From Flavobacteriaceae bacterium (GTDB lineage: Bacteria > Bacteroidota > Bacteroidia > Flavobacteriales > Flavobacteriaceae): DNA of 64,000 nt. Under the pieces are notes generated by a model. That model saw nothing but the letters and a program-made list of their open reading frames with translations. It was not told the origin of the DNA and made no database searches. The position numbers were made by a program, and so were the translations under genes. Below, in pieces: positions 1 through 64,000 of this stretch (positions are counted from its first letter, which is position 1; each line of letters starts with the position of its first letter). Location: NCBI GenBank assembly GCA_009827225.1, contig WUAI01000003.1:78399-142398 (forward strand). The letters are read 5' to 3'.

Positions 1-272
1 ATCTGAGAACTATACCCTATCCATTTCACCTAAATCATATCAGGACTTTTCGGGACAGTGCATAAGGTTACGATTTAGTAGAGATTGTTTATTCAATCGT
101 CATTCTCATACATCCAATTGCGTTTAGACTTTTGGCTTGCCCATTCAACCTAATTTATTTGTTATCTTTGAGGGAACTCCCTGTTATTTATTAATAATAA
201 GTCCTTGAATTTTGTTAGAATTTATTTAATTCTGTCTACAAAATCAACTTACTAAGTTTCTAATCAAATAAA

Positions 273-1229
273 ATGTCAATAAAGAAATTAATTCTTTGGT
301 TTGGAATTTTTGGATCAATAGCATCAATACTATCTGTGATTTTTATTTTTTTCCCAAGAGACGAGAATATTAAGCTCATTGTTAACACAAAAAGTGTCGA
401 AAGATTAACCCAAAACTTTGAAGAAAATGAACCGGACTTAACGGTTAAATACGAGTTCAAGGGATTGGAAATTAAAAATCTCTGGAAATATAATATTGAA
501 ATTCAAAATAAGTCAAGAAAAACCTTGATTGGAAATGGAAATCAAAAAAATATATTATCTGATAACTTACTATTTGAATTGTATGGAGGATACAGCATTT
601 TGGATTATAAAAAAATAAAATCCGATTTCAATAGTAACTTAATTGTTGACAGTACTTCAGTAAAAATCTTCTTTGAACAGTGGAGGGAGAATGAAATTTT
701 TGAATATTCGTTTTACGTAAAAACAAATTTATCGAAACCAGACACTATTATACTAATGCAGCCAGAATATAGGCAAATAGTTGATGGAGATATTTTGTTC
801 AATCAATTTGACACAAACAATTCAAAAGATCGTATCACTCAATTTATTCCACAAAAGTTTAGGTTAGCTGGATATGTTGTCAGTATGATTTTCTTGGGGC
901 TTTTTATTGTAATGCTAACTATATTTACTATTATGACACCGGCATCTTATTATAAAATTAGCAAATGGAAAACTAGGAATTATGAAAAATATAGCGATCT
1001 AATAAAACAAGATTTTCAAGACAATCAGTCTAAGCAAAAGCTTTATTTAAAAAGACCAAAAGATGCACCAAATTTAATTTGGGAAAAGTTTGAAGGAGAA
1101 AAATACCCAGATGTTTCAGTGGAATTGAGCATGAATAAGCTACATCAGCCAATACTAATAGTATTAATTTTTACTGTTATCGACATTTCTCTAATCATTA
1201 CGTTCATGGAATTAATCTATCTATTTTAG
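273..1229 (+). CDS. Hypothetical membrane protein (N-terminal TM, central soluble region, two C-terminal TM segments)
   Basis: 318 aa ORF starting ATG; hydrophobic segments at the N-terminus, around 'AGYVVSMIFLGLFIVMLTIFTIM', and at the C-terminus; no family recognised. Confidence 0.7.
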   Translation: MSIKKLILWFGIFGSIASILSVIFIFFPRDENIKLIVNTKSVERLTQNFEENEPDLTVKYEFKGLEIKNLWKYNIEIQNKSRKTLIGNGNQKNILSDNLLFELYGGYSILDYKKIKSDFNSNLIVDSTSVKIFFEQWRENEIFEYSFYVKTNLSKPDTIILMQPEYRQIVDGDILFNQFDTNNSKDRITQFIPQKFRLAGYVVSMIFLGLFIVMLTIFTIMTPASYYKISKWKTRNYEKYSDLIKQDFQDNQSKQKLYLKRPKDAPNLIWEKFEGEKYPDVSVELSMNKLHQPILIVLIFTVIDISLIITFMELIYLF

Positions 1230-1368
1230 CCAATCAAAAATATAAAGGATTTGCTCGAGATATTATATTCGCTTTAGTAGTTTTTCTTTTTCCATTAATT
1301 TATAAACCTAATGGCACTAACCCGACTTATAAAAACAAAATGAGTCTAGTAAATCACTCCAATCAAAC

Positions 1369-2355
1369 TTGAATATACTGCACATAATAGGAAACGGATT
1401 TGATCTTAATCTTGGCCTAAAAACCAGTTATAAGGATTTCTATGATTATTACAGTGGGATCGAATCAGATATAGAAGGCGTGGATAAATTGAAACGGGCA
1501 ATTTCAAAGAACTATCTGAATTGGTCAGATCTTGAACTCGCTCTTGGAGAATATACAGAGGTTTTCAATACCGTTCAAGAGTTTGACCAAGTATTTGAAG
1601 ACTTAGGGGATCATTTAGCCAAGTATTTATCAAATGAAGAAAAGAATTTCTTGATAGATAAAATTGATATGGGAGAATTCTTTAGGGATTTAGTAAAGCC
1701 AGAAGATTTAATGCCTCAAAGAGATAAAGAAAAAATTAAAAGATACAAACATAATTTTGTTAGTGGAACTTGGCACGTAGACGTATTTACATTAAACTAC
1801 ACAAGAGTAATTGATAAAATTATTGGTGAAAAATCAAATATTAATTTGGGTCATCACCTAAATAACTCAGGATCAGTAATCTTCAGAGGCGTGGAACATA
1901 TTCATGGTTACGTTGATGATAGGATGGTTCTTGGCGTCAATGATATTACTCAGTTAAAGAACAAAGAGTTTCATAATGAAATAGACGTCTTAGAAGCTAT
2001 CATAAAGGAAAAATGTAACAAAGCATATAGGCATACAATTGACACTCAATTTGAAGCGAAAATCAAGAGAGCTAATTTAATTTCAATTTTTGGTGCATCT
2101 ATCGGAGATTCTGACAATATGTGGTGGGGATTAATTGGTCATAAGTTAATCAATGACATCCCTATAATCATTTTTACTAAGGAAGAGGTCGTAGCTAAAA
2201 GAATTGGTTATAAACAAAACAGAGCAGAGCGCAGATTGAGAGAACATTTTCTTAGCAAAACAAGTTTAACAGATGAGCAAAAAGAACAATTTGGTCATAA
2301 CCTATATATTGTGTTAAATGCACCAATGTTCAATAGGATGAAGAAAATAAAGTGA
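1369..2355 (+). CDS. AbiH family protein (phage abortive-infection family)
   Basis: N-terminus MNILHIIGNGFDLNLGLKTSYKDFY matches the AbiH GNGFDLxxGLxTSY motif; TTG start. Confidence 0.85.
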   Translation: MNILHIIGNGFDLNLGLKTSYKDFYDYYSGIESDIEGVDKLKRAISKNYLNWSDLELALGEYTEVFNTVQEFDQVFEDLGDHLAKYLSNEEKNFLIDKIDMGEFFRDLVKPEDLMPQRDKEKIKRYKHNFVSGTWHVDVFTLNYTRVIDKIIGEKSNINLGHHLNNSGSVIFRGVEHIHGYVDDRMVLGVNDITQLKNKEFHNEIDVLEAIIKEKCNKAYRHTIDTQFEAKIKRANLISIFGASIGDSDNMWWGLIGHKLINDIPIIIFTKEEVVAKRIGYKQNRAERRLREHFLSKTSLTDEQKEQFGHNLYIVLNAPMFNRMKKIK

Positions 2356-2491
2356 TCTAGTTTGATTGGAATTCAATTTTGAAAAAACTTGATTTGTTGT
2401 GGATAATTTATTTTAAACAATCCCCCCATAACCCCCTCCAATACCATAATAGGATATTTAAATAGCCCCTGTGTTATCCCACCTCGATTGA

Positions 2492-4756
<2,265 letters not shown>

Positions 4757-4790
4757 TTAGTAATAGCCTTACAAGGCGAGCAAATTTGAG

Positions 4791-4823
4791 AAATCCCGGG
4801 TATTGGCCCGGGATTTATTTTTT
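4791..4823 (+). terminator. Intrinsic terminator of katG
   Basis: AAATCCCGGG-tattgg-CCCGGGATTT followed by a T-rich tract. Confidence 0.85.
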
Positions 4824-4829
4824 GGAATG

Positions 4830-5000
4830 GTATCAAAAGCGAACCCCCGGTGAATGGCCGGAGGTTCTAAGTTAATTTTAGTTATTAATAATATATTCAC
4901 CTTTATTATAACCTTTTAATTAACTGTATCTATATCTTATTGGGTTAACTATAATACTGTTAGTAGTCGTAAGGTGAATATGTGAGGTTTAAAGCTCGTT
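4830..5000 (-). ncRNA. Candidate structured sRNA in the katG/usp convergent gap
   Basis: Minus-strand TTG-N21-TACATTTG promoter-like motif (5005-5036), then 11-bp inverted repeat ATATTCACCTT/AAGGTGAATAT with an inner AT-rich stem, then hairpin GAACCtCCGG/CCGGgGGTTC and GCTTTTG. Confidence 0.35.
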
Positions 5001-5039
5001 GTACCAAATGTAATATTTTACTGAGCACAAATCCAAACC

Positions 5040-5073
5040 ATTCATCGAAAAAAGACCAATATTTTCGATGAAT
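5040..5073. repeat. 12-bp perfect inverted repeat
   Basis: ATTCATCGAAAA-aagaccaata-TTTTCGATGAAT immediately downstream of the usp stop. Confidence 0.8.
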
Positions 5074-5104
5074 AACCAATCTCGTAGGGGGCTACCTACA
5101 AGAT

Positions 5105-5926
5105 TTAAATTTTGAAAGTAATTACGGGCATATTGGCATGGTTTACCAGGTCTTCACTTATACTTCCGTTGAAGAAATGTGCCAGTCCTTTGCGCCCATG
5201 AGTACTCATACCTATCAGCTGAGCATTGTTTTCGCGTGCAAATCCCAGGATGCCTTTTTCCACCGAGGTGTCGTTGTAAATGTTGAGGGTGAAATTTTCG
5301 ATCCCCATACCTTTTACAAAATTCTGCATCATTTTGTTTGCTTCGGAAGTGGTCTTGAAATCGTTGGGTGTGTTGATGTACAATAAGTGCATACGTGCGT
5401 CCATCGCCTTGGCAAATTCCATGGCCTTGCTGAAGGGTTTACGACATTCGTCGGAAAAATCGGTGGCAAATACAAAATCCTTGATCTCAAAGTGGGTATG
5501 CTCGTTCTTGATCACCAGCACAGGAATATCCGAGGTGCGCACTACCTTCTCGGTATTGCTTCCTATGAACATTTCCTTGAAACCACTGAGCCCGTGGGAG
5601 CCCATCACCACCAGGTCGATGTCTTTGTCTTTTACGGTCTCTTTAATGTCGTCGTAGATCTCACCATGGCCAATGGCCTCCTTTACTTCGATATCATCCA
5701 GGTAAGGACGTTCGAGCAGGGGTTCAAATTTCTGTTCCGCCAGGCGGATGAAATAAAGGGATTCCGGCATGGCATTATTGCGTCCCACTTCGTTGAGGTG
5801 GGAAGGCAAATCCAGGGAGTGTTCCAGGTAAATTTCGCTGCTGTTTTTGCGTGCAATATGAGCAGCCACTTTCAGGGCATTTTCGGCTTGAATAGAAAAA
5901 TCGGTGGGGACAAGAATTCTTCTCAT
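5105..5926 (-). CDS. Universal stress protein, tandem UspA domains
   Basis: MRRILVPTDFSIQAENAL; GSHGLSGFKEMFIGSNTEKVVR; second domain with STHGRKGLAHFFNGS. Confidence 0.95.
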   Translation of the reverse strand: MRRILVPTDFSIQAENALKVAAHIARKNSSEIYLEHSLDLPSHLNEVGRNNAMPESLYFIRLAEQKFEPLLERPYLDDIEVKEAIGHGEIYDDIKETVKDKDIDLVVMGSHGLSGFKEMFIGSNTEKVVRTSDIPVLVIKNEHTHFEIKDFVFATDFSDECRKPFSKAMEFAKAMDARMHLLYINTPNDFKTTSEANKMMQNFVKGMGIENFTLNIYNDTSVEKGILGFARENNAQLIGMSTHGRKGLAHFFNGSISEDLVNHANMPVITFKI

Positions 5927-6013
5927 AGGGAATTGATTTGGATGGGTTTAGTACCCATAATTTACAAAATATTCATGAGACCTCCATGGTTTTTATAATC
6001 CCGAAAATTGTAG

Positions 6014-6021
6014 TATATTTG
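6014..6021 (+). promoter_or_regulatory. Bacteroidota-type -7 element (TATATTTG) for the rimP operon
   Basis: Matches TAnnTTTG, about 65 nt upstream of rimP. Confidence 0.6.
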
Positions 6022-6046
6022 CACCGAAATTAATGAGCAACAAGGC

Positions 6047-6072
6047 GAGGGGACGAAAAGTCCCCTCTTTTT
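6047..6072 (+). terminator. Intrinsic terminator/attenuator hairpin in the rimP leader
   Basis: GAGGGGAC-GAAAA-GTCCCCTC-TTTTT, perfect 8-bp stem plus T tract, between promoter motif and rimP ATG. Confidence 0.85.
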
Positions 6073-6085
6073 ATAGCTAAAATTG

Positions 6086-6544
6086 ATGCAGGATAAAGTA
6101 CGAGCTCTTTTAGACACGGCCCTGGCCGAAAATACTTCACTCTTCTTAATCGATTTAAACATTTCCGAAGGAAACCACATCAAGGTGATCATCGACGGGG
6201 ATGAGGGAGTGAAAGTGGAAGACTGTATGGCGGTAAGTCGTGCGATCGAGCACAACCTGGACCGTGAGGAGCAGGACTTCTCACTGGAGGTGTTGTCGGC
6301 AGGCGTTTCGGAGCCGTTACAACAACTGCGTCAGTATAAAAAGAATGTGGGCCGGAAGTTGAAGGTGAAAACTTCTTCGGAAACCTTGGAAGGCGAATTG
6401 ATCGCTGCCAGTGAAGACAGTGTAACCCTTACCTGGAAGGCCCGTGAACCGAAACCGGTAGGTAAAGGAAAAATTACCGTACAGAAAGAGGCGACAGTGC
6501 CTTATGAAACAATTGTGGAAGCAAAAGTGATGATAACATTTTAA
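6086..6544 (+). CDS. rimP: Ribosome maturation factor RimP
   Basis: MQDKVRALLDTALAE...; position directly upstream of nusA-infB; ATG at 6086 preferred over the TTG at 6083. Confidence 0.95.
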   Translation: MQDKVRALLDTALAENTSLFLIDLNISEGNHIKVIIDGDEGVKVEDCMAVSRAIEHNLDREEQDFSLEVLSAGVSEPLQQLRQYKKNVGRKLKVKTSSETLEGELIAASEDSVTLTWKAREPKPVGKGKITVQKEATVPYETIVEAKVMITF

Positions 6545-6553
6545 TTACATGGC

Positions 6554-7786
6554 ATGGAAAATTTAGCGTTAATTGAATCTTTTTCAGAATTTAAAGACGA
6601 TAAGCTAATTGATAGGGTGACCCTGATGGCGATCCTGGAAGACGTATTTAGAAACGCACTGAAGAAAAAATTCGGAAGTGACGATAACTTCGATATTATT
6701 ATCAACCCTGATAAAGGGGATTTGGAGATTTGGAGAAACCGAATCGTAGTGGCCGATGGCGAAGTGGAAGATGACAACGAAGAGATCTCTTTGAGCGCTG
6801 CTCGTTTGATCGAGGAAGACTTTGAAATCGGGGAGGATGTTTCCGAAGAGGTAAAACTAGCCGATTTGGGACGTCGTTCTATCCTGGCCTTGCGTCAGAA
6901 CCTGATCTCGAAGATCCATGAACACGATAACACCAACATCTACAAGCAGTTTAAAGAGCTTGAGGGTGAAATTTATACCGCGGAAGTACATCACATTCGT
7001 CACCGTGCGGTGATCTTGTTGGACGATGAAGGAAATGAGATCATTCTTCCGAAGGACAAACAAATCCCATCCGATTTCTTCCGTAAGGGAGACAACGTGC
7101 GAGGGATCATCGAGAGCGTGGAGTTGAAAGGAAACAAACCCACCATCATCATGTCGAGAGCGAACCCATTGTTCCTCGAGAAATTGTTCGAACAGGAGAT
7201 TCCTGAAGTATTCGACGGTTTGATCAACGTGAAGAAAGTAGTTCGTATCCCTGGTGAGAAAGCCAAGGTGGCTGTAGATTCTTACGACGATCGTATCGAT
7301 CCGGTAGGAGCTTGTGTAGGGATGAAGGGATCACGTATCCACGGTATTGTTCGTGAACTCGGAAATGAGAACATCGACGTGATCAACTATACCAATAACC
7401 TGAACCTGTTCATCACTCGTGCTTTGAGTCCGGCGAGAGTAACTTCCATCAATATCGATGAAGAAACGAAACGTGCGGAGGTGATCTTAAAGCCGGAGGA
7501 AGTATCGAAGGCGATTGGACGTGGAGGTCATAACATCCGTTTAGCGGGACAGCTAACCGGTTACGAGATCGATGTATTGCGTGAAGGTGCTGAAGAAGAT
7601 GTGGAATTGGCCGAGTTTAAGGATGAGATCGAAGAGTGGATCATCGAAGAATTCAAGAAGATCGGATTGGACACTGCGAAGAGTGTATTGGAGCAGGATC
7701 TGAAATTCCTTGTAAAGAGTACAGATCTTGAAGAAGAGACCATTCAGGAAGTGGTCAACATATTAAAAGAAGAATTTGAAGAGTAG
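6554..7786 (+). CDS. nusA: Transcription termination/antitermination factor NusA
   Basis: S1/KH motifs, DPVGACVGMKGSRIHGIVRELGNENIDVI, AIGRGGHNIRLAGQLTGYEIDV. Confidence 0.98.
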   Translation: MENLALIESFSEFKDDKLIDRVTLMAILEDVFRNALKKKFGSDDNFDIIINPDKGDLEIWRNRIVVADGEVEDDNEEISLSAARLIEEDFEIGEDVSEEVKLADLGRRSILALRQNLISKIHEHDNTNIYKQFKELEGEIYTAEVHHIRHRAVILLDDEGNEIILPKDKQIPSDFFRKGDNVRGIIESVELKGNKPTIIMSRANPLFLEKLFEQEIPEVFDGLINVKKVVRIPGEKAKVAVDSYDDRIDPVGACVGMKGSRIHGIVRELGNENIDVINYTNNLNLFITRALSPARVTSINIDEETKRAEVILKPEEVSKAIGRGGHNIRLAGQLTGYEIDVLREGAEEDVELAEFKDEIEEWIIEEFKKIGLDTAKSVLEQDLKFLVKSTDLEEETIQEVVNILKEEFEE

Positions 7787-7846
7787 TCGAAAGTTTAACT
7801 ACTTTTACGACTCCAAATAAAAAAGGAAACAACAGTAAAGCATTTT

Positions 7847-10513
7847 ATGGCTGAAGTAAAATCGATAAGGCTTAATAAAGTATTACGGGAATTCAATATC
7901 TCGTTGGATCGTGCCGTGGAATTTTTGAGTTCCAAAGGCTACGAGGTGGAGGCGCGTCCTACTACCAAGATCTCTGATGAGGAATACCAGGTGCTTTTTG
8001 AGGAATTTCAAACAGACAAAAGCAAGAAGGTAGCTTCTAAGGAAGTAGGCGAGGAAAAGCGGAAGGAGAAAGAAGAACTTCGTTTGGAGCGTGAGCGTGA
8101 GCTGGAGGAGAAGCAAGGTAAAGTTGCCTCGAAAGTGATCAAAGCCGAAGCCAAACTCGAAGGTCCAAAGCAAGTGGGCAAGATCGAGTTGGAAACCGAA
8201 GACAAAGCCAAGAAAGAAGAAGTAGCCAAAGCAGAAGAACCTGTAAAGGCGAAAACTACCAAAGCAAAGAAAGAGGCGCCCGCGAAAGAAGAGGCGGAAG
8301 CCCCGGTAAAGGAAGTCGAGGCTCCGGCCGAAGAGGCCAAGGAGGAAGAAGCTCCTGAGAAGCCGGCCGCAAAAGTGGAGACCCAATACAAGAAGTTAGA
8401 CGGTCCGAATTTTACAGGAAAGACCATCGACCTTTCGAAATTCAAGAAACCCGAGAAGAAGGAAAAGGCCAAGAAGGAAGATGATAAGAAAGCGGGTGAG
8501 AAGAAAAGCCGAAGAAGACGAATTAGTAAAGAACCTGCTAAAGGAGGAAATAATTACAGGGACAATCGCGGACGCGGAAAAGGGCGTACCCATGTTCCTA
8601 AAGAGGAGCCCAGTGAGGAAGAAGTACAGAAGCAGGTAAGAGAGACCCTTGAAAAACTTCAGGGAAAATCTTCCAAAGGTAAAGGAGCGAAATATCGTAG
8701 AGAGAAAAGAGATATCCACCGCCAGAAGACCGAAGAGGAAATGGCACAAATGGATGCCGAAAGTAAGATCCTCAAGGTAACCGAATTCGTTACCGTAAGT
8801 GAGGTGGCTACGATGATGGATGTTCCGGTGACCCAGGTAATTTCTGCCTGTATGTCGCTTGGAATGATGGTAACCATGAATCAGCGTTTGGATGCGGAAA
8901 CCCTTACCATCGTGGCAGAGGAATTCGGATTCTCGGTTGAGTTTGTTACTGCGGATATCGAAGAAGCCATACAGGAAGTGGAGGATTCTCCGGATGATCT
9001 GGAACCAAGAGCTCCGATTGTAACCGTGATGGGTCACGTAGACCACGGTAAGACCTCCTTATTGGATTACATCCGTGAAGAGAATGTGATCGCGGGAGAG
9101 TCCGGAGGTATTACCCAGCACATTGGTGCTTACGGGGTTACTTTGGAAAGCGGACAAAAAATAGCATTCCTGGATACTCCGGGTCACGAAGCGTTTACCG
9201 CCATGCGTGCGAGGGGAGCCCAGGTAACCGACCTTGCCATTATTGTGGTAGCGGCTGATGATGACATCATGCCTCAGACCAAAGAAGCCATTGCACACGC
9301 ACAGGCAGCAGGAGTACCGATTGTATTTGCGATCAACAAGATCGATAAACCCACAGCCAACCCAGACAAGATCAAAGAAGGTCTTGCCGGTATGAACTTA
9401 CTGGTGGAAGATTGGGGAGGAAAGATCCAGTCGCATGATATTTCAGCCAAAACAGGGCAGGGTGTGAATGAGCTATTGGAAAAAGTATTACTCGAAGCTG
9501 AACTGCTAGAGCTTCAGGCCAACCCGGATAAACCTGCCAACGGAACCGTGGTGGAAGCATTCCTTGATAAAGGTCGGGGATATGTATCAACCATCCTGGT
9601 TCAAGGCGGTACACTGAAGATCGGGGATTATGTATTGGCCGGACAGCATAGCGGAAAAGTAAAAGCCATGCACGACGAGCGGGGTAATAAGATCAAAGCA
9701 GCAGGACCTTCTACGCCTGTTTCTATCTTAGGATTGGATGGTGCCCCACAGGCGGGTGATAAGTTCAATGTATTTGAAGACGAGCGTGAAGCCAAAGATA
9801 TCGCAACGAAGCGTATGCAGTTGCAACGTGAGCAGTCGGTGAGAACTCAAAGACACATCACGCTGGACGAGATTGGTCGTCGAATTGCCTTGGGCGAATT
9901 TAAAGAGCTGAATATTATCCTGAAAGGGGATGTGGACGGTTCGGTGGAAGCATTGACAGATTCGTTCCTGAAACTTTCTACGGAAGAGATCCAGGTGAAC
10001 ATCATTCACAAGGGCGTAGGTGCGATCACTGAGAGTGACGTACTGCTAGCCTCTGCTTCGGATGCGATCGTTATTGGATTTAATGTGCGTCCGATGGGTA
10101 ACGCCCGTCAGATAGCTGACAAGGAAGAAATCGACATCCGAATCTACTCCATCATTTACGATGCGATCAACGACCTGAAAGATGCGATGGAAGGTATGTT
10201 GTCTCCGGAGATGAAAGAAGAGATCACTGGTACTGCGGAAATTCGCGAAACTTTCAAGATCTCCAAGATCGGAACCATTGCCGGTTGTATGGTAACCAGC
10301 GGAAAGATCTTCAGAAATTCCGGTATCCGATTGATCCGCGAAGGAGTGGTGGTATTTACCGGAGAACTGGCCTCTTTGAAGCGGTTCAAAGACGATGTGA
10401 AGGAAGTGGCCAAAGGCTACGATTGCGGTATGCAGATTAAAAATTACAACGACTTGAAGGAAGGCGATATCTTAGAGGCTTTCCAGGAAGTAGCGGTGAA
10501 AAAGAAACTATAA
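7847..10513 (+). CDS. infB: Translation initiation factor IF-2
   Basis: GTPase motifs [24 protein letters not shown]; long Lys/Glu-rich N-terminus. Confidence 0.99.
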
Positions 10514-10531
10514 GCAACCCTAATTTAAATG

Positions 10532-10562
10532 AAAAAGCGACTCCAAAAGAGTCGCTTTTTTT
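10532..10562 (+). terminator. Bidirectional intrinsic terminator downstream of infB
   Basis: AAAAAGCGACTC-caaaa-GAGTCGCTTTTTTT. Confidence 0.9.
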
Positions 10563-10580
10563 ATGTCTTGTAGTTAAGAA

Positions 10581-10997
10581 TTAGTCTTTTTTACTCGGCT
10601 TGAGGATAAAGGCAGAGGGAAATGCTTTTTGGATTTCCATCAAGGCACGATCTGCTTCAATTCTTCGTGTATAATTTCCTACCCAGACTTTATAATTGGG
10701 AGTTTCATACTCGATGGTTGCCGGCCATTCTGCATATCGATTTCGATAATTTCGGATGACGGAATTGGCCTTGCTGAGGTTTCCGTAATACAGCTGAATG
10801 GTGTATCCGTCTGCCAGTTTATTTTCCTTCTCCAGCGTTTTTTTCAGATTTAATAATTCTGAAATTTTCGGGTCCTCATTCACAGTGAGCGTACCTGATT
10901 GTGCCGTTAATTTTTCCGAAGAAAAAATAACTAAAACGCATATAATCAATGTTTTATAAAATCGTGTGTAGCTCATGGTGTCGCTATCTTTTTGCAA
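10581..10997 (-). CDS. SPOR domain-containing protein, secreted
   Basis: Signal peptide; GYTIQLYYGNLSKANSVIRNYRNRY...VWVGNYTRRIEADRALMEIQKAFPSAFILKPSK is SPOR-like. Confidence 0.85.
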   Translation of the reverse strand: MQKDSDTMSYTRFYKTLIICVLVIFSSEKLTAQSGTLTVNEDPKISELLNLKKTLEKENKLADGYTIQLYYGNLSKANSVIRNYRNRYAEWPATIEYETPNYKVWVGNYTRRIEADRALMEIQKAFPSAFILKPSKKD

Positions 10998-11099
10998 ATG
11001 TAAACCTTAATAACTTTTCAGGTGCCGATTTTATTATTTAGAATTATTATAAATTATCGTTAACACTTTATTTGGATTTCGAAAATCGACTTTATGACG

Positions 11100-11107
11100 T
11101 ACTTTTG
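11100..11107 (+). promoter_or_regulatory. Candidate -7 element (TACTTTTG) for the act operon
   Basis: Matches TAnnTTTG upstream of actA in the divergent intergenic region; no well-spaced -33 TTG found. Confidence 0.45.
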
Positions 11108-11162
11108 CACAGTTATTTGAGGCACGGAAATTGGTTAAAAAACACAGTGGTTTACTTACCAA

Positions 11163-12506
11163 ATGCGTGCCAAACTTATGGACAATAATATAACCGATTT
11201 TATGGAAAAGGTAAGTTACCGAAATCTACCCTCTCAATTGTCACTTGTTTTGTTAGCCTTTCTGCTAACGTTTTCAATAGCTCAAAGCACATATGCCACT
11301 ACCACAGTTCTTCCGACCCAGGCCATAGATACGGCTGCCGGGGAGGCATTATTCAAAGCGAACTGTGCGGCCTGTCACAAGTTATACAAGAAGGCCACCG
11401 GGCCGTTACTGTATGAAGTAGGGGATAAGTACGACCGCGAATGGTTGTACACATGGATTAGAAACAGCACCGAGATGGTGAAGTCTGGAGACGCCCAGGC
11501 AGTTGCCATTTATGAGGAATACAACGGAGCGGTAATGACGGCTTTCCCTCAGCTTACCAATGAGGATATCGACAATATCATCGCCTATACATACACCGAG
11601 AAAAAGGCACCACCTGTGCCAGCCGGTGGGGATCTAACCACTGCCCCGCCAAACGACGGTTTATCAAATAACATCATTCTAAGCATCCTGGCACTGGTAT
11701 TCTTTATGCTGGTGATCATGTTGTTCCTTGTGAATAAAACGCTTCGTCGATTTGCCGAAGCTCAAGGCGTGACCATTGAAGAGCGTCCTAAAAGAATGCC
11801 GCTTTGGAAGGCCTTCGCAGAGAACCAGTTCTTAATGCTGGTTTCCAGTATCTTCTTACTGTTGGCAGCCGGATATTTTGCCTACGGATGGATGATGCAA
11901 GTAGGGGTTGATGAAGGGTATGCTCCTGTTCAGCCGATTCACTATTCACACAGAATTCACGCTGGTGATAACCAGATCGATTGTAACTACTGCCACAGTT
12001 CAGCAAGAAAGAGTAAGCATTCAGGAATTCCTTCTTTGAATGTGTGTATGAACTGTCACAAAAATATTGGAGAAGTTGCTGCGGAAACCCAATTAGAGGG
12101 TGAGCAGGAATTCGGAGTTGATTACAACGCTGAAATTCAGAAACTATATGCAGCCGTTGGCTGGGACGAAGAGAACCAGGTGTACACCGGTGACACTGCT
12201 CCGGTAAAATGGGTGCGTCTTCACAACCTGCCCGATTTTGCATACTTCAACCACTCACAGCACGTAACAGTAGCGGGAGTGGAATGTCAGACCTGTCACG
12301 GACCGGTGGAAGAAATGGAGATCATGTACCAATACTCTCCGTTGACCATGGGATGGTGTATCAACTGTCACAGAGAAACTAATGTAAAAGTAGCGGACAA
12401 CGAATACTACGAAAAGATTCACGAAGAGCTTTCCAAGAAGTATGGAGTAGATAAGCTTACTGCCGCCCAGATGGGAGGATTGGAATGTGGAAAATGTCAC
12501 TACTAA
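11163..12506 (+). CDS. actA: Alternative Complex III subunit ActA, multiheme cytochrome c
   Basis: Six CXXCH motifs (CAACH, CNYCH, CMNCH, CQTCH, CINCH, CGKCH); first gene of the act cluster. Confidence 0.93.
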   Translation: MRAKLMDNNITDFMEKVSYRNLPSQLSLVLLAFLLTFSIAQSTYATTTVLPTQAIDTAAGEALFKANCAACHKLYKKATGPLLYEVGDKYDREWLYTWIRNSTEMVKSGDAQAVAIYEEYNGAVMTAFPQLTNEDIDNIIAYTYTEKKAPPVPAGGDLTTAPPNDGLSNNIILSILALVFFMLVIMLFLVNKTLRRFAEAQGVTIEERPKRMPLWKAFAENQFLMLVSSIFLLLAAGYFAYGWMMQVGVDEGYAPVQPIHYSHRIHAGDNQIDCNYCHSSARKSKHSGIPSLNVCMNCHKNIGEVAAETQLEGEQEFGVDYNAEIQKLYAAVGWDEENQVYTGDTAPVKWVRLHNLPDFAYFNHSQHVTVAGVECQTCHGPVEEMEIMYQYSPLTMGWCINCHRETNVKVADNEYYEKIHEELSKKYGVDKLTAAQMGGLECGKCHY

Positions 12507-12538
12507 TTAAGAATTGAATACTATACTAGAATAACAAT

Positions 12539-15500
12539 ATGGCATCAAACAAGAAATACTGGAAAAGTGTTGAAGAGCTAAACGAAAATAGCTCTATTGT
12601 TGAGTCGCTACAGCAAAACGAATTCGTAGAGCCTATTCCCACCGATGAGTTTTTGGGAGATCAGGAAACGCTGGAGTCATCATCAACCTCACGTCGCGAT
12701 TTCTTAAAGTACGTTGGATTTACCACAGCTGCTGCTTCATTGGCAGCTTGTGAAGGTCCCGTGATCAAATCGATTCCTTACGTTGTAGCACCGGATGAGA
12801 TCGTTCCCGGAGTAGCCAATTACTATGCATCTTCCATCGCCGATGGATTCGACTTTGCAAATGTTTTGGTGAAAACCCGAGAAGGTCGTCCTATCAAAAT
12901 TGAAAGAAACGATCTTTCGACATTTGGTGGTTCTGTAAATGCACGTGTGCATGCATCGGTATTGTCCATGTACGATACCAAACGTCTTCAGGGTCCAACT
13001 GTAGGTGGCGAAGATGTGAGCTGGGAAGAGTTTGATATCGCTGTTTCACAAAAAATGGAAGCCATGGCAGGTAAGGATGTGGTATTACTTACCCAAACTT
13101 TTGCCAGTCCTTCCACTTCTCAATTGATTGCCGATTTCACTGCCAAGTATCCTAATGTTCGGCACGTGATCTATGATACTGTATCTTCCAGTGAAGCACT
13201 GGATGCTTTCGAGGCGAAGTTCGGAACCCGTGGGTTGGCCGATTACGATTTTTCAAAAGCAAAAGTGATTGTTTCTGTTGGTGCCGATTTCATCGGCGAC
13301 TGGCAAGGAGGAGGATACGAAGCTAGTTATGCACAAGGACGTATTCCGAAGAACGGAAAAATGTCCAAGCATATCCAGTTTGAAGCAAATATGACATTAT
13401 CAGGAGCTAACGCCGATGTGCGTGTTCCTGCCACTCCATCTCAACAGATGGAAATATTAAAAGCACTTACCGGAGGTTCTGCTTCCGGGCTACCGGAAAA
13501 CATTGCTGAAGCGGTTAACAAGGCAAAGGCCCAGTTAAAGAAAGCCGGTTCCAATGGTGTAGTAATTACAGGCCTGCCAAATGTGGCAGCTCAGACCATG
13601 GCGCTCGATTGCAATGAAGGTAGCGAAGTAATGGATACCGAGAAGCCTCGAATGACGGCCATGGGTAACACTGCTGATGTGGCTAATGTGATGAACGGGG
13701 TTGCGAACGGAAGCGTAAAGGGAATGATCACCGTAGGTGTGAATCCTGTGTATAGTTTCCCAAGTGCAGCTTTTGCTGAAGGATACCAGAACCTTGAAAT
13801 GTCGCTGGCTTTTGCAATGAAAGCTGATGAGACTGCTTCACTTGCCCAGATGGTGGCTGCGACACCACATTACCTGGAAGCATGGGGAGATGTTCAGATG
13901 AAGAAAGGTAGTTTCAGTATTACACAACCTACCATTCGTCCGTTGTTCAATACACGTCAGTTTCAGGATGCGTTGTTAAAGTGGACCGATAACCCTTCAT
14001 CTTATTACGATTATATCAAAGAAACCTGGACTCCTGTCTTAGCAGGTTCCGGAACTAGTTTCAACAAAGCGGTTCAGGATGGGGTATTTGAAAGTGATGC
14101 TGAAGTAGCTGCGGAAGCCACAGCAAATACGGAGACTTCAACTTCGAACGGAGCATTATTGACCACTGCTCAAAGTGGTTATCAATTGACCTTATATACC
14201 AAAACCGCCATGGGAGACGGGCAACAAGCCAACAACCCCTGGTTACAGGAGATGCCGGATCCGATATCCAGAGCTTCCTGGGACAATTATATTACGGTAT
14301 CAGCTGCTGACGCAGCGGAATTAGGACTTGAAAATTACAATGTTGCCAATGGTGCCTTAAACGGTAGTTACGTAAACGTGACCATGGGAGATGTTGTGAT
14401 TGAAAAGGTTCCGGTATTGATCCAGCCTGGACAGGCGAAAGGATCTGTTGGTTTGGCTTTGGGATACGGTAGAACGGATGCGGTTCAGTCTGAAATGCAA
14501 ACGGGTGTGAATGCTTATGCATTGTACAATAACTTCTCAACAGTTCAGAATGTACAACTGGAGAAGGTTTCAGGAACACACGAGTTTGCCTGTATTCAGC
14601 TTCACAATACAATGATGGGTAGAGATATTATTAGAGAAACTACCCTTGAGATATTCAATACAAAAGATGTTCACGATTGGAACCCGGTTCCGGAAGTATC
14701 TAAAGATCACATCGAAATTCCGGTGACATCTCCGGATGCCGATCTTTGGGATGAGTTCGACCGTTCCATCGGGCATCACTTTAATCTGTCGATCGACTTA
14801 AATGCCTGTACCGGTTGTGGTGCTTGTGTGATTGCCTGTCATGCGGAGAACAATGTTCCTGTAGTGGGTAAGACAGAAGTACGCCGTAGCCGAGATATGC
14901 ACTGGTTGAGAATTGACAGATATTATTCCAGTGAAGCATCTTTCGATGCGGACAATGAGAAGAAAGAAAACATTTCCGGATTGGGAAGTTCCCTATCCGA
15001 GTTTGCTGAAATGGAAGTAGCCTCTGCGAATCCGCAGGTGGCATTCCAGCCGGTAATGTGTCAGCACTGTAACCACGCTCCTTGTGAGACTGTGTGTCCG
15101 GTGGCTGCTACCTCTCACGGGCGTCAGGGTCAGAACCACATGGCGTACAACCGTTGTGTAGGAACTCGTTACTGCGCGAACAACTGTCCTTATAAAGTAC
15201 GTCGATTCAACTGGTTCCTGTATGCAGAGAACGAGGAGTTCGATTATAACATGAACAACGATCTAGGTCGCATGGTATTGAATCCGGATGTGGTAGTTCG
15301 TTCTCGTGGTGTGATGGAGAAATGTTCTATGTGTATCCAAATGACACAAAAAACCATTTTGGATGCTAAAAGAGACGGAAGAGCTATCAAGGACGGAGAA
15401 TTTAAGACAGCATGTTCTGCTGCGTGTGAAACCGGAGCCATCAAGTTTGGTGACGTGAACGATCACGACAGTGAAATTTTTGAAATGACAAAAGACAAAC

Positions 15501-15583
15501 GTATGTATCACTTATTGGAGGCAGTAGGTACGAAACCTAATGTGATGTATCAGGCGAAAGTGAGAAATACCAACGAAGCATAA
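12539..15583 (+). CDS. actB: Alternative Complex III subunit ActB, molybdopterin oxidoreductase-like plus Fe-S domain
   Basis: Tat-like TSRRDFLKYVGFTTAAASLAAC; ferredoxin motifs CTGCGACVIAC, CQHCNHAPCETVCP, CSMCIQM. Confidence 0.95.
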   Translation: MASNKKYWKSVEELNENSSIVESLQQNEFVEPIPTDEFLGDQETLESSSTSRRDFLKYVGFTTAAASLAACEGPVIKSIPYVVAPDEIVPGVANYYASSIADGFDFANVLVKTREGRPIKIERNDLSTFGGSVNARVHASVLSMYDTKRLQGPTVGGEDVSWEEFDIAVSQKMEAMAGKDVVLLTQTFASPSTSQLIADFTAKYPNVRHVIYDTVSSSEALDAFEAKFGTRGLADYDFSKAKVIVSVGADFIGDWQGGGYEASYAQGRIPKNGKMSKHIQFEANMTLSGANADVRVPATPSQQMEILKALTGGSASGLPENIAEAVNKAKAQLKKAGSNGVVITGLPNVAAQTMALDCNEGSEVMDTEKPRMTAMGNTADVANVMNGVANGSVKGMITVGVNPVYSFPSAAFAEGYQNLEMSLAFAMKADETASLAQMVAATPHYLEAWGDVQMKKGSFSITQPTIRPLFNTRQFQDALLKWTDNPSSYYDYIKETWTPVLAGSGTSFNKAVQDGVFESDAEVAAEATANTETSTSNGALLTTAQSGYQLTLYTKTAMGDGQQANNPWLQEMPDPISRASWDNYITVSAADAAELGLENYNVANGALNGSYVNVTMGDVVIEKVPVLIQPGQAKGSVGLALGYGRTDAVQSEMQTGVNAYALYNNFSTVQNVQLEKVSGTHEFACIQLHNTMMGRDIIRETTLEIFNTKDVHDWNPVPEVSKDHIEIPVTSPDADLWDEFDRSIGHHFNLSIDLNACTGCGACVIACHAENNVPVVGKTEVRRSRDMHWLRIDRYYSSEASFDADNEKKENISGLGSSLSEFAEMEVASANPQVAFQPVMCQHCNHAPCETVCPVAATSHGRQGQNHMAYNRCVGTRYCANNCPYKVRRFNWFLYAENEEFDYNMNNDLGRMVLNPDVVVRSRGVMEKCSMCIQMTQKTILDAKRDGRAIKDGEFKTACSAACETGAIKFGDVNDHDSEIFEMTKDKRMYHLLEAVGTKPNVMYQAKVRNTNEA

Positions 15584-15613
15584 TAATCTAACTAAGAAAT
15601 TGAATATTTAGAT

Positions 15614-17368
15614 ATGGCGTCGCATTACGAAGCACCTATTAGAAGACCCTTAGTTATAGGAGATAAGTCCTACCATGACGTAACTGTTGATGTGGCGGCT
15701 CCTGTAGAAGGAAAAGCCAACAAACAATGGTGGATTGTGTTTTCCATTGCCTTAGCCGCTTTCTTATGGGGAATTGGTTGTATTATTTACACCATTTCCA
15801 CAGGAATCGGGGTTTGGGGACTTAACACCACAGTAAACTGGGCCTGGGATATCACCAACTTTGTATGGTGGGTAGGTATTGGTCACGCGGGAACACTGAT
15901 TTCAGCGGTACTATTACTCTTCCGTCAGAAATGGAGAATGGCGATTAACCGTTCGGCCGAGGCGATGACCATCTTCTCGGTAATCCAGGCGGGACTATTC
16001 CCGATTATTCACATGGGTCGTCCATGGTTGGCGTATTGGGTACTCCCGATTCCAAACCAGTTTGGATCCCTTTGGGTGAACTTTAACTCACCACTGCTTT
16101 GGGACGTATTTGCGATCTCCACCTATCTATCAGTTTCGCTGGTATTCTGGTGGACAGGATTGTTACCGGATTTCGCGATGATCCGTGACCGGGCGATCAC
16201 GCCATTTACCAAAAAAGTATATAGCATTCTATCGTTTGGATGGAGTGGACGTGCTAAGGACTGGCAACGTTTTGAAGAGGTGTCTTTGGTATTAGCCGGT
16301 TTGGCAACACCACTGGTACTTTCTGTACACACGATCGTATCCTTTGACTTCGCAACTTCGGTGATTCCGGGATGGCACACCACCATATTCCCACCTTATT
16401 TCGTTGCCGGAGCGATCTTCTCAGGATTTGCGATGGTAAACACCCTTCTCATTATAATGAGGAAGGTTTCCCATTTGGAAGATTATATCACCATTCAGCA
16501 TATCGAGTTGATGAACATTGTAATTATGATCACAGGATCGATTGTTGGGGTGGCCTATATCACAGAATTATTTATCGCATGGTATTCCGGAGTGGAATAC
16601 GAGCAGTATGCATTCCTTAACCGGGCTACCGGTCCTTACTGGTGGGCATATTGGGCGATGATGACCTGTAACGTATTCTCTCCACAGTTCATGTGGTTCC
16701 CGAAATTGAGAAGAAGTATCATGTTCTCCTTCCTGATTTCGATCGTGGTAAACATCGGGATGTGGTTCGAGCGATTTGTGATCATTGTAACTTCGTTGCA
16801 CCGTGATTACCTACCATCCTCTTGGACGATGTTCTCGCCTACTTTTGTGGATATAGGGATATTCATTGGAACCGTCGGATTCTTCTTTGTATTATTCCTG
16901 TTGTATTCCAGAACCTTCCCTGTAATTGCGCAGGCGGAAGTGAAATCTATCCTTAAGGGATCAGGTTCAAAGTACAAGAAATTAAGAGCAGAGCATGGAG
17001 ATGATGTGAAGCACTATACCATGCCGGGCGGAGCTGCGACAGTGACCGAGAGCGTTTCGGATGCTGCTGAAAGTGCTACATCTGAGGATATTTCCGAAGA
17101 AGATAATTCAGAAAAAATAAGTAGTCTGTTGAGCAACATCGGAACATTCGATCCGAATACTCAAACTCCGGACGATCTGAAGAGAATTAGTGGAGTAGGA
17201 CCTGTGATGGAAGAAAAACTTCACCAGTTGGGTATTTTTACTTTCGAGCAGGTAAGTAAAATGACCGACAGAGAATACGATTTACTAGACAGCATTACCG
17301 GAGAATTCCCAGGAAGAGCGAAGCGCGATGACTGGGCTGGACAAGCTGAACAACTTAAAAATAGTTAA
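15614..17368 (+). CDS. actC: Alternative Complex III subunit ActC (NrfD-like) with C-terminal HhH-like domain
   Basis: NrfD/PsrC-like multi-TM protein; C-terminus TPDDLKRISGVGPVMEEKLHQLGIFTFEQVSKMT. Confidence 0.93.
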   Translation: MASHYEAPIRRPLVIGDKSYHDVTVDVAAPVEGKANKQWWIVFSIALAAFLWGIGCIIYTISTGIGVWGLNTTVNWAWDITNFVWWVGIGHAGTLISAVLLLFRQKWRMAINRSAEAMTIFSVIQAGLFPIIHMGRPWLAYWVLPIPNQFGSLWVNFNSPLLWDVFAISTYLSVSLVFWWTGLLPDFAMIRDRAITPFTKKVYSILSFGWSGRAKDWQRFEEVSLVLAGLATPLVLSVHTIVSFDFATSVIPGWHTTIFPPYFVAGAIFSGFAMVNTLLIIMRKVSHLEDYITIQHIELMNIVIMITGSIVGVAYITELFIAWYSGVEYEQYAFLNRATGPYWWAYWAMMTCNVFSPQFMWFPKLRRSIMFSFLISIVVNIGMWFERFVIIVTSLHRDYLPSSWTMFSPTFVDIGIFIGTVGFFFVLFLLYSRTFPVIAQAEVKSILKGSGSKYKKLRAEHGDDVKHYTMPGGAATVTESVSDAAESATSEDISEEDNSEKISSLLSNIGTFDPNTQTPDDLKRISGVGPVMEEKLHQLGIFTFEQVSKMTDREYDLLDSITGEFPGRAKRDDWAGQAEQLKNS

Positions 17369-17372
17369 GCAT

Positions 17373-17909
17373 ATGGCATCTAAAGTGATACATGCAATTT
17401 ACAACGACGACGATATACTGCTGAATGCGGTAAAGGCGGTTCGTAGTGAGCATTACCATATCGAAGAAATATATACACCGTTCCCGGTACACGGTCTTGA
17501 GAAGGCTATGGGACTAGCTGATACCCGAATTGCGATCACCTCGTTTATGTATGGGCTGGTAGGTCTTGGAGTAGCTATATTGATGATGAATTATATCATG
17601 ATCGAGGATTGGCCGCAAGATATTGGAGGTAAGCCGAGTTTCAGCTATATCGAAAACATGCCGGCTTTTGTACCCATCATGTTTGAGATGACCGTATTTT
17701 TCGCAGCTCACCTCATGGTAATTACCTTTTATATGAGAAGTAAGCTGTGGCCTTTCAAAAAAGCAGAGAACCCGGATGTGCGTACTACAGATGACCACTT
17801 CCTTATGGCTATCGATGCTGGATCAAAAGATGTGGATGAAGTATCCAGATTTTTGAGTGAAACCGGTGCAATTGAAATTAGTTTAATCGAAAAAGAAGAC
17901 GATCACTAG
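17373..17909 (+). CDS. actD: Alternative Complex III subunit ActD (DUF3341)
   Basis: MASKVIHAIYNDDDILLNAVKAVRSEHYHIEEIYTPFPVHGLEKAMGL; start at 17373 preferred over track start. Confidence 0.93.
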   Translation: MASKVIHAIYNDDDILLNAVKAVRSEHYHIEEIYTPFPVHGLEKAMGLADTRIAITSFMYGLVGLGVAILMMNYIMIEDWPQDIGGKPSFSYIENMPAFVPIMFEMTVFFAAHLMVITFYMRSKLWPFKKAENPDVRTTDDHFLMAIDAGSKDVDEVSRFLSETGAIEISLIEKEDDH

Positions 17910-17910
17910 T

Positions 17911-18561
17911 ATGAAAAGTTTACTGAATATAGGTATTGGAATTATCACATCGGTAATGTTGGTCTCTTGTTTCGATTCGGCCAAACCGAATTACCAGTAC
18001 ATGCCTAATATGTATGAGCCGATAGGTTACGAAACCTATGGGGAGTCTGAAATATTTCCAAATGAGCAAGTAGCTATGTTACCTGCTGAAGGATCGGTGC
18101 CACGAGGATACATGCCTTACGATTACCCGGATACCACGGAAGGATTGAACCTTGCGAAAGAGGAATTGACCAACCCGATACCGGTAACAGAGGAAAACCT
18201 TGCCAAAGGAAAAGAATTATATGATATCTACTGTGGAGTTTGTCATGGTGATAAGGGCGACGGACAGGGAATACTGATGCAACGCGAAAAGATCCTCGGG
18301 ATACCTAGTTATGCCGATCCGGGAAGAGTAATTACCCCTGGTGGAACCTATCACGTACAGATGTATGGTTTGAATTCAATGGGATCGTATGCCTCTCAAA
18401 CCAATGAATTGGAAAGATGGCAGATTACTCATCATGTGATGAACCTGAAAGCGGCATTGGAAGGAACTCCATTGGCGACTCCTGAAACTGAAGCCAGTAT
18501 GGCAACTGCAGAAGGGGATACTGAGACGGCAGGCGAAGAGGGAACCGAAGAAAACAACTAA
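17911..18561 (+). CDS. actE: Alternative Complex III subunit ActE, monoheme cytochrome c lipoprotein
   Basis: Lipobox-like MLVSC; YDIYCGVCHGDKGDGQG heme motif. Confidence 0.92.
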   Translation: MKSLLNIGIGIITSVMLVSCFDSAKPNYQYMPNMYEPIGYETYGESEIFPNEQVAMLPAEGSVPRGYMPYDYPDTTEGLNLAKEELTNPIPVTEENLAKGKELYDIYCGVCHGDKGDGQGILMQREKILGIPSYADPGRVITPGGTYHVQMYGLNSMGSYASQTNELERWQITHHVMNLKAALEGTPLATPETEASMATAEGDTETAGEEGTEENN

Positions 18562-18589
18562 CTGAAGAATAAAGAGAATAGCTTAAGAT

Positions 18590-19942
18590 ATGTATACGCT
18601 ACCCAATAAAGTAAAATTATTCGCTATCATTTTCATGGTGGTTGGAGCCATAGGTATGGTGACCGGTTTTATGTCGGCACCCAGCTCAACCGAAGAAGTC
18701 AAAGAAATGATGGCAAGCCATGGAGATGGTCATGGAGGTGATCACGGGGGTGATCATGGTGAGGCTAAGGCAACACACGGAGGCGATCATGAAGAAGGTA
18801 CTCATATGTCTGAAGAAGAACACCTGGAGCATGTGCTTCATCAATTGCAGAACAGACCCTGGTCTGCTTTGTACATCGCGTCTTTCTTCTTCTTTATGAT
18901 TGCACTGGGAACGCTGGCCTTTTATGCTATCCAGCATGCTGCGCAGGCAGGATGGTCCCCTGTATTATTCAGGGTGATGGAAGGAATTACCGCCTACCTG
19001 CCAATCGCTTCGATCATCATTTTGGTATTGTTGGTTCTTTCAGTAATGCATGTGAATCACATTTTCCACTGGATGGAGCCTGAATTGGTGAATCCTGAAA
19101 GTGATAAGTTCGATAAGTTGATCGCCGGTAAACAAGGATGGTTGAACACCACAGGATTCCTTGCCAGAGCCGTGATCTATTTGATCGGATTCAACCTATA
19201 TAGATATTTCTCACGTAAGTGGACCTTGAAACAGGATTCTGCAGAACCCGGGGATACCCGTTGGTTCAAGCGCAATTTCAAATTGTCTGCCGGTTTCCTC
19301 GTGTTCTTCATTTATGTTGAGTCTATGATGTCATGGGACTGGATCATGAGTTTTGATCCACACTGGTTCTCTACCCTGTTCGGCTGGTATGTGTTTGCCG
19401 GCATGATGGTAAGTGCCATAACAGTGATCGCCATGGTGACGATCTTCCTGAAATCTCAAGGGCATCTTGAATTTGTAAATGACAGTCACATTCATGACCT
19501 GGCGAAGTTCATGTTCGGGTTCAGTATTTTCTGGACCTACCTTTGGTTCTCACAGTTCATGTTGATCTGGTATGCAAATATTCCGGAAGAGGTGACCTAT
19601 TTCGTCACCCGTATTGAAGACTATAAATTACCGTTCTTCGGAATGCTGGCAATGAATTTTATATTCCCGGTACTGCTGTTGATGAACAGTGATTACAAGA
19701 GGGTGAACTGGTTTGTGATTCTTACGGGAATCGTAATTCTTGCAGGACACTATATTGATGTGTTTAATATGGTGATGCCGGCTACCGTGGGAGCCTCATG
19801 GTACATTGGCCTGCCGGAATTAGGAGCGCTTTGCTTCTTCTTTGGATTGTTTGTCTGGGTAGTTTTCTCTGCCTTGACAAAAGCGCCGTTATTGGCGAAA
19901 GGAAGTCCGTTTATGAAAGAGAGCAAGCATTTTCATTATTAA
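18590..19942 (+). CDS. actF: Alternative Complex III subunit ActF (NrfD-like quinol:cytochrome c oxidoreductase)
   Basis: Multi-TM NrfD-like protein in act order, with His-rich N-terminal segment. Confidence 0.93.
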   Translation: MYTLPNKVKLFAIIFMVVGAIGMVTGFMSAPSSTEEVKEMMASHGDGHGGDHGGDHGEAKATHGGDHEEGTHMSEEEHLEHVLHQLQNRPWSALYIASFFFFMIALGTLAFYAIQHAAQAGWSPVLFRVMEGITAYLPIASIIILVLLVLSVMHVNHIFHWMEPELVNPESDKFDKLIAGKQGWLNTTGFLARAVIYLIGFNLYRYFSRKWTLKQDSAEPGDTRWFKRNFKLSAGFLVFFIYVESMMSWDWIMSFDPHWFSTLFGWYVFAGMMVSAITVIAMVTIFLKSQGHLEFVNDSHIHDLAKFMFGFSIFWTYLWFSQFMLIWYANIPEEVTYFVTRIEDYKLPFFGMLAMNFIFPVLLLMNSDYKRVNWFVILTGIVILAGHYIDVFNMVMPATVGASWYIGLPELGALCFFFGLFVWVVFSALTKAPLLAKGSPFMKESKHFHY

Positions 19943-19966
19943 TTATATTAAAGAAGATAGATAACA

Positions 19967-21028
19967 ATGACCGCATTTTTAGTTGTATTAGTACTCATTC
20001 TTTTTGGAGTTGCCGTTTGGCAAATGGGCAAGATATTTCAGCTGTCCAAAGTAAAAGGTGAAGGCGAACATCAGGTAGCTTCTGAAAAAGATAACAACAT
20101 CAATGGATATCTTATGTTGATGTTTGTGGTGTTCATCTACGTAATATGTATCGTTTCTTTTTGGAAATGGGGCAAAGTGATGCTTCCTGAATCCGCTTCG
20201 GAACATGGTGTGGGAATCGATCAGTTATGGCTGATCTCTATGATCATTATTTTTATCGTAGGAATTATTACCCAGTGGTTGTTGCACTATTTTGCTTTTA
20301 AATACAGAGGTAAGAAAGGCCTAAGAGCTACTTTCTACGCAGACAATGATAAACTGGAATTTATCTGGACCATTATTCCGGTGATTGTATTGGCTGGTTT
20401 GATTATCTACGGACTCTTTACCTGGACAGATATCATGAATATCGATACTGAGGATGATCCGTTGGTGGTAGAGTTATATGCCTATCAATTCGACTGGCGG
20501 GCCCGCTATGGTGGCGATGATAACACTTTGGGAGAGGCCAATGTGCGTCTCATCGAAGGTGTGAATCAATTAGGGGTGGATGCCAGTGATCCTAATGCGC
20601 AAGACGACATCATTGTGAATGAATTGCACTTACCTGTTGGCCGTAAGATCTTATTTAAGATGCGATCACAAGATGTATTGCACTCGGCTTACATGCCTCA
20701 CTTCCGTGCACAGATGAACTGTGTGCCTGGGATGATCACACAATTTGCCTTTACACCTACGAAGACTACTTTGGAAATGAGAGAGTCTGAAGAAATTGTC
20801 AATAAGGTGAAACGGATCAATGAAATTAGAAGAGAGAATAGCGTAGCGTTAGTAGCCGCCGGAGACGAGGCACTGGAACCCTATGAGTTTGATTATTTAC
20901 TTCTTTGTAACAAGATATGTGGAAATACCCACTATAACATGCAAATGAAGATTATCGTTGAAACACAAGAGGAATATGACGCTTGGATTGCCGAACAGGC
21001 AACCTTGGCCCAAACACTCGCACAATAA
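19967..21028 (+). CDS. coxB: Cytochrome c oxidase subunit II
   Basis: CuA-site motif CNKICGNTHYNM; TM hairpin; follows actF. Confidence 0.95.
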   Translation: MTAFLVVLVLILFGVAVWQMGKIFQLSKVKGEGEHQVASEKDNNINGYLMLMFVVFIYVICIVSFWKWGKVMLPESASEHGVGIDQLWLISMIIIFIVGIITQWLLHYFAFKYRGKKGLRATFYADNDKLEFIWTIIPVIVLAGLIIYGLFTWTDIMNIDTEDDPLVVELYAYQFDWRARYGGDDNTLGEANVRLIEGVNQLGVDASDPNAQDDIIVNELHLPVGRKILFKMRSQDVLHSAYMPHFRAQMNCVPGMITQFAFTPTKTTLEMRESEEIVNKVKRINEIRRENSVALVAAGDEALEPYEFDYLLLCNKICGNTHYNMQMKIIVETQEEYDAWIAEQATLAQTLAQ

Positions 21029-21049
21029 CAAAAAAATAGCTAGAAAGAT

Positions 21050-22876
21050 ATGTCAGCACACGCAGAAGACCACGCAGTAGATCACCACGATGATCATGGA
21101 CATCATCACAAGGAGACTTTCGTAACTAAGTATATATTTAGTCAGGATCATAAGATGATCTCCAAACAGTATTTGATTACGGGATTGTTCATGGGGATTA
21201 TTGGTATCGCTATGTCGTTACTCTTCAGGTTGCAGCTCGCATGGCCTGATAAGGAGTTTACGATTTATGAAGTATTATTAGGAAAATGGGGTGAAGGAGG
21301 CGTAATGGATCCTAGTGTGTACCTGGCGCTGGTAACAATTCACGGTACCATTATGGTATTCTTCGTGCTTACCGCGGGATTGAGTGGTACGTTTAGTAAC
21401 CTGTTGATTCCATTACAAATCGGAGCCCGTGATATGGCATCGGGCTTCCTGAATATGATTTCCTACTGGTTATTCTTCTTATCCAGTATTATTATGGTGC
21501 TTTCCTTATTCGTGGAAGCAGGGCCTGCTTCGGCGGGATGGACCATCTATCCTCCATTAAGTGCCTTGCCGCAAGCGATCCCGGGATCGGGAGCTGGTAT
21601 GACGCTTTGGTTGGTATCAATGGCAATTTTCATCGCGTCATCTCTTTTAGGTTCTTTGAACTACATCGTGACGGTGATCAACCTTCGTACAAAAGGAATG
21701 TCGATGACTCGTCTTCCATTGACTATCTGGGCATTCTTTATTACAGCAGTAATTGGAGTAGTTTCTTTCCCTGTATTATTGTCGGCAGCATTGATGCTCA
21801 TCATGGATAGAAGCTTTGGAACATCGTTCTTCCTCTCGGATATCTACATCGCGGGAGAAGTATTACATAACCAGGGAGGATCTCCGGTACTCTTTGAACA
21901 CCTGTTCTGGTTCCTGGGTCACCCCGAAGTATACATCGTATTATTACCTGCACTTGGTATTACTTCTGAAGTGATCGCGACCAATGCACGTAAGCCTATT
22001 TTCGGATATCGGGCGATGGTAGCTTCGATTCTGGCTATTGCTTTCTTATCAACCATTGTATGGGGTCACCATATGTTTATTTCCGGAATGAATCCGTTCC
22101 TGGGGTCGGTGTTTACATTCACTACCCTATTGATTGCGATTCCTTCCGCAGTAAAAGCATTCAACTATATCACCACACTCTGGAAAGGAAATCTCCAATT
22201 GAACCCCGCCATGTTGTTCTCGATCGGTTTGGTATCGACCTTCATCACCGGTGGTTTAACAGGGATACTTTTAGGAGACAGTGCTCTTGATATAAACGTT
22301 CACGATACTTACTTCGTGGTAGCTCACTTCCACCTGGTAATGGGTATCTCTGCGTTGTACGGATTATTCGCCGGGGTTTATCACTGGTTCCCGAAGATGT
22401 TCGAATCGAGAATGATGAACAAAAATCTTGGATACGTTCATTTCTGGGTGACAGCCATCGGAGCTTACGGGGTTTTCTTCCCGATGCACTTTATAGGAAT
22501 GGCCGGACTGCCAAGACGTTATTATACCAACACAGCATTCCCGTATTTTGACGATTTGACCGATGTGAATGTTGTGATAACCATTTTTGCCTTCATTGCT
22601 GGAGCAGCTCAATTGGTGTTCCTTTACAACTTTATCCATTCAATGTTCTACGGAAAGAAAGGGCCACAAAACCCTTGGAAATCCACTACGTTGGAATGGA
22701 CTGCACCGATCAAGCACATCCACGGAAACTGGGACGGACCAATCCCGCATGTTTATCGTTGGGCGTATGATTACAGTAAATTGAATAAAGATGAATCTGA
22801 TTATGTAATTCCAGGTCAGGATTACACACCTCAAACCCTGCCTCTGCAGGATAACGAAGAGGAGATGCATCATTAA
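21050..22876 (+). CDS. coxA: Cytochrome c oxidase subunit I
   Basis: HHMF, WFLGHPEVYIVLLPALGI, HDTYFVVAHFHLVMG heme-copper oxidase signatures. Confidence 0.98.
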   Translation: MSAHAEDHAVDHHDDHGHHHKETFVTKYIFSQDHKMISKQYLITGLFMGIIGIAMSLLFRLQLAWPDKEFTIYEVLLGKWGEGGVMDPSVYLALVTIHGTIMVFFVLTAGLSGTFSNLLIPLQIGARDMASGFLNMISYWLFFLSSIIMVLSLFVEAGPASAGWTIYPPLSALPQAIPGSGAGMTLWLVSMAIFIASSLLGSLNYIVTVINLRTKGMSMTRLPLTIWAFFITAVIGVVSFPVLLSAALMLIMDRSFGTSFFLSDIYIAGEVLHNQGGSPVLFEHLFWFLGHPEVYIVLLPALGITSEVIATNARKPIFGYRAMVASILAIAFLSTIVWGHHMFISGMNPFLGSVFTFTTLLIAIPSAVKAFNYITTLWKGNLQLNPAMLFSIGLVSTFITGGLTGILLGDSALDINVHDTYFVVAHFHLVMGISALYGLFAGVYHWFPKMFESRMMNKNLGYVHFWVTAIGAYGVFFPMHFIGMAGLPRRYYTNTAFPYFDDLTDVNVVITIFAFIAGAAQLVFLYNFIHSMFYGKKGPQNPWKSTTLEWTAPIKHIHGNWDGPIPHVYRWAYDYSKLNKDESDYVIPGQDYTPQTLPLQDNEEEMHH

Positions 22877-22898
22877 CTTCAATGCAAGAATTATAAAG

Positions 22899-22927
22899 AA
22901 CCCTTTCGAATTTCGGAAGGGTTTTTT
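22899..22927 (+). terminator. Intrinsic terminator of act/cox operon
   Basis: AACCCTTtCGaatttCGgAAGGGTTTTTT. Confidence 0.8.
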
Positions 22928-22952
22928 ATTTACTTTTATCTGAACAACCACC

Positions 22953-24347
22953 ATGTCGACTCTCAAAAAAATAATTCAGCATTTTCCTAAGGCAGTGGCC
23001 GGTACTCAGCAGGAATTCACCTCCGGAAGTATCCGGAAGGCGGTTTTTATGCTCTCAGTACCCATGGTATTGGAAATGATGATGGAATCCATTTTCTTCC
23101 TTGTGGATGCCTATTGGGTGTCCAGCCTGGGGGCCAATGCGATCGCCACGGTAGGCCTCACCGAATCGGTACTTACCCTGGTTTACGCTGTAGCAATAGG
23201 TTTGAGCATGGGAGTTACGGCCATCGTTGCGAGACGAATTGGTGAAAAAGATGTGGATGGTGCATCCAAAACAGCGGTTCAGTCGATCTTTTTAGGAATT
23301 GCTGTCGCAATGGTAATTAGTGCAATAGGCATTCTGTTTCCGAAGGAAATTCTCACCCTCATGGGAGGAGAACCCGACCTGGTCAATTCGGGTTATGGTT
23401 ATACCCAGATACTTCTTGGAGGAAACGTGACCATTATGTTGCTGTTTTTGATCAATGCGGTTTTCAGAGGGGCCGGGGATGCATCTGTGGCAATGAAAGT
23501 TCTCATACTTTCCAATTTGCTGAATATCATCCTGGATCCATTATTCATATTCGGATGGGGTCCATTTCCTGCTTTTGGCGTAAAAGGTGCGGCTATAGCT
23601 ACCACCATCGGACGAGGGACTGCGGTAATCTTTCAATTGCTGATTCTTTTCTTCGGTTGGAGCAAGATCAAAGTCGGATTCAAGGATGTGGTCTTCAGAG
23701 CAAAACTCATGTGGAACCTGATAAAGGTTTCCCTTGGTGGTATTGGGCAGTTTATAATCGGAACTTCCAGTTGGGTATTCCTGATGCGAATCATGGCCGA
23801 ATTTGGTAGTGAAGTACTGGCCGGTTATACTATAGCCATACGAGTGTTGATGTTCACCTTAATGCCATCCTGGGGAATGAGTAACGCTGCGGCTACTCTC
23901 GTTGGGCAGAATTTAGGAGCGGGTAAGCCCAAACGGGCTGAAGATTCCGTATGGAAAACGGGTAAATACAACGCCTGGTTCATGCTATTCGTTTCCCTGT
24001 TTTATCTGTTCTTCGCCGAATTTATACTGAAGGTATTCAGTGAAGATTCCCAGGTGATAGAGTATGGTGCTTTAAGCCTTCGTATCATCGCAGCGGGGTA
24101 TGTTTTTTATGCCTACGGAATGGTGATCGTCCAGGCATTCAACGGCGCCGGAGATACCAAAACTCCTACCATCATTAATTTCTTTTGTTTCTGGATTTTC
24201 CAACTACCGTTTGCTTACCTGGCCGCTATGGTCTTTGATTGGGGAGCGTTGGGCGTCTTCATTGCGATCACGGTGACAGAAGTACTCATCGCCATTATCG
24301 CCATTTTGTGGTTCCGTCGGGGCAACTGGAAAAAAGTTCAGGTTTAA
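22953..24347 (+). CDS. MATE family efflux transporter
   Basis: Twelve-TM architecture; VPMVLEMMMESIFFLVDAYWVSSLGANAIATVGL is typical of MATE/NorM-like proteins. Confidence 0.93.
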   Translation: MSTLKKIIQHFPKAVAGTQQEFTSGSIRKAVFMLSVPMVLEMMMESIFFLVDAYWVSSLGANAIATVGLTESVLTLVYAVAIGLSMGVTAIVARRIGEKDVDGASKTAVQSIFLGIAVAMVISAIGILFPKEILTLMGGEPDLVNSGYGYTQILLGGNVTIMLLFLINAVFRGAGDASVAMKVLILSNLLNIILDPLFIFGWGPFPAFGVKGAAIATTIGRGTAVIFQLLILFFGWSKIKVGFKDVVFRAKLMWNLIKVSLGGIGQFIIGTSSWVFLMRIMAEFGSEVLAGYTIAIRVLMFTLMPSWGMSNAAATLVGQNLGAGKPKRAEDSVWKTGKYNAWFMLFVSLFYLFFAEFILKVFSEDSQVIEYGALSLRIIAAGYVFYAYGMVIVQAFNGAGDTKTPTIINFFCFWIFQLPFAYLAAMVFDWGALGVFIAITVTEVLIAIIAILWFRRGNWKKVQV

Positions 24348-24408
24348 GACACAAATAAGTATTTATACGTATTGGGAATCAGCACTGCTGAAAGTAATTT
24401 TAGGTATA

Positions 24409-24475
24409 ATACTAGAACATTAAGTGTTGGGGAGCATCTTAATGTGGAGGCCGTAAGTTTCTTACGGCTTTTTTT
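24409..24475 (+). ncRNA. Candidate small RNA, tandem unit 1
   Basis: TTG-N20-TAATTTTA upstream; hairpin ACATTAAG TGTT GGGG AGCA t CTTAATGT (24417-24445); terminator GCCGTAAG-ttt-CTTACGGC-T7 (24450-24475). Confidence 0.5.
24450..24475 (+). terminator. Intrinsic terminator
   Basis: GCCGTAAG-TTT-CTTACGGC followed by 7 T. Confidence 0.9.
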
Positions 24476-24535
24476 CGATTTTTACCCGGTATTGGGTATT
24501 CATTCAAGAGAATTGAGTAGCTATTTTTGAGTTAA

Positions 24536-24606
24536 CTCAAGTTTTCGGCAGTATGGGGAGTACTGTCGTTCCAACCGCACTTTTTTAAGTGCGGTTTTCT
24601 TTTTTA
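24536..24606 (+). ncRNA. Candidate small RNA, tandem unit 2
   Basis: TATTTTTG -7 motif at 24522-24529; hairpin CGGCAGTAT-GGGGA-GTACTGTCG (24546-24568); terminator AACCGCACTT-tttt-AAGTGCGGTT (24573-24606). Confidence 0.5.
24573..24606 (+). terminator. Intrinsic terminator
   Basis: AACCGCACTT-TTTT-AAGTGCGGTT followed by T-rich tract. Confidence 0.9.
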
Positions 24607-24647
24607 TCTTCTTCCGATAGCTTAACTTCAGTTCGTATATTTGTTAT

Positions 24648-25673
24648 ATGAACGAACACCTCGATCCCACAGGCGATCATTTAAGTCCGCAGGAACTCGA
24701 TCTTGAAAAGAAATTACGGCCGTTAAGCTTTGAAGATTTCAATGGTCAGGATCAGGCGTTGGAAAATCTACAGGTGTTCGTACAAGCCGCCAACTTGCGG
24801 GATGAAGCATTAGATCACACCCTTTTTCACGGTCCGCCCGGCCTCGGTAAAACCACCCTGGCACATATACTGGCAAATGAACTCGATGTGAATATTCGGG
24901 TGACTTCAGGCCCGGTATTGGATAAGCCAGGAGACCTGGCGGGTTTGCTTACCAACCTGGATGAAAGGGACGTTTTATTCATAGATGAAATTCACAGATT
25001 GAGTCCTATAGTGGAGGAGTATTTGTATTCCGCGATGGAGGATTATAAGATTGATATCATGATCGAATCAGGGCCCAACGCCCGAACGGTCCAAATCAAT
25101 CTTGCACCATTCACTTTGGTAGGGGCTACGACTCGTTCGGGATTGCTGACAGCTCCCATGAGAGCGCGGTTTGGAATTTCTTCCCGCCTGCAATATTATA
25201 CCACTGATTTGCTTACTACCATCGTACAAAGGAGTTCAGGGATTCTGGATGTTCCTATCACCATGGAAGCTGCTATTGAGATAGCAGGCCGTAGTCGGGG
25301 GACTCCAAGAATAGCAAATGCCTTATTAAGAAGGGTACGTGACTTTGCACAGATCAAAGGAGATGGGAATATCAATATTGAAATTGCGAAATACGCCTTA
25401 GAACAACTCAATGTGGATGCCCATGGGCTGGACGAAATGGACAACAAGATCCTCACCACCATTATCGATAAATTTAAAGGTGGTCCGGTGGGAATAACCA
25501 CATTGGCTACTGCGGTTTCGGAAAGTGGAGAAACCATAGAGGAAGTCTACGAGCCTTTCCTGATTCAACAGGGATTCATTATGAGAACCCCGAGAGGACG
25601 TGAGGTAACCGAGGCAGCTTACAAACACTTGGGAAGGATCAAAGGGGGTGCACAAGGAGGCTTATTTGAATGA
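24648..25673 (+). CDS. ruvB: Holliday junction branch migration helicase RuvB
   Basis: Walker [29 protein letters not shown]. Confidence 0.99.
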
Positions 25674-25679
25674 GATATA

Positions 25680-25704
25680 GGTCTCGACTGCGCTCGACCA
25701 GACA
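25680..25704. repeat. REP-like short palindromic element
   Basis: GGTCTCGACTGCGCTCGACCagaca between the ruvB stop and the probable P450 start; TCGA-ctgcgc-TCGA core. Confidence 0.5.
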
Positions 25705-25708
25705 GCGA

Positions 25709-27067
25709 ATGGCTCAAAAAGATCAATATAATTATCCAAATCAACTTCCTCTGTTTCGTTTCTTTTGGAATGCAGAGTCTATAAGAAAAGACCCCATCCC
25801 ATTTCATAAACAATTTTTTGCTGATTACGGGGACACCTTCTCTGTTCGATTGGGAAGAAAGAAGTATTTGATGCTTACGCGTGATAAAGAAATCGTGCAA
25901 CACATACTTCAGAAGAACCATAAGAACTACTACAAATCAAAAATTCAAACCCATTATTTATCGAAATACCTGGGATTTGGCCTGCTTACGTCCAATGGAG
26001 ACTTTTGGTTGAAACAAAGACGGCTCATCCAACCCGCCTTTCACAGGGAAAAGATGATTCAATTGATCGGATTGATGGCCAAAACCATTGAGAAAGAACT
26101 GTCAAAGATTACCCCCGACCAACCCACCGATGCATTTCCCATTATGAATCAGTTGGCATTCAATGTGGTTGCGACTGCTTTGTTCAACGTTTCTATTTCC
26201 GAAGAAAAACTAAACCGGTTACAACATATCATTGAGAGAATACAATGGTTTTTGGTAAAAGAAGTAAGACTCCCCCATAAAGGATGGTGGTTTACTCTTT
26301 CGGGGCAGGTGAAGAAGCATAAGAAATTCGCTCAGGAAAGCAGGGATATTATCCTGGAGATCATCGAGGAGCGAAAGAATTCCGAGACGCGAAATGACGA
26401 TTTGCTGAATATGTTATTGGATACGAGATATGAAGACACTGGTGAGCCAATGTCAACCAACCAGTTGATCGATGAGATATCCATTTTATTTGTGGCCGGA
26501 CATGAAACCACAGCCAATGCCCTCAGTTTTACTACATATCTTTTGGCGAACCATCTCGAAGTGCAAGATAAGGTTTGGAAGGAGATTCAAAGTGTGGACA
26601 AAGAAGATGCCACTCCATCCGAAAAAATTCAAAAGCTTACTTACATAAAAGCCGTAATCGATGAATCGATGCGTTTGTATCCCCCGGCGTGGATTACAGA
26701 CCGGGAGAATCTTGAAGACGATACGATCGGGGATTTTTTCGTCCGGAAAGATACACTGGTAGGTGTCTCATTTTATGAATTACACCGAAACGAAAAATAT
26801 TGGGACGATCCTAATTCATTTCAACCTGAACGTTTTCTGGGCGATCGAAGAAAAGATTCCCAGGGACACTATTATCCCTTTGGAGCAGGCCCCAGGATGT
26901 GTATCGGCATGGGATTCGCTGTTTATGAAATGGTGCTTGCCATTTATTATCTTGTTAAGAATTATAAGATCAAAGATTCCGGAAGCGAATTAAAGCTGAA
27001 TCCGCTAATTACCCTTAAGCCGGTAGGTATAAAAGTTACCTTTGAGAAAAGAAACGGTGATTCCTAA
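25709..27067 (+). CDS. Cytochrome P450
   Basis: I-helix [10 protein letters not shown], ExxR (ESMR), heme loop [14 protein letters not shown]; start after the repeat ([14 protein letters not shown]) preferred. Confidence 0.95.
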
Positions 27068-27977
27068 AACTAAATATACATCCTCGATAAAAGCGGAAGC
27101 CGAGAGGCTCGGGTTTCTTTCCTGTGGGATTAGCAAGGCAGAATTTCTTGAAGAAGAAGCCCCCAGGCTGGAGAAATGGTTGAACGATAATATGCATGGG
27201 GAAATGGCGTATATGGAGAATCATTTCGATAAGCGATTGGACCCCACCAAATTGGTTCCAGGTTCCAAAAGTGTGATCTCACTCCTATTGAATTATTTTC
27301 CTTCGGAAATGCAACGGGAAGGTTCGTATAAGATCTCTAAATATGCTTATGGAACGGATTATCATTTTGTAATCAAGGAAAAGCTTAAGGAGCTGATGCA
27401 TTTCATTACTTCTGAAATAGGAGAGGTCCATGGCCGGGCTTTTGTAGATTCGGCACCCGTGCTAGATAAAGCCTGGGCCACCCGAAGCGGACTTGGTTGG
27501 ATGGGAAAACACACCAATGTACTGAGCAAGCAAGTGGGGTCTTTTTATTTTATTGCTGAACTGATTGTAGATCTCGAATTGGACTATGACACTCCCGTTA
27601 CCGATCATTGCGGTAGTTGCACCGCCTGTATCGATGCCTGCCCCACCCAAGCCATTGTAGCTCCCTATGTAGTGGATGGCAGTAAATGTATCTCCTATTT
27701 CACCATCGAATTAAAAAATGAGATCCCAAAGGATTTTTCGGGTCAGTTTGACGATTGGATGTTTGGATGTGATGTATGCCAGGATGTTTGTCCGTGGAAC
27801 CGTTTCAGCCAATCACACAGAGAGCCACTTTTTGACCCCAATCCGCAATTACTTTCCAATTCCAAAAAGGAATGGCAGGAAATCACTGAAGAGGTCTTTC
27901 AGGAAATATTTCGCAAAAGCGCTGTAAAACGTACCAAATACTCTGGATTGATGCGAAATATAAATTTCATCAAATAA
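27042..27977 (+). CDS. queG: Epoxyqueuosine reductase
   Basis: Two 4Fe-4S motifs [16 protein letters not shown] and [13 protein letters not shown]. Confidence 0.96.
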
Positions 27978-28031
27978 TTTCGGTATTATCCCCGGTGGTT
28001 TACCTTTGTATGTTCCAACCATTTTGATTGT

Positions 28032-30335
28032 ATGAGCAAAATTAGCAAACGACGAGAAGCACTGGTTTATCATTCCAAACCGAAACCCGGAAAGATACAG
28101 GTGGTCCCCACCAAGAAGTATGCGAGCCAACGTGATCTTTCGTTGGCCTATTCGCCGGGAGTTGCGGAACCCTGCCTCGAAATCGACAAAAACCTTGATG
28201 ATGTTTATAAATACACCAATAAAGGAAATCTGGTGGCAGTAATTTCCAATGGAACGGCGGTGCTTGGCCTGGGGAATATAGGGCCTGAAGCCTCCAAACC
28301 CGTTATGGAAGGTAAAGGGCTGCTATTCAAAATATTTGCAGACATTGATGTATTTGATATTGAAGTGAACACTGAAAATGTTGATGAATTTATCAATACC
28401 GTAAAGAATATAGCTCCCACTTTTGGGGGGATCAATCTGGAAGATATCAAAGCTCCTGAAGCGTTTGAAATTGAAAACCGGTTAAAAGAAGAACTGGATA
28501 TCCCGGTAATGCACGACGATCAGCACGGGACAGCCATAATCTCGGCAGCTGCCTTGATCAATGCCTTGGAAATTGCCAAAAAGGATATTTCAAAAGTGAA
28601 GATAGTGATTAGCGGTGCTGGCGCAGCTGCGGTAAGTTGCACCCGTTTGTACAAGGCCTTCGGTGCAAAAAGTGAGAATATTGTAATGCTGGATAGTAAA
28701 GGAGTGATTCGAAAGGATCGTGAAGACCTTACGGAGGAGAAATCCGAGTTCGCTACTACAAGAAAGATCGACACACTGGAAGAAGCTATGAAGAAGTCGG
28801 ATGTGTTTGTAGGTCTATCGATTGCCGATATTGTCACTCCGGAAATGCTCAAATCCATGGCCAATAAACCTATTGTGTTTGCCATGGCAAATCCGGATCC
28901 CGAGATTTCCTATCGACTTGCGGTGCAAACACGTGATGATATTATCATGGCTACCGGAAGAAGTGATCACCCGAACCAGGTGAATAATGTACTTGGTTTT
29001 CCCTTTATTTTTCGTGGTGCATTAGACGTGCGGGCCACAAAAATTAATGAGGCCATGAAAATGGCAGCGGTTAAGGCCCTGGCGGAATTGGCAAAAGAAC
29101 CGGTTCCAGAACAGGTGAATATTGCCTACGGTAAAACGAAGCTCACCTTTGGAAAGGATTATATAATCCCGAAACCATTCGATCCAAGATTGATAGCCAC
29201 AGTTCCGCCCGCAGTCGCTAAAGCGGCCATTGAGAGTGGTGTGGCTACCGAGAATATTCAGGATTGGGATAAGTATACCGATGAGTTGTATGAGCGTATG
29301 GGAAGCGACAACAAAATTGTTCGCTTGCTCATGGATCGTGCAAAATTGGATCCTAAAAGAGTGGTTTTTGCGGAAGCCGACCGACTGGATGTACTTAAAG
29401 CTGCCCAGATCGTGTATGAGGAAGGTGTCGCCATCCCCGTGCTTCTCGGTCGAAAAGAAGTGATCAAAGAATTGATGCAGGAGTTGGATTTTGAGGATGA
29501 TGTTGAGATCATCGACCCTAAAAGCGACGACCAGAATGAGCAGCTTAATTATTATGCTGATAAATACTGGAAACAACGCAAGCGGAGCGGGGTGACACTT
29601 TACGATGCCAAAAGGCTGATGCGCGAGCGAAATTATTATGCCGCAATGATGCTCAATGAAGGAGATGTAGATGGTATGATTTCCGGGTATGCAAGGGCAT
29701 ATCCCACGGTATTACGGCCTGTTTTGGAGACCATCGGTAAATTCGATGGTGTGAATAAAGTGGCTACCACCAACCTGATGTTGACACCGAAAGGGCCATT
29801 GTTTATTTCAGACTCTTCGATCAATATCGATCCTTCGGCTAAGGAACTGGCGAATATTGCGCAAATGACCAACTACACCGTGAAGATGTTTGGATTGAAG
29901 CCAGTGATTGCCATGATATCGTATGCCAATTTCGGTTCTTCTAAGGATCCGCATGCTGCCAAAGTACGCCAGGCGGTGAACATGTTACACAAATCCAATC
30001 CGGATATGGTCGTTGATGGAGAGATCCAGACAGACTTTGCCCTTAATCCAGGCATGTTGAAGAAGAACTTCCCTTTTTCTAAACTGGCGGGCAATAAGGT
30101 GAACGCTATGATATTTCCTAATCTCGATTCGGCCAACAGTAATTATAAGATGCTTAAAGAACAGCCTGATGTGGAGTCGATCGGACCCATTATGCTAGGG
30201 ATGAACAAACCCGTGCACATACTGCAGTTGGGAGCCAGTGTCGAGGAAATTGTCAACATGACTGCTATCGCTGTTGTAGACGCCCAACAAAAAGAGAAAC
30301 GAGCCCTCGAGCAAGCCGCTAAAAACCCCAAATAA
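28032..30335 (+). CDS. maeB: NADP-dependent malic enzyme with C-terminal phosphotransacetylase-like domain
   Basis: SLAYSPGVAEPC, MHDDQHGTAIIS; C-terminal PTA-like domain. Confidence 0.97.
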   Translation: MSKISKRREALVYHSKPKPGKIQVVPTKKYASQRDLSLAYSPGVAEPCLEIDKNLDDVYKYTNKGNLVAVISNGTAVLGLGNIGPEASKPVMEGKGLLFKIFADIDVFDIEVNTENVDEFINTVKNIAPTFGGINLEDIKAPEAFEIENRLKEELDIPVMHDDQHGTAIISAAALINALEIAKKDISKVKIVISGAGAAAVSCTRLYKAFGAKSENIVMLDSKGVIRKDREDLTEEKSEFATTRKIDTLEEAMKKSDVFVGLSIADIVTPEMLKSMANKPIVFAMANPDPEISYRLAVQTRDDIIMATGRSDHPNQVNNVLGFPFIFRGALDVRATKINEAMKMAAVKALAELAKEPVPEQVNIAYGKTKLTFGKDYIIPKPFDPRLIATVPPAVAKAAIESGVATENIQDWDKYTDELYERMGSDNKIVRLLMDRAKLDPKRVVFAEADRLDVLKAAQIVYEEGVAIPVLLGRKEVIKELMQELDFEDDVEIIDPKSDDQNEQLNYYADKYWKQRKRSGVTLYDAKRLMRERNYYAAMMLNEGDVDGMISGYARAYPTVLRPVLETIGKFDGVNKVATTNLMLTPKGPLFISDSSINIDPSAKELANIAQMTNYTVKMFGLKPVIAMISYANFGSSKDPHAAKVRQAVNMLHKSNPDMVVDGEIQTDFALNPGMLKKNFPFSKLAGNKVNAMIFPNLDSANSNYKMLKEQPDVESIGPIMLGMNKPVHILQLGASVEEIVNMTAIAVVDAQQKEKRALEQAAKNPK

Positions 30336-30385
30336 ATTGGCATAATTTCACTTTTTCAAATACTAGCGAATGCAAATAATTATAC

Positions 30386-30393
30386 TATATTTG
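30386..30393 (+). promoter_or_regulatory. Candidate -7 element (TATATTTG) upstream of ruvA-sprA
   Basis: TAnnTTTG match 24 nt before the ruvA ATG. Confidence 0.5.
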
Positions 30394-30416
30394 GGCCTAT
30401 AACATTTTGTTAACGA

Positions 30417-30998
30417 ATGATTACCCATATTCAGGGAAGACTAATTGAGAAAAGCCCTACCGATGTTGTCATAGACTGTAATGGTGTGGGTTATTTTTTG
30501 AACATTTCGTTGCATACATTTTCACAACTCCCCGGCGATGAAAATGTCAAGTTATACACGCACTTATTAGTTCGGGAAGATGCACATACTTTGTATGGCT
30601 TTTCCAGTGTTATTGAGCGCGAAATATTCAGACTGTTATTGTCTGTTTCGGGTATCGGTGCCAGCACGGCCAGAACTATGCTTTCATCGTTAACTCCGGA
30701 ACAGGTAAGGGAGGCTATCGCCAGTGAGGATGTAGCCACCATTCAGTCTGTAAAAGGAATTGGGGCAAAAACAGCACAAAGAGCAGTTTTAGATTTGAAG
30801 GATAAAATCTTAAAAGTGTATGGAATGACGGCTATTTCTGCCGTTTCAAGCAATACGAATAAGAATGAAGCGTTATCAGCTTTGGAGACTCTTGGTTTCG
30901 CAAGAAAGCAGGCCGAAAAAGCATGCGATAAAGTGATTAAAGATGATCCTCAGGCAACCGTAGAAACCATCATAAAACTTGCTTTAAAAAATTTGTAA
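30417..30998 (+). CDS. ruvA: Holliday junction DNA helicase RuvA
   Basis: MITHIQGRLIEKSPTDVVIDCNGVGYFLNIS; HhH repeats VSGIGAST, VKGIGAKTAQR. Confidence 0.98.
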   Translation: MITHIQGRLIEKSPTDVVIDCNGVGYFLNISLHTFSQLPGDENVKLYTHLLVREDAHTLYGFSSVIEREIFRLLLSVSGIGASTARTMLSSLTPEQVREAIASEDVATIQSVKGIGAKTAQRAVLDLKDKILKVYGMTAISAVSSNTNKNEALSALETLGFARKQAEKACDKVIKDDPQATVETIIKLALKNL

Positions 30999-31001
30999 AA
31001 A

Positions 31002-34000
31002 TTGAGCGCAAAAAACTACTCTACTAAACATAGCTTAGCTACCCTTATATTTTTCGGACTTTTTCTCTTCGGAAGCCTCGCCGCCTATTCACAGGATTCT
31101 ACGGCAACAGGATTTGATCAGGGGCGAATGGATCTTCCCGATCCTACGAGTATTCAGGATTTATACGAATACGACCCCATCACCGAAATGTATATCCTGA
31201 ACCGAACCCTCGGGGATTTCAATATTTCTTATCCGGTGATCCTTACGCCTGACGAGTACCAGGAATTGGTTTTGAAAGAGCAAATGAAGGCTTACTTCAA
31301 AGAAAAGATTGATGCTGCCGACGGACGAAAAGAAGGATCGGAAGAAGCTCAGAAGAATTTGTTGCCTACTTTTTACGTGAATTCCAGTTTTTTCGAATCA
31401 GTGTTCGGAGGAAATACTATAGAAGTGATTCCGCAGGGTACCGTGGAGATGGATCTTGGAATACTTTTTACCAAACAAGACAATCCGCAATTCTCCCCAA
31501 GAAACCGAAGTAACCTGTCCTTCGACTTTGATCAAAGAATCAGTCTTAGTTTATTGGGTAAAGTGGGTGAGCGCCTCCAGGTAACTGCAAATTACGACAC
31601 ACAGTCGACCTTCGACTTTCAGAATATCATCAAATTGGAATATACTCCCACAGAGGATGACATCATTCAAAAGATCGAAGTGGGTAACGTAGCAATGCCT
31701 CTGAACAGTACACTTATACAGGGTGCTCAGAGTCTGTTTGGTGTGAAAACACAGTTGCAGTTTGGAAAGACCACGATAACCGGAGTATTTTCTGAACAGC
31801 AATCCGAGACGCGATCGGTAGTGGCAGAAGGAGGAGCGACAATAACCGATTTCGAGTTGTTTGCCCTGGATTATGACGAAAATCGACACTTCTTCCTTTC
31901 GCATTATTTCCGCGACAACTATGATCGGGTTTTGGCACAATATCCATTCATTAACTCTAATGTACAGATCACGCGTGCAGAGGTATGGATTACCAATCGA
32001 AACAATACCATCAATAACGTACGTAATATTATTGCCTTACAGGATTTGGCGGAAAGTGATCCTACCAACATTGGTTTGAACACCATTCCCGGAGGATTCA
32101 TCAACGCCTCCCGAAATGCGTTTCCGGATAACAGCAATAATGATTTTAATCCCTTCGGAATTGATAACCCTGCAGAGCAAAGTATCCTGAATGAATCCAT
32201 TCGGGACGTAGCCACAGTACAGGCCGGATTTAGCGGTGTGCCTGTGAGTGATGGGGTAGATTATGTAATACTGGAGAATGCCAGACGTCTGCAACCGAAT
32301 GAGTACCAACTGAATTCACAATTGGGATATATTTCTTTGAACCAGCGACTCAATAACGACGAGGTTCTCGGGGTGGCTTTCCAGTTTACCGTTAACGGAC
32401 AGGTATACCAGGTTGGTGAGTTTTCCACTGACGGGGTAGAAGCTACCGGTATTGAAAATCCAATTGGAGGAGGAATTCCTAATGAAGGCGAAGGCGAAGG
32501 TGAAGGAGAAGTAGGAATTCCGCAGAACCTTATCGTGAAACTTCTGAAGAGTAATATCACCATCGTGGAAGAACCGGTTTGGGATATCATGATGAAGAAC
32601 ATTTATCCGATCGGCGCCTTTCAGTTAGAGCAGGAAGATTTCAGGTTAAATATACTTTACACCGATCCCTCACCCGTGAACTACATCACTCCTGCAGACG
32701 GAACCACCGAGTTTCCCTATGAGGATTTACCGGATGATGTGATTGCAGATGACGAGATTCTGTTGGACGAAGTACTCCTTCGTGTTTTCAATCTGGATCG
32801 TTTGAATTTCAACAATGATCCTCAACAGGGAGGAGATGGTTTCTTTGACTTCTATCCGGGGATAACGGTCGATCAACAAAACGGGCGGATCATTTTTACC
32901 TCTGTGGAACCCTTTGGGGAATATCTGTTTGACAAATTAGATGGCCCGGGAGGCACACAGGATTACGACATTCCATCGACGTATAATGCCAACCAAAACA
33001 AATACGTGTTTCGAACCATGTACGAATCTACTAAGATTCAAGCGGAGCAAATAGATAGTGATAAAAACAAATTCCAACTGAGAGGAACCTACAAGTCTAC
33101 CGGAGCAGATGGAATCCCAATTGGTGCTTTCAATATTCCTCAAGGTTCTGTTACCGTAACTGCCGGGGGAAGAACCCTTGTTGAAGGGGTAGATTATACG
33201 GTAAACTACCAGTTAGGACGAGTGCAGATCCTGGACCCTGCCTTGCTGAACTCCAATACTCCGATCAACATTACGACGGAGAATAATACACTATTCGGGC
33301 AGCAAACACGCCGTTTCACGGGTCTTGATGTACAGCATAGATTCAGTGATAAGTTACAAGTAGGAGGTACCTATTTAAATTTAAATGAACGACCGCTGAC
33401 GCAGAAGGCAGCCTTCCAGAATGAACCCATTAACAACACTATGTTTGGGGTGAACGTACAGTATTCAACGGAAGTTCCCTTCCTGACAAGACTTGCCAAT
33501 AAACTACCGAATATCGACACCGATGTGGAATCTAACCTGGCGGTGCGAGGTGAGTTCGCCTACTTATTGCCAGGTGCTCCTAAAGTATCCGATTTTGACG
33601 GTAAGACAACCGCGTATGTGGATGACTTTGAGGCGGCTCAAACAGCATTGGATATCAGTTCGGCGCTTACATGGAGTTTATCCAGTGTGCCTATCGGACT
33701 GGGAGGAGAACTTGGAAACAATGATCTGTCCTCTAACTATAATCGGGCAAAACTTGCCTGGTATACGATCGACCCGATCTTTTACAGTTCCCAACGACCT
33801 GAAGGAATTACGGATGAAGACTTATCCAATCCTTTCACTCGAAGGGTGTTCCGGGATGAGATCTTCCCTGATCAGGACATCATCCAGGGTCAGACACAGG
33901 CACTGTTTACACTCGATTTAGCATTTTACCCGGAGCAGCGTGGGCCTTATAACTACAACCCGGCGGCAGCAGGAAGTAACACACTTCCTAATCCGGAAGC

Positions 34001-37000
34001 TCGTTTTGGTGGGGTTTCACGACAATTGACTACTACCGATTTTGAGAGATCCAATGTAGAATACATCCAGTTCTGGTTGATGGATCCTTTCATTTACGAC
34101 GAGAACATCAATAACAGTGGAGGTAAACTAACTTTCAACCTTGGTAATATTTCTGAAGATGTACTGAAGGATGGTAGAAAGCAATATGAGAACGGTTTGC
34201 CCGAAGATGGAGGAACCCTTAATACCATAGAGACCAACTGGGGTAAAGTTCCAGCCAACCAGTCGTTGATCTATACATTCAACACCACCGGACAGGAACG
34301 TGTGAATCAGGATGTAGGATTTGACGGACTGAGTGATGCCCAGGAGGTAGCGAAGTTCCCTGCGTTCTCGAATTTACCTGATCCTTCCAATGATAATTAC
34401 ACATATTTCTTACAAGCGGAAGGGTCTATTTTGGATCGTTACCTGTTGTTTAACGGTAACGATGGAAACTCCCCCGAAACCCTTACAAATACCAACCGAG
34501 GATCGAATGCACAACCGGATGTAGAGGATATCAACCGTGATAATACCATGAATACGGTGGATAGTTACTTTGAATATGAGATAGATGTCGTTCCCGGAAT
34601 GGACGAGAATAATAGCCGTTTCGTGACGGATGTTAAAGAGATTACAGTAACGACTCAGAACAATAACGATATTCCGGTTCGTTGGATCCAGTTTAGAATT
34701 CCGATCAGTGATTACGATAATGCCATTAATGGTATTTCCGATTTCAGATCCATTCGCTTTATGAGAATGTATATGTCTGGATTTGCACAGGAAACAGTAT
34801 TGCGTATGGGGACTTTGGAGCTATTCCGAGGTGACTACAGAAGATACCAGGAAAGTCTGGACCGGGCGGATCTGGAAGACAATATCAACGATGACACCAC
34901 CTTCGAGAACGAAGCCGTTGGTGTAATCCAGAACAGTAACTATATCATTCCTCCCGGAGTATTCCGTGAAGAATTAAATAACAATAACAACATTATTCGT
35001 CAGGATGAGCAATCACTGTCCCTTAGAGTATGTGATCTGGAGCCGGGTGATGCACGTGCTGTATATAAGAATTTCAATGTGGATATGCGACAGTATAAGA
35101 ACCTGGAAATGTTTATGCACGTTGAAAGTTTAGAGGACCAGACTTTGCTGGGAGACGATCAATTGGCAGCATTCATTCGATTGGGAACGGATCTCAATAC
35201 AGCATTCTACGAGATCGAAATTCCGTTAAAGGTGTCGCCAAATTTACCGAACCCTACCGATTCAGATGGAGATGTGGTTTGGCCGATCGAAAACCGCTTG
35301 TTACTTCCACTGGAATCGCTTCAGCAGATAAAAAGTATTGCATCCAGCTCCAACCAGGAAGGGTTATTGCCAGCCGATGCGACTGGAGTACGTTATGCCG
35401 CCGATGGAGTTATTACCGGAGGGGGAGGAGATTATCGATATGGAATTAGAGGGAATCCGAGTTTCGGAAATGTGCGAGTGATCATGATTGGGCTTAGAAA
35501 CGTATCGAATTCTCAAATTTGCGGTGAGGCGTGGTTCAACGAATTGCGTTTGTCTGAATTAGAGAACAAAGGGGGTTGGGCAGCAGTGGCTAACCTGGAC
35601 GCGAATATGGCCGATTTTGCCAACATCAGTGCTACGGGTAGAGTGAGCACCATCGGATTTGGATCTATTGAACAAGGTCCGAATCAAAGAAGTCTGGAGG
35701 ATCAGGCGATTTATGATGTGGTAACGAATTTTAATTTAGGTCAGTTGTTACCTCAGAAATGGGGAATCAACCTGCCTTTTAATTATGCGTTTGGTGAAGA
35801 ATTCATCACGCCAAAATTCGATCCGGAACTACAGGATATCGAGTTGGATGATCGTATAGATGCCGAGACAGATGAAACCTTGAAAGATGTTTATAAGGAT
35901 CAGGCCGTAGATTATACCAAACGACAGAGTATCAACTTTATCGGGGTGCGTAAAGAGCGCACTGGAGAAGGCAAACCAATGCCATACGATATAGAGAATT
36001 TCACCTTCTCTTATTCATACAACCAGATCGATCATAACGATTTTGAGATCGAGGAATCTATCGATCAGAACGTTAGATTGGGTGGGACTTATAACTATAG
36101 TTTCCCGCAAAAACCGATTGAGCCATTTAAGAAGAGTGATTCCTTGTTCAATGGAAAGTACTGGCAGTTCCTGAAGGATCTGAATTTCAATCCGCTGCCC
36201 AGTAATATTGCTATAAGCTCTAATATTATAAGACAATATAACGAGCAGAAGTTCCGGGAATTGAACCTTCTGCCCGGGAACATAGGATTACCTACGTTGT
36301 ATCAAAGAAATTTCTTATTCGACTGGCAGTATACCATTAATTATAACCTTACGAAATCGCTGCGTTTCAACTTTAATGCGGCCAATAACCGTATCGTAAA
36401 CAATTATATCCAGGACGGAATCGTGGACAATTCGATTGGGATATGGGACGGGTTCTTCGAAGTAGGAGACCCCAACCAGCACTTCCAATCACTGCAATTG
36501 AATTATGACCTTCCTACGGCCAAATTCCCATTCCTAAAATGGATTAGAGCGACCTATTCATACCAGGGGGATTATCAATGGCAAGATGGTAGTGATCTAT
36601 TCAACAATATTGAGATTCCGTTAAGTGATGGTACCACCGAAGTGTTTAATCTCGGTAATTCAATTCAGAATGCGAGTACACACAGGATCAACTCGACCCT
36701 CGATATGAATAGTTTCTATCGATATATAGGCCTTACCAAAATCACACAAAGCAAGCCAAGAGCCAATAGAGAAGGAGGCGGAGGTGGCCCAGGTGGTCGT
36801 GGTGGAGAAGGTGCCGGTGGAGAAGGTGCTGGTGGAAAAGGCGGAGATGGAGACGGTAAAGGTAAGGAGAGTGCCAATGAAAAGACCGGGGGTGCGAATA
36901 AGCGAGAGCAAATTGCACGCCAGGGTAGTGGCGGACTTCGAGGAGGTAGTGGAGCCGGAGGATCTTCCGGAACGCTCCGTGCCGGAGACAAAGCGATCAA

Positions 37001-38351
37001 TACCTTGATTGGGCTTGCTACCGCCGTGAAGAAGATTCAATTCAATTACCAGGAAAACCAAGGGATCTTCCTTCCGGGATATCAGCCTTCGATAGGTTTT
37101 GCAGGATCATTGAAACCAACTACCGGATTCGTATTCGGAAGTCAGGCGGAGATCCGAGACCTGGCCGCTCGAAAAGGATGGTTAACCCTATACCCCGAGT
37201 TCAACGAACAGTACACTGAGGTGGAGAGCAGGCAATTGGATGTCCAGGCGAATATTGAATTATTACCGGATCTAAAGTTAGACCTGAATGGAAGCCGAGT
37301 GTATTCTGAAAACTATGCGGAGAACTACATCGTAGAAAACGATCTGTATCGTTCACTTACACCGAATACCTTCGGAAACTTTAATATTTCAACCATACTC
37401 ATAAAAACTGCATTTGGAAGTAGTGATGAGAATGGATCGGCGGCTTTCGATGATTTCAGAAATAATCGAATTGTCATTGCCGACCGACTGGCAAGAGAAT
37501 TTGAAGCCAACAATCCGGGAATCTATCAATATGAGATCGATGAAGAGACCGGTTATCCGGTAGGATTCGGCCCCACGAGTCAGAATGTATTATTAGCCTC
37601 ATTCCTTTCAGCGTACAAAGGATCCGATGCCTCCAAGGAAAAAACGGGAATCCTCAGAGACATTCCACTTCCAAACTGGGATCTGAAGTATACCGGTTTG
37701 ATGAATATCAAATGGTTCAAGAAGAACTTCAAGCGATTCTCTATTCAGCATGGATATCGCTCATCCTATACCGTGAATTCGTTCCAGACCAACCTGGACT
37801 TTGATAGCGCAGATCCTACGGCCATCGACCAATCGGGGAATTTTAAAAGTGAGATCTTCCTGAACAATGTGAATCTTACAGAACAATTCTCTCCGTTGAT
37901 TCGAGTGGATTTCGAAATGCAGAATTCCATTAAGATACTTGCTGAGTATAGAAAAGACAGGGCCTTGTCTTTGAGTTTTGCGAACAACTTATTGACGGAA
38001 ATTCAAGGGGATGAGATCATTCTTGGACTGGGATATCGAATCAAGGACTTAAAGATCGGGACCAATTTCGGAGGAAAGAAAAAGATCATCACTAGTGATC
38101 TTAACTTTAAGATGGATCTTTCGGTACGTGATAACAAGACTATCATTCGTTACCTGGATATCAATAATAACCAGACCACAGCGGGTCAAACAATTTACGG
38201 TTTACAGTTCTCGGCAGATTATGCCCTTAGCAAGAACCTTACGGCGCTGTTCTATTATGATCATACGTTCTCGGAATATGCCATCTCTACTGCATTCCCG
38301 CAAACCACTATTCGAAGTGGAATCACCCTTCGATACAATTTTGGAAACTAA
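31002..38351 (+). CDS. sprA: Cell surface/gliding protein SprA (T9SS outer-membrane translocon)
   Basis: 2449 aa, TTG start, signal peptide, SprA/Sov-like architecture; gene order with gcvH, vanZ-like and remB. Confidence 0.95.
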   Translation: MSAKNYSTKHSLATLIFFGLFLFGSLAAYSQDSTATGFDQGRMDLPDPTSIQDLYEYDPITEMYILNRTLGDFNISYPVILTPDEYQELVLKEQMKAYFKEKIDAADGRKEGSEEAQKNLLPTFYVNSSFFESVFGGNTIEVIPQGTVEMDLGILFTKQDNPQFSPRNRSNLSFDFDQRISLSLLGKVGERLQVTANYDTQSTFDFQNIIKLEYTPTEDDIIQKIEVGNVAMPLNSTLIQGAQSLFGVKTQLQFGKTTITGVFSEQQSETRSVVAEGGATITDFELFALDYDENRHFFLSHYFRDNYDRVLAQYPFINSNVQITRAEVWITNRNNTINNVRNIIALQDLAESDPTNIGLNTIPGGFINASRNAFPDNSNNDFNPFGIDNPAEQSILNESIRDVATVQAGFSGVPVSDGVDYVILENARRLQPNEYQLNSQLGYISLNQRLNNDEVLGVAFQFTVNGQVYQVGEFSTDGVEATGIENPIGGGIPNEGEGEGEGEVGIPQNLIVKLLKSNITIVEEPVWDIMMKNIYPIGAFQLEQEDFRLNILYTDPSPVNYITPADGTTEFPYEDLPDDVIADDEILLDEVLLRVFNLDRLNFNNDPQQGGDGFFDFYPGITVDQQNGRIIFTSVEPFGEYLFDKLDGPGGTQDYDIPSTYNANQNKYVFRTMYESTKIQAEQIDSDKNKFQLRGTYKSTGADGIPIGAFNIPQGSVTVTAGGRTLVEGVDYTVNYQLGRVQILDPALLNSNTPINITTENNTLFGQQTRRFTGLDVQHRFSDKLQVGGTYLNLNERPLTQKAAFQNEPINNTMFGVNVQYSTEVPFLTRLANKLPNIDTDVESNLAVRGEFAYLLPGAPKVSDFDGKTTAYVDDFEAAQTALDISSALTWSLSSVPIGLGGELGNNDLSSNYNRAKLAWYTIDPIFYSSQRPEGITDEDLSNPFTRRVFRDEIFPDQDIIQGQTQALFTLDLAFYPEQRGPYNYNPAAAGSNTLPNPEARFGGVSRQLTTTDFERSNVEYIQFWLMDPFIYDENINNSGGKLTFNLGNISEDVLKDGRKQYENGLPEDGGTLNTIETNWGKVPANQSLIYTFNTTGQERVNQDVGFDGLSDAQEVAKFPAFSNLPDPSNDNYTYFLQAEGSILDRYLLFNGNDGNSPETLTNTNRGSNAQPDVEDINRDNTMNTVDSYFEYEIDVVPGMDENNSRFVTDVKEITVTTQNNNDIPVRWIQFRIPISDYDNAINGISDFRSIRFMRMYMSGFAQETVLRMGTLELFRGDYRRYQESLDRADLEDNINDDTTFENEAVGVIQNSNYIIPPGVFREELNNNNNIIRQDEQSLSLRVCDLEPGDARAVYKNFNVDMRQYKNLEMFMHVESLEDQTLLGDDQLAAFIRLGTDLNTAFYEIEIPLKVSPNLPNPTDSDGDVVWPIENRLLLPLESLQQIKSIASSSNQEGLLPADATGVRYAADGVITGGGGDYRYGIRGNPSFGNVRVIMIGLRNVSNSQICGEAWFNELRLSELENKGGWAAVANLDANMADFANISATGRVSTIGFGSIEQGPNQRSLEDQAIYDVVTNFNLGQLLPQKWGINLPFNYAFGEEFITPKFDPELQDIELDDRIDAETDETLKDVYKDQAVDYTKRQSINFIGVRKERTGEGKPMPYDIENFTFSYSYNQIDHNDFEIEESIDQNVRLGGTYNYSFPQKPIEPFKKSDSLFNGKYWQFLKDLNFNPLPSNIAISSNIIRQYNEQKFRELNLLPGNIGLPTLYQRNFLFDWQYTINYNLTKSLRFNFNAANNRIVNNYIQDGIVDNSIGIWDGFFEVGDPNQHFQSLQLNYDLPTAKFPFLKWIRATYSYQGDYQWQDGSDLFNNIEIPLSDGTTEVFNLGNSIQNASTHRINSTLDMNSFYRYIGLTKITQSKPRANREGGGGGPGGRGGEGAGGEGAGGKGGDGDGKGKESANEKTGGANKREQIARQGSGGLRGGSGAGGSSGTLRAGDKAINTLIGLATAVKKIQFNYQENQGIFLPGYQPSIGFAGSLKPTTGFVFGSQAEIRDLAARKGWLTLYPEFNEQYTEVESRQLDVQANIELLPDLKLDLNGSRVYSENYAENYIVENDLYRSLTPNTFGNFNISTILIKTAFGSSDENGSAAFDDFRNNRIVIADRLAREFEANNPGIYQYEIDEETGYPVGFGPTSQNVLLASFLSAYKGSDASKEKTGILRDIPLPNWDLKYTGLMNIKWFKKNFKRFSIQHGYRSSYTVNSFQTNLDFDSADPTAIDQSGNFKSEIFLNNVNLTEQFSPLIRVDFEMQNSIKILAEYRKDRALSLSFANNLLTEIQGDEIILGLGYRIKDLKIGTNFGGKKKIITSDLNFKMDLSVRDNKTIIRYLDINNNQTTAGQTIYGLQFSADYALSKNLTALFYYDHTFSEYAISTAFPQTTIRSGITLRYNFGN

Positions 38352-38378
38352 ATCACAACTAAATACAAGTAGCTTATC

Positions 38379-38759
38379 ATGAATATACCTTCAGATTTAA
38401 AATATACAAAAGACCATGAATGGATTCGCCTCGAAGGCGATGTTGCCGTTGTTGGAATCACCGATTTTGCCCAAGGTGAATTGGGAGATATTGTCTTTGT
38501 GGAAGTTGAGACTCTGGATGAAACTTTGGATCAGGAAGAAGTTTTTGGTACAGTAGAAGCGGTAAAAACCGTTTCTGATCTATTCATGCCCCTTTCTGGA
38601 GAGATCATTGAATTCAACGATTCTCTTGAATCTGAACCTGAAAAAGTGAATAGTGACGCCTATGGAGAAGGATGGATGATCAAGATTAAAATTTCGAATC
38701 CTGATGAGTTGGAAGGTCTTTTAGATGATGCGGGTTATAAAGAAATTATTGGCGCCTAA
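38379..38759 (+). CDS. gcvH: Glycine cleavage system H protein
   Basis: [42 protein letters not shown]; lipoyl-Lys motif [11 protein letters not shown]. Confidence 0.98.
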
Positions 38760-39120
38760 ATATCTCCGGACGGCCGGTATTGCTTATACCATACTGGTAA
38801 CTGTCCTGTTTTTGATGCCTGCGGGCAATGTGCCTGTTGTCAAGATTCCATTTCTGGATAAGATTATCCATGTTATCATATTTACTTTGCTGGCGTTCTT
38901 TTGGTTATCAACACTGCTGAAAAAGAACCACACATTCAAGAAGGCATTTTGGATTTGCATTGCCATCTGGTTTTATGGCATAATAATTGAACTGTTACAA
39001 GAGAATTTTTTTGATACCAGAAATGCAGATGCCTGGGATATAGTGGCAAATACCACCGGGATCGTGCTAGGGTTTCTCGTATTTGGAAAATTAAAGAGTT
39101 ATTTAACTCTTAAAAATTAA
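38728..39120 (+). CDS. VanZ family membrane protein
   Basis: Four TM segments, [18 protein letters not shown] and GIIIELLQ...[16 protein letters not shown]; overlaps the gcvH 3' end. Confidence 0.85.
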
Positions 39121-39179
39121 AATTCGTTTTAAAAAACAGTTGATTTTATATATTTTAGCAATCACTTAAATTCTCTATT

Positions 39180-39902
39180 ATGGAACCAAAGAAAAATCCG
39201 AAAGCAGATATGAGTCGTTGGAGCTCTGTTTACTTCGCTGCGGGACTGGCATTTATGCTATTTATTTCCTGGACAGCAGTAGAATGGAAAACCTATGATA
39301 AAAGTAACTTGATGGGAGATGTTTTGGACGTTGGAGATGATCTTGAAGAAGAGATCCCAATTACACAACAATTGACTCCACCACCTCCACCACCTCCACC
39401 ACCACCAGCTCCGGAGATTATCGAAGTAGTAGAGGATGAAGAAGAAGTTGAAGAAACCATTATTGAGTCTACCGAGACCAATCAAAACGAAGAAATCGTT
39501 GAGATTGAAGAAATTGAAGAGGTAGAAGAGGAAGAAATCGCAGATGTACCTTTCGCAGTTATTGAGAACGTGCCAATTTATCCTGGATGTGAAAATGCAG
39601 GAAACAATGAGGCTAAGAAAAAATGTATGTCTGAAAAAGTTCAGAAATTCGTTCAGAAGAAGTTCGATACTGAATTGGCGAACGATCTAGGATTGGAAGG
39701 AAGACAACGTATCTCTGTTCAATTCAAGATTGACAGAAGTGGAAACGTTGTGAACGTAAGAGCAAGAGCACCACACCCAAGACTCGAGCAAGAGGCTATC
39801 AGTGTTGTGAAGTCACTTCCGAAAATGACTCCTGGAAAGCAGCGCGGGAAAGCCGTTGGTGTACTATATGCACTTCCTATATTGTTCCAGGTAGAAAATT
39901 AA
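39180..39902 (+). CDS. Energy transducer TonB
   Basis: N-terminal TM, PPPPPPPPPPAPEI linker, C-terminal TonB-like domain (IPVQFKIDRSGNVVNVRARAPHPRLEQEA-type). Confidence 0.92.
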   Translation: MEPKKNPKADMSRWSSVYFAAGLAFMLFISWTAVEWKTYDKSNLMGDVLDVGDDLEEEIPITQQLTPPPPPPPPPPAPEIIEVVEDEEEVEETIIESTETNQNEEIVEIEEIEEVEEEEIADVPFAVIENVPIYPGCENAGNNEAKKKCMSEKVQKFVQKKFDTELANDLGLEGRQRISVQFKIDRSGNVVNVRARAPHPRLEQEAISVVKSLPKMTPGKQRGKAVGVLYALPILFQVEN

Positions 39903-39931
39903 TAAGAGGAAATACTCTTAGAACATAAATA

Positions 39932-39965
39932 AATCGCTCCGCATTTGCGGAGCGATTCTTTTTTG
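39932..39965 (+). terminator. Intrinsic terminator
   Basis: AATCGCTCCGC-attt-GCGGAGCGATTctttttt. Confidence 0.9.
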
Positions 39966-40013
39966 GCACAACCCTTGAAAGATGTAGTGATATAACTCTT
40001 AAATATAAACACT

Positions 40014-40811
40014 ATGTTACCATCTATTCAAAATGAGGGTAGTACACCATCAAAGGTACTCTCAAAAAGAGAAGAAAAAAAACGAATTAACGTTCGTTGG
40101 AATTCCGGACTTGCGTTTCAGTTAGGATTAGTAATTAGTATGTTCCTGGTTTTCCTGGTCCTGGAAAGCACCTGGGGCCTCCAGGCTTCGGCCATGTATG
40201 AGCCACCTAAGGAAGTCGACCTTACCGAGATTTCCCTGGATCGCTATGTGCTCGAAACACCACAACTCGAAATTAAACCGGAGACCGTGGTGATTAAGAA
40301 ACGTACCGTGAAGCCAGCGGTAGCATCGAACAAGTTCAAAACTGTTACAAACACTTCTCCCGTAAATGAGACCCCCGTGGCACCTACGGAAATCACTCCG
40401 GTAATGCCGGAAACCGGGATCGAAAAACGGCCTAAACCAAAAAAGAATCTGGTGGCTAATATCAACTCCGTTGAAATAGTTCCGGTCTTTCCGGGTTGCG
40501 AATCCTTATCCACCAATTTGGAACGAAAGAATTGTATGTCGGATAAGATCCGGGCATTCATCGGGCGTAAATTCGATGTCGATAAATTTACCGACAAGTA
40601 TTCCGGGGAACGACAGGTGATCAACGTGCAATTTACCATCGATCACAAAGGAAGTGTAGTCGACATCCTTGCTCGAGCACCGGGGGATGACCTGGAGAAC
40701 GAGGCTAAAAGAGTGATTTCAAAGCTTCCAAAGATGCAACCGGGCAGACAATTTAATCAGGCGGTAGACGTGATTTACAGAATTCCTATTGTGTTTAAAG
40801 TAGATTATTAA
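40014..40811 (+). CDS. Energy transducer TonB, paralogue of preceding gene
   Basis: Shared C-terminal domain: FPGCESLSTNLERKNCMSDKIRAFIGRKF...VQFTIDHKGSVVDILARAPGDDLENEA. Confidence 0.9.
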   Translation: MLPSIQNEGSTPSKVLSKREEKKRINVRWNSGLAFQLGLVISMFLVFLVLESTWGLQASAMYEPPKEVDLTEISLDRYVLETPQLEIKPETVVIKKRTVKPAVASNKFKTVTNTSPVNETPVAPTEITPVMPETGIEKRPKPKKNLVANINSVEIVPVFPGCESLSTNLERKNCMSDKIRAFIGRKFDVDKFTDKYSGERQVINVQFTIDHKGSVVDILARAPGDDLENEAKRVISKLPKMQPGRQFNQAVDVIYRIPIVFKVDY

Positions 40812-40823
40812 CAACCATCAACT

Positions 40824-40855
40824 ACCTCTCATCCATCGGGTGAGAGGTAATTTTT
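40824..40855 (+). terminator. Intrinsic terminator
   Basis: ACCTCTCA-tccatcgg-GTGAGAGGTaattttt. Confidence 0.75.
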
Positions 40856-40907
40856 CAAAAAGCATTCAAAAAAACGTATCTTTCGACAAACTAAACGCCC
40901 TTTGTCG

Positions 40908-43019
40908 ATGAAGAAATTTGTATTGCTTCTCGTAGTTACTTCCCTTTTTAACCTACCCTTATCAGCTCAAGACTTTTCTGGTGAATTCGAAAAATATCCC
41001 GTGTTTCCGAAATGCGAGGATACAGAAATTGCTGCGTTAAAGACCTGTTTTAATAATACGGTGAAAGAGTTGATTTTTGCCAATTTTGAAACTCCTGATA
41101 TCGTTTTCGAAGAAAACTATAATGGTGAAATCAATGTATTCTTTGAAGTGGATAAAGAGGGTACATTTACAGTACTCTATGTAGATGCCATCTATACAGA
41201 ATTGAAAGAAGCGGCGATGGCCGCGTTTGAAAAATTTCCGACAATCACCCCGGGCACCTATAATGGCAAACCTTCAATTTCGCAGTATACCATTGAGTTT
41301 AAAGTTCCTTTAGGTGAATTAACACTCGAGACTTTTACCCCGGAAGTTTCAGAAGAACAAAAAAAGCCAAAGGAAGTTGAGAACAAAGATTTGAAAAACG
41401 AATTTGACGATCTGGAGAAACTTCCATATCAAAATGAAGAATATACCAGTAATATAAATATCCCTTTATCTCACCATAACTACAGTTTGTTTGACCCCGC
41501 GATGAACCGCGTGGGGATCAATAATCACACTGCTCAAAAACCTTACGTATACAGTGAGGTCAACAAGTATTACAACTTTGAAGCAGCTAATCAGAAGATT
41601 CTGAAAAACAGATCATCATGGTTCGGCAGGAAGTGGTGGAACGAACATATGGTTACTTTAAAAGGCACGGATTATTGGCTTACACTCGATCCCGGAGTAG
41701 ATCTGCAGGCAGGAAAAGATACCGATGCCGATATCGATACTTATAACAATACTCGTTTGGTCTATGCACAGGGTGGAATTGGTAAGAAGATCAGTTTCTT
41801 TGCAGTCATCTATGAGAGTCAGGGGCGATTTGCGGATTATTTTAATCGTTTTGCAGAGGCACGAAAACCAGATGGTGGTAACCCGGCAATCATCCCGGGA
41901 AGAGGAATCGCCAAGCGGTTCAAAACGGATTCCTATGACTACCCCATTGCTACGGGGCATGTTTCATACTCCCCGTCCAAACATTTCAATCTTCAGCTGG
42001 GACATGGGAAGAACTTCATCGGGGATGGGTATCGCTCTTTATTATTGAGCGATAATAGTAGTCCGTACCCTTTCTTCAAGGTGAACACTACCTTTTGGAA
42101 ACTTAAGTATACCAATACCTGGATGTCTTTAAGAGATGTGCGGTCGGAAGTGACTGCTGATGGCTCTTTTCGTACCAAATATATGGCCAACCATTATTTG
42201 AGTATCAATATCACCAAACGATGGAATCTTGGGTTGTTCGAATCTGTTATTTGGGAAAATGACAACAACCGTGGGTTTGATTTCAACTATCTGAATCCGG
42301 TTATATTTTTCCGTGCCATTGAATTCTCAACCGGTTCACGTGGCGGAAATGCCCTGATCGGTTTGAGTTCGAAATTTAAGTTTTCGGATCGGGTCAATGC
42401 CTATGGTCAATTGATTATCGATGAATTTTCTTCCGGTGATATTTTCGGTGGAAAAGGGAGCTATAAGAACAAAATTGGATATCAGCTCGGTGCCAAATAC
42501 TATGATGCATTGGGAGTAAAGGGTTTGTATCTGCAAGCGGAATATAACCGTGTGCGGCCGTATACCTATTCTCACAATTCGATTGTACTGAATTACGGAC
42601 ATAACAATCAATCCATGGCACATACTTTAGGAGCTAATTTTTCAGAATTCATCGCTATTGCGCGATACCAGAAAGGCAGAATTTTTGGAGATGCCAAATT
42701 AGTATTGGCAAAACGAGGATTCGAATTCAACACCACGGACGATATGGCTTTTTATGGAGGAAGTATTTATGGAACCGAAGATGATCGTATTTCGGATGAA
42801 GGAAATGATCTGGCCCAGGGTAATACTACGGATTTCCTACATGCCGAATTGCAGGCAGGATATCTTATCAATCCTGCTACGAACCTAAAGGTTTATGGGA
42901 GCCTTATTTTCAGAGATTTTAGTCCGGAGATTGATACACCCACTACATTCGACAACCAAACGACCTGGATCAATTTTGGAGTGAGAACCGATTTATTTAA
43001 CTGGTACAACGATTTTTAG
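40908..43019 (+). CDS. remB: Gliding motility protein RemB-like outer-membrane protein
   Basis: Signal peptide, TonB-C-like N-terminal domain, beta-rich C-terminal region; synteny with sprA/gcvH/vanZ/tonB. Confidence 0.8.
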   Translation: MKKFVLLLVVTSLFNLPLSAQDFSGEFEKYPVFPKCEDTEIAALKTCFNNTVKELIFANFETPDIVFEENYNGEINVFFEVDKEGTFTVLYVDAIYTELKEAAMAAFEKFPTITPGTYNGKPSISQYTIEFKVPLGELTLETFTPEVSEEQKKPKEVENKDLKNEFDDLEKLPYQNEEYTSNINIPLSHHNYSLFDPAMNRVGINNHTAQKPYVYSEVNKYYNFEAANQKILKNRSSWFGRKWWNEHMVTLKGTDYWLTLDPGVDLQAGKDTDADIDTYNNTRLVYAQGGIGKKISFFAVIYESQGRFADYFNRFAEARKPDGGNPAIIPGRGIAKRFKTDSYDYPIATGHVSYSPSKHFNLQLGHGKNFIGDGYRSLLLSDNSSPYPFFKVNTTFWKLKYTNTWMSLRDVRSEVTADGSFRTKYMANHYLSINITKRWNLGLFESVIWENDNNRGFDFNYLNPVIFFRAIEFSTGSRGGNALIGLSSKFKFSDRVNAYGQLIIDEFSSGDIFGGKGSYKNKIGYQLGAKYYDALGVKGLYLQAEYNRVRPYTYSHNSIVLNYGHNNQSMAHTLGANFSEFIAIARYQKGRIFGDAKLVLAKRGFEFNTTDDMAFYGGSIYGTEDDRISDEGNDLAQGNTTDFLHAELQAGYLINPATNLKVYGSLIFRDFSPEIDTPTTFDNQTTWINFGVRTDLFNWYNDF

Positions 43020-43023
43020 ATAG

Positions 43024-44076
43024 TTATTGCTTACCCTTTTTTTCGTCCCAGGAGCCAAATCTTTTTTTAGCAATTTCATACATCAATGTAACGAAACTTT
43101 CAGTGGAAATGAATCCGTCTCCGTACCCACGGTCATCATAATATTTCGTAATCTCCTTATTGGCTAAAACCTCTTCAAGGCTTTTTCGCGTGCCATATTC
43201 GATGGCAATTCGATCTCTTAAACGTACCAGCATATCATGGGATGTTTTAACATCGGATTTAGTGCCTATTTCTCCGTGCCCCGGGATTATTTTAGTTTCG
43301 TCATCGATTAGCATCATGATTTTGGACAGTGCTTTGATATATCCCCTAAGGCTTCCACCACTTTTCTGATCGATATATGGATATCTTCCATTAACGAAAA
43401 CATCTCCGGTGTGTAACACATTAGAATCGGTAAAATAGATTACAGCGTCTCCATCGGTATGAGCATTGTCGACATGGAAAATCATCACTTTTTCCCCGTT
43501 ATAGTGAAAAGTAAGTTCATCTGGAAAGGTTAGCGAAGGATAAATATTGTCTTTGCTCATATAATCTTCAAGGTTCCCCATGGCCTCTTTTGCACGTACG
43601 TCTCCCTCTTCGGAACCAACATCTTTCGACATCTTTTCCCGTTTTTTTTCAAAGTCGGCCTCCATCTTTTCTTGGGCTTCTTGTCTCATTTTATTTTCCA
43701 AACGGCTTCGAACATTATCATGAGAAATGATGGTAACTCCGGCATCGTTCATATTCTTATTCCCCCCTACATGATCTCCATGGTGATGTGTATTTACAAG
43801 AAAGCGGACAGGTTTGGTAGATAGTCCGCTAACAAATTGCAAAATCTTTGGTGTGGCTTCTGCAAACTGATTATCGATCATTAGAACGCCGTCGCTTCCT
43901 ACACTTACGCCGATATTCCCTCCTTTTCCTTTCAGCATATAGATGCTATCTTTCACACGCACCATCCCTATGGAAGGCCCTTCGGAACCGGTGGCGCCAT
44001 CCGCCTCTGTTTCTTGGGCGAACATAGAGGATAAACTAAACAAGAAGGTGAATGAGATTAATAAAGCTTTGTTCAT
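43024..44076 (-). CDS. MBL-fold metallo-hydrolase, secreted
   Basis: Signal peptide; NTHHHGDHVGGN zinc motif; IIPGHGE. Confidence 0.95.
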   Translation of the reverse strand: MNKALLISFTFLFSLSSMFAQETEADGATGSEGPSIGMVRVKDSIYMLKGKGGNIGVSVGSDGVLMIDNQFAEATPKILQFVSGLSTKPVRFLVNTHHHGDHVGGNKNMNDAGVTIISHDNVRSRLENKMRQEAQEKMEADFEKKREKMSKDVGSEEGDVRAKEAMGNLEDYMSKDNIYPSLTFPDELTFHYNGEKVMIFHVDNAHTDGDAVIYFTDSNVLHTGDVFVNGRYPYIDQKSGGSLRGYIKALSKIMMLIDDETKIIPGHGEIGTKSDVKTSHDMLVRLRDRIAIEYGTRKSLEEVLANKEITKYYDDRGYGDGFISTESFVTLMYEIAKKRFGSWDEKKGKQ

Positions 44077-44149
44077 AAGTGTGTATTTTAATTAGGTGTT
44101 GAATTTAACAAAATTGTGCAAATTCAGTGCCAACAATATAAGATTAAAA

Positions 44150-44180
44150 TTGTGAAAAATCGCCTTGTGTCCTATCTTTG
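44150..44180 (+). promoter_or_regulatory. Promoter of ctaB operon
   Basis: TTG (44150-44152) N20 TATCTTTG (44173-44180); close to Bacteroidota TTTG/TAnnTTTG consensus. Confidence 0.75.
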
Positions 44181-44247
44181 CAGCCGGAATTAGAGGTCTG
44201 GCGAGATACGCTCATTTTTTTACCGTCTATTCCCAAAATACAGGAGC

Positions 44248-45144
44248 TTGAACAGTACTTCATCACAGACGATATCACCCGGATTTGCACGAAATTTTGT
44301 GGAGATTACCAAAATCCGATTATCCATCAGTGTGGTATTCTCTTCTGTGGCAGGCTATCTCCTGGGAGTCGAAGGCCCGATTGATTATTATATTTTGATG
44401 TTGCTTTGCGTGGGTGGCTATTGCATGGTAGGAGCGTCTAACGTTTACAACCAGATCATCGAGAAAGATCTGGATGCCAAAATGGAGCGTACCAAGAACC
44501 GTCCGTTGCCAGCAGGCAGAATGGGTACCACCTCTGCCTTTATCCTGGCGAGTGTCTTAACATTACTGGGAATAGGGATCCTCTATGTGATCAATCCCCA
44601 AACAGCCATGTTCGGAGCCATTTCCATTTTCATGTATGTGAGTTTGTATACTCCTTTGAAAACTCGCACGCCTTTGTCGGTTTTTGTGGGAGCCTTTCCT
44701 GGTGCTATTCCTTTTATGCTTGGATGGGTAGCGGCCACGAACGATTTTGGAATCGAACCGGGAACGTTATTCATGGTTCAGTTCTTCTGGCAATTTCCTC
44801 ACTTTTGGGCGATTGGGTGGTTTCTTTTTGAAGACTATAAGCGAGGAGGTTTCCTCATGTTGCCTAACGGAAGAAGGGATAAAGGGACGGCAATTCAGGT
44901 GATTTTATATTGTATCTGGACCGTGCTGGCCTCGTTGATCCCAGCTGCAGGTGTGACCGGAAGATTATATGTGACCCCGGTCTCCGCAGTGCTTATACTT
45001 GGACTTGGAGCCTGGTTGATCTATCATGCGGTTAAACTATACAAACAACAAACCGATAAAGCAGCTCGCCGATTGATGTTGGTGAGTGTTACGTACATTA
45101 CTTTGCTGCAAATAATTTATGTAGCTGATAAATTTATTCGATAA
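44248..45144 (+). CDS. ctaB: Protoheme IX farnesyltransferase
   Basis: ASNVYNQIIEKDLDAKMERTKNRPLPAGR; multi-TM; TTG start. Confidence 0.97.
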   Translation: MNSTSSQTISPGFARNFVEITKIRLSISVVFSSVAGYLLGVEGPIDYYILMLLCVGGYCMVGASNVYNQIIEKDLDAKMERTKNRPLPAGRMGTTSAFILASVLTLLGIGILYVINPQTAMFGAISIFMYVSLYTPLKTRTPLSVFVGAFPGAIPFMLGWVAATNDFGIEPGTLFMVQFFWQFPHFWAIGWFLFEDYKRGGFLMLPNGRRDKGTAIQVILYCIWTVLASLIPAAGVTGRLYVTPVSAVLILGLGAWLIYHAVKLYKQQTDKAARRLMLVSVTYITLLQIIYVADKFIR

Positions 45145-45725
45145 TGAATTATACTGAAGGATCTGAGGAATTAAAAAGAAGACGAGCCAAGAAGATGATG
45201 CTGTGGTTTGGTATTATAAGCTTGTCGATGAGCTTTGCCGGTTTGACAAGTGCCTATGTGGTGAGTAAAGAACGACCGGATTGGCTTACCGATTTTGAAA
45301 TACCGGAAGCTTTTTATCTGAGTCTTGGAGCGATCATAGTGAGTAGTATCACAATGCATGTGGCCAAATTAAAGGTAAAACAGGAGGATCAATTACAAGG
45401 AATGATATTCCTTGTGGGAACTCTGATACTTGGATTACTATTTGTGTATTTGCAGTTTCGTGGATTTTCCGAGATCATTGCCAATGGATACTATTTTACC
45501 GGAAGCGAAAGTACAGTGACTACTTCCTTTATTTATCTAGTGGTCTTAATGCACTTGGCACACGTGGCATTTGGATTAATCGCCTTATTGGTGGTAATTT
45601 ATAATCATTATAAACAAAAGTATACGGGAGGTAAAACCCTTGGTATAGAACTGGCGGCTACCTTCTGGCATTTTGTTGACTTTTTGTGGATTTATCTCTT
45701 TTTGTTTTTCTATTTTGTGAGATGA
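45144..45725 (+). CDS. Heme-copper oxidase subunit III family protein (short)
   Basis: Five TM; VVLMHLAHVAFGLIALLVVIYNHY...ATFWHFVDFLWIYLFLFFYFVR. Confidence 0.92.
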   Translation: MNYTEGSEELKRRRAKKMMLWFGIISLSMSFAGLTSAYVVSKERPDWLTDFEIPEAFYLSLGAIIVSSITMHVAKLKVKQEDQLQGMIFLVGTLILGLLFVYLQFRGFSEIIANGYYFTGSESTVTTSFIYLVVLMHLAHVAFGLIALLVVIYNHYKQKYTGGKTLGIELAATFWHFVDFLWIYLFLFFYFVR

Positions 45726-45743
45726 AAATTATACTTATTTTTG
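45715..45743 (+). promoter_or_regulatory. Candidate internal promoter before the second subunit III gene
   Basis: TTG (45715-45717) N18 TATTTTTG (45736-45743). Confidence 0.5.
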
Positions 45744-45768
45744 CACACTAATAAACCAATTTCTTTGT

Positions 45769-46752
45769 ATGGACGCAACTGTTGCTAAAACAGGTACCGA
45801 AGGAAAAACCTGGGGTGGAGGAAATCGCCCGCTCAATGCCAGTTATGGTAAAATGATGATGTGGTTTTTCATCGTATCAGATGCTTTGACTTTCTCAGGA
45901 TTTATTGCCTCTTACGGTTTTTCGAGATTTAAATTTATTGACGCCTGGCCTATTGCCGATGAGGTGTTTACTCACGTTCCGTTCTTGCACGGTGTTCCCG
46001 CTCCGATGTATTACGTGGCGTTTATGACGTTCATACTTATTTTCTCATCTGTAACGATGGTACTTGCGGTAGACGCTGGTCACAGAATGCAGAAAAAGAA
46101 AGTGATCTGGTATATGTTTGCAACCATCATCGGGGGTGCGATTTTCGTAGGATCACAGGCCTGGGAATGGGCTACCTTCATCAAGGGAGACTACGGTGCG
46201 GTAGAGACTAAAGGAGGTAAGATTCTTCAGTTTCTTGACACCGAAGGTGATCGTGTGGCCATCGGCGATTTTGCTGTAGAGCTTCCCACAGAGAGAGCAA
46301 CACACGAAAGAAAGAACGGTATTTGGTATCAAACCGAGCCGGAAACGCTTACCAGTTTTTCATTTGAAGAAGTAAAAGCAGGTTTCCTTGCAAACGATAA
46401 TCTCCTGGTAAGAACACAATACCTGGATGAAAACGGTGAACCCACGGTACTTTCGCGGGAAGAATCGGTGAATAAAATTGTGAATGACGGGAAGTTAGTG
46501 GTGGAAGGCGCCAATCTTATCAGAAATGAATACGGGCATCCACTTTTTGCCGACTTCTTTTTCTTTATTACAGGATTCCACGGGTTCCACGTATTCTCTG
46601 GAGTGGTGATCAACATCATCATCTTCTTTAACGTGATCATAGGAACCTACGAACGAAGAAAAAGTTATGAAATGGTTGAGAAGGTCGGACTCTACTGGCA
46701 CTTTGTAGATTTGGTGTGGGTATTCGTATTTACCTTCTTTTATCTGGTTTAA
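45769..46752 (+). CDS. Cytochrome c oxidase subunit III with long central insertion
   Basis: FFFFITGFHGFHVFSG, LYWHFVDLVWVFVFTFFYLV. Confidence 0.94.
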   Translation: MDATVAKTGTEGKTWGGGNRPLNASYGKMMMWFFIVSDALTFSGFIASYGFSRFKFIDAWPIADEVFTHVPFLHGVPAPMYYVAFMTFILIFSSVTMVLAVDAGHRMQKKKVIWYMFATIIGGAIFVGSQAWEWATFIKGDYGAVETKGGKILQFLDTEGDRVAIGDFAVELPTERATHERKNGIWYQTEPETLTSFSFEEVKAGFLANDNLLVRTQYLDENGEPTVLSREESVNKIVNDGKLVVEGANLIRNEYGHPLFADFFFFITGFHGFHVFSGVVINIIIFFNVIIGTYERRKSYEMVEKVGLYWHFVDLVWVFVFTFFYLV

Positions 46753-46781
46753 TTCTGAAAGTTTCAGCTTAAAAAACAACA

Positions 46782-47165
46782 ATGGCACACGAACATAAAT
46801 TAGAAATATTTAGAGGATTACTGAAGTTCAAATCCAATGTTACAAAGATTTGGGGAGTATTCGTTTTCCTTTCAATCGTTACAATCATTGAAGTATACCT
46901 GGGGATCGTGAAACCGGAATTCCTTACCGAAACTCGATTCCTTGCGATGAAGTTGCTCAACTGGATCTTCATCATCTTAACCCTAGTTAAAGCCTATTAT
47001 ATTACCTGGGATTTCATGCACCAGAGAGACGAGACCAAAGCACTTCGACGTGCGGTAGTCTGGACGGCTGTATTCTTGATCTGCTACCTTATTTTGATCT
47101 TGCTTATCGAAGGAGATTATATTTACGAGGTGTACAAACAAAATTACGTCAAGTTCGATTTTTAG
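46782..47165 (+). CDS. Cytochrome c oxidase subunit IV-like protein
   Basis: Small three-TM protein following subunit III. Confidence 0.88.
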   Translation: MAHEHKLEIFRGLLKFKSNVTKIWGVFVFLSIVTIIEVYLGIVKPEFLTETRFLAMKLLNWIFIILTLVKAYYITWDFMHQRDETKALRRAVVWTAVFLICYLILILLIEGDYIYEVYKQNYVKFDF

Positions 47166-47187
47166 ATTGAACCCAAAAGATAGATGA

Positions 47188-47215
47188 AACCACGCACCTT
47201 TAGCGTGGTTTTTTT
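47188..47215 (+). terminator. Intrinsic terminator
   Basis: AACCACGC-acctta-GCGTGGTTTTTTT (loop approximate). Confidence 0.9.
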
Positions 47216-47240
47216 ATTCGTTAAATTTCCCTTATAAAGG

Positions 47241-47271
47241 TTGTCCAGCCTGCTTTCCGGTTGTATTTTTG
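47241..47271 (+). promoter_or_regulatory. Promoter of SCO-DUF420 gene cluster
   Basis: TTG (47241-47243) N20 TATTTTTG (47264-47271). Confidence 0.75.
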
Positions 47272-47285
47272 CAAAAAATTACACC

Positions 47286-47936
47286 GTGCAGACTAAAAAG
47301 ATTATTGTCCTTGCTGTATTGTTCCTGCTGCCCATTTCGGTATATCTTTTCTTTGCCTCCGGAAAGAATAATTTCGTGAAGCTCCCTACCCTGTCTTATG
47401 GTGTTGCAGAGCTTGACGAATTCAAAACTATCGAAGGAGATGAGGTAAAGCTGGATAATCGAATCACCGTGCTTACTTTCTTCGGAAATGATCTGGAAGC
47501 TAAAAAAGCAAATGCGTTTAACCTGGCGCATAAGATCTACAAAAAGAATTATCAGTTCCAGGAATTTCAATTCATAAGCCTTATCACTGAAGATCAGGCT
47601 TCCAGGGCCAACGATTTGAAATTACAACTTCGTGATATTGAAAATCCCAAAAACTGGAACTTTGCGGTGGGTACTTCCGAAGAAATAAAAAGGGTTTTTA
47701 ATACACTACAAACTCCTTATCAGCTGGATGCTAATCATTCGAGTAATTTTGTTTTTATCATCGACAAGGAACGCAATTTGAGAGGGCGGAATGACGATGA
47801 AGAGGTAGGGATGTTGTATGGTTTCAATGCCAGCGACTATGCCGAGATAAATAATAAGATGAGTGACGACATAAAAATTGTACTCGCTGAATATCGTCTC
47901 GCCTTAAAGAAATACAAAGCCGATAGAGAAATATAA
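47286..47936 (+). CDS. SCO1/thioredoxin-fold-like membrane-anchored protein lacking the CxxxC motif
   Basis: Aligns with the next gene (ITVLTFFGNDLEAKKANAF; NHSSNFVFIIDKERNLRGR); GTG start, since the track start overlaps the promoter. Confidence 0.7.
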   Translation: MQTKKIIVLAVLFLLPISVYLFFASGKNNFVKLPTLSYGVAELDEFKTIEGDEVKLDNRITVLTFFGNDLEAKKANAFNLAHKIYKKNYQFQEFQFISLITEDQASRANDLKLQLRDIENPKNWNFAVGTSEEIKRVFNTLQTPYQLDANHSSNFVFIIDKERNLRGRNDDEEVGMLYGFNASDYAEINNKMSDDIKIVLAEYRLALKKYKADREI

Positions 47937-47937
47937 A

Positions 47938-48564
47938 ATGAAAAATTACTCCTACATAGGTATCTCCTTTGTGATCTTACTATTTGGTATTTGGGCCATT
48001 CCCAAAATCGTTGACAACTTCACCAAAACGGAAATGGCAATCATTGGAACGGTACCAAACTTCACCTTTACCAATCAAAAAGGGGAGACGGTCGATAATG
48101 AGTCCTATGAAGATAAAGTGTATGTTGCCGAGTTTTTCTTCACCACCTGTCCGTCGATCTGCCCTATCATGAATCAAAATATGGTGAAGATTCAAAATGA
48201 ATTCTACGGCAACCCGAAGTTAGGTATCGCTTCTTTCACCATCAACCCGGAATACGATACTACCGAGGTCCTGGCTCAATACGCCGAAAGCTATAAGATC
48301 ACCAATCCGCACTGGCATTTGCTAACAGGTAATAAAGACGAGATCTATAAGCTTGCCAATGAAGGCTTCAATTTATACGTGGCAGACGCACCTGAGGTGG
48401 AAGGAGGTTTTGAGCATTCAGGATTTTTTGCGCTCATAGATAAGGAAGGAAATATTCGTTCTCGCTTCGACGAAAACGGGAATCCGATCATTTACTATGA
48501 CGGCTTAGAGGCAGAAGGGATACTAATGCTGATCGAAGATATCAAGGTTTTAATGAAAGAATAA
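47938..48564 (+). CDS. SCO family protein (CuA assembly)
   Basis: FFFTTCPSICPIMNQNM copper motif and conserved His in EHSGFFALIDKEGNIRSR. Confidence 0.95.
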   Translation: MKNYSYIGISFVILLFGIWAIPKIVDNFTKTEMAIIGTVPNFTFTNQKGETVDNESYEDKVYVAEFFFTTCPSICPIMNQNMVKIQNEFYGNPKLGIASFTINPEYDTTEVLAQYAESYKITNPHWHLLTGNKDEIYKLANEGFNLYVADAPEVEGGFEHSGFFALIDKEGNIRSRFDENGNPIIYYDGLEAEGILMLIEDIKVLMKE

Positions 48565-48565
48565 A

Positions 48566-49090
48566 ATGGGAGAGACTACTGCTAGTAAAAAATACAACCT
48601 TTGGATTTGGGTTCTATCGATAGCCATTCCTGCCGTGGTGGCCATACTTTTTAATTACCGGATTGAAGGAGTGGAGAGAATGGGCTTCCTGCCTCCTATT
48701 TATGCTTCCATCAATGGACTTACCGCCATATTACTAGTTACTGCTGTGGTTCAAATCAAAAAAGGCAATCGTAAGGTCCACGAACGTATCATGAAGGCCT
48801 GCATAGTGCTTTCGGCTTTATTCCTGCTAATGTATGTGGCCTATCACATGACTTCGGATTCCACTTCCTATGGAGGAGAAGGTACCCTGCGATACGTGTA
48901 TTTCTTTATATTGCTGTCGCATATACTGCTTTCCATTGGTGTGATCCCGTTCGTTCTGGTTACTTATGTGAGAGCATTGACCGGCAACTACGAACGCCAT
49001 AAAAAAATTGCAAAGATCACTTTCCCCATATGGCTCTATGTTGCAGTAACCGGTGTCATTGTGTATCTTATGATTTCACCTTATTATTAA
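48566..49090 (+). CDS. DUF420 family membrane protein
   Basis: Five TM; NGLTAILLVTAVVQIKKGNRKVHERIMK; adjacent to SCO. Confidence 0.9.
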   Translation: MGETTASKKYNLWIWVLSIAIPAVVAILFNYRIEGVERMGFLPPIYASINGLTAILLVTAVVQIKKGNRKVHERIMKACIVLSALFLLMYVAYHMTSDSTSYGGEGTLRYVYFFILLSHILLSIGVIPFVLVTYVRALTGNYERHKKIAKITFPIWLYVAVTGVIVYLMISPYY

Positions 49091-49091
49091 A

Positions 49092-49331
49092 ATGCGAACG
49101 AGAACTTTCATATTAATAATGCTGTTGCTTTTAAGCGTTGTGTTTTCTGCTGAAGCCCAATGTGCCATGTGCCGGGCCGTGTTGGAAAGTGATGAAAGTG
49201 GTGAAGCCGCCAAGGGCATCAATAATGGAATTATTTACCTGATGTTATTTCCCTATTTGTTGGTGGGGGGTGTCGGATATGTGATCTATAAAATGCGCCA
49301 GAAAGCAAAAAAAGAAGATGCCGGTATTTAA
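49092..49331 (+). CDS. Small membrane protein with CxxC after a signal peptide
   Basis: AEAQCAMCRAVLESDESGEAAKGINNGIIYLMLFPYLLVG. Confidence 0.8.
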   Translation: MRTRTFILIMLLLLSVVFSAEAQCAMCRAVLESDESGEAAKGINNGIIYLMLFPYLLVGGVGYVIYKMRQKAKKEDAGI

Positions 49332-49461
49332 GGTGTAACAATTGCTTCTGAAAGGAGTCTTATGGTAACAGACTTTATCAACCAAACCCCCTAAAGTCTT
49401 AACATGAATTTCACAAAATAGCGGCCTAAAGGCCTTTACTTTGTGTTAGAAAATTGCATAT

Positions 49462-50169
49462 ATGATTGAAATAAAAAACCTGCATAAATCATATCACATG
49501 GGGAGCAATTCTCTTCATGTTCTTAAAGGGATCGATTTTAAAGTGAACGAAGGTGAGATGGTGGCCATCATGGGTTCATCCGGTTCGGGAAAATCGACCT
49601 TGCTGAATATTTTGGGTATGCTGGACGAGGCCGACGAAGGCTCTTATACCCTGGACGGTACCGTAATCAAAGATCTTAATGAAAAAGTGGCCGCCCGATA
49701 TCGCAATCGCTTTCTTGGATTTATATTTCAATCGTTCAATCTCATCTCTTACAAATCGGCGTTGGACAATGTAGCTATGCCTCTGTATTACCAAGGGGTA
49801 AAACGCGCTGAACGTACCGAAAAAGCCATGCATTATCTCGAAAAAGTAGGACTGGCAAATTGGGCAACTCACCTTCCGAATGAGTTATCAGGAGGACAGA
49901 AACAGCGGGTTGCAATTGCGCGAGCTTTGGCCAGTGACCCGAAGGTACTTCTTGCGGACGAACCGACAGGGGCCCTCGACTCTACTACTTCTTATGAGGT
50001 AATGGAAATAGTACAATCTATCAATGACGAAGGAAAGACCATTCTTTGTGTTACTCACGAGGATGATATTGCCCATATGTGTAAAAGAATCGTACACCTC
50101 AAAGATGGTGTGATCATTGATGATAAGAAAGTCGACCAGGTAAGAGTAAATCAGGCAGCAAATGTTTAA
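49462..50169 (+). CDS. ABC transporter ATP-binding protein (MacB/LolD type)
   Basis: Walker [38 protein letters not shown]. Confidence 0.97.
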
Positions 50170-51409
50170 CATCGAACGTTGGCAGGAAATATTTGAAACG
50201 ATTCGCAAAAATTGGTTGCGGACGCTGCTTACTATGATTTCTGTTTTCTTCGGAATCTTCATCCTTGTGATCTTATTGGGTTTCGGCCAGGGAATGCAAA
50301 ATGGTATTGCCCAGGAGTTTGAGCAAGACGCCGCCAACAGGATCAGTGTTTGGACCGGTGTTACTACGGTTGAATATAAAGGCCTTAATCCAGGCCGATT
50401 CATTGAACTTCGGAATGAGGACTATGAATACCTGATCAAAAAATACGAAGACGACCTAGAATTTAAATCTTCCGTGTATCGCATTTGGAGTGGTGTGGTC
50501 ACCTATGGAAACGAATCGGGTAGTTACAGAATTGAAGGCGTGTATCCCGATTACCAGTTCATAGAAAATGCTTCGTTGAGTCATGGCCGTTTTATCAATT
50601 ACACCGATCAAGACCACTTCGAAAAAGTAGTAACCATAGGTCATAAAGTATACAGGGATTTATTCGAAAAAGGCGAAGATCCTATTGGGAAGCAAATTCA
50701 ATTATCCGGTATCAACTTTAAAGTGGTGGGTGTTTATACCGATCCGGGAGGTGAACGGGAAGAGACCCGAATTTTTCTCCCACTGTCTACTTCTCAACGC
50801 GTATTCAATGGTGGAAATAAAGTCCGTAACCTGGGCTTCACCCTTCAACCGCAGAAAACATTCCAACAGGCATTACAACAATCCATTCAGTTTTCCGCGG
50901 AAATCGAAAGTTTCCTAAAAGAGCGGCATATCGTAGCTCCGGAAGACACCAGTGCGGTCAATCTTTGGAATTCACTGGAAGAAGCAAAGCGTTACTACGA
51001 TTTGATGAACATGATCAAATTGTTTTTCTGGATTGTGGGGATATGTACCATTATCGCAGGAGTGGTTGGTGTGAGTAATATCATGTTGATCATAGTAAAG
51101 GAAAGAACCAAGGAAATTGGTGTGCGAAAGGCCATTGGGGCACAGCCCTGGTCGATAATCGGGATGATTTTGCATGAGTCTATTTTTATTACGGCCATTG
51201 CGGGCTTCCTTGGACTGATCGTGAGCATGGGTATCTTAGAAATAGTAGGCCCGAATGTGGAGATCGATTACGTAGTGAATCCATCCGTGAATTTCAATGT
51301 AGCATTAACTACAGTGTTTGTCCTGATACTAGCCGGAGCACTCGCCGGATTCTTCCCGGCATGGCGAGCCGCAAAAATAAAACCAATTGAAGCCCTAAGA
51401 GAGGAGTAG
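50162..51409 (+). CDS. ABC transporter permease (MacB-like)
   Basis: SNIMLIIVKERTKEIGVRKAIGAQPWSI; MacB periplasmic core. Confidence 0.96.
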   Translation: MFNIERWQEIFETIRKNWLRTLLTMISVFFGIFILVILLGFGQGMQNGIAQEFEQDAANRISVWTGVTTVEYKGLNPGRFIELRNEDYEYLIKKYEDDLEFKSSVYRIWSGVVTYGNESGSYRIEGVYPDYQFIENASLSHGRFINYTDQDHFEKVVTIGHKVYRDLFEKGEDPIGKQIQLSGINFKVVGVYTDPGGEREETRIFLPLSTSQRVFNGGNKVRNLGFTLQPQKTFQQALQQSIQFSAEIESFLKERHIVAPEDTSAVNLWNSLEEAKRYYDLMNMIKLFFWIVGICTIIAGVVGVSNIMLIIVKERTKEIGVRKAIGAQPWSIIGMILHESIFITAIAGFLGLIVSMGILEIVGPNVEIDYVVNPSVNFNVALTTVFVLILAGALAGFFPAWRAAKIKPIEALREE

Positions 51410-51410
51410 C

Positions 51411-52670
51411 ATGTTTAATAGAGACCGTTGGAGTGAAATATTAGAGGCGATGAGTAGCAACTGGTTCAGAACGCTGCTCACGGCATTCGGTGTAATTTGG
51501 GGAATTTTTATTCTTGTAATTCTTCTAGCTGCAGGCCGGGGATTGGAAAATGGGGTAAAAGCCGATTTCGGAAACATCGCTACCAATACCATGTTCATGT
51601 GGACCCAAACTATTTCGAAGCCTTATAAAGGATTACCAAAAGGACGAAGATTTCGATACAGGATAGGCGATGTTCAGGCCATTAAGGATAATGTTCCTAA
51701 CATGAGATTCGTCTCTCCCAGGAATCAATTAGGAGGATTCGGAGGTAGTAACAATGTGGTTCGCGGTTTAAAGACAGGAGCTTTCAATGTATATGGAGAT
51801 TATCCCGAGATCATTCAGCAACAACCCATGGACATTACCAGTGGTCGCTTTATCAACTACGGAGATATTCAGGAAAAAAGAAAGGTGGCTGTTATAGGAG
51901 AGGGGGTAAAGACTTCGATGTACGATCGTGGAGAGGATCCAATTGGAACGTATATTAAGATTAGTGGAGTCAACTTTATAGTTGTTGGTACTTACAAAAA
52001 GAAATCACAAGGCGGTGACGATGAAGAAGATCAAAAGGAGATTTATGTGCCGTTCACGGCATTTTCCCAAGCTTTTAATCAGGGGGATAAAGTGGGATGG
52101 ATGGCGATTACTGCGGAAGATGGATCTTCCATTACCCAGTTGAAAGAACAAATATTCGATGTAATCAAACAGCGGCATTCTATTCATCCGGAAGATGACA
52201 GAGCGATTGGAAATTTTGACCTGTACGAACAATACAGCCGTATCGAAGGACTGTTCTTTGCGTTGAAACTTATTGCCTATGTAGTAGGTTCCCTGGTATT
52301 GATCTCAGGAATTATTGGAATTAGCAATATCATGCTGATCGTTGTAAAAGAACGCACCAAGGAAATAGGAATTCGACGGGCATTAGGGGCTACACCCTGG
52401 TCAATCCGCGGACAAGTTTTGCTCGAGTCTATTTTCCTGACCATTGTATCGGGTATGGTAGGGATTTCATTTGGAGCCTTTATTATATATCTCATTAATT
52501 TAATCCTAGACGCCAATGGGCCCGTAGATATGTTCGCGAATCCTAGTGTAGACATCACTGTGGTTCTTGTGGCCCTTACCATTTTGATCGTCTCTGGATT
52601 ACTGGCAGGACTTATCCCTGCGCAAAACGCTATAAAAGTAAAACCTGTGGATGCTTTACGCACCGAATAA
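51411..52670 (+). CDS. ABC transporter permease (MacB-like), paralogue
   Basis: SNIMLIVVKERTKEIGIRRALGATPWSI. Confidence 0.96.
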   Translation: MFNRDRWSEILEAMSSNWFRTLLTAFGVIWGIFILVILLAAGRGLENGVKADFGNIATNTMFMWTQTISKPYKGLPKGRRFRYRIGDVQAIKDNVPNMRFVSPRNQLGGFGGSNNVVRGLKTGAFNVYGDYPEIIQQQPMDITSGRFINYGDIQEKRKVAVIGEGVKTSMYDRGEDPIGTYIKISGVNFIVVGTYKKKSQGGDDEEDQKEIYVPFTAFSQAFNQGDKVGWMAITAEDGSSITQLKEQIFDVIKQRHSIHPEDDRAIGNFDLYEQYSRIEGLFFALKLIAYVVGSLVLISGIIGISNIMLIVVKERTKEIGIRRALGATPWSIRGQVLLESIFLTIVSGMVGISFGAFIIYLINLILDANGPVDMFANPSVDITVVLVALTILIVSGLLAGLIPAQNAIKVKPVDALRTE

Positions 52671-52684
52671 TAACTAAATCATCA

Positions 52685-53851
52685 ATGAAAAAAACGGTAA
52701 CCATTATCATTTTAGCAGTCATCCTGATCTTGTTCATAGGCTCGCTAACTTATTTATTTAAAAAGAATCAGGAGGATCCTGTAGTCTATACTACTGATGA
52801 ACCTGCCATAGAAACGGTCATCAAAAAAACAGTGGCAACAGGAAGCATTGTCCCCAAAGAAGAGATCCTTATTAAACCAAACATCTCCGGGATCATTGAT
52901 GAAATTTACGTCGAGGCAGGTGATGTGATTCAAACCGGAGACTTGATCGCACAGGTAAAGGTAGTCCCGAATATCAACTCTTTAAGCAGTGCTCAGAATA
53001 CCATCAATAGTGCGCGTAACGAGTTGGAGACCGCCCGACTCGCTTTGGAAAGTGAACGAAGCATTTACAAACGACAAAAAGATCTTTTTGAAAAAGGGGT
53101 AATCTCTGCCAATGAGTTCGACAATGCTCAACTTGCTTTTACGCAGGCAGAGCAACGATTCAATCGTGAAAAGGTTAACCTTGCGGGAGCCCAGCAAACC
53201 TACGACATTGTCAAAACAGGAACATCACGCGGATTGGGAGCTACTGCAAATACCGAGATCAGAGCAACGGTTTCCGGGATGGTATTGGACGTGCCGGTGA
53301 AAGTAGGGAACCAGGTGATTGAGGCCAATAACTTTAACGATGGTACTACCATCGCTACCTTAGCTGATGTGGATAAAATGATTTTCGAAGGTAAAGTGGA
53401 TGAAAGTGAAGTTGGGAAGATTGTAGAAAACCTTCCGCTGGAAATTACGGTTGGAGCGATTGAAAATAAAAAGTTCGATGCCATCCTTGATTACATCGCA
53501 CCTAAGGGAATCGAGGAGAATGGCGCGATTCAGTTTGAGATCAAGGGAACATTGAGTAAAAAAGACACCACATTCATCCGCGCCGGGTTGAGCGCCAATG
53601 CCTCCATTATTTTGGCGAGAGCCGATAGTGTGCTTACCCTCAAAGAAGGGCTAGTACAGTACGATCCTAAGACCCAGGAGCCCTTTGTAGAAATAGAAAC
53701 TGGGGACCAGGAGTTTGAACGACGAGAGATCGAGTTGGGGATCAGCGACGGGATCAATGTGGAAATTAAAAGTGGAATTACAAAAGATGATAAGATCAAG
53801 GTTTGGAATCAAATTAAGCCAGCTGCCGATTTTAGAGGTGGAGGTTCCTAA
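52685..53851 (+). CDS. HlyD/MacA-type periplasmic adaptor
   Basis: Single TM, biotinyl-lipoyl-like halves and coiled coil: ATGSIVPKEEILIKPNISGIIDEIYVEAGDVIQTGDLIAQV. Confidence 0.95.
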   Translation: MKKTVTIIILAVILILFIGSLTYLFKKNQEDPVVYTTDEPAIETVIKKTVATGSIVPKEEILIKPNISGIIDEIYVEAGDVIQTGDLIAQVKVVPNINSLSSAQNTINSARNELETARLALESERSIYKRQKDLFEKGVISANEFDNAQLAFTQAEQRFNREKVNLAGAQQTYDIVKTGTSRGLGATANTEIRATVSGMVLDVPVKVGNQVIEANNFNDGTTIATLADVDKMIFEGKVDESEVGKIVENLPLEITVGAIENKKFDAILDYIAPKGIEENGAIQFEIKGTLSKKDTTFIRAGLSANASIILARADSVLTLKEGLVQYDPKTQEPFVEIETGDQEFERREIELGISDGINVEIKSGITKDDKIKVWNQIKPAADFRGGGS

Positions 53852-53925
53852 TATCCCAAGTATTTTTATCGATCTTTGTAACACTTTCATCATTCAAAAG
53901 ACAAATTCATCAACTACATTCAATT

Positions 53926-55371
53926 ATGAAGAAAATTGGACTTATTGCCATTGCACTATGCATGACCTTTGGAATACAGGCTCAGAACAAGAAATGGACC
54001 TTAAAGGAGTGCGTGGAATATGCGCTGGAAAATAATATTTCAGTAAAGCAGAGTGAACTCGATGTTGAATTGGCGGATGTTTCCAAGGCGGAGGCATTCG
54101 GTAATTTTTTGCCTTCATTAAATGGTTCGGCTTCTAATTCATGGAACACGGGTCTAACACAAAACATTACGACCGGGATTCTTGAAAATCAGACAGTGCG
54201 AAATTCATCTTACAGCATTACGGCAGGGGTCACCTTATTCCAGGGAATGAGAAACCAGCGAACCATGCAACGAGCAAAATTATCCCAGCTTTCTGCACAA
54301 TATGGTTTGGCTCAAATGAAAGACGACATATCACTGGCAGTTGCCAATTCGTTTCTTCAAGTACTGTTAAACAAGGCCAATTTGGAAGTGATCAAATCCC
54401 AGAACGAAGTGACGCAGGAGCAAATCCAGCGTACTTTGGATCTCGTTGATGCAGGGGTATTACCACGAGGCGACTTATTGGAAATTCAGGCAACCGATGC
54501 TTCCGAAAAACAAAATATAGCGGTGAATGAAAATTTGGTTCAGATTTCGTTGATCTCGCTTGCTCAGCTATTGCTGATCAAGGATTATGAAAATTTTGAT
54601 ATCGAAGATGAGGGGTATGACATCATTGATGAGGGAATATCAGCAAAGACGGTTTCAGAAATCATAGAATCTGCCAAGGAAAATAGAAACGAAGTGAAGA
54701 TCGCTGAGAAGAATGTGGAGCTTGCTGAAAAGGATCTTCAGATCGCAAGGAGTAATTACTATCCTACGCTTAGTGCGTTTTTTAATTACAATACTAGGGA
54801 GTCTGATGCTAATCAAATCGTTCAAACCATTGATCCGGATAATCCCACAATTACACAAGAAATAGGATTTGTAGAAGGGACCGGAGAAACGGTTTTGAAT
54901 GTTTCTCCCAACCTAACCGTTCAGGAGTTGAATCCTCTTCCTTTTACAGAACAGTTATATTTAAACGACGGTATTTCTTACGGGGTGCAATTGAATGTTC
55001 CGATATTCAATGGAAATGCTACCAGAAATAACGTGAAACGAAACAAGGTAAACCTGAAGAGACAGGAGTTTTTACTGGAGCAAGCTAAGCTGGATTTAGA
55101 ATCAACGGTATATCAAGCCTTTGTAGATGCCAAAGGTGCTTTGAAGTCGTTCGAAGCAGCTCAGAAAGCTGTGGAATCCCAGGAACTTGCTTATCAATAT
55201 GCCAAGGACCGGTATGATGTTGGGCTAACCAATGCCTTCGATTTCAGCCAGTCAAAATTACGATACGACAACGCCAATATAGAAGTCAACAGAGCCAAAT
55301 ACGATTATATTTTTAAATTGAAAGTATTAGAGTTGTATTTTGGTATACCCGCAACCGACCTAAAGTTTTAA
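53926..55371 (+). CDS. TolC family outer-membrane efflux protein
   Basis: Signal peptide; WTLKECVEYALENNISVKQSELDVELADV; C-terminal repeat with RYDVGLTNAFDFSQSK. Confidence 0.95.
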   Translation: MKKIGLIAIALCMTFGIQAQNKKWTLKECVEYALENNISVKQSELDVELADVSKAEAFGNFLPSLNGSASNSWNTGLTQNITTGILENQTVRNSSYSITAGVTLFQGMRNQRTMQRAKLSQLSAQYGLAQMKDDISLAVANSFLQVLLNKANLEVIKSQNEVTQEQIQRTLDLVDAGVLPRGDLLEIQATDASEKQNIAVNENLVQISLISLAQLLLIKDYENFDIEDEGYDIIDEGISAKTVSEIIESAKENRNEVKIAEKNVELAEKDLQIARSNYYPTLSAFFNYNTRESDANQIVQTIDPDNPTITQEIGFVEGTGETVLNVSPNLTVQELNPLPFTEQLYLNDGISYGVQLNVPIFNGNATRNNVKRNKVNLKRQEFLLEQAKLDLESTVYQAFVDAKGALKSFEAAQKAVESQELAYQYAKDRYDVGLTNAFDFSQSKLRYDNANIEVNRAKYDYIFKLKVLELYFGIPATDLKF

Positions 55372-55373
55372 TT

Positions 55374-56660
55374 ATGAAGAGAAAGACTCTCATTTGGATA
55401 CTGGTAGTAATTGGAGTGATCGCACTGGTCGCTCTGGTAATGACTGGTAAGAATAAGAATCGCAATGTAAAAATGGTGGAACTCGCAAAGATCGAACCCA
55501 TTACCATCGTGGAAACCGTTGCTGCGACCGGAAAGATTCAACCTGAAGTAGAGGTAATGTTATCTTCGGAAGTTTCCGGAGAGATTATCGAACTTCCTAT
55601 TAAAGAAGGACAACAGGTAGAGAAAGGGGATTTGCTTGTGCGCATCAACCCGGATTTGAGTCAGTCGGCGCTAGATCAAGCCCAGGCAACATTACAGAAT
55701 GTGCGAGCTCTTTTGGCCCAGTCTGAGGCTAGTCTTAAAAATGCGGAACTTAATTATAACCGTAATAAATCTCTATTCGAAAAAGGAGTGATTTCAAAAT
55801 CGACCTGGGACCAATCGGTGGCAGATTATGACATGGCAAAAGCGAACCGGGAGTCGTCTTATTATAATGTTCAAAGTGCTTCAGCGAGTGTAAAACAGTC
55901 CAGGGACAACCTCTTAAGAACCACGATCTATGCTCCTATGAGTGGGACTATTTCCAAATTGTCCGTAGAACTAGGAGAAAGAGTAGTAGGAACAGCTCAA
56001 ATGGCTGGAACGGAAATTGTTCGAGTTGCGAACCTTACCGATATGGAAGTGGAAGTAGATGTGAACGAAAACGACATTGTGAAAGTCGCCATTGGAGACT
56101 CGACTATTGTGGAGGTAGATGCTTATCTTAAAAGAGAATTTAAAGGCATTGTTACTGAAATTGCTAACTCTGCGGAAACGGCTCTATCCGTAGATCAGGT
56201 CACGAACTTCAAAGTGAAGGTGAGAATCTTACGCGAGTCTTATAAGGATCTTACGGAAGGAAAACCAGAATATTATTCTCCTTACCGGCCGGGAATGACA
56301 GCCACGGTAGACATCATTACTAACAAAAAGGAAGATATCATTGGGGTGCCTATTAGCTCTATTGTGATCAAAACCCCATCCGATACCATTTCGAAGAAAT
56401 CAGACAAGCCCAAAGATACCGGAGTGGAAGAAGAGAAATTCGAAGCTGTTTTTGTAAATGTGGATGGTAAGGCAGAATTGAAAATAGTGAGTACCGGTAT
56501 TCAGGATGAAAGTAATATAGAAATCGTATCAGGACTTGGAGAGGACGATGTAGTTATTACAGGGCCTTATAATATGGTTACCAAACGTCTCGATCCGGGG
56601 GATAAGGTAGAAGAACAGACTTCCGACTCCGAAGAGGACACGGAAGACAGTGAAGATTAA
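55374..56660 (+). CDS. HlyD/MacA-type periplasmic adaptor, second copy
   Basis: AATGKIQPEVEVMLSSEVSGEIIELPIKEGQQVEKGDLLVRI. Confidence 0.95.
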   Translation: MKRKTLIWILVVIGVIALVALVMTGKNKNRNVKMVELAKIEPITIVETVAATGKIQPEVEVMLSSEVSGEIIELPIKEGQQVEKGDLLVRINPDLSQSALDQAQATLQNVRALLAQSEASLKNAELNYNRNKSLFEKGVISKSTWDQSVADYDMAKANRESSYYNVQSASASVKQSRDNLLRTTIYAPMSGTISKLSVELGERVVGTAQMAGTEIVRVANLTDMEVEVDVNENDIVKVAIGDSTIVEVDAYLKREFKGIVTEIANSAETALSVDQVTNFKVKVRILRESYKDLTEGKPEYYSPYRPGMTATVDIITNKKEDIIGVPISSIVIKTPSDTISKKSDKPKDTGVEEEKFEAVFVNVDGKAELKIVSTGIQDESNIEIVSGLGEDDVVITGPYNMVTKRLDPGDKVEEQTSDSEEDTEDSED

Positions 56661-56662
56661 TT

Positions 56663-57322
56663 ATGGCCAATATTCTTTGCATAGAAACAGCAACGACAAA
56701 TTGTTCAGTAACGCTTTCGGTAGACGGAAGCGTTATTGCTTTTAGGGAAGATAATAGTAAGAAGTATTCTCATGCCGAACGGCTGCACGTTTACATTTCA
56801 GAAATAATGAAAGAGGCTAAGGAAAAAGGGGTGAAGCTGGATGCGGTTGCGGTTAGCAAAGGTCCTGGTTCGTATACGGGGTTGCGCATTGGTGTTTCCA
56901 CCGCAAAAGGATTATGCTTTGCCTGGGATCTTCCGCTGATTGCTATTCCTACTTTGCAAACCCTGGCGCTTAAAAGCTCTAATAGATCAGAATATATTGT
57001 GTCCATGCTGGACGCCAGGCGGATGGAAGTATATTCGGCTGTATATGATTCCAATTCCGAAGAGATAAGAGAAACCCGTGCGGAAATCCTTCAGGAAGAT
57101 TCTTTTACAAAATACCTGGAAAAGGGGAAAGTGAACTTCATCGGAAACGGTGTGGAGAAGTTCATGGAAATCTGCGATCACTCCAATGCTTCTTTTGAAA
57201 AGGATGAACTGCCTTCTTCGAAACAAATGGCTGCGTTAGCGGAAAAGTTCTTTCAACAATCGCAGTTTGAGGACGTGGCCTATTTTGAGCCTTATTATTT
57301 AAAAGATTTTATTGTAGGATAA
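56663..57322 (+). CDS. tsaB: tRNA t6A biosynthesis protein TsaB
   Basis: MANILCIETATTNCSVTLS; VSKGPGSYTGLRIGVSTAKGLCFA. Confidence 0.97.
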   Translation: MANILCIETATTNCSVTLSVDGSVIAFREDNSKKYSHAERLHVYISEIMKEAKEKGVKLDAVAVSKGPGSYTGLRIGVSTAKGLCFAWDLPLIAIPTLQTLALKSSNRSEYIVSMLDARRMEVYSAVYDSNSEEIRETRAEILQEDSFTKYLEKGKVNFIGNGVEKFMEICDHSNASFEKDELPSSKQMAALAEKFFQQSQFEDVAYFEPYYLKDFIVG

Positions 57323-57331
57323 CTCATACTC

Positions 57332-58054
57332 TCAAGAAAGGGAGTTATAGAATCGTATCAGTCGAACCAGATCTTGTTCTTTCGAGAGATTTAAGCCGTT
57401 CTTTTTCACACAATCTTTGAGTTCTTTTTGATGGCTGGGAAAGGATTTCAACATCTTACTTTTTGATTTTGGTAAAAGAATCATTCTTCCTTCCGAATCC
57501 ACCAGAAAGTATTCGTGTACATCTCTGAATGAAGCTGGGACATCGCGAACCAGGGACGAGGTGGCCGCAATCTTTGGTTTATAAACTTTTGAGTTTTTCT
57601 TGTATAATTTGTTCGCGCCCAATACAAGTATCTGGAAATACTGAAGCTCATAACCCTGGGTAGGATCAACTACCGGAATGAAAATATTGTTTCCGATTTT
57701 TACCTGAAACTCGGTGGTTTTGGACAGTTTTTTTGCACTATCATCCGGCGCATTGAGATTCTCCTTCCCGATAAACACGTCATTATAAGCATTGTATTTT
57801 AACGCTACGTTGTCCACAAGGATTTCCCCATTGTTGATTAATGAGCCTAATTTAAACTCATCATGTAAATATGGTGAACCCTTGGTTTCGTCATTGAGTA
57901 GAATTACATCTCCATCCTTTACATTATAGTACGAAGTCATGTTGGAATAATTGGAGGAGGAATTAAGTGTTCCGCCCTTTACGGTTATAGTTCCCTGTGC
58001 GAAAGAACACCAAACATAAATATGGGCTAAGAATAGGGTGATGATATATTTCAT
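57332..58054 (-). CDS. Secreted hypothetical protein, paralogue A
   Basis: Signal peptide; shares NGEILVDNVALKYNA and SSLVRDVPASF with next gene. Confidence 0.8.
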   Translation of the reverse strand: MKYIITLFLAHIYVWCSFAQGTITVKGGTLNSSSNYSNMTSYYNVKDGDVILLNDETKGSPYLHDEFKLGSLINNGEILVDNVALKYNAYNDVFIGKENLNAPDDSAKKLSKTTEFQVKIGNNIFIPVVDPTQGYELQYFQILVLGANKLYKKNSKVYKPKIAATSSLVRDVPASFRDVHEYFLVDSEGRMILLPKSKSKMLKSFPSHQKELKDCVKKNGLNLSKEQDLVRLIRFYNSLS

Positions 58055-58113
58055 TTCGGTCCTTTAAGAGTTATGAAGATAATTCAAATTAAAGGAATTA
58101 AATCGTAAATAAA

Positions 58114-58143
58114 AAAAGGCCGTTGCTCAAGCAACGGCCTTTT
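58114..58143 (-). terminator. Intrinsic terminator of paralogue B (symmetrical)
   Basis: AAAAGGCCGTTGC-tcaa-GCAACGGCCTTTT. Confidence 0.85.
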
Positions 58144-58162
58144 CAAATCAGTGGGATATATT

Positions 58163-58864
58163 TTAAAGCGTATCGAAATGTTTTACCATTCTTAACAACG
58201 CATATTTTTTATTGATATTGATCTTCTTTTCGGCAGCATATCTTTTCATCTCCTTTTTCTTTGCGCCAAACATATTCATTTTTCCTGAGCGGGAATTAGG
58301 GAACATGGTCACCTTTCCACTTTGCTTCTCTACCAGGTAGTAGAATTCTTTTTCCTTATACATGGCAGGAATGTCTCTGGTGAGGGAAGTCATTGCTTCG
58401 GCTCCCTCAATCCACTCTTTGGTAATCTTTTTGAATAGATTATAATTCTCTCCTTCATATACTACCACGAAATAACCGGCGGAGTCCAATCCTTCCTGGT
58501 TGCCAACATAAACAAAGGTTTTGTTCAGAATCTTTGCGTATATATCGGAAGATTTCACCATCACACGTCCTGTTCGGTTGTGATCTTCCAATTTATATTT
58601 TACCTCCATTTCATCCTTCATGGCATTATAACGAAGGGCTACGTTGTTGGCTAAAATTTTACCATCTTTCATGATCTTTCCAACCATGAATTCTTTGCTT
58701 TCGTATGGGCTGCCGGAAATGCGCTCATAAACTGGGTAGGGAGTAATCGGTTTGTTAGTTACGTACTGAGTAGTTGTTTGCTCTGCAGGTGCCATTTGAG
58801 CATTTGCCAACTGAATGGATGCAGAAAAAAAGAATACAACAACTAAGGTGAAGATACTTCTCAT
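58163..58864 (-). CDS. Secreted hypothetical protein, paralogue B
   Basis: Signal peptide; DGKILANNVALRYNA and TSLTRDIPAMY. Confidence 0.8.
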   Translation of the reverse strand: MRSIFTLVVVFFFSASIQLANAQMAPAEQTTTQYVTNKPITPYPVYERISGSPYESKEFMVGKIMKDGKILANNVALRYNAMKDEMEVKYKLEDHNRTGRVMVKSSDIYAKILNKTFVYVGNQEGLDSAGYFVVVYEGENYNLFKKITKEWIEGAEAMTSLTRDIPAMYKEKEFYYLVEKQSGKVTMFPNSRSGKMNMFGAKKKEMKRYAAEKKININKKYALLRMVKHFDTL

Positions 58865-59089
58865 TTAGTGACTATTTTAATGAATTAGTGGTTTCAAAAT
58901 TAACGTTAATATCGCTTGAAGCCGGTGGGTCCTCCTCTTACTTTATAAATTTAGAGGGTTTAGGTTGTTCTTTTCACGGCATTTTTTAATTCAAGCAGGT
59001 GCGAATATAAGCATTAAACAGTTTCAATGATGTTAAAAAATCCTTTAAAATTGAAAATACCCTATATTTTTGTAGACTAATCCCTACAA

Positions 59090-61201
59090 TCAGGGATTCA
59101 TCAGTTCAAGAGCTTTGGACGTTTCCTGAACGGGAAGCTTACAAGTGTTGTTCACGCAAACATAAATGAGAGTTCGTCCGGGTTGATATCGGCCTTTTAA
59201 CAAGGGTAATTCACCTTGGGCAGTACTCCCTGCAATAAGTGATCCAGGTAAGAAATTTCTATTCAATTCCTCAACTTTGGAATTGGCTTCATCTCCTACC
59301 ACGACGATCTCGTAGTATTTAGTTCGATAGTTCTCCAATAAATTTAGCCAGTTAGGAAAGCCACTTGGATAGTTCTCCATTTCATTCTGAACATTTTTTA
59401 GCATCTGCATGGCAATACCAGCATATTCCTGATTGTCATAATGATGCGATAAGATCATTAGGTTATGCGCCATAATTGAATTGGAGGCCGGAATGACATT
59501 ATCCCTAAATTCGATGGTTCGAGTAATGATTTCATCATCCTCATCGGAAGTAAAAAAGAACATGCCGGTGCTTTCGTCCATAAAATGACTTATCGAATAG
59601 TCACACAATTCCCGAGCATGTTCGAGCCATTTCAGGTCCAGGGTTACCTCATATAAGGATAAGAATCCGCGTGCCACAGCCGCATAATCTTCAAGGTAGC
59701 CGTTTATGGTACTCTTTCCATCCTTATAGCTATGGAATAATGAACCATCTTCTTTTAATTGATTTGCAACCAAAAAAGAAGCATTCTTCAACGCCGTATT
59801 CAAATATGATTCGTTGCCAAATGCTTTATACGCATCTACATATCCTTTTAGCATAAGGCCATTCCATGAGGTTAGGGTTTTATCGTCTAATCTCGGCTTA
59901 GGTCTTTGATTTCGGAATTCAAGTAATTTAGATTTCCAGGCTTCTTTTTTTGCCTTTAAGGTTTCTTCGGAAATGGAAAATTCCTCCAGGATTTCAGAAT
60001 CCTCTTTGGTACGGATAAGCACGTAATGGCCGTTCTCCCATTTTCCGAATGCATTGATATTGTAATACGATTGGAACAAGTCGAAATCGGTTCCCAACTC
60101 AGATCGTAATTCATCTTCAGTATAAATATAATAAGCACCCTCTTCCAATTCGCCTTCAGGTGTCTCGCTGTCTGCGTCAAGAGAAGAATAAAAAGCACCT
60201 TCGGTATTGGTTAGTTCTCTTTCAATAAACACAAGTGTTTCTTCCACGATCTCCTGGTACAAAGGATCTTTATAAACTTTGTAAGCATCGCTGTAAAGCG
60301 ACACCAATTGTGCATTGTCATAAAGCATCTTTTCAAAATGAGGCACATGCCACCTTTCATCAACACTATATCTCGCGAAGCCACCTCCTATTTGATCGTA
60401 TACTCCACCAAAAGCCATCTTCTTTAGGCTAAGGCGCACATGTTCGTCAATTTCTGAGTCCTTTTCTTCAATGGACATCCTTAACAAATAATCCAGGTTG
60501 GCCGGCATCATAAATTTGGGAGCCCTGCGCGTTCCGCCATAAAGTGTATCGAAGCTTTGCTTGAATCTATTCATCACGGGCTTTACCTCAAATTGCTTGT
60601 AATCCACCTCCCCTTCGTTTAGGGTGATGAGGTCAATGCTTTTGATACCCTCTTCGAGCTTATCAGCATAATCTCGAAGTTTTTGCGGTTCCTCCATATA
60701 AAGTTCCTGGATTTGCTCGATTGCCTGTATCCAGTCGTCCTTTTTAAAATAAGTTCCTCCCCATACCGGTCGCCCATCGGGTAGCGTAATCACATTCAAA
60801 GGCCAACCAGCGTTTCCTGTCATTAGTTGTACCGCGTTGATATATACCTGGTCTACATCCGGTCGTTCTTCCCGGTCTACCTTCACCGAGATGTAATCTG
60901 AATTCATAACCGCCGCTACCGTAGAATCCTCAAAACTTTCGCGCTCCATCACATGACACCAGTGACAGGCAGCGTAACCTATACTTATGATCATTAATTT
61001 ACGGGAGTTTTTGGCCTCTTCCAGCGTTTCACTATTCCACGGTTTCCAGTTTACCGGATTGTGAGCGTGTTGTAATAAATACGGACTGGTTTCATGGATA
61101 AGGTCGTTGGTAAACTCGTGGGTTTTCACAATTTCTTTTTTTGGGCTGTTACAGGACTGCAGGAAAAGGGCAGCAATTACAAGTATAACTAGGTAGCGCA
61201 T
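59090..61201 (-). CDS. Thioredoxin-domain (DUF255/YyaL-like) lipoprotein
   Basis: Lipobox [41 protein letters not shown]. Confidence 0.94.
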
Positions 61202-61271
61202 GAATAATAATGATCAACAAAAATACGCTTTTGAATCTCAAAAGCGTATGAAAATATAGGTTTTAGAACGT

Positions 61272-61472
61272 CTATTTTACTTCAAAAGTAATTTTAACAT
61301 TTACACGGTATTCAGTTATGTCATCACCGTTTACAACGGCACTTTGCTCATTTATATAAACCGATTTGATTTGCTTTATACTCTTCGCCGCATGTTTTAC
61401 AGCGTTCTTAGTGGCATCTTCCCAACTTTTCTCGGAATTGGCTAATACTTCAATAACTTTTAAAACTCCCAT
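61272..61472 (-). CDS. Dodecin family protein
   Basis: 66 aa; MGVLKVIEVLANSEKSWEDATKNAVKHAAKSIKQIKSVYINEQSAVV. Confidence 0.93.
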   Translation of the reverse strand: MGVLKVIEVLANSEKSWEDATKNAVKHAAKSIKQIKSVYINEQSAVVNGDDITEYRVNVKITFEVK

Positions 61473-61519
61473 ACGTATCCATTTAGATTAAAAGTAAAAG
61501 ATACGAAGAATAAGGGGAT

Positions 61520-62440
61520 TTAACCGTTTACAGCTTCCACGGTCGTAACCTGACCGTTCATCATTTCACGCAGCATGTTTTCAATACCATTTTTAAGAGT
61601 TACGGTAGAAGAAGGACATCCACTACAGGCTCCCTGTAAGATAACTCGTACAGTTTTGGTGGATTCGTTGAAGGAATCAAAGGCAATATGTCCACCATCT
61701 CCGGCAACCGCAGGTTTTACATATTCGTCCAGTATCGAAATGATCTCTTTTTCAATATCGGTATGCGGCTTTCTTTCGGTAACTGTTTTTTCCGTTTTTC
61801 CTGAAACATCACCTCCTTCTTGTAAGGCGGCATCATCCAGGATGGTCTTTCCCGCTTCGATATAGCCACGGATGAACTCCCTGAGCTCCATGGTGATTTC
61901 CTGCCATTCTGCGATATTGTATTTCGCTACCGACACATAATTGGCGCTGATGAACACTTCTTTTACGAAGGGAAAACCGAATAATTCTTTGGCTAGAGGA
62001 GCGTACATAGTATCGTCGATTGACTTGAATTCAAAAATTCCGTCAACCAAGGGTTTGTTGGCGACAAACTTCATCACAGTAGGGTTCGGAGTGCTCTCGG
62101 CATAAACCGTGACAGGTACTTTTTTGGGTGCTTCTTGCTCAATGATAACCTGCTGGCCACTTTTAAGGTATTCTTGGATCGCTAAAGCTACTTCATCCTG
62201 CACATCTTCCCATTCAACAATATTGAATTTTTCAATGGCCACGAAGTTCTGTGAAATGTAGACCGTCTTTACAAAAGGAAGATAAAATAGTTGTTGGGCG
62301 AGAGGACTTGGTTTTGCCTCATCAATATTATTAAATTCATAGCTTCTTGCCTGGGTCAGGAAAGAATCGGCAATAAATTTTACAATATTACCGTTTTTAG
62401 TGGGTTGAATCGAAATGTTAAAATCGGCCATAGCTTGCAT
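61520..62440 (-). CDS. NifU/Nfu-type Fe-S scaffold with two N-terminal Nfu_N-like domains
   Basis: C-terminal GDGGHIAFDSF...CSGCPSSTVTLKNGIENML; two similar N-terminal repeats. Confidence 0.93.
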   Translation of the reverse strand: MQAMADFNISIQPTKNGNIVKFIADSFLTQARSYEFNNIDEAKPSPLAQQLFYLPFVKTVYISQNFVAIEKFNIVEWEDVQDEVALAIQEYLKSGQQVIIEQEAPKKVPVTVYAESTPNPTVMKFVANKPLVDGIFEFKSIDDTMYAPLAKELFGFPFVKEVFISANYVSVAKYNIAEWQEITMELREFIRGYIEAGKTILDDAALQEGGDVSGKTEKTVTERKPHTDIEKEIISILDEYVKPAVAGDGGHIAFDSFNESTKTVRVILQGACSGCPSSTVTLKNGIENMLREMMNGQVTTVEAVNG

Positions 62441-62505
62441 TTTTTTGCAAAATTATGAAAGAAAACCAATGTATTCAATATATTTGGCAAGATAATAACC
62501 TATTT

Positions 62506-64000
62506 ATGAAGAAACTTTTACTCCCTCTTGTGGTATTGGTTTCATTTATTGGTAGCGCCCAAATCACCGTAGATGAAACACTCACGACTGAGCAGCTAGT
62601 TCGGGATATTTTGATCACCGGAACCTGCGCCCAGACCGGAAATTATCTTCAAAGTACTGGAACCAACTTTGGTGACGTTAATGGAATTGGTGCCTTCGAC
62701 CGAAATGGCTCCGATTTTCCCTTTAATGCAGGAGTAGTATTAACTTCAGGGAGTGTATCCGATGTCCCCGGCCCAAATACCAATTTGATGAGCGATGGAG
62801 GTTTTGGATGGCCTGGAGATGCCGATTTGGAGGCGAATACAACCGCAACCAATACGAACAACGCATCCTGGATTCAATTTGACTTTACTCCCTTCGTTCC
62901 TCAGATTAGCTTTGATTTCATCATGGCCTCCGAAGAATACAATCAAAACTTCGAATGTACCTTCTCGGATGCCTTTGCTTTCATACTGGAAGATCAGGTA
63001 ACAGGATTGGTGCAGAATCTTGCAGTTCTCCCGGGTACTACGACCCCGATCGAAGTAACTAACATACGAGAAGAGGTAGTAGGACAGTGTGCTGCGGTGA
63101 ATCCACAATACTTTGACAAATACAACTTCGAACCCTTTAATCCTGCTGCGGCTGCGGCGATAAACCTTAATGGACAAACCGTTGAATTAACAGCAATGGG
63201 GGATGTGATTGTAGGGAATCCATATACAATCAAACTGGTAGTAGCAGATGAAACCGATACCGCTTTCGATATCGCTGTTTTTCTGGAAGCCGGTTCCTTT
63301 GATATTGGAAGTGTTGATCTTGGAATTGATCTCACCGAACCTAACGGAAATGCGCGTTGTGATGGAACTCCTTACGAGATTATTCCGAACATCGACGTGC
63401 CGGCGGGAACCACTTTCGAGTGGCAGTTTGAAAACCCGCTTGGCTCTGGTACGTTTGTACCTTTTGTTCCTGCTGAAACCGGGCCTACCTTAATAGTAAG
63501 CACCACGGGAAGATATAGACTTATTGTTGACTTTGCCGGAGTTTGTACTTCGGAAGGTGAAGTATTTATCGAATTTGTTCCACAATTTACACTTCCACCT
63601 CCACCGGACCCACTAGTGGTTTGTGATGTGGATAATGATGGTTTTGCTGAATTTGACCTTACCCAGGCAGATGCAGATATAACAGGAGGCGATCCAAACT
63701 TGGTAGTGAGTTATCATGGTACCTTCCTCGATGCCGACAATAATGTCCTTCCATTAGCAAGCCCCTATGCCAACGACGATATCTATATCGATTCCGTTTG
63801 GGCGAGGGTTCAAAGTACTACAAGCTCCTGTTATCAGGTAGTTCAATTGTTCTTGCAGGTAAGAGATTCCCCTGTGGCGACAATACCGGCAGGCCCATTA
63901 AGAGTTTGTGACGATAATAACGATGGATTCCAATTTTTCGACCTTACGGTAGTAGCCCCTGAGGTTTTGGGAAGTTTGAGTGCCACGGAGTATGATTTAT
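62506..64000 (+). CDS. Choice-of-anchor L domain-containing secreted protein, truncated by window end
   Basis: MKKLLLPLVVLVSFIGSAQITVDETLTTEQLVRDILITGTCAQTGNY...FDFIMASEEYNQNF; open to window end, absent from ORF track because no stop. Confidence 0.88.
   Translation, partial: MKKLLLPLVVLVSFIGSAQITVDETLTTEQLVRDILITGTCAQTGNYLQSTGTNFGDVNGIGAFDRNGSDFPFNAGVVLTSGSVSDVPGPNTNLMSDGGFGWPGDADLEANTTATNTNNASWIQFDFTPFVPQISFDFIMASEEYNQNFECTFSDAFAFILEDQVTGLVQNLAVLPGTTTPIEVTNIREEVVGQCAAVNPQYFDKYNFEPFNPAAAAAINLNGQTVELTAMGDVIVGNPYTIKLVVADETDTAFDIAVFLEAGSFDIGSVDLGIDLTEPNGNARCDGTPYEIIPNIDVPAGTTFEWQFENPLGSGTFVPFVPAETGPTLIVSTTGRYRLIVDFAGVCTSEGEVFIEFVPQFTLPPPPDPLVVCDVDNDGFAEFDLTQADADITGGDPNLVVSYHGTFLDADNNVLPLASPYANDDIYIDSVWARVQSTTSSCYQVVQLFLQVRDSPVATIPAGPLRVCDDNNDGFQFFDLTVVAPEVLGSLSATEYDL

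Follow-up and report, generated by a model that had tools for sequence, protein, structure and literature searches.

What occupies the gap of about 300 nt that separates a gene for a MATE family transporter from ruvB in this member of the Flavobacteriaceae? The window that we analysed, a stretch of 64,000 nucleotides, had been given an initial annotation which placed in this gap two tandem units of matching architecture, each a GGGGA-loop hairpin followed by a terminator, and saw in them a duplicated family of small RNAs (sRNAs) that it did not recognise. On the evidence of its sequence, the gap is the seat of two conserved and previously undescribed sRNA genes, the transcripts being predicted. 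We ask further what would control these RNAs, and what they may act upon.

Two predicted sRNA genes upstream of ruvB

Both units lie where they had been placed, each with a promoter, a hairpin presenting GGGGAG in its loop and a terminator (Table 1). Their folding z-scores against dinucleotide shuffles are -5.4 for unit 1 and -5.2 for unit 2, with 0 of 200 shuffles as stable, and the operator-plus-promoter pattern of unit 2 has one match in the 64 kb and none in 100 shuffles. Within the window, a covariance model of the units had no matches but the two themselves (E 2e-14 and 3e-10), on which it had been trained. The string GTATTGGG, initially presented as shared by the two units, is indeed found in each, but the agreement is in part accidental and the copies are not in register: that of unit 1 joins the last bases of the operator to the -33 TTG (24369-24376), and that of unit 2 is internal to the operator TACCCGGTATTGGGTA (24489-24496), the true counterpart there being GGGTATTC.

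Table 1. Features of the MATE-ruvB region, in window coordinates.
Feature	Position	Strand	Basis and remarks
MATE family transporter (MatE, PF01554)	22953..24347	+	ORF and domain match; upstream neighbour
Class A operator of unit 1, TAAGTA-TTTA-TACGTA	24356..24371	+	Sequence; one departure from TACGTA-N4-TACGTA
-7 box of unit 1, TAATTTTA	24395..24402	+	Sequence; exactly 23 nt past operator
sRNA 1 (predicted, about 65-69 nt)	24407..24475	+	5' AUAAUACUAG, hairpin, terminator; start inferred from a -7 box at -12 to -5 (PMC9723704)
Hairpin of unit 1, apical GGGGAG at 24429-24434	24417..24445	+	Sequence, folding, covariation
Intrinsic terminator of unit 1, GCCGTAAG-ttt-CTTACGGC-T7	24450..24475	+	Sequence, folding
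Class B operator of unit 2, TACCC-GGTATT-GGGTA	24483..24498	+	Sequence; class B also twice at the RR-B locus of the same genome
-7 box of unit 2, TATTTTTG	24522..24529	+	Sequence; exactly 23 nt past operator
sRNA 2 (predicted, about 65-72 nt)	24534..24605	+	Folding; homologues in relatives
Hairpin of unit 2, apical GGGGAG at 24555-24560	24546..24568	+	Sequence, folding
Intrinsic terminator of unit 2, AACCGCACTT-tttt-AAGTGCGGTT and T-rich tract	24573..24605	+	Sequence, folding
ruvB (name from the initial annotation)	24648..25673	+	ORF; downstream neighbour

Nine genomes of the window's genus were compared. The order MATE, RNA, ruvB is kept in G004, G007, G003 and G008, and recurs with a single unit in other genera (G122, G230, G020, G110); ruvB orthologues themselves are present in 200 of 201 genomes of the family. 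Homologues of unit 2 were found in G004, G007, G003 and G005, and in G086, which belongs to a distant genus, two tandem units again stand upstream of ruvB, with the operator classes in the same order. Aureisphaera galaxeae is among the relatives that match the pattern. A lack of the GGGGA hairpins in relatives had been named as an outcome that would refute the proposal, and this outcome is excluded. The stems show strong compensatory changes: in an alignment of 17 units to the model, compensatory cells number 45 of 184, a count biased by the fitting of that alignment to the structure, and the covariation score was 0.573, against at most 0.172 in controls in which the 3' partner had been slid. 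The loop GRGGAG is invariant in all 13 aligned seed units. Stem covariation and invariant loop together bear out the proposal of a duplicated family, with divergent stems and a conserved exposed loop, of which the RNA products are predicted. That the units are simply the end of the MATE mRNA fails, because each has its own operator and promoter and because related units also occur where MATE is absent.

Rfam 15 gave nothing at threshold in the window region, in the relatives or in the arrays discussed below; a weak overlap with DUF3800-I (24344-24481) was set aside, at 23.8 bits for a gathering score of 44.2. Two variants of the units may be recorded. In G008 (L035, upstream of ruvB) the promoter and terminator of unit 2 are intact and its loop is without the GGAG motif, the unit being apparently in decay. 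The other variant, seen in L045, L127 (unit 2), L153 and L159 (unit 2), has GAGGAG or CGGGGAG in its terminator loop as well, and these RNAs would thus expose the motif twice.

Operators, spacing and two paralogous regulators

Upstream of each -7 box, and separated from it by exactly 23 nt, stands a palindrome of 16 bp that had been overlooked. In relatives, it reads AATACGTA-N4-TACGTATT before unit 1 and AATACCC-N6-GGGTATT before unit 2; unit 1 belongs to a TACGTA-N4-TACGTA class (A) and unit 2 to a TACCC-N6-GGGTA class (B). An OmpR/PhoB-type direct repeat with a 10-bp period (ACGTATT-N3-ACGTATTG) was considered and dropped, as other genomes show true palindromes beside LuxR-type regulators. 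Class II activators bind at positions centred near -43. As the -7 box was mapped at -12 to -5 in Flavobacterium psychrophilum (PMC9723704), the 23-nt spacing puts the centre of the palindrome near -43. The position of this predicted site is that of a NarL/FixJ-type response regulator acting as a class II activator.

At loci fetched only for their regulator gene (RR-A, described below), 83 of the 107 -7 boxes lying within 5-40 nt stand at exactly 23 nt. The class A composite (operator, 23 nt, TANNTTT) has about 50 matches in the nine genomes of the genus, against one for the reversed pattern; the class B pattern is noisier at two mismatches, and its exact matches in these genomes include unit 2 and one site of the RR-B locus.

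Which regulators would recognise these sites may be read from gene neighbourhoods. sRNA units lie directly behind a gene for a receiver plus GerE domain protein in G178, G123, G125, G173, G022, G172 and G203. The orthologue of this gene in the window's genome, 56% identical, is here named RR-A (G000:C3:7090-7689). A TPR histidine kinase accompanies it, and a class A site comes after the gene; the paralogue RR-B (G000:C26:10530-11108) likewise has a TPR kinase, with two class B sites downstream (C26:11163 and 11600). Six genomes of the genus, this one included, have a class A site immediately behind RR-A, and class B is linked to RR-B also in G005, G003 and G001. From these neighbourhoods we infer that RR-A and RR-B would control the units, and that the placement of their sites would be autoregulatory.

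The operators are also found before ordinary genes. In this genome class A sites are found in front of unit 1, of the 45-aa membrane ORF that comes after RR-A, of the gene for a 937-aa secreted protein and of a 414-aa ORF. Class B sites are found in front of unit 2, of a LuxR-type ORF of 127 aa, of a secreted-protein gene beside RR-B and of several further genes for secreted proteins or lipoproteins. Many matches to the unit model R1 at E 0.005-0.05 are likewise operator-promoters of ordinary mRNAs, not of sRNAs. The operators before secreted or lipoprotein-like genes suggest surface-protein regulons shared with the sRNAs.

The surroundings of the regulator genes hold some features of their own. 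The 127-aa ORF has a GerE helix-turn-helix as its only domain and lies between two class B operators beside RR-B (L253:5715-6098; G000:C26:11214-11597). In the region L254:2990-7913 (G000:C24) a third paralogue, RR-A', accompanies a kinase with propeller and Y_Y_Y domains; next come TACGTAGGCCTACGTA and a HYR-domain protein of 1393 aa that carries a T9SS sorting tail, and G003, G005, G007 and G008 show a similar order. A conserved membrane ORF of 37-45 aa, with no Pfam match, comes after RR-A or after the sRNA array (L255:3281-3418, that is G000:C3:7780-7917; L086:1788-1910; L080:1098-1211), and in the window's genus it stands directly behind a class A operator. Both operator classes also precede genes for likely secreted proteins or lipoproteins (L077, L092, L113, L130, L131, L135, L139, L146).

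Arrays behind RR-A and complementarity to leaders

RR-A orthologues were found in 102 of 251 genomes of the family (E 1e-58), and the DNA downstream of the gene was examined at about 90 loci. All 44 orthologues at least 61% identical to the query have one to five tandem modules directly after the gene; those below about 60%, the window's clade among them, are mostly without modules, and in the window's genus the operator stands before the small membrane ORF instead of an array. Each module is made of the same operator, a spacer (23 nt in nearly all) and a -7 box, with a usual period of about 145-150 bp. Nearly all are predicted sRNAs with a G-rich loop, while a few last modules of arrays drive the small ORF and no sRNA. 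GCUAUUAAU starts 83 of 104 extracted modules, most of which carry AGGGAG; the hairpin is mostly UUCU-UAGGG-AGAA, with UUGAGAG loops in many second copies, and its sequence is kept through dozens of genera (GUUCUUAGGGAGAAU in 39 of 71 modules). Model R2, built from 49 array sRNAs, matches neither window unit, and transcript homology was not detected with it. The putative kinship of the two sub-families therefore rests on operator, spacing and loop motif.

Two stretches of the RR-A leader in array genomes are complementary to the sRNA. One, AUUAAUAGC, lies 20-30 nt upstream of the start codon and matches the 5' end of the sRNA; the other, about 8-15 nt upstream, is (C)UCCCU(A) or CUCUCU and matches one or other of the two loop types. 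The mean duplex of the sRNA hairpin region with this leader is -11.8 kcal/mol, compared with -7.9 (sd 0.35) for mononucleotide shuffles of the leader, and that of the 5' end -6.6 compared with -2.7 (sd 0.22); the leader of the adjacent aspartyl-protease gene shows no excess pairing (-6.8 and -3.8, where shuffles of it give -7.5 and -3.3). AATAGC occurs in 22 and UCCCU in 14 of 44 RR leaders, and each in 0 of 29 control leaders. In the array clade an sRNA matches its own leader modestly better than in permuted combinations (124 and 91 of 5000). The two complementary stretches run in parallel order in sRNA and leader, so that no single sRNA could pair through both at once in a simple duplex. For the arrays, pairing of the loop with C-rich leaders, including a two-component feedback, is likely as a prediction.

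Evidence for targets is only suggestive in the window's own clade. The histidine-kinase leader of this genome contains UCCCCAA, predicted to pair with the unit 1 loop UUGGGGA at -14.0 kcal/mol, and similar C-rich sites exist in kinase leaders of G004, G001, G230, G086 and G234; a matching stretch is absent from those of G007, G003, G008, G122 and others. Own sRNA and own kinase leader pair no better than permuted ones in this clade, with no covariation, and the complement of the unit 1 5' end is absent upstream of this genome's own kinase. The loop complement CTCCCCA has 10 matches in the window for 8.1 expected, with no convincing site at a gene start.

A possible feedback circuit and its known counterparts

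We consider it probable that the units are sibling sRNA outputs of two paralogous two-component systems, whose G-rich loop would pair with C-rich leaders, those of their regulators included. In the scheme that follows, transcription, response regulator binding, the direction of control, pairing in cells and the targets in the window's species are what we infer. Phosphorylated RR-A, of the NarL/FixJ type, would activate unit 1 from its class A site, and RR-B would activate unit 2 from the class B site, each regulator binding in dimeric form to a 16-bp palindrome whose centre lies near -43, as in class II activation. The transcript, about 65-70 nt long, would display a short unpaired 5' end, a hairpin whose loop exposes RGGAG, and lastly an intrinsic terminator; this loop would then pair with C-rich sequences in mRNA leaders, the best-supported target being the regulator's own mRNA, which would create a feedback.

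Loops of this kind might instead capture a protein. RGGAG could bind an RNA-binding protein as the GGA loops of RsmY, RsmZ and CsrB bind CsrA, and a two-component system, by controlling the tandem GGA hairpins, would then regulate that protein; the wiring follows the same logic as that of GacA-RsmXYZ (FixJ-type regulator, palindromic site, GGA-loop sRNAs), and some relatives (L045, L127, L153, L159) have a second motif in the terminator loop, two per RNA. However, a search of 40 genomes found CsrA (PF02599) over cut-off in none, three control genomes being positive, so that titration of CsrA itself was rejected. The motif is GRGGAG and not ANGGA, many second array copies have GAGAG and no GGA, and a role in protein titration seems unlikely to us. 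Hfq (PF17209) was also found in none of the 40 genomes, with positive controls, and dependence on Hfq was rejected too.

It is quite unlikely that nothing more than terminators and promoter remnants is at hand, in which case the hairpins would be structural relics of duplicated operator-promoter-terminator modules and the RNAs inactive in trans: operators of the same class do drive ordinary mRNAs and the sRNA transcripts are predicted ones, but the array hairpin is conserved over dozens of genera, the window-type hairpin covaries, and there is complementarity to the regulator leader. Least credible of all, and indeed very improbable, is an action on the ribosome, in which RGGAG, by its resemblance to a Shine-Dalgarno sequence, could pair with the 16S anti-Shine-Dalgarno, for instance in ribosomes without bS21: by our own reasoning six pairs, one of them G-U, are possible between AGGGAG or GAGGAG and CUCCUU in the 16S tail, and the anti-Shine-Dalgarno is freed in Flavobacterium johnsoniae ribosomes when bS21 is missing, but it is normally sequestered, its known user rpsU needs an extended Shine-Dalgarno (PMC9976891), the GAGAG copies would pair poorly, and the specific complementarity to the RR-A leader would be left unexplained.

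Returning to loops that pair with regulator leaders, we may venture a wider proposal, held tentatively and with somewhat more doubt than conviction, of a self-limiting module widespread in Flavobacteriaceae and working without Hfq or CsrA. A NarL/FixJ-type regulator would activate tandem mini-sRNAs beside its own gene, and their G-rich loop and 5' end would pair with the regulator's leader; in the window's lineage, the pair adjoining ruvB would be split between two paralogous two-component systems, thereby made to converge on a single RNA seed. The ways in which sRNAs act in those Bacteroidota that have no Hfq and seldom use Shine-Dalgarno sequences are largely an open question. Here a conserved family comes with a predicted regulator, operator, seed and target, in a module of about 70 nt that is testable in genetically tractable flavobacteria, and DNA-site specificities can be proposed for two groups of LuxR-type response regulators of Flavobacteriaceae.

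The open-access literature that we searched contains no description of this regulator-sRNA module. The transcriptome of F. psychrophilum yielded 85 new Rfp RNAs, which are, like the present ones, conserved Flavobacteriaceae sRNAs with a strong predicted structure, and among which Rfp18 is described as pairing with metalloprotease mRNAs through its third stem-loop; no operator or architecture of the kind seen here is found in the main text of that work (PMC9723704). Some Rfp RNAs may be the same as array sRNAs.

In Pseudomonas, RsmX, RsmY and RsmZ are several sibling sRNAs with GGA in exposed loops. Their control by GacA (for RsmY and RsmZ, see PMC2904497) resembles what is predicted here, with a FixJ/NarL-type regulator and a palindromic upstream site; palindromes, fixed spacing and a regulator neighbourhood are what the sequence shows. 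Unlike the CsrB and RsmX/Y/Z RNAs, characterised by several ANGGA loop motifs, the present RNAs have GRGGAG, usually as one motif with one short hairpin per RNA; CsrA/RsmA was not found, and there is complementarity to the regulator's own mRNA. The Qrr and Omr sRNAs feed back on their regulator, and both need Hfq. Qrr1-5 with LuxO and OmrA/B with ompR (reviewed in PMC4211561) share with our units the arrangement, predicted in our case, of related sRNAs under a two-component regulator with pairing to its mRNA: at the sequence level there are at least two related sRNAs with a common exposed motif and their own promoter and terminator, and complementarity to the regulator mRNA is strong in the array clade and mixed in the window clade. 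What distinguishes the flavobacterial RNAs, besides genomes in which no Hfq was found, is their tandem clustering directly after the regulator gene and, for the window pair, its predicted division between two regulators.
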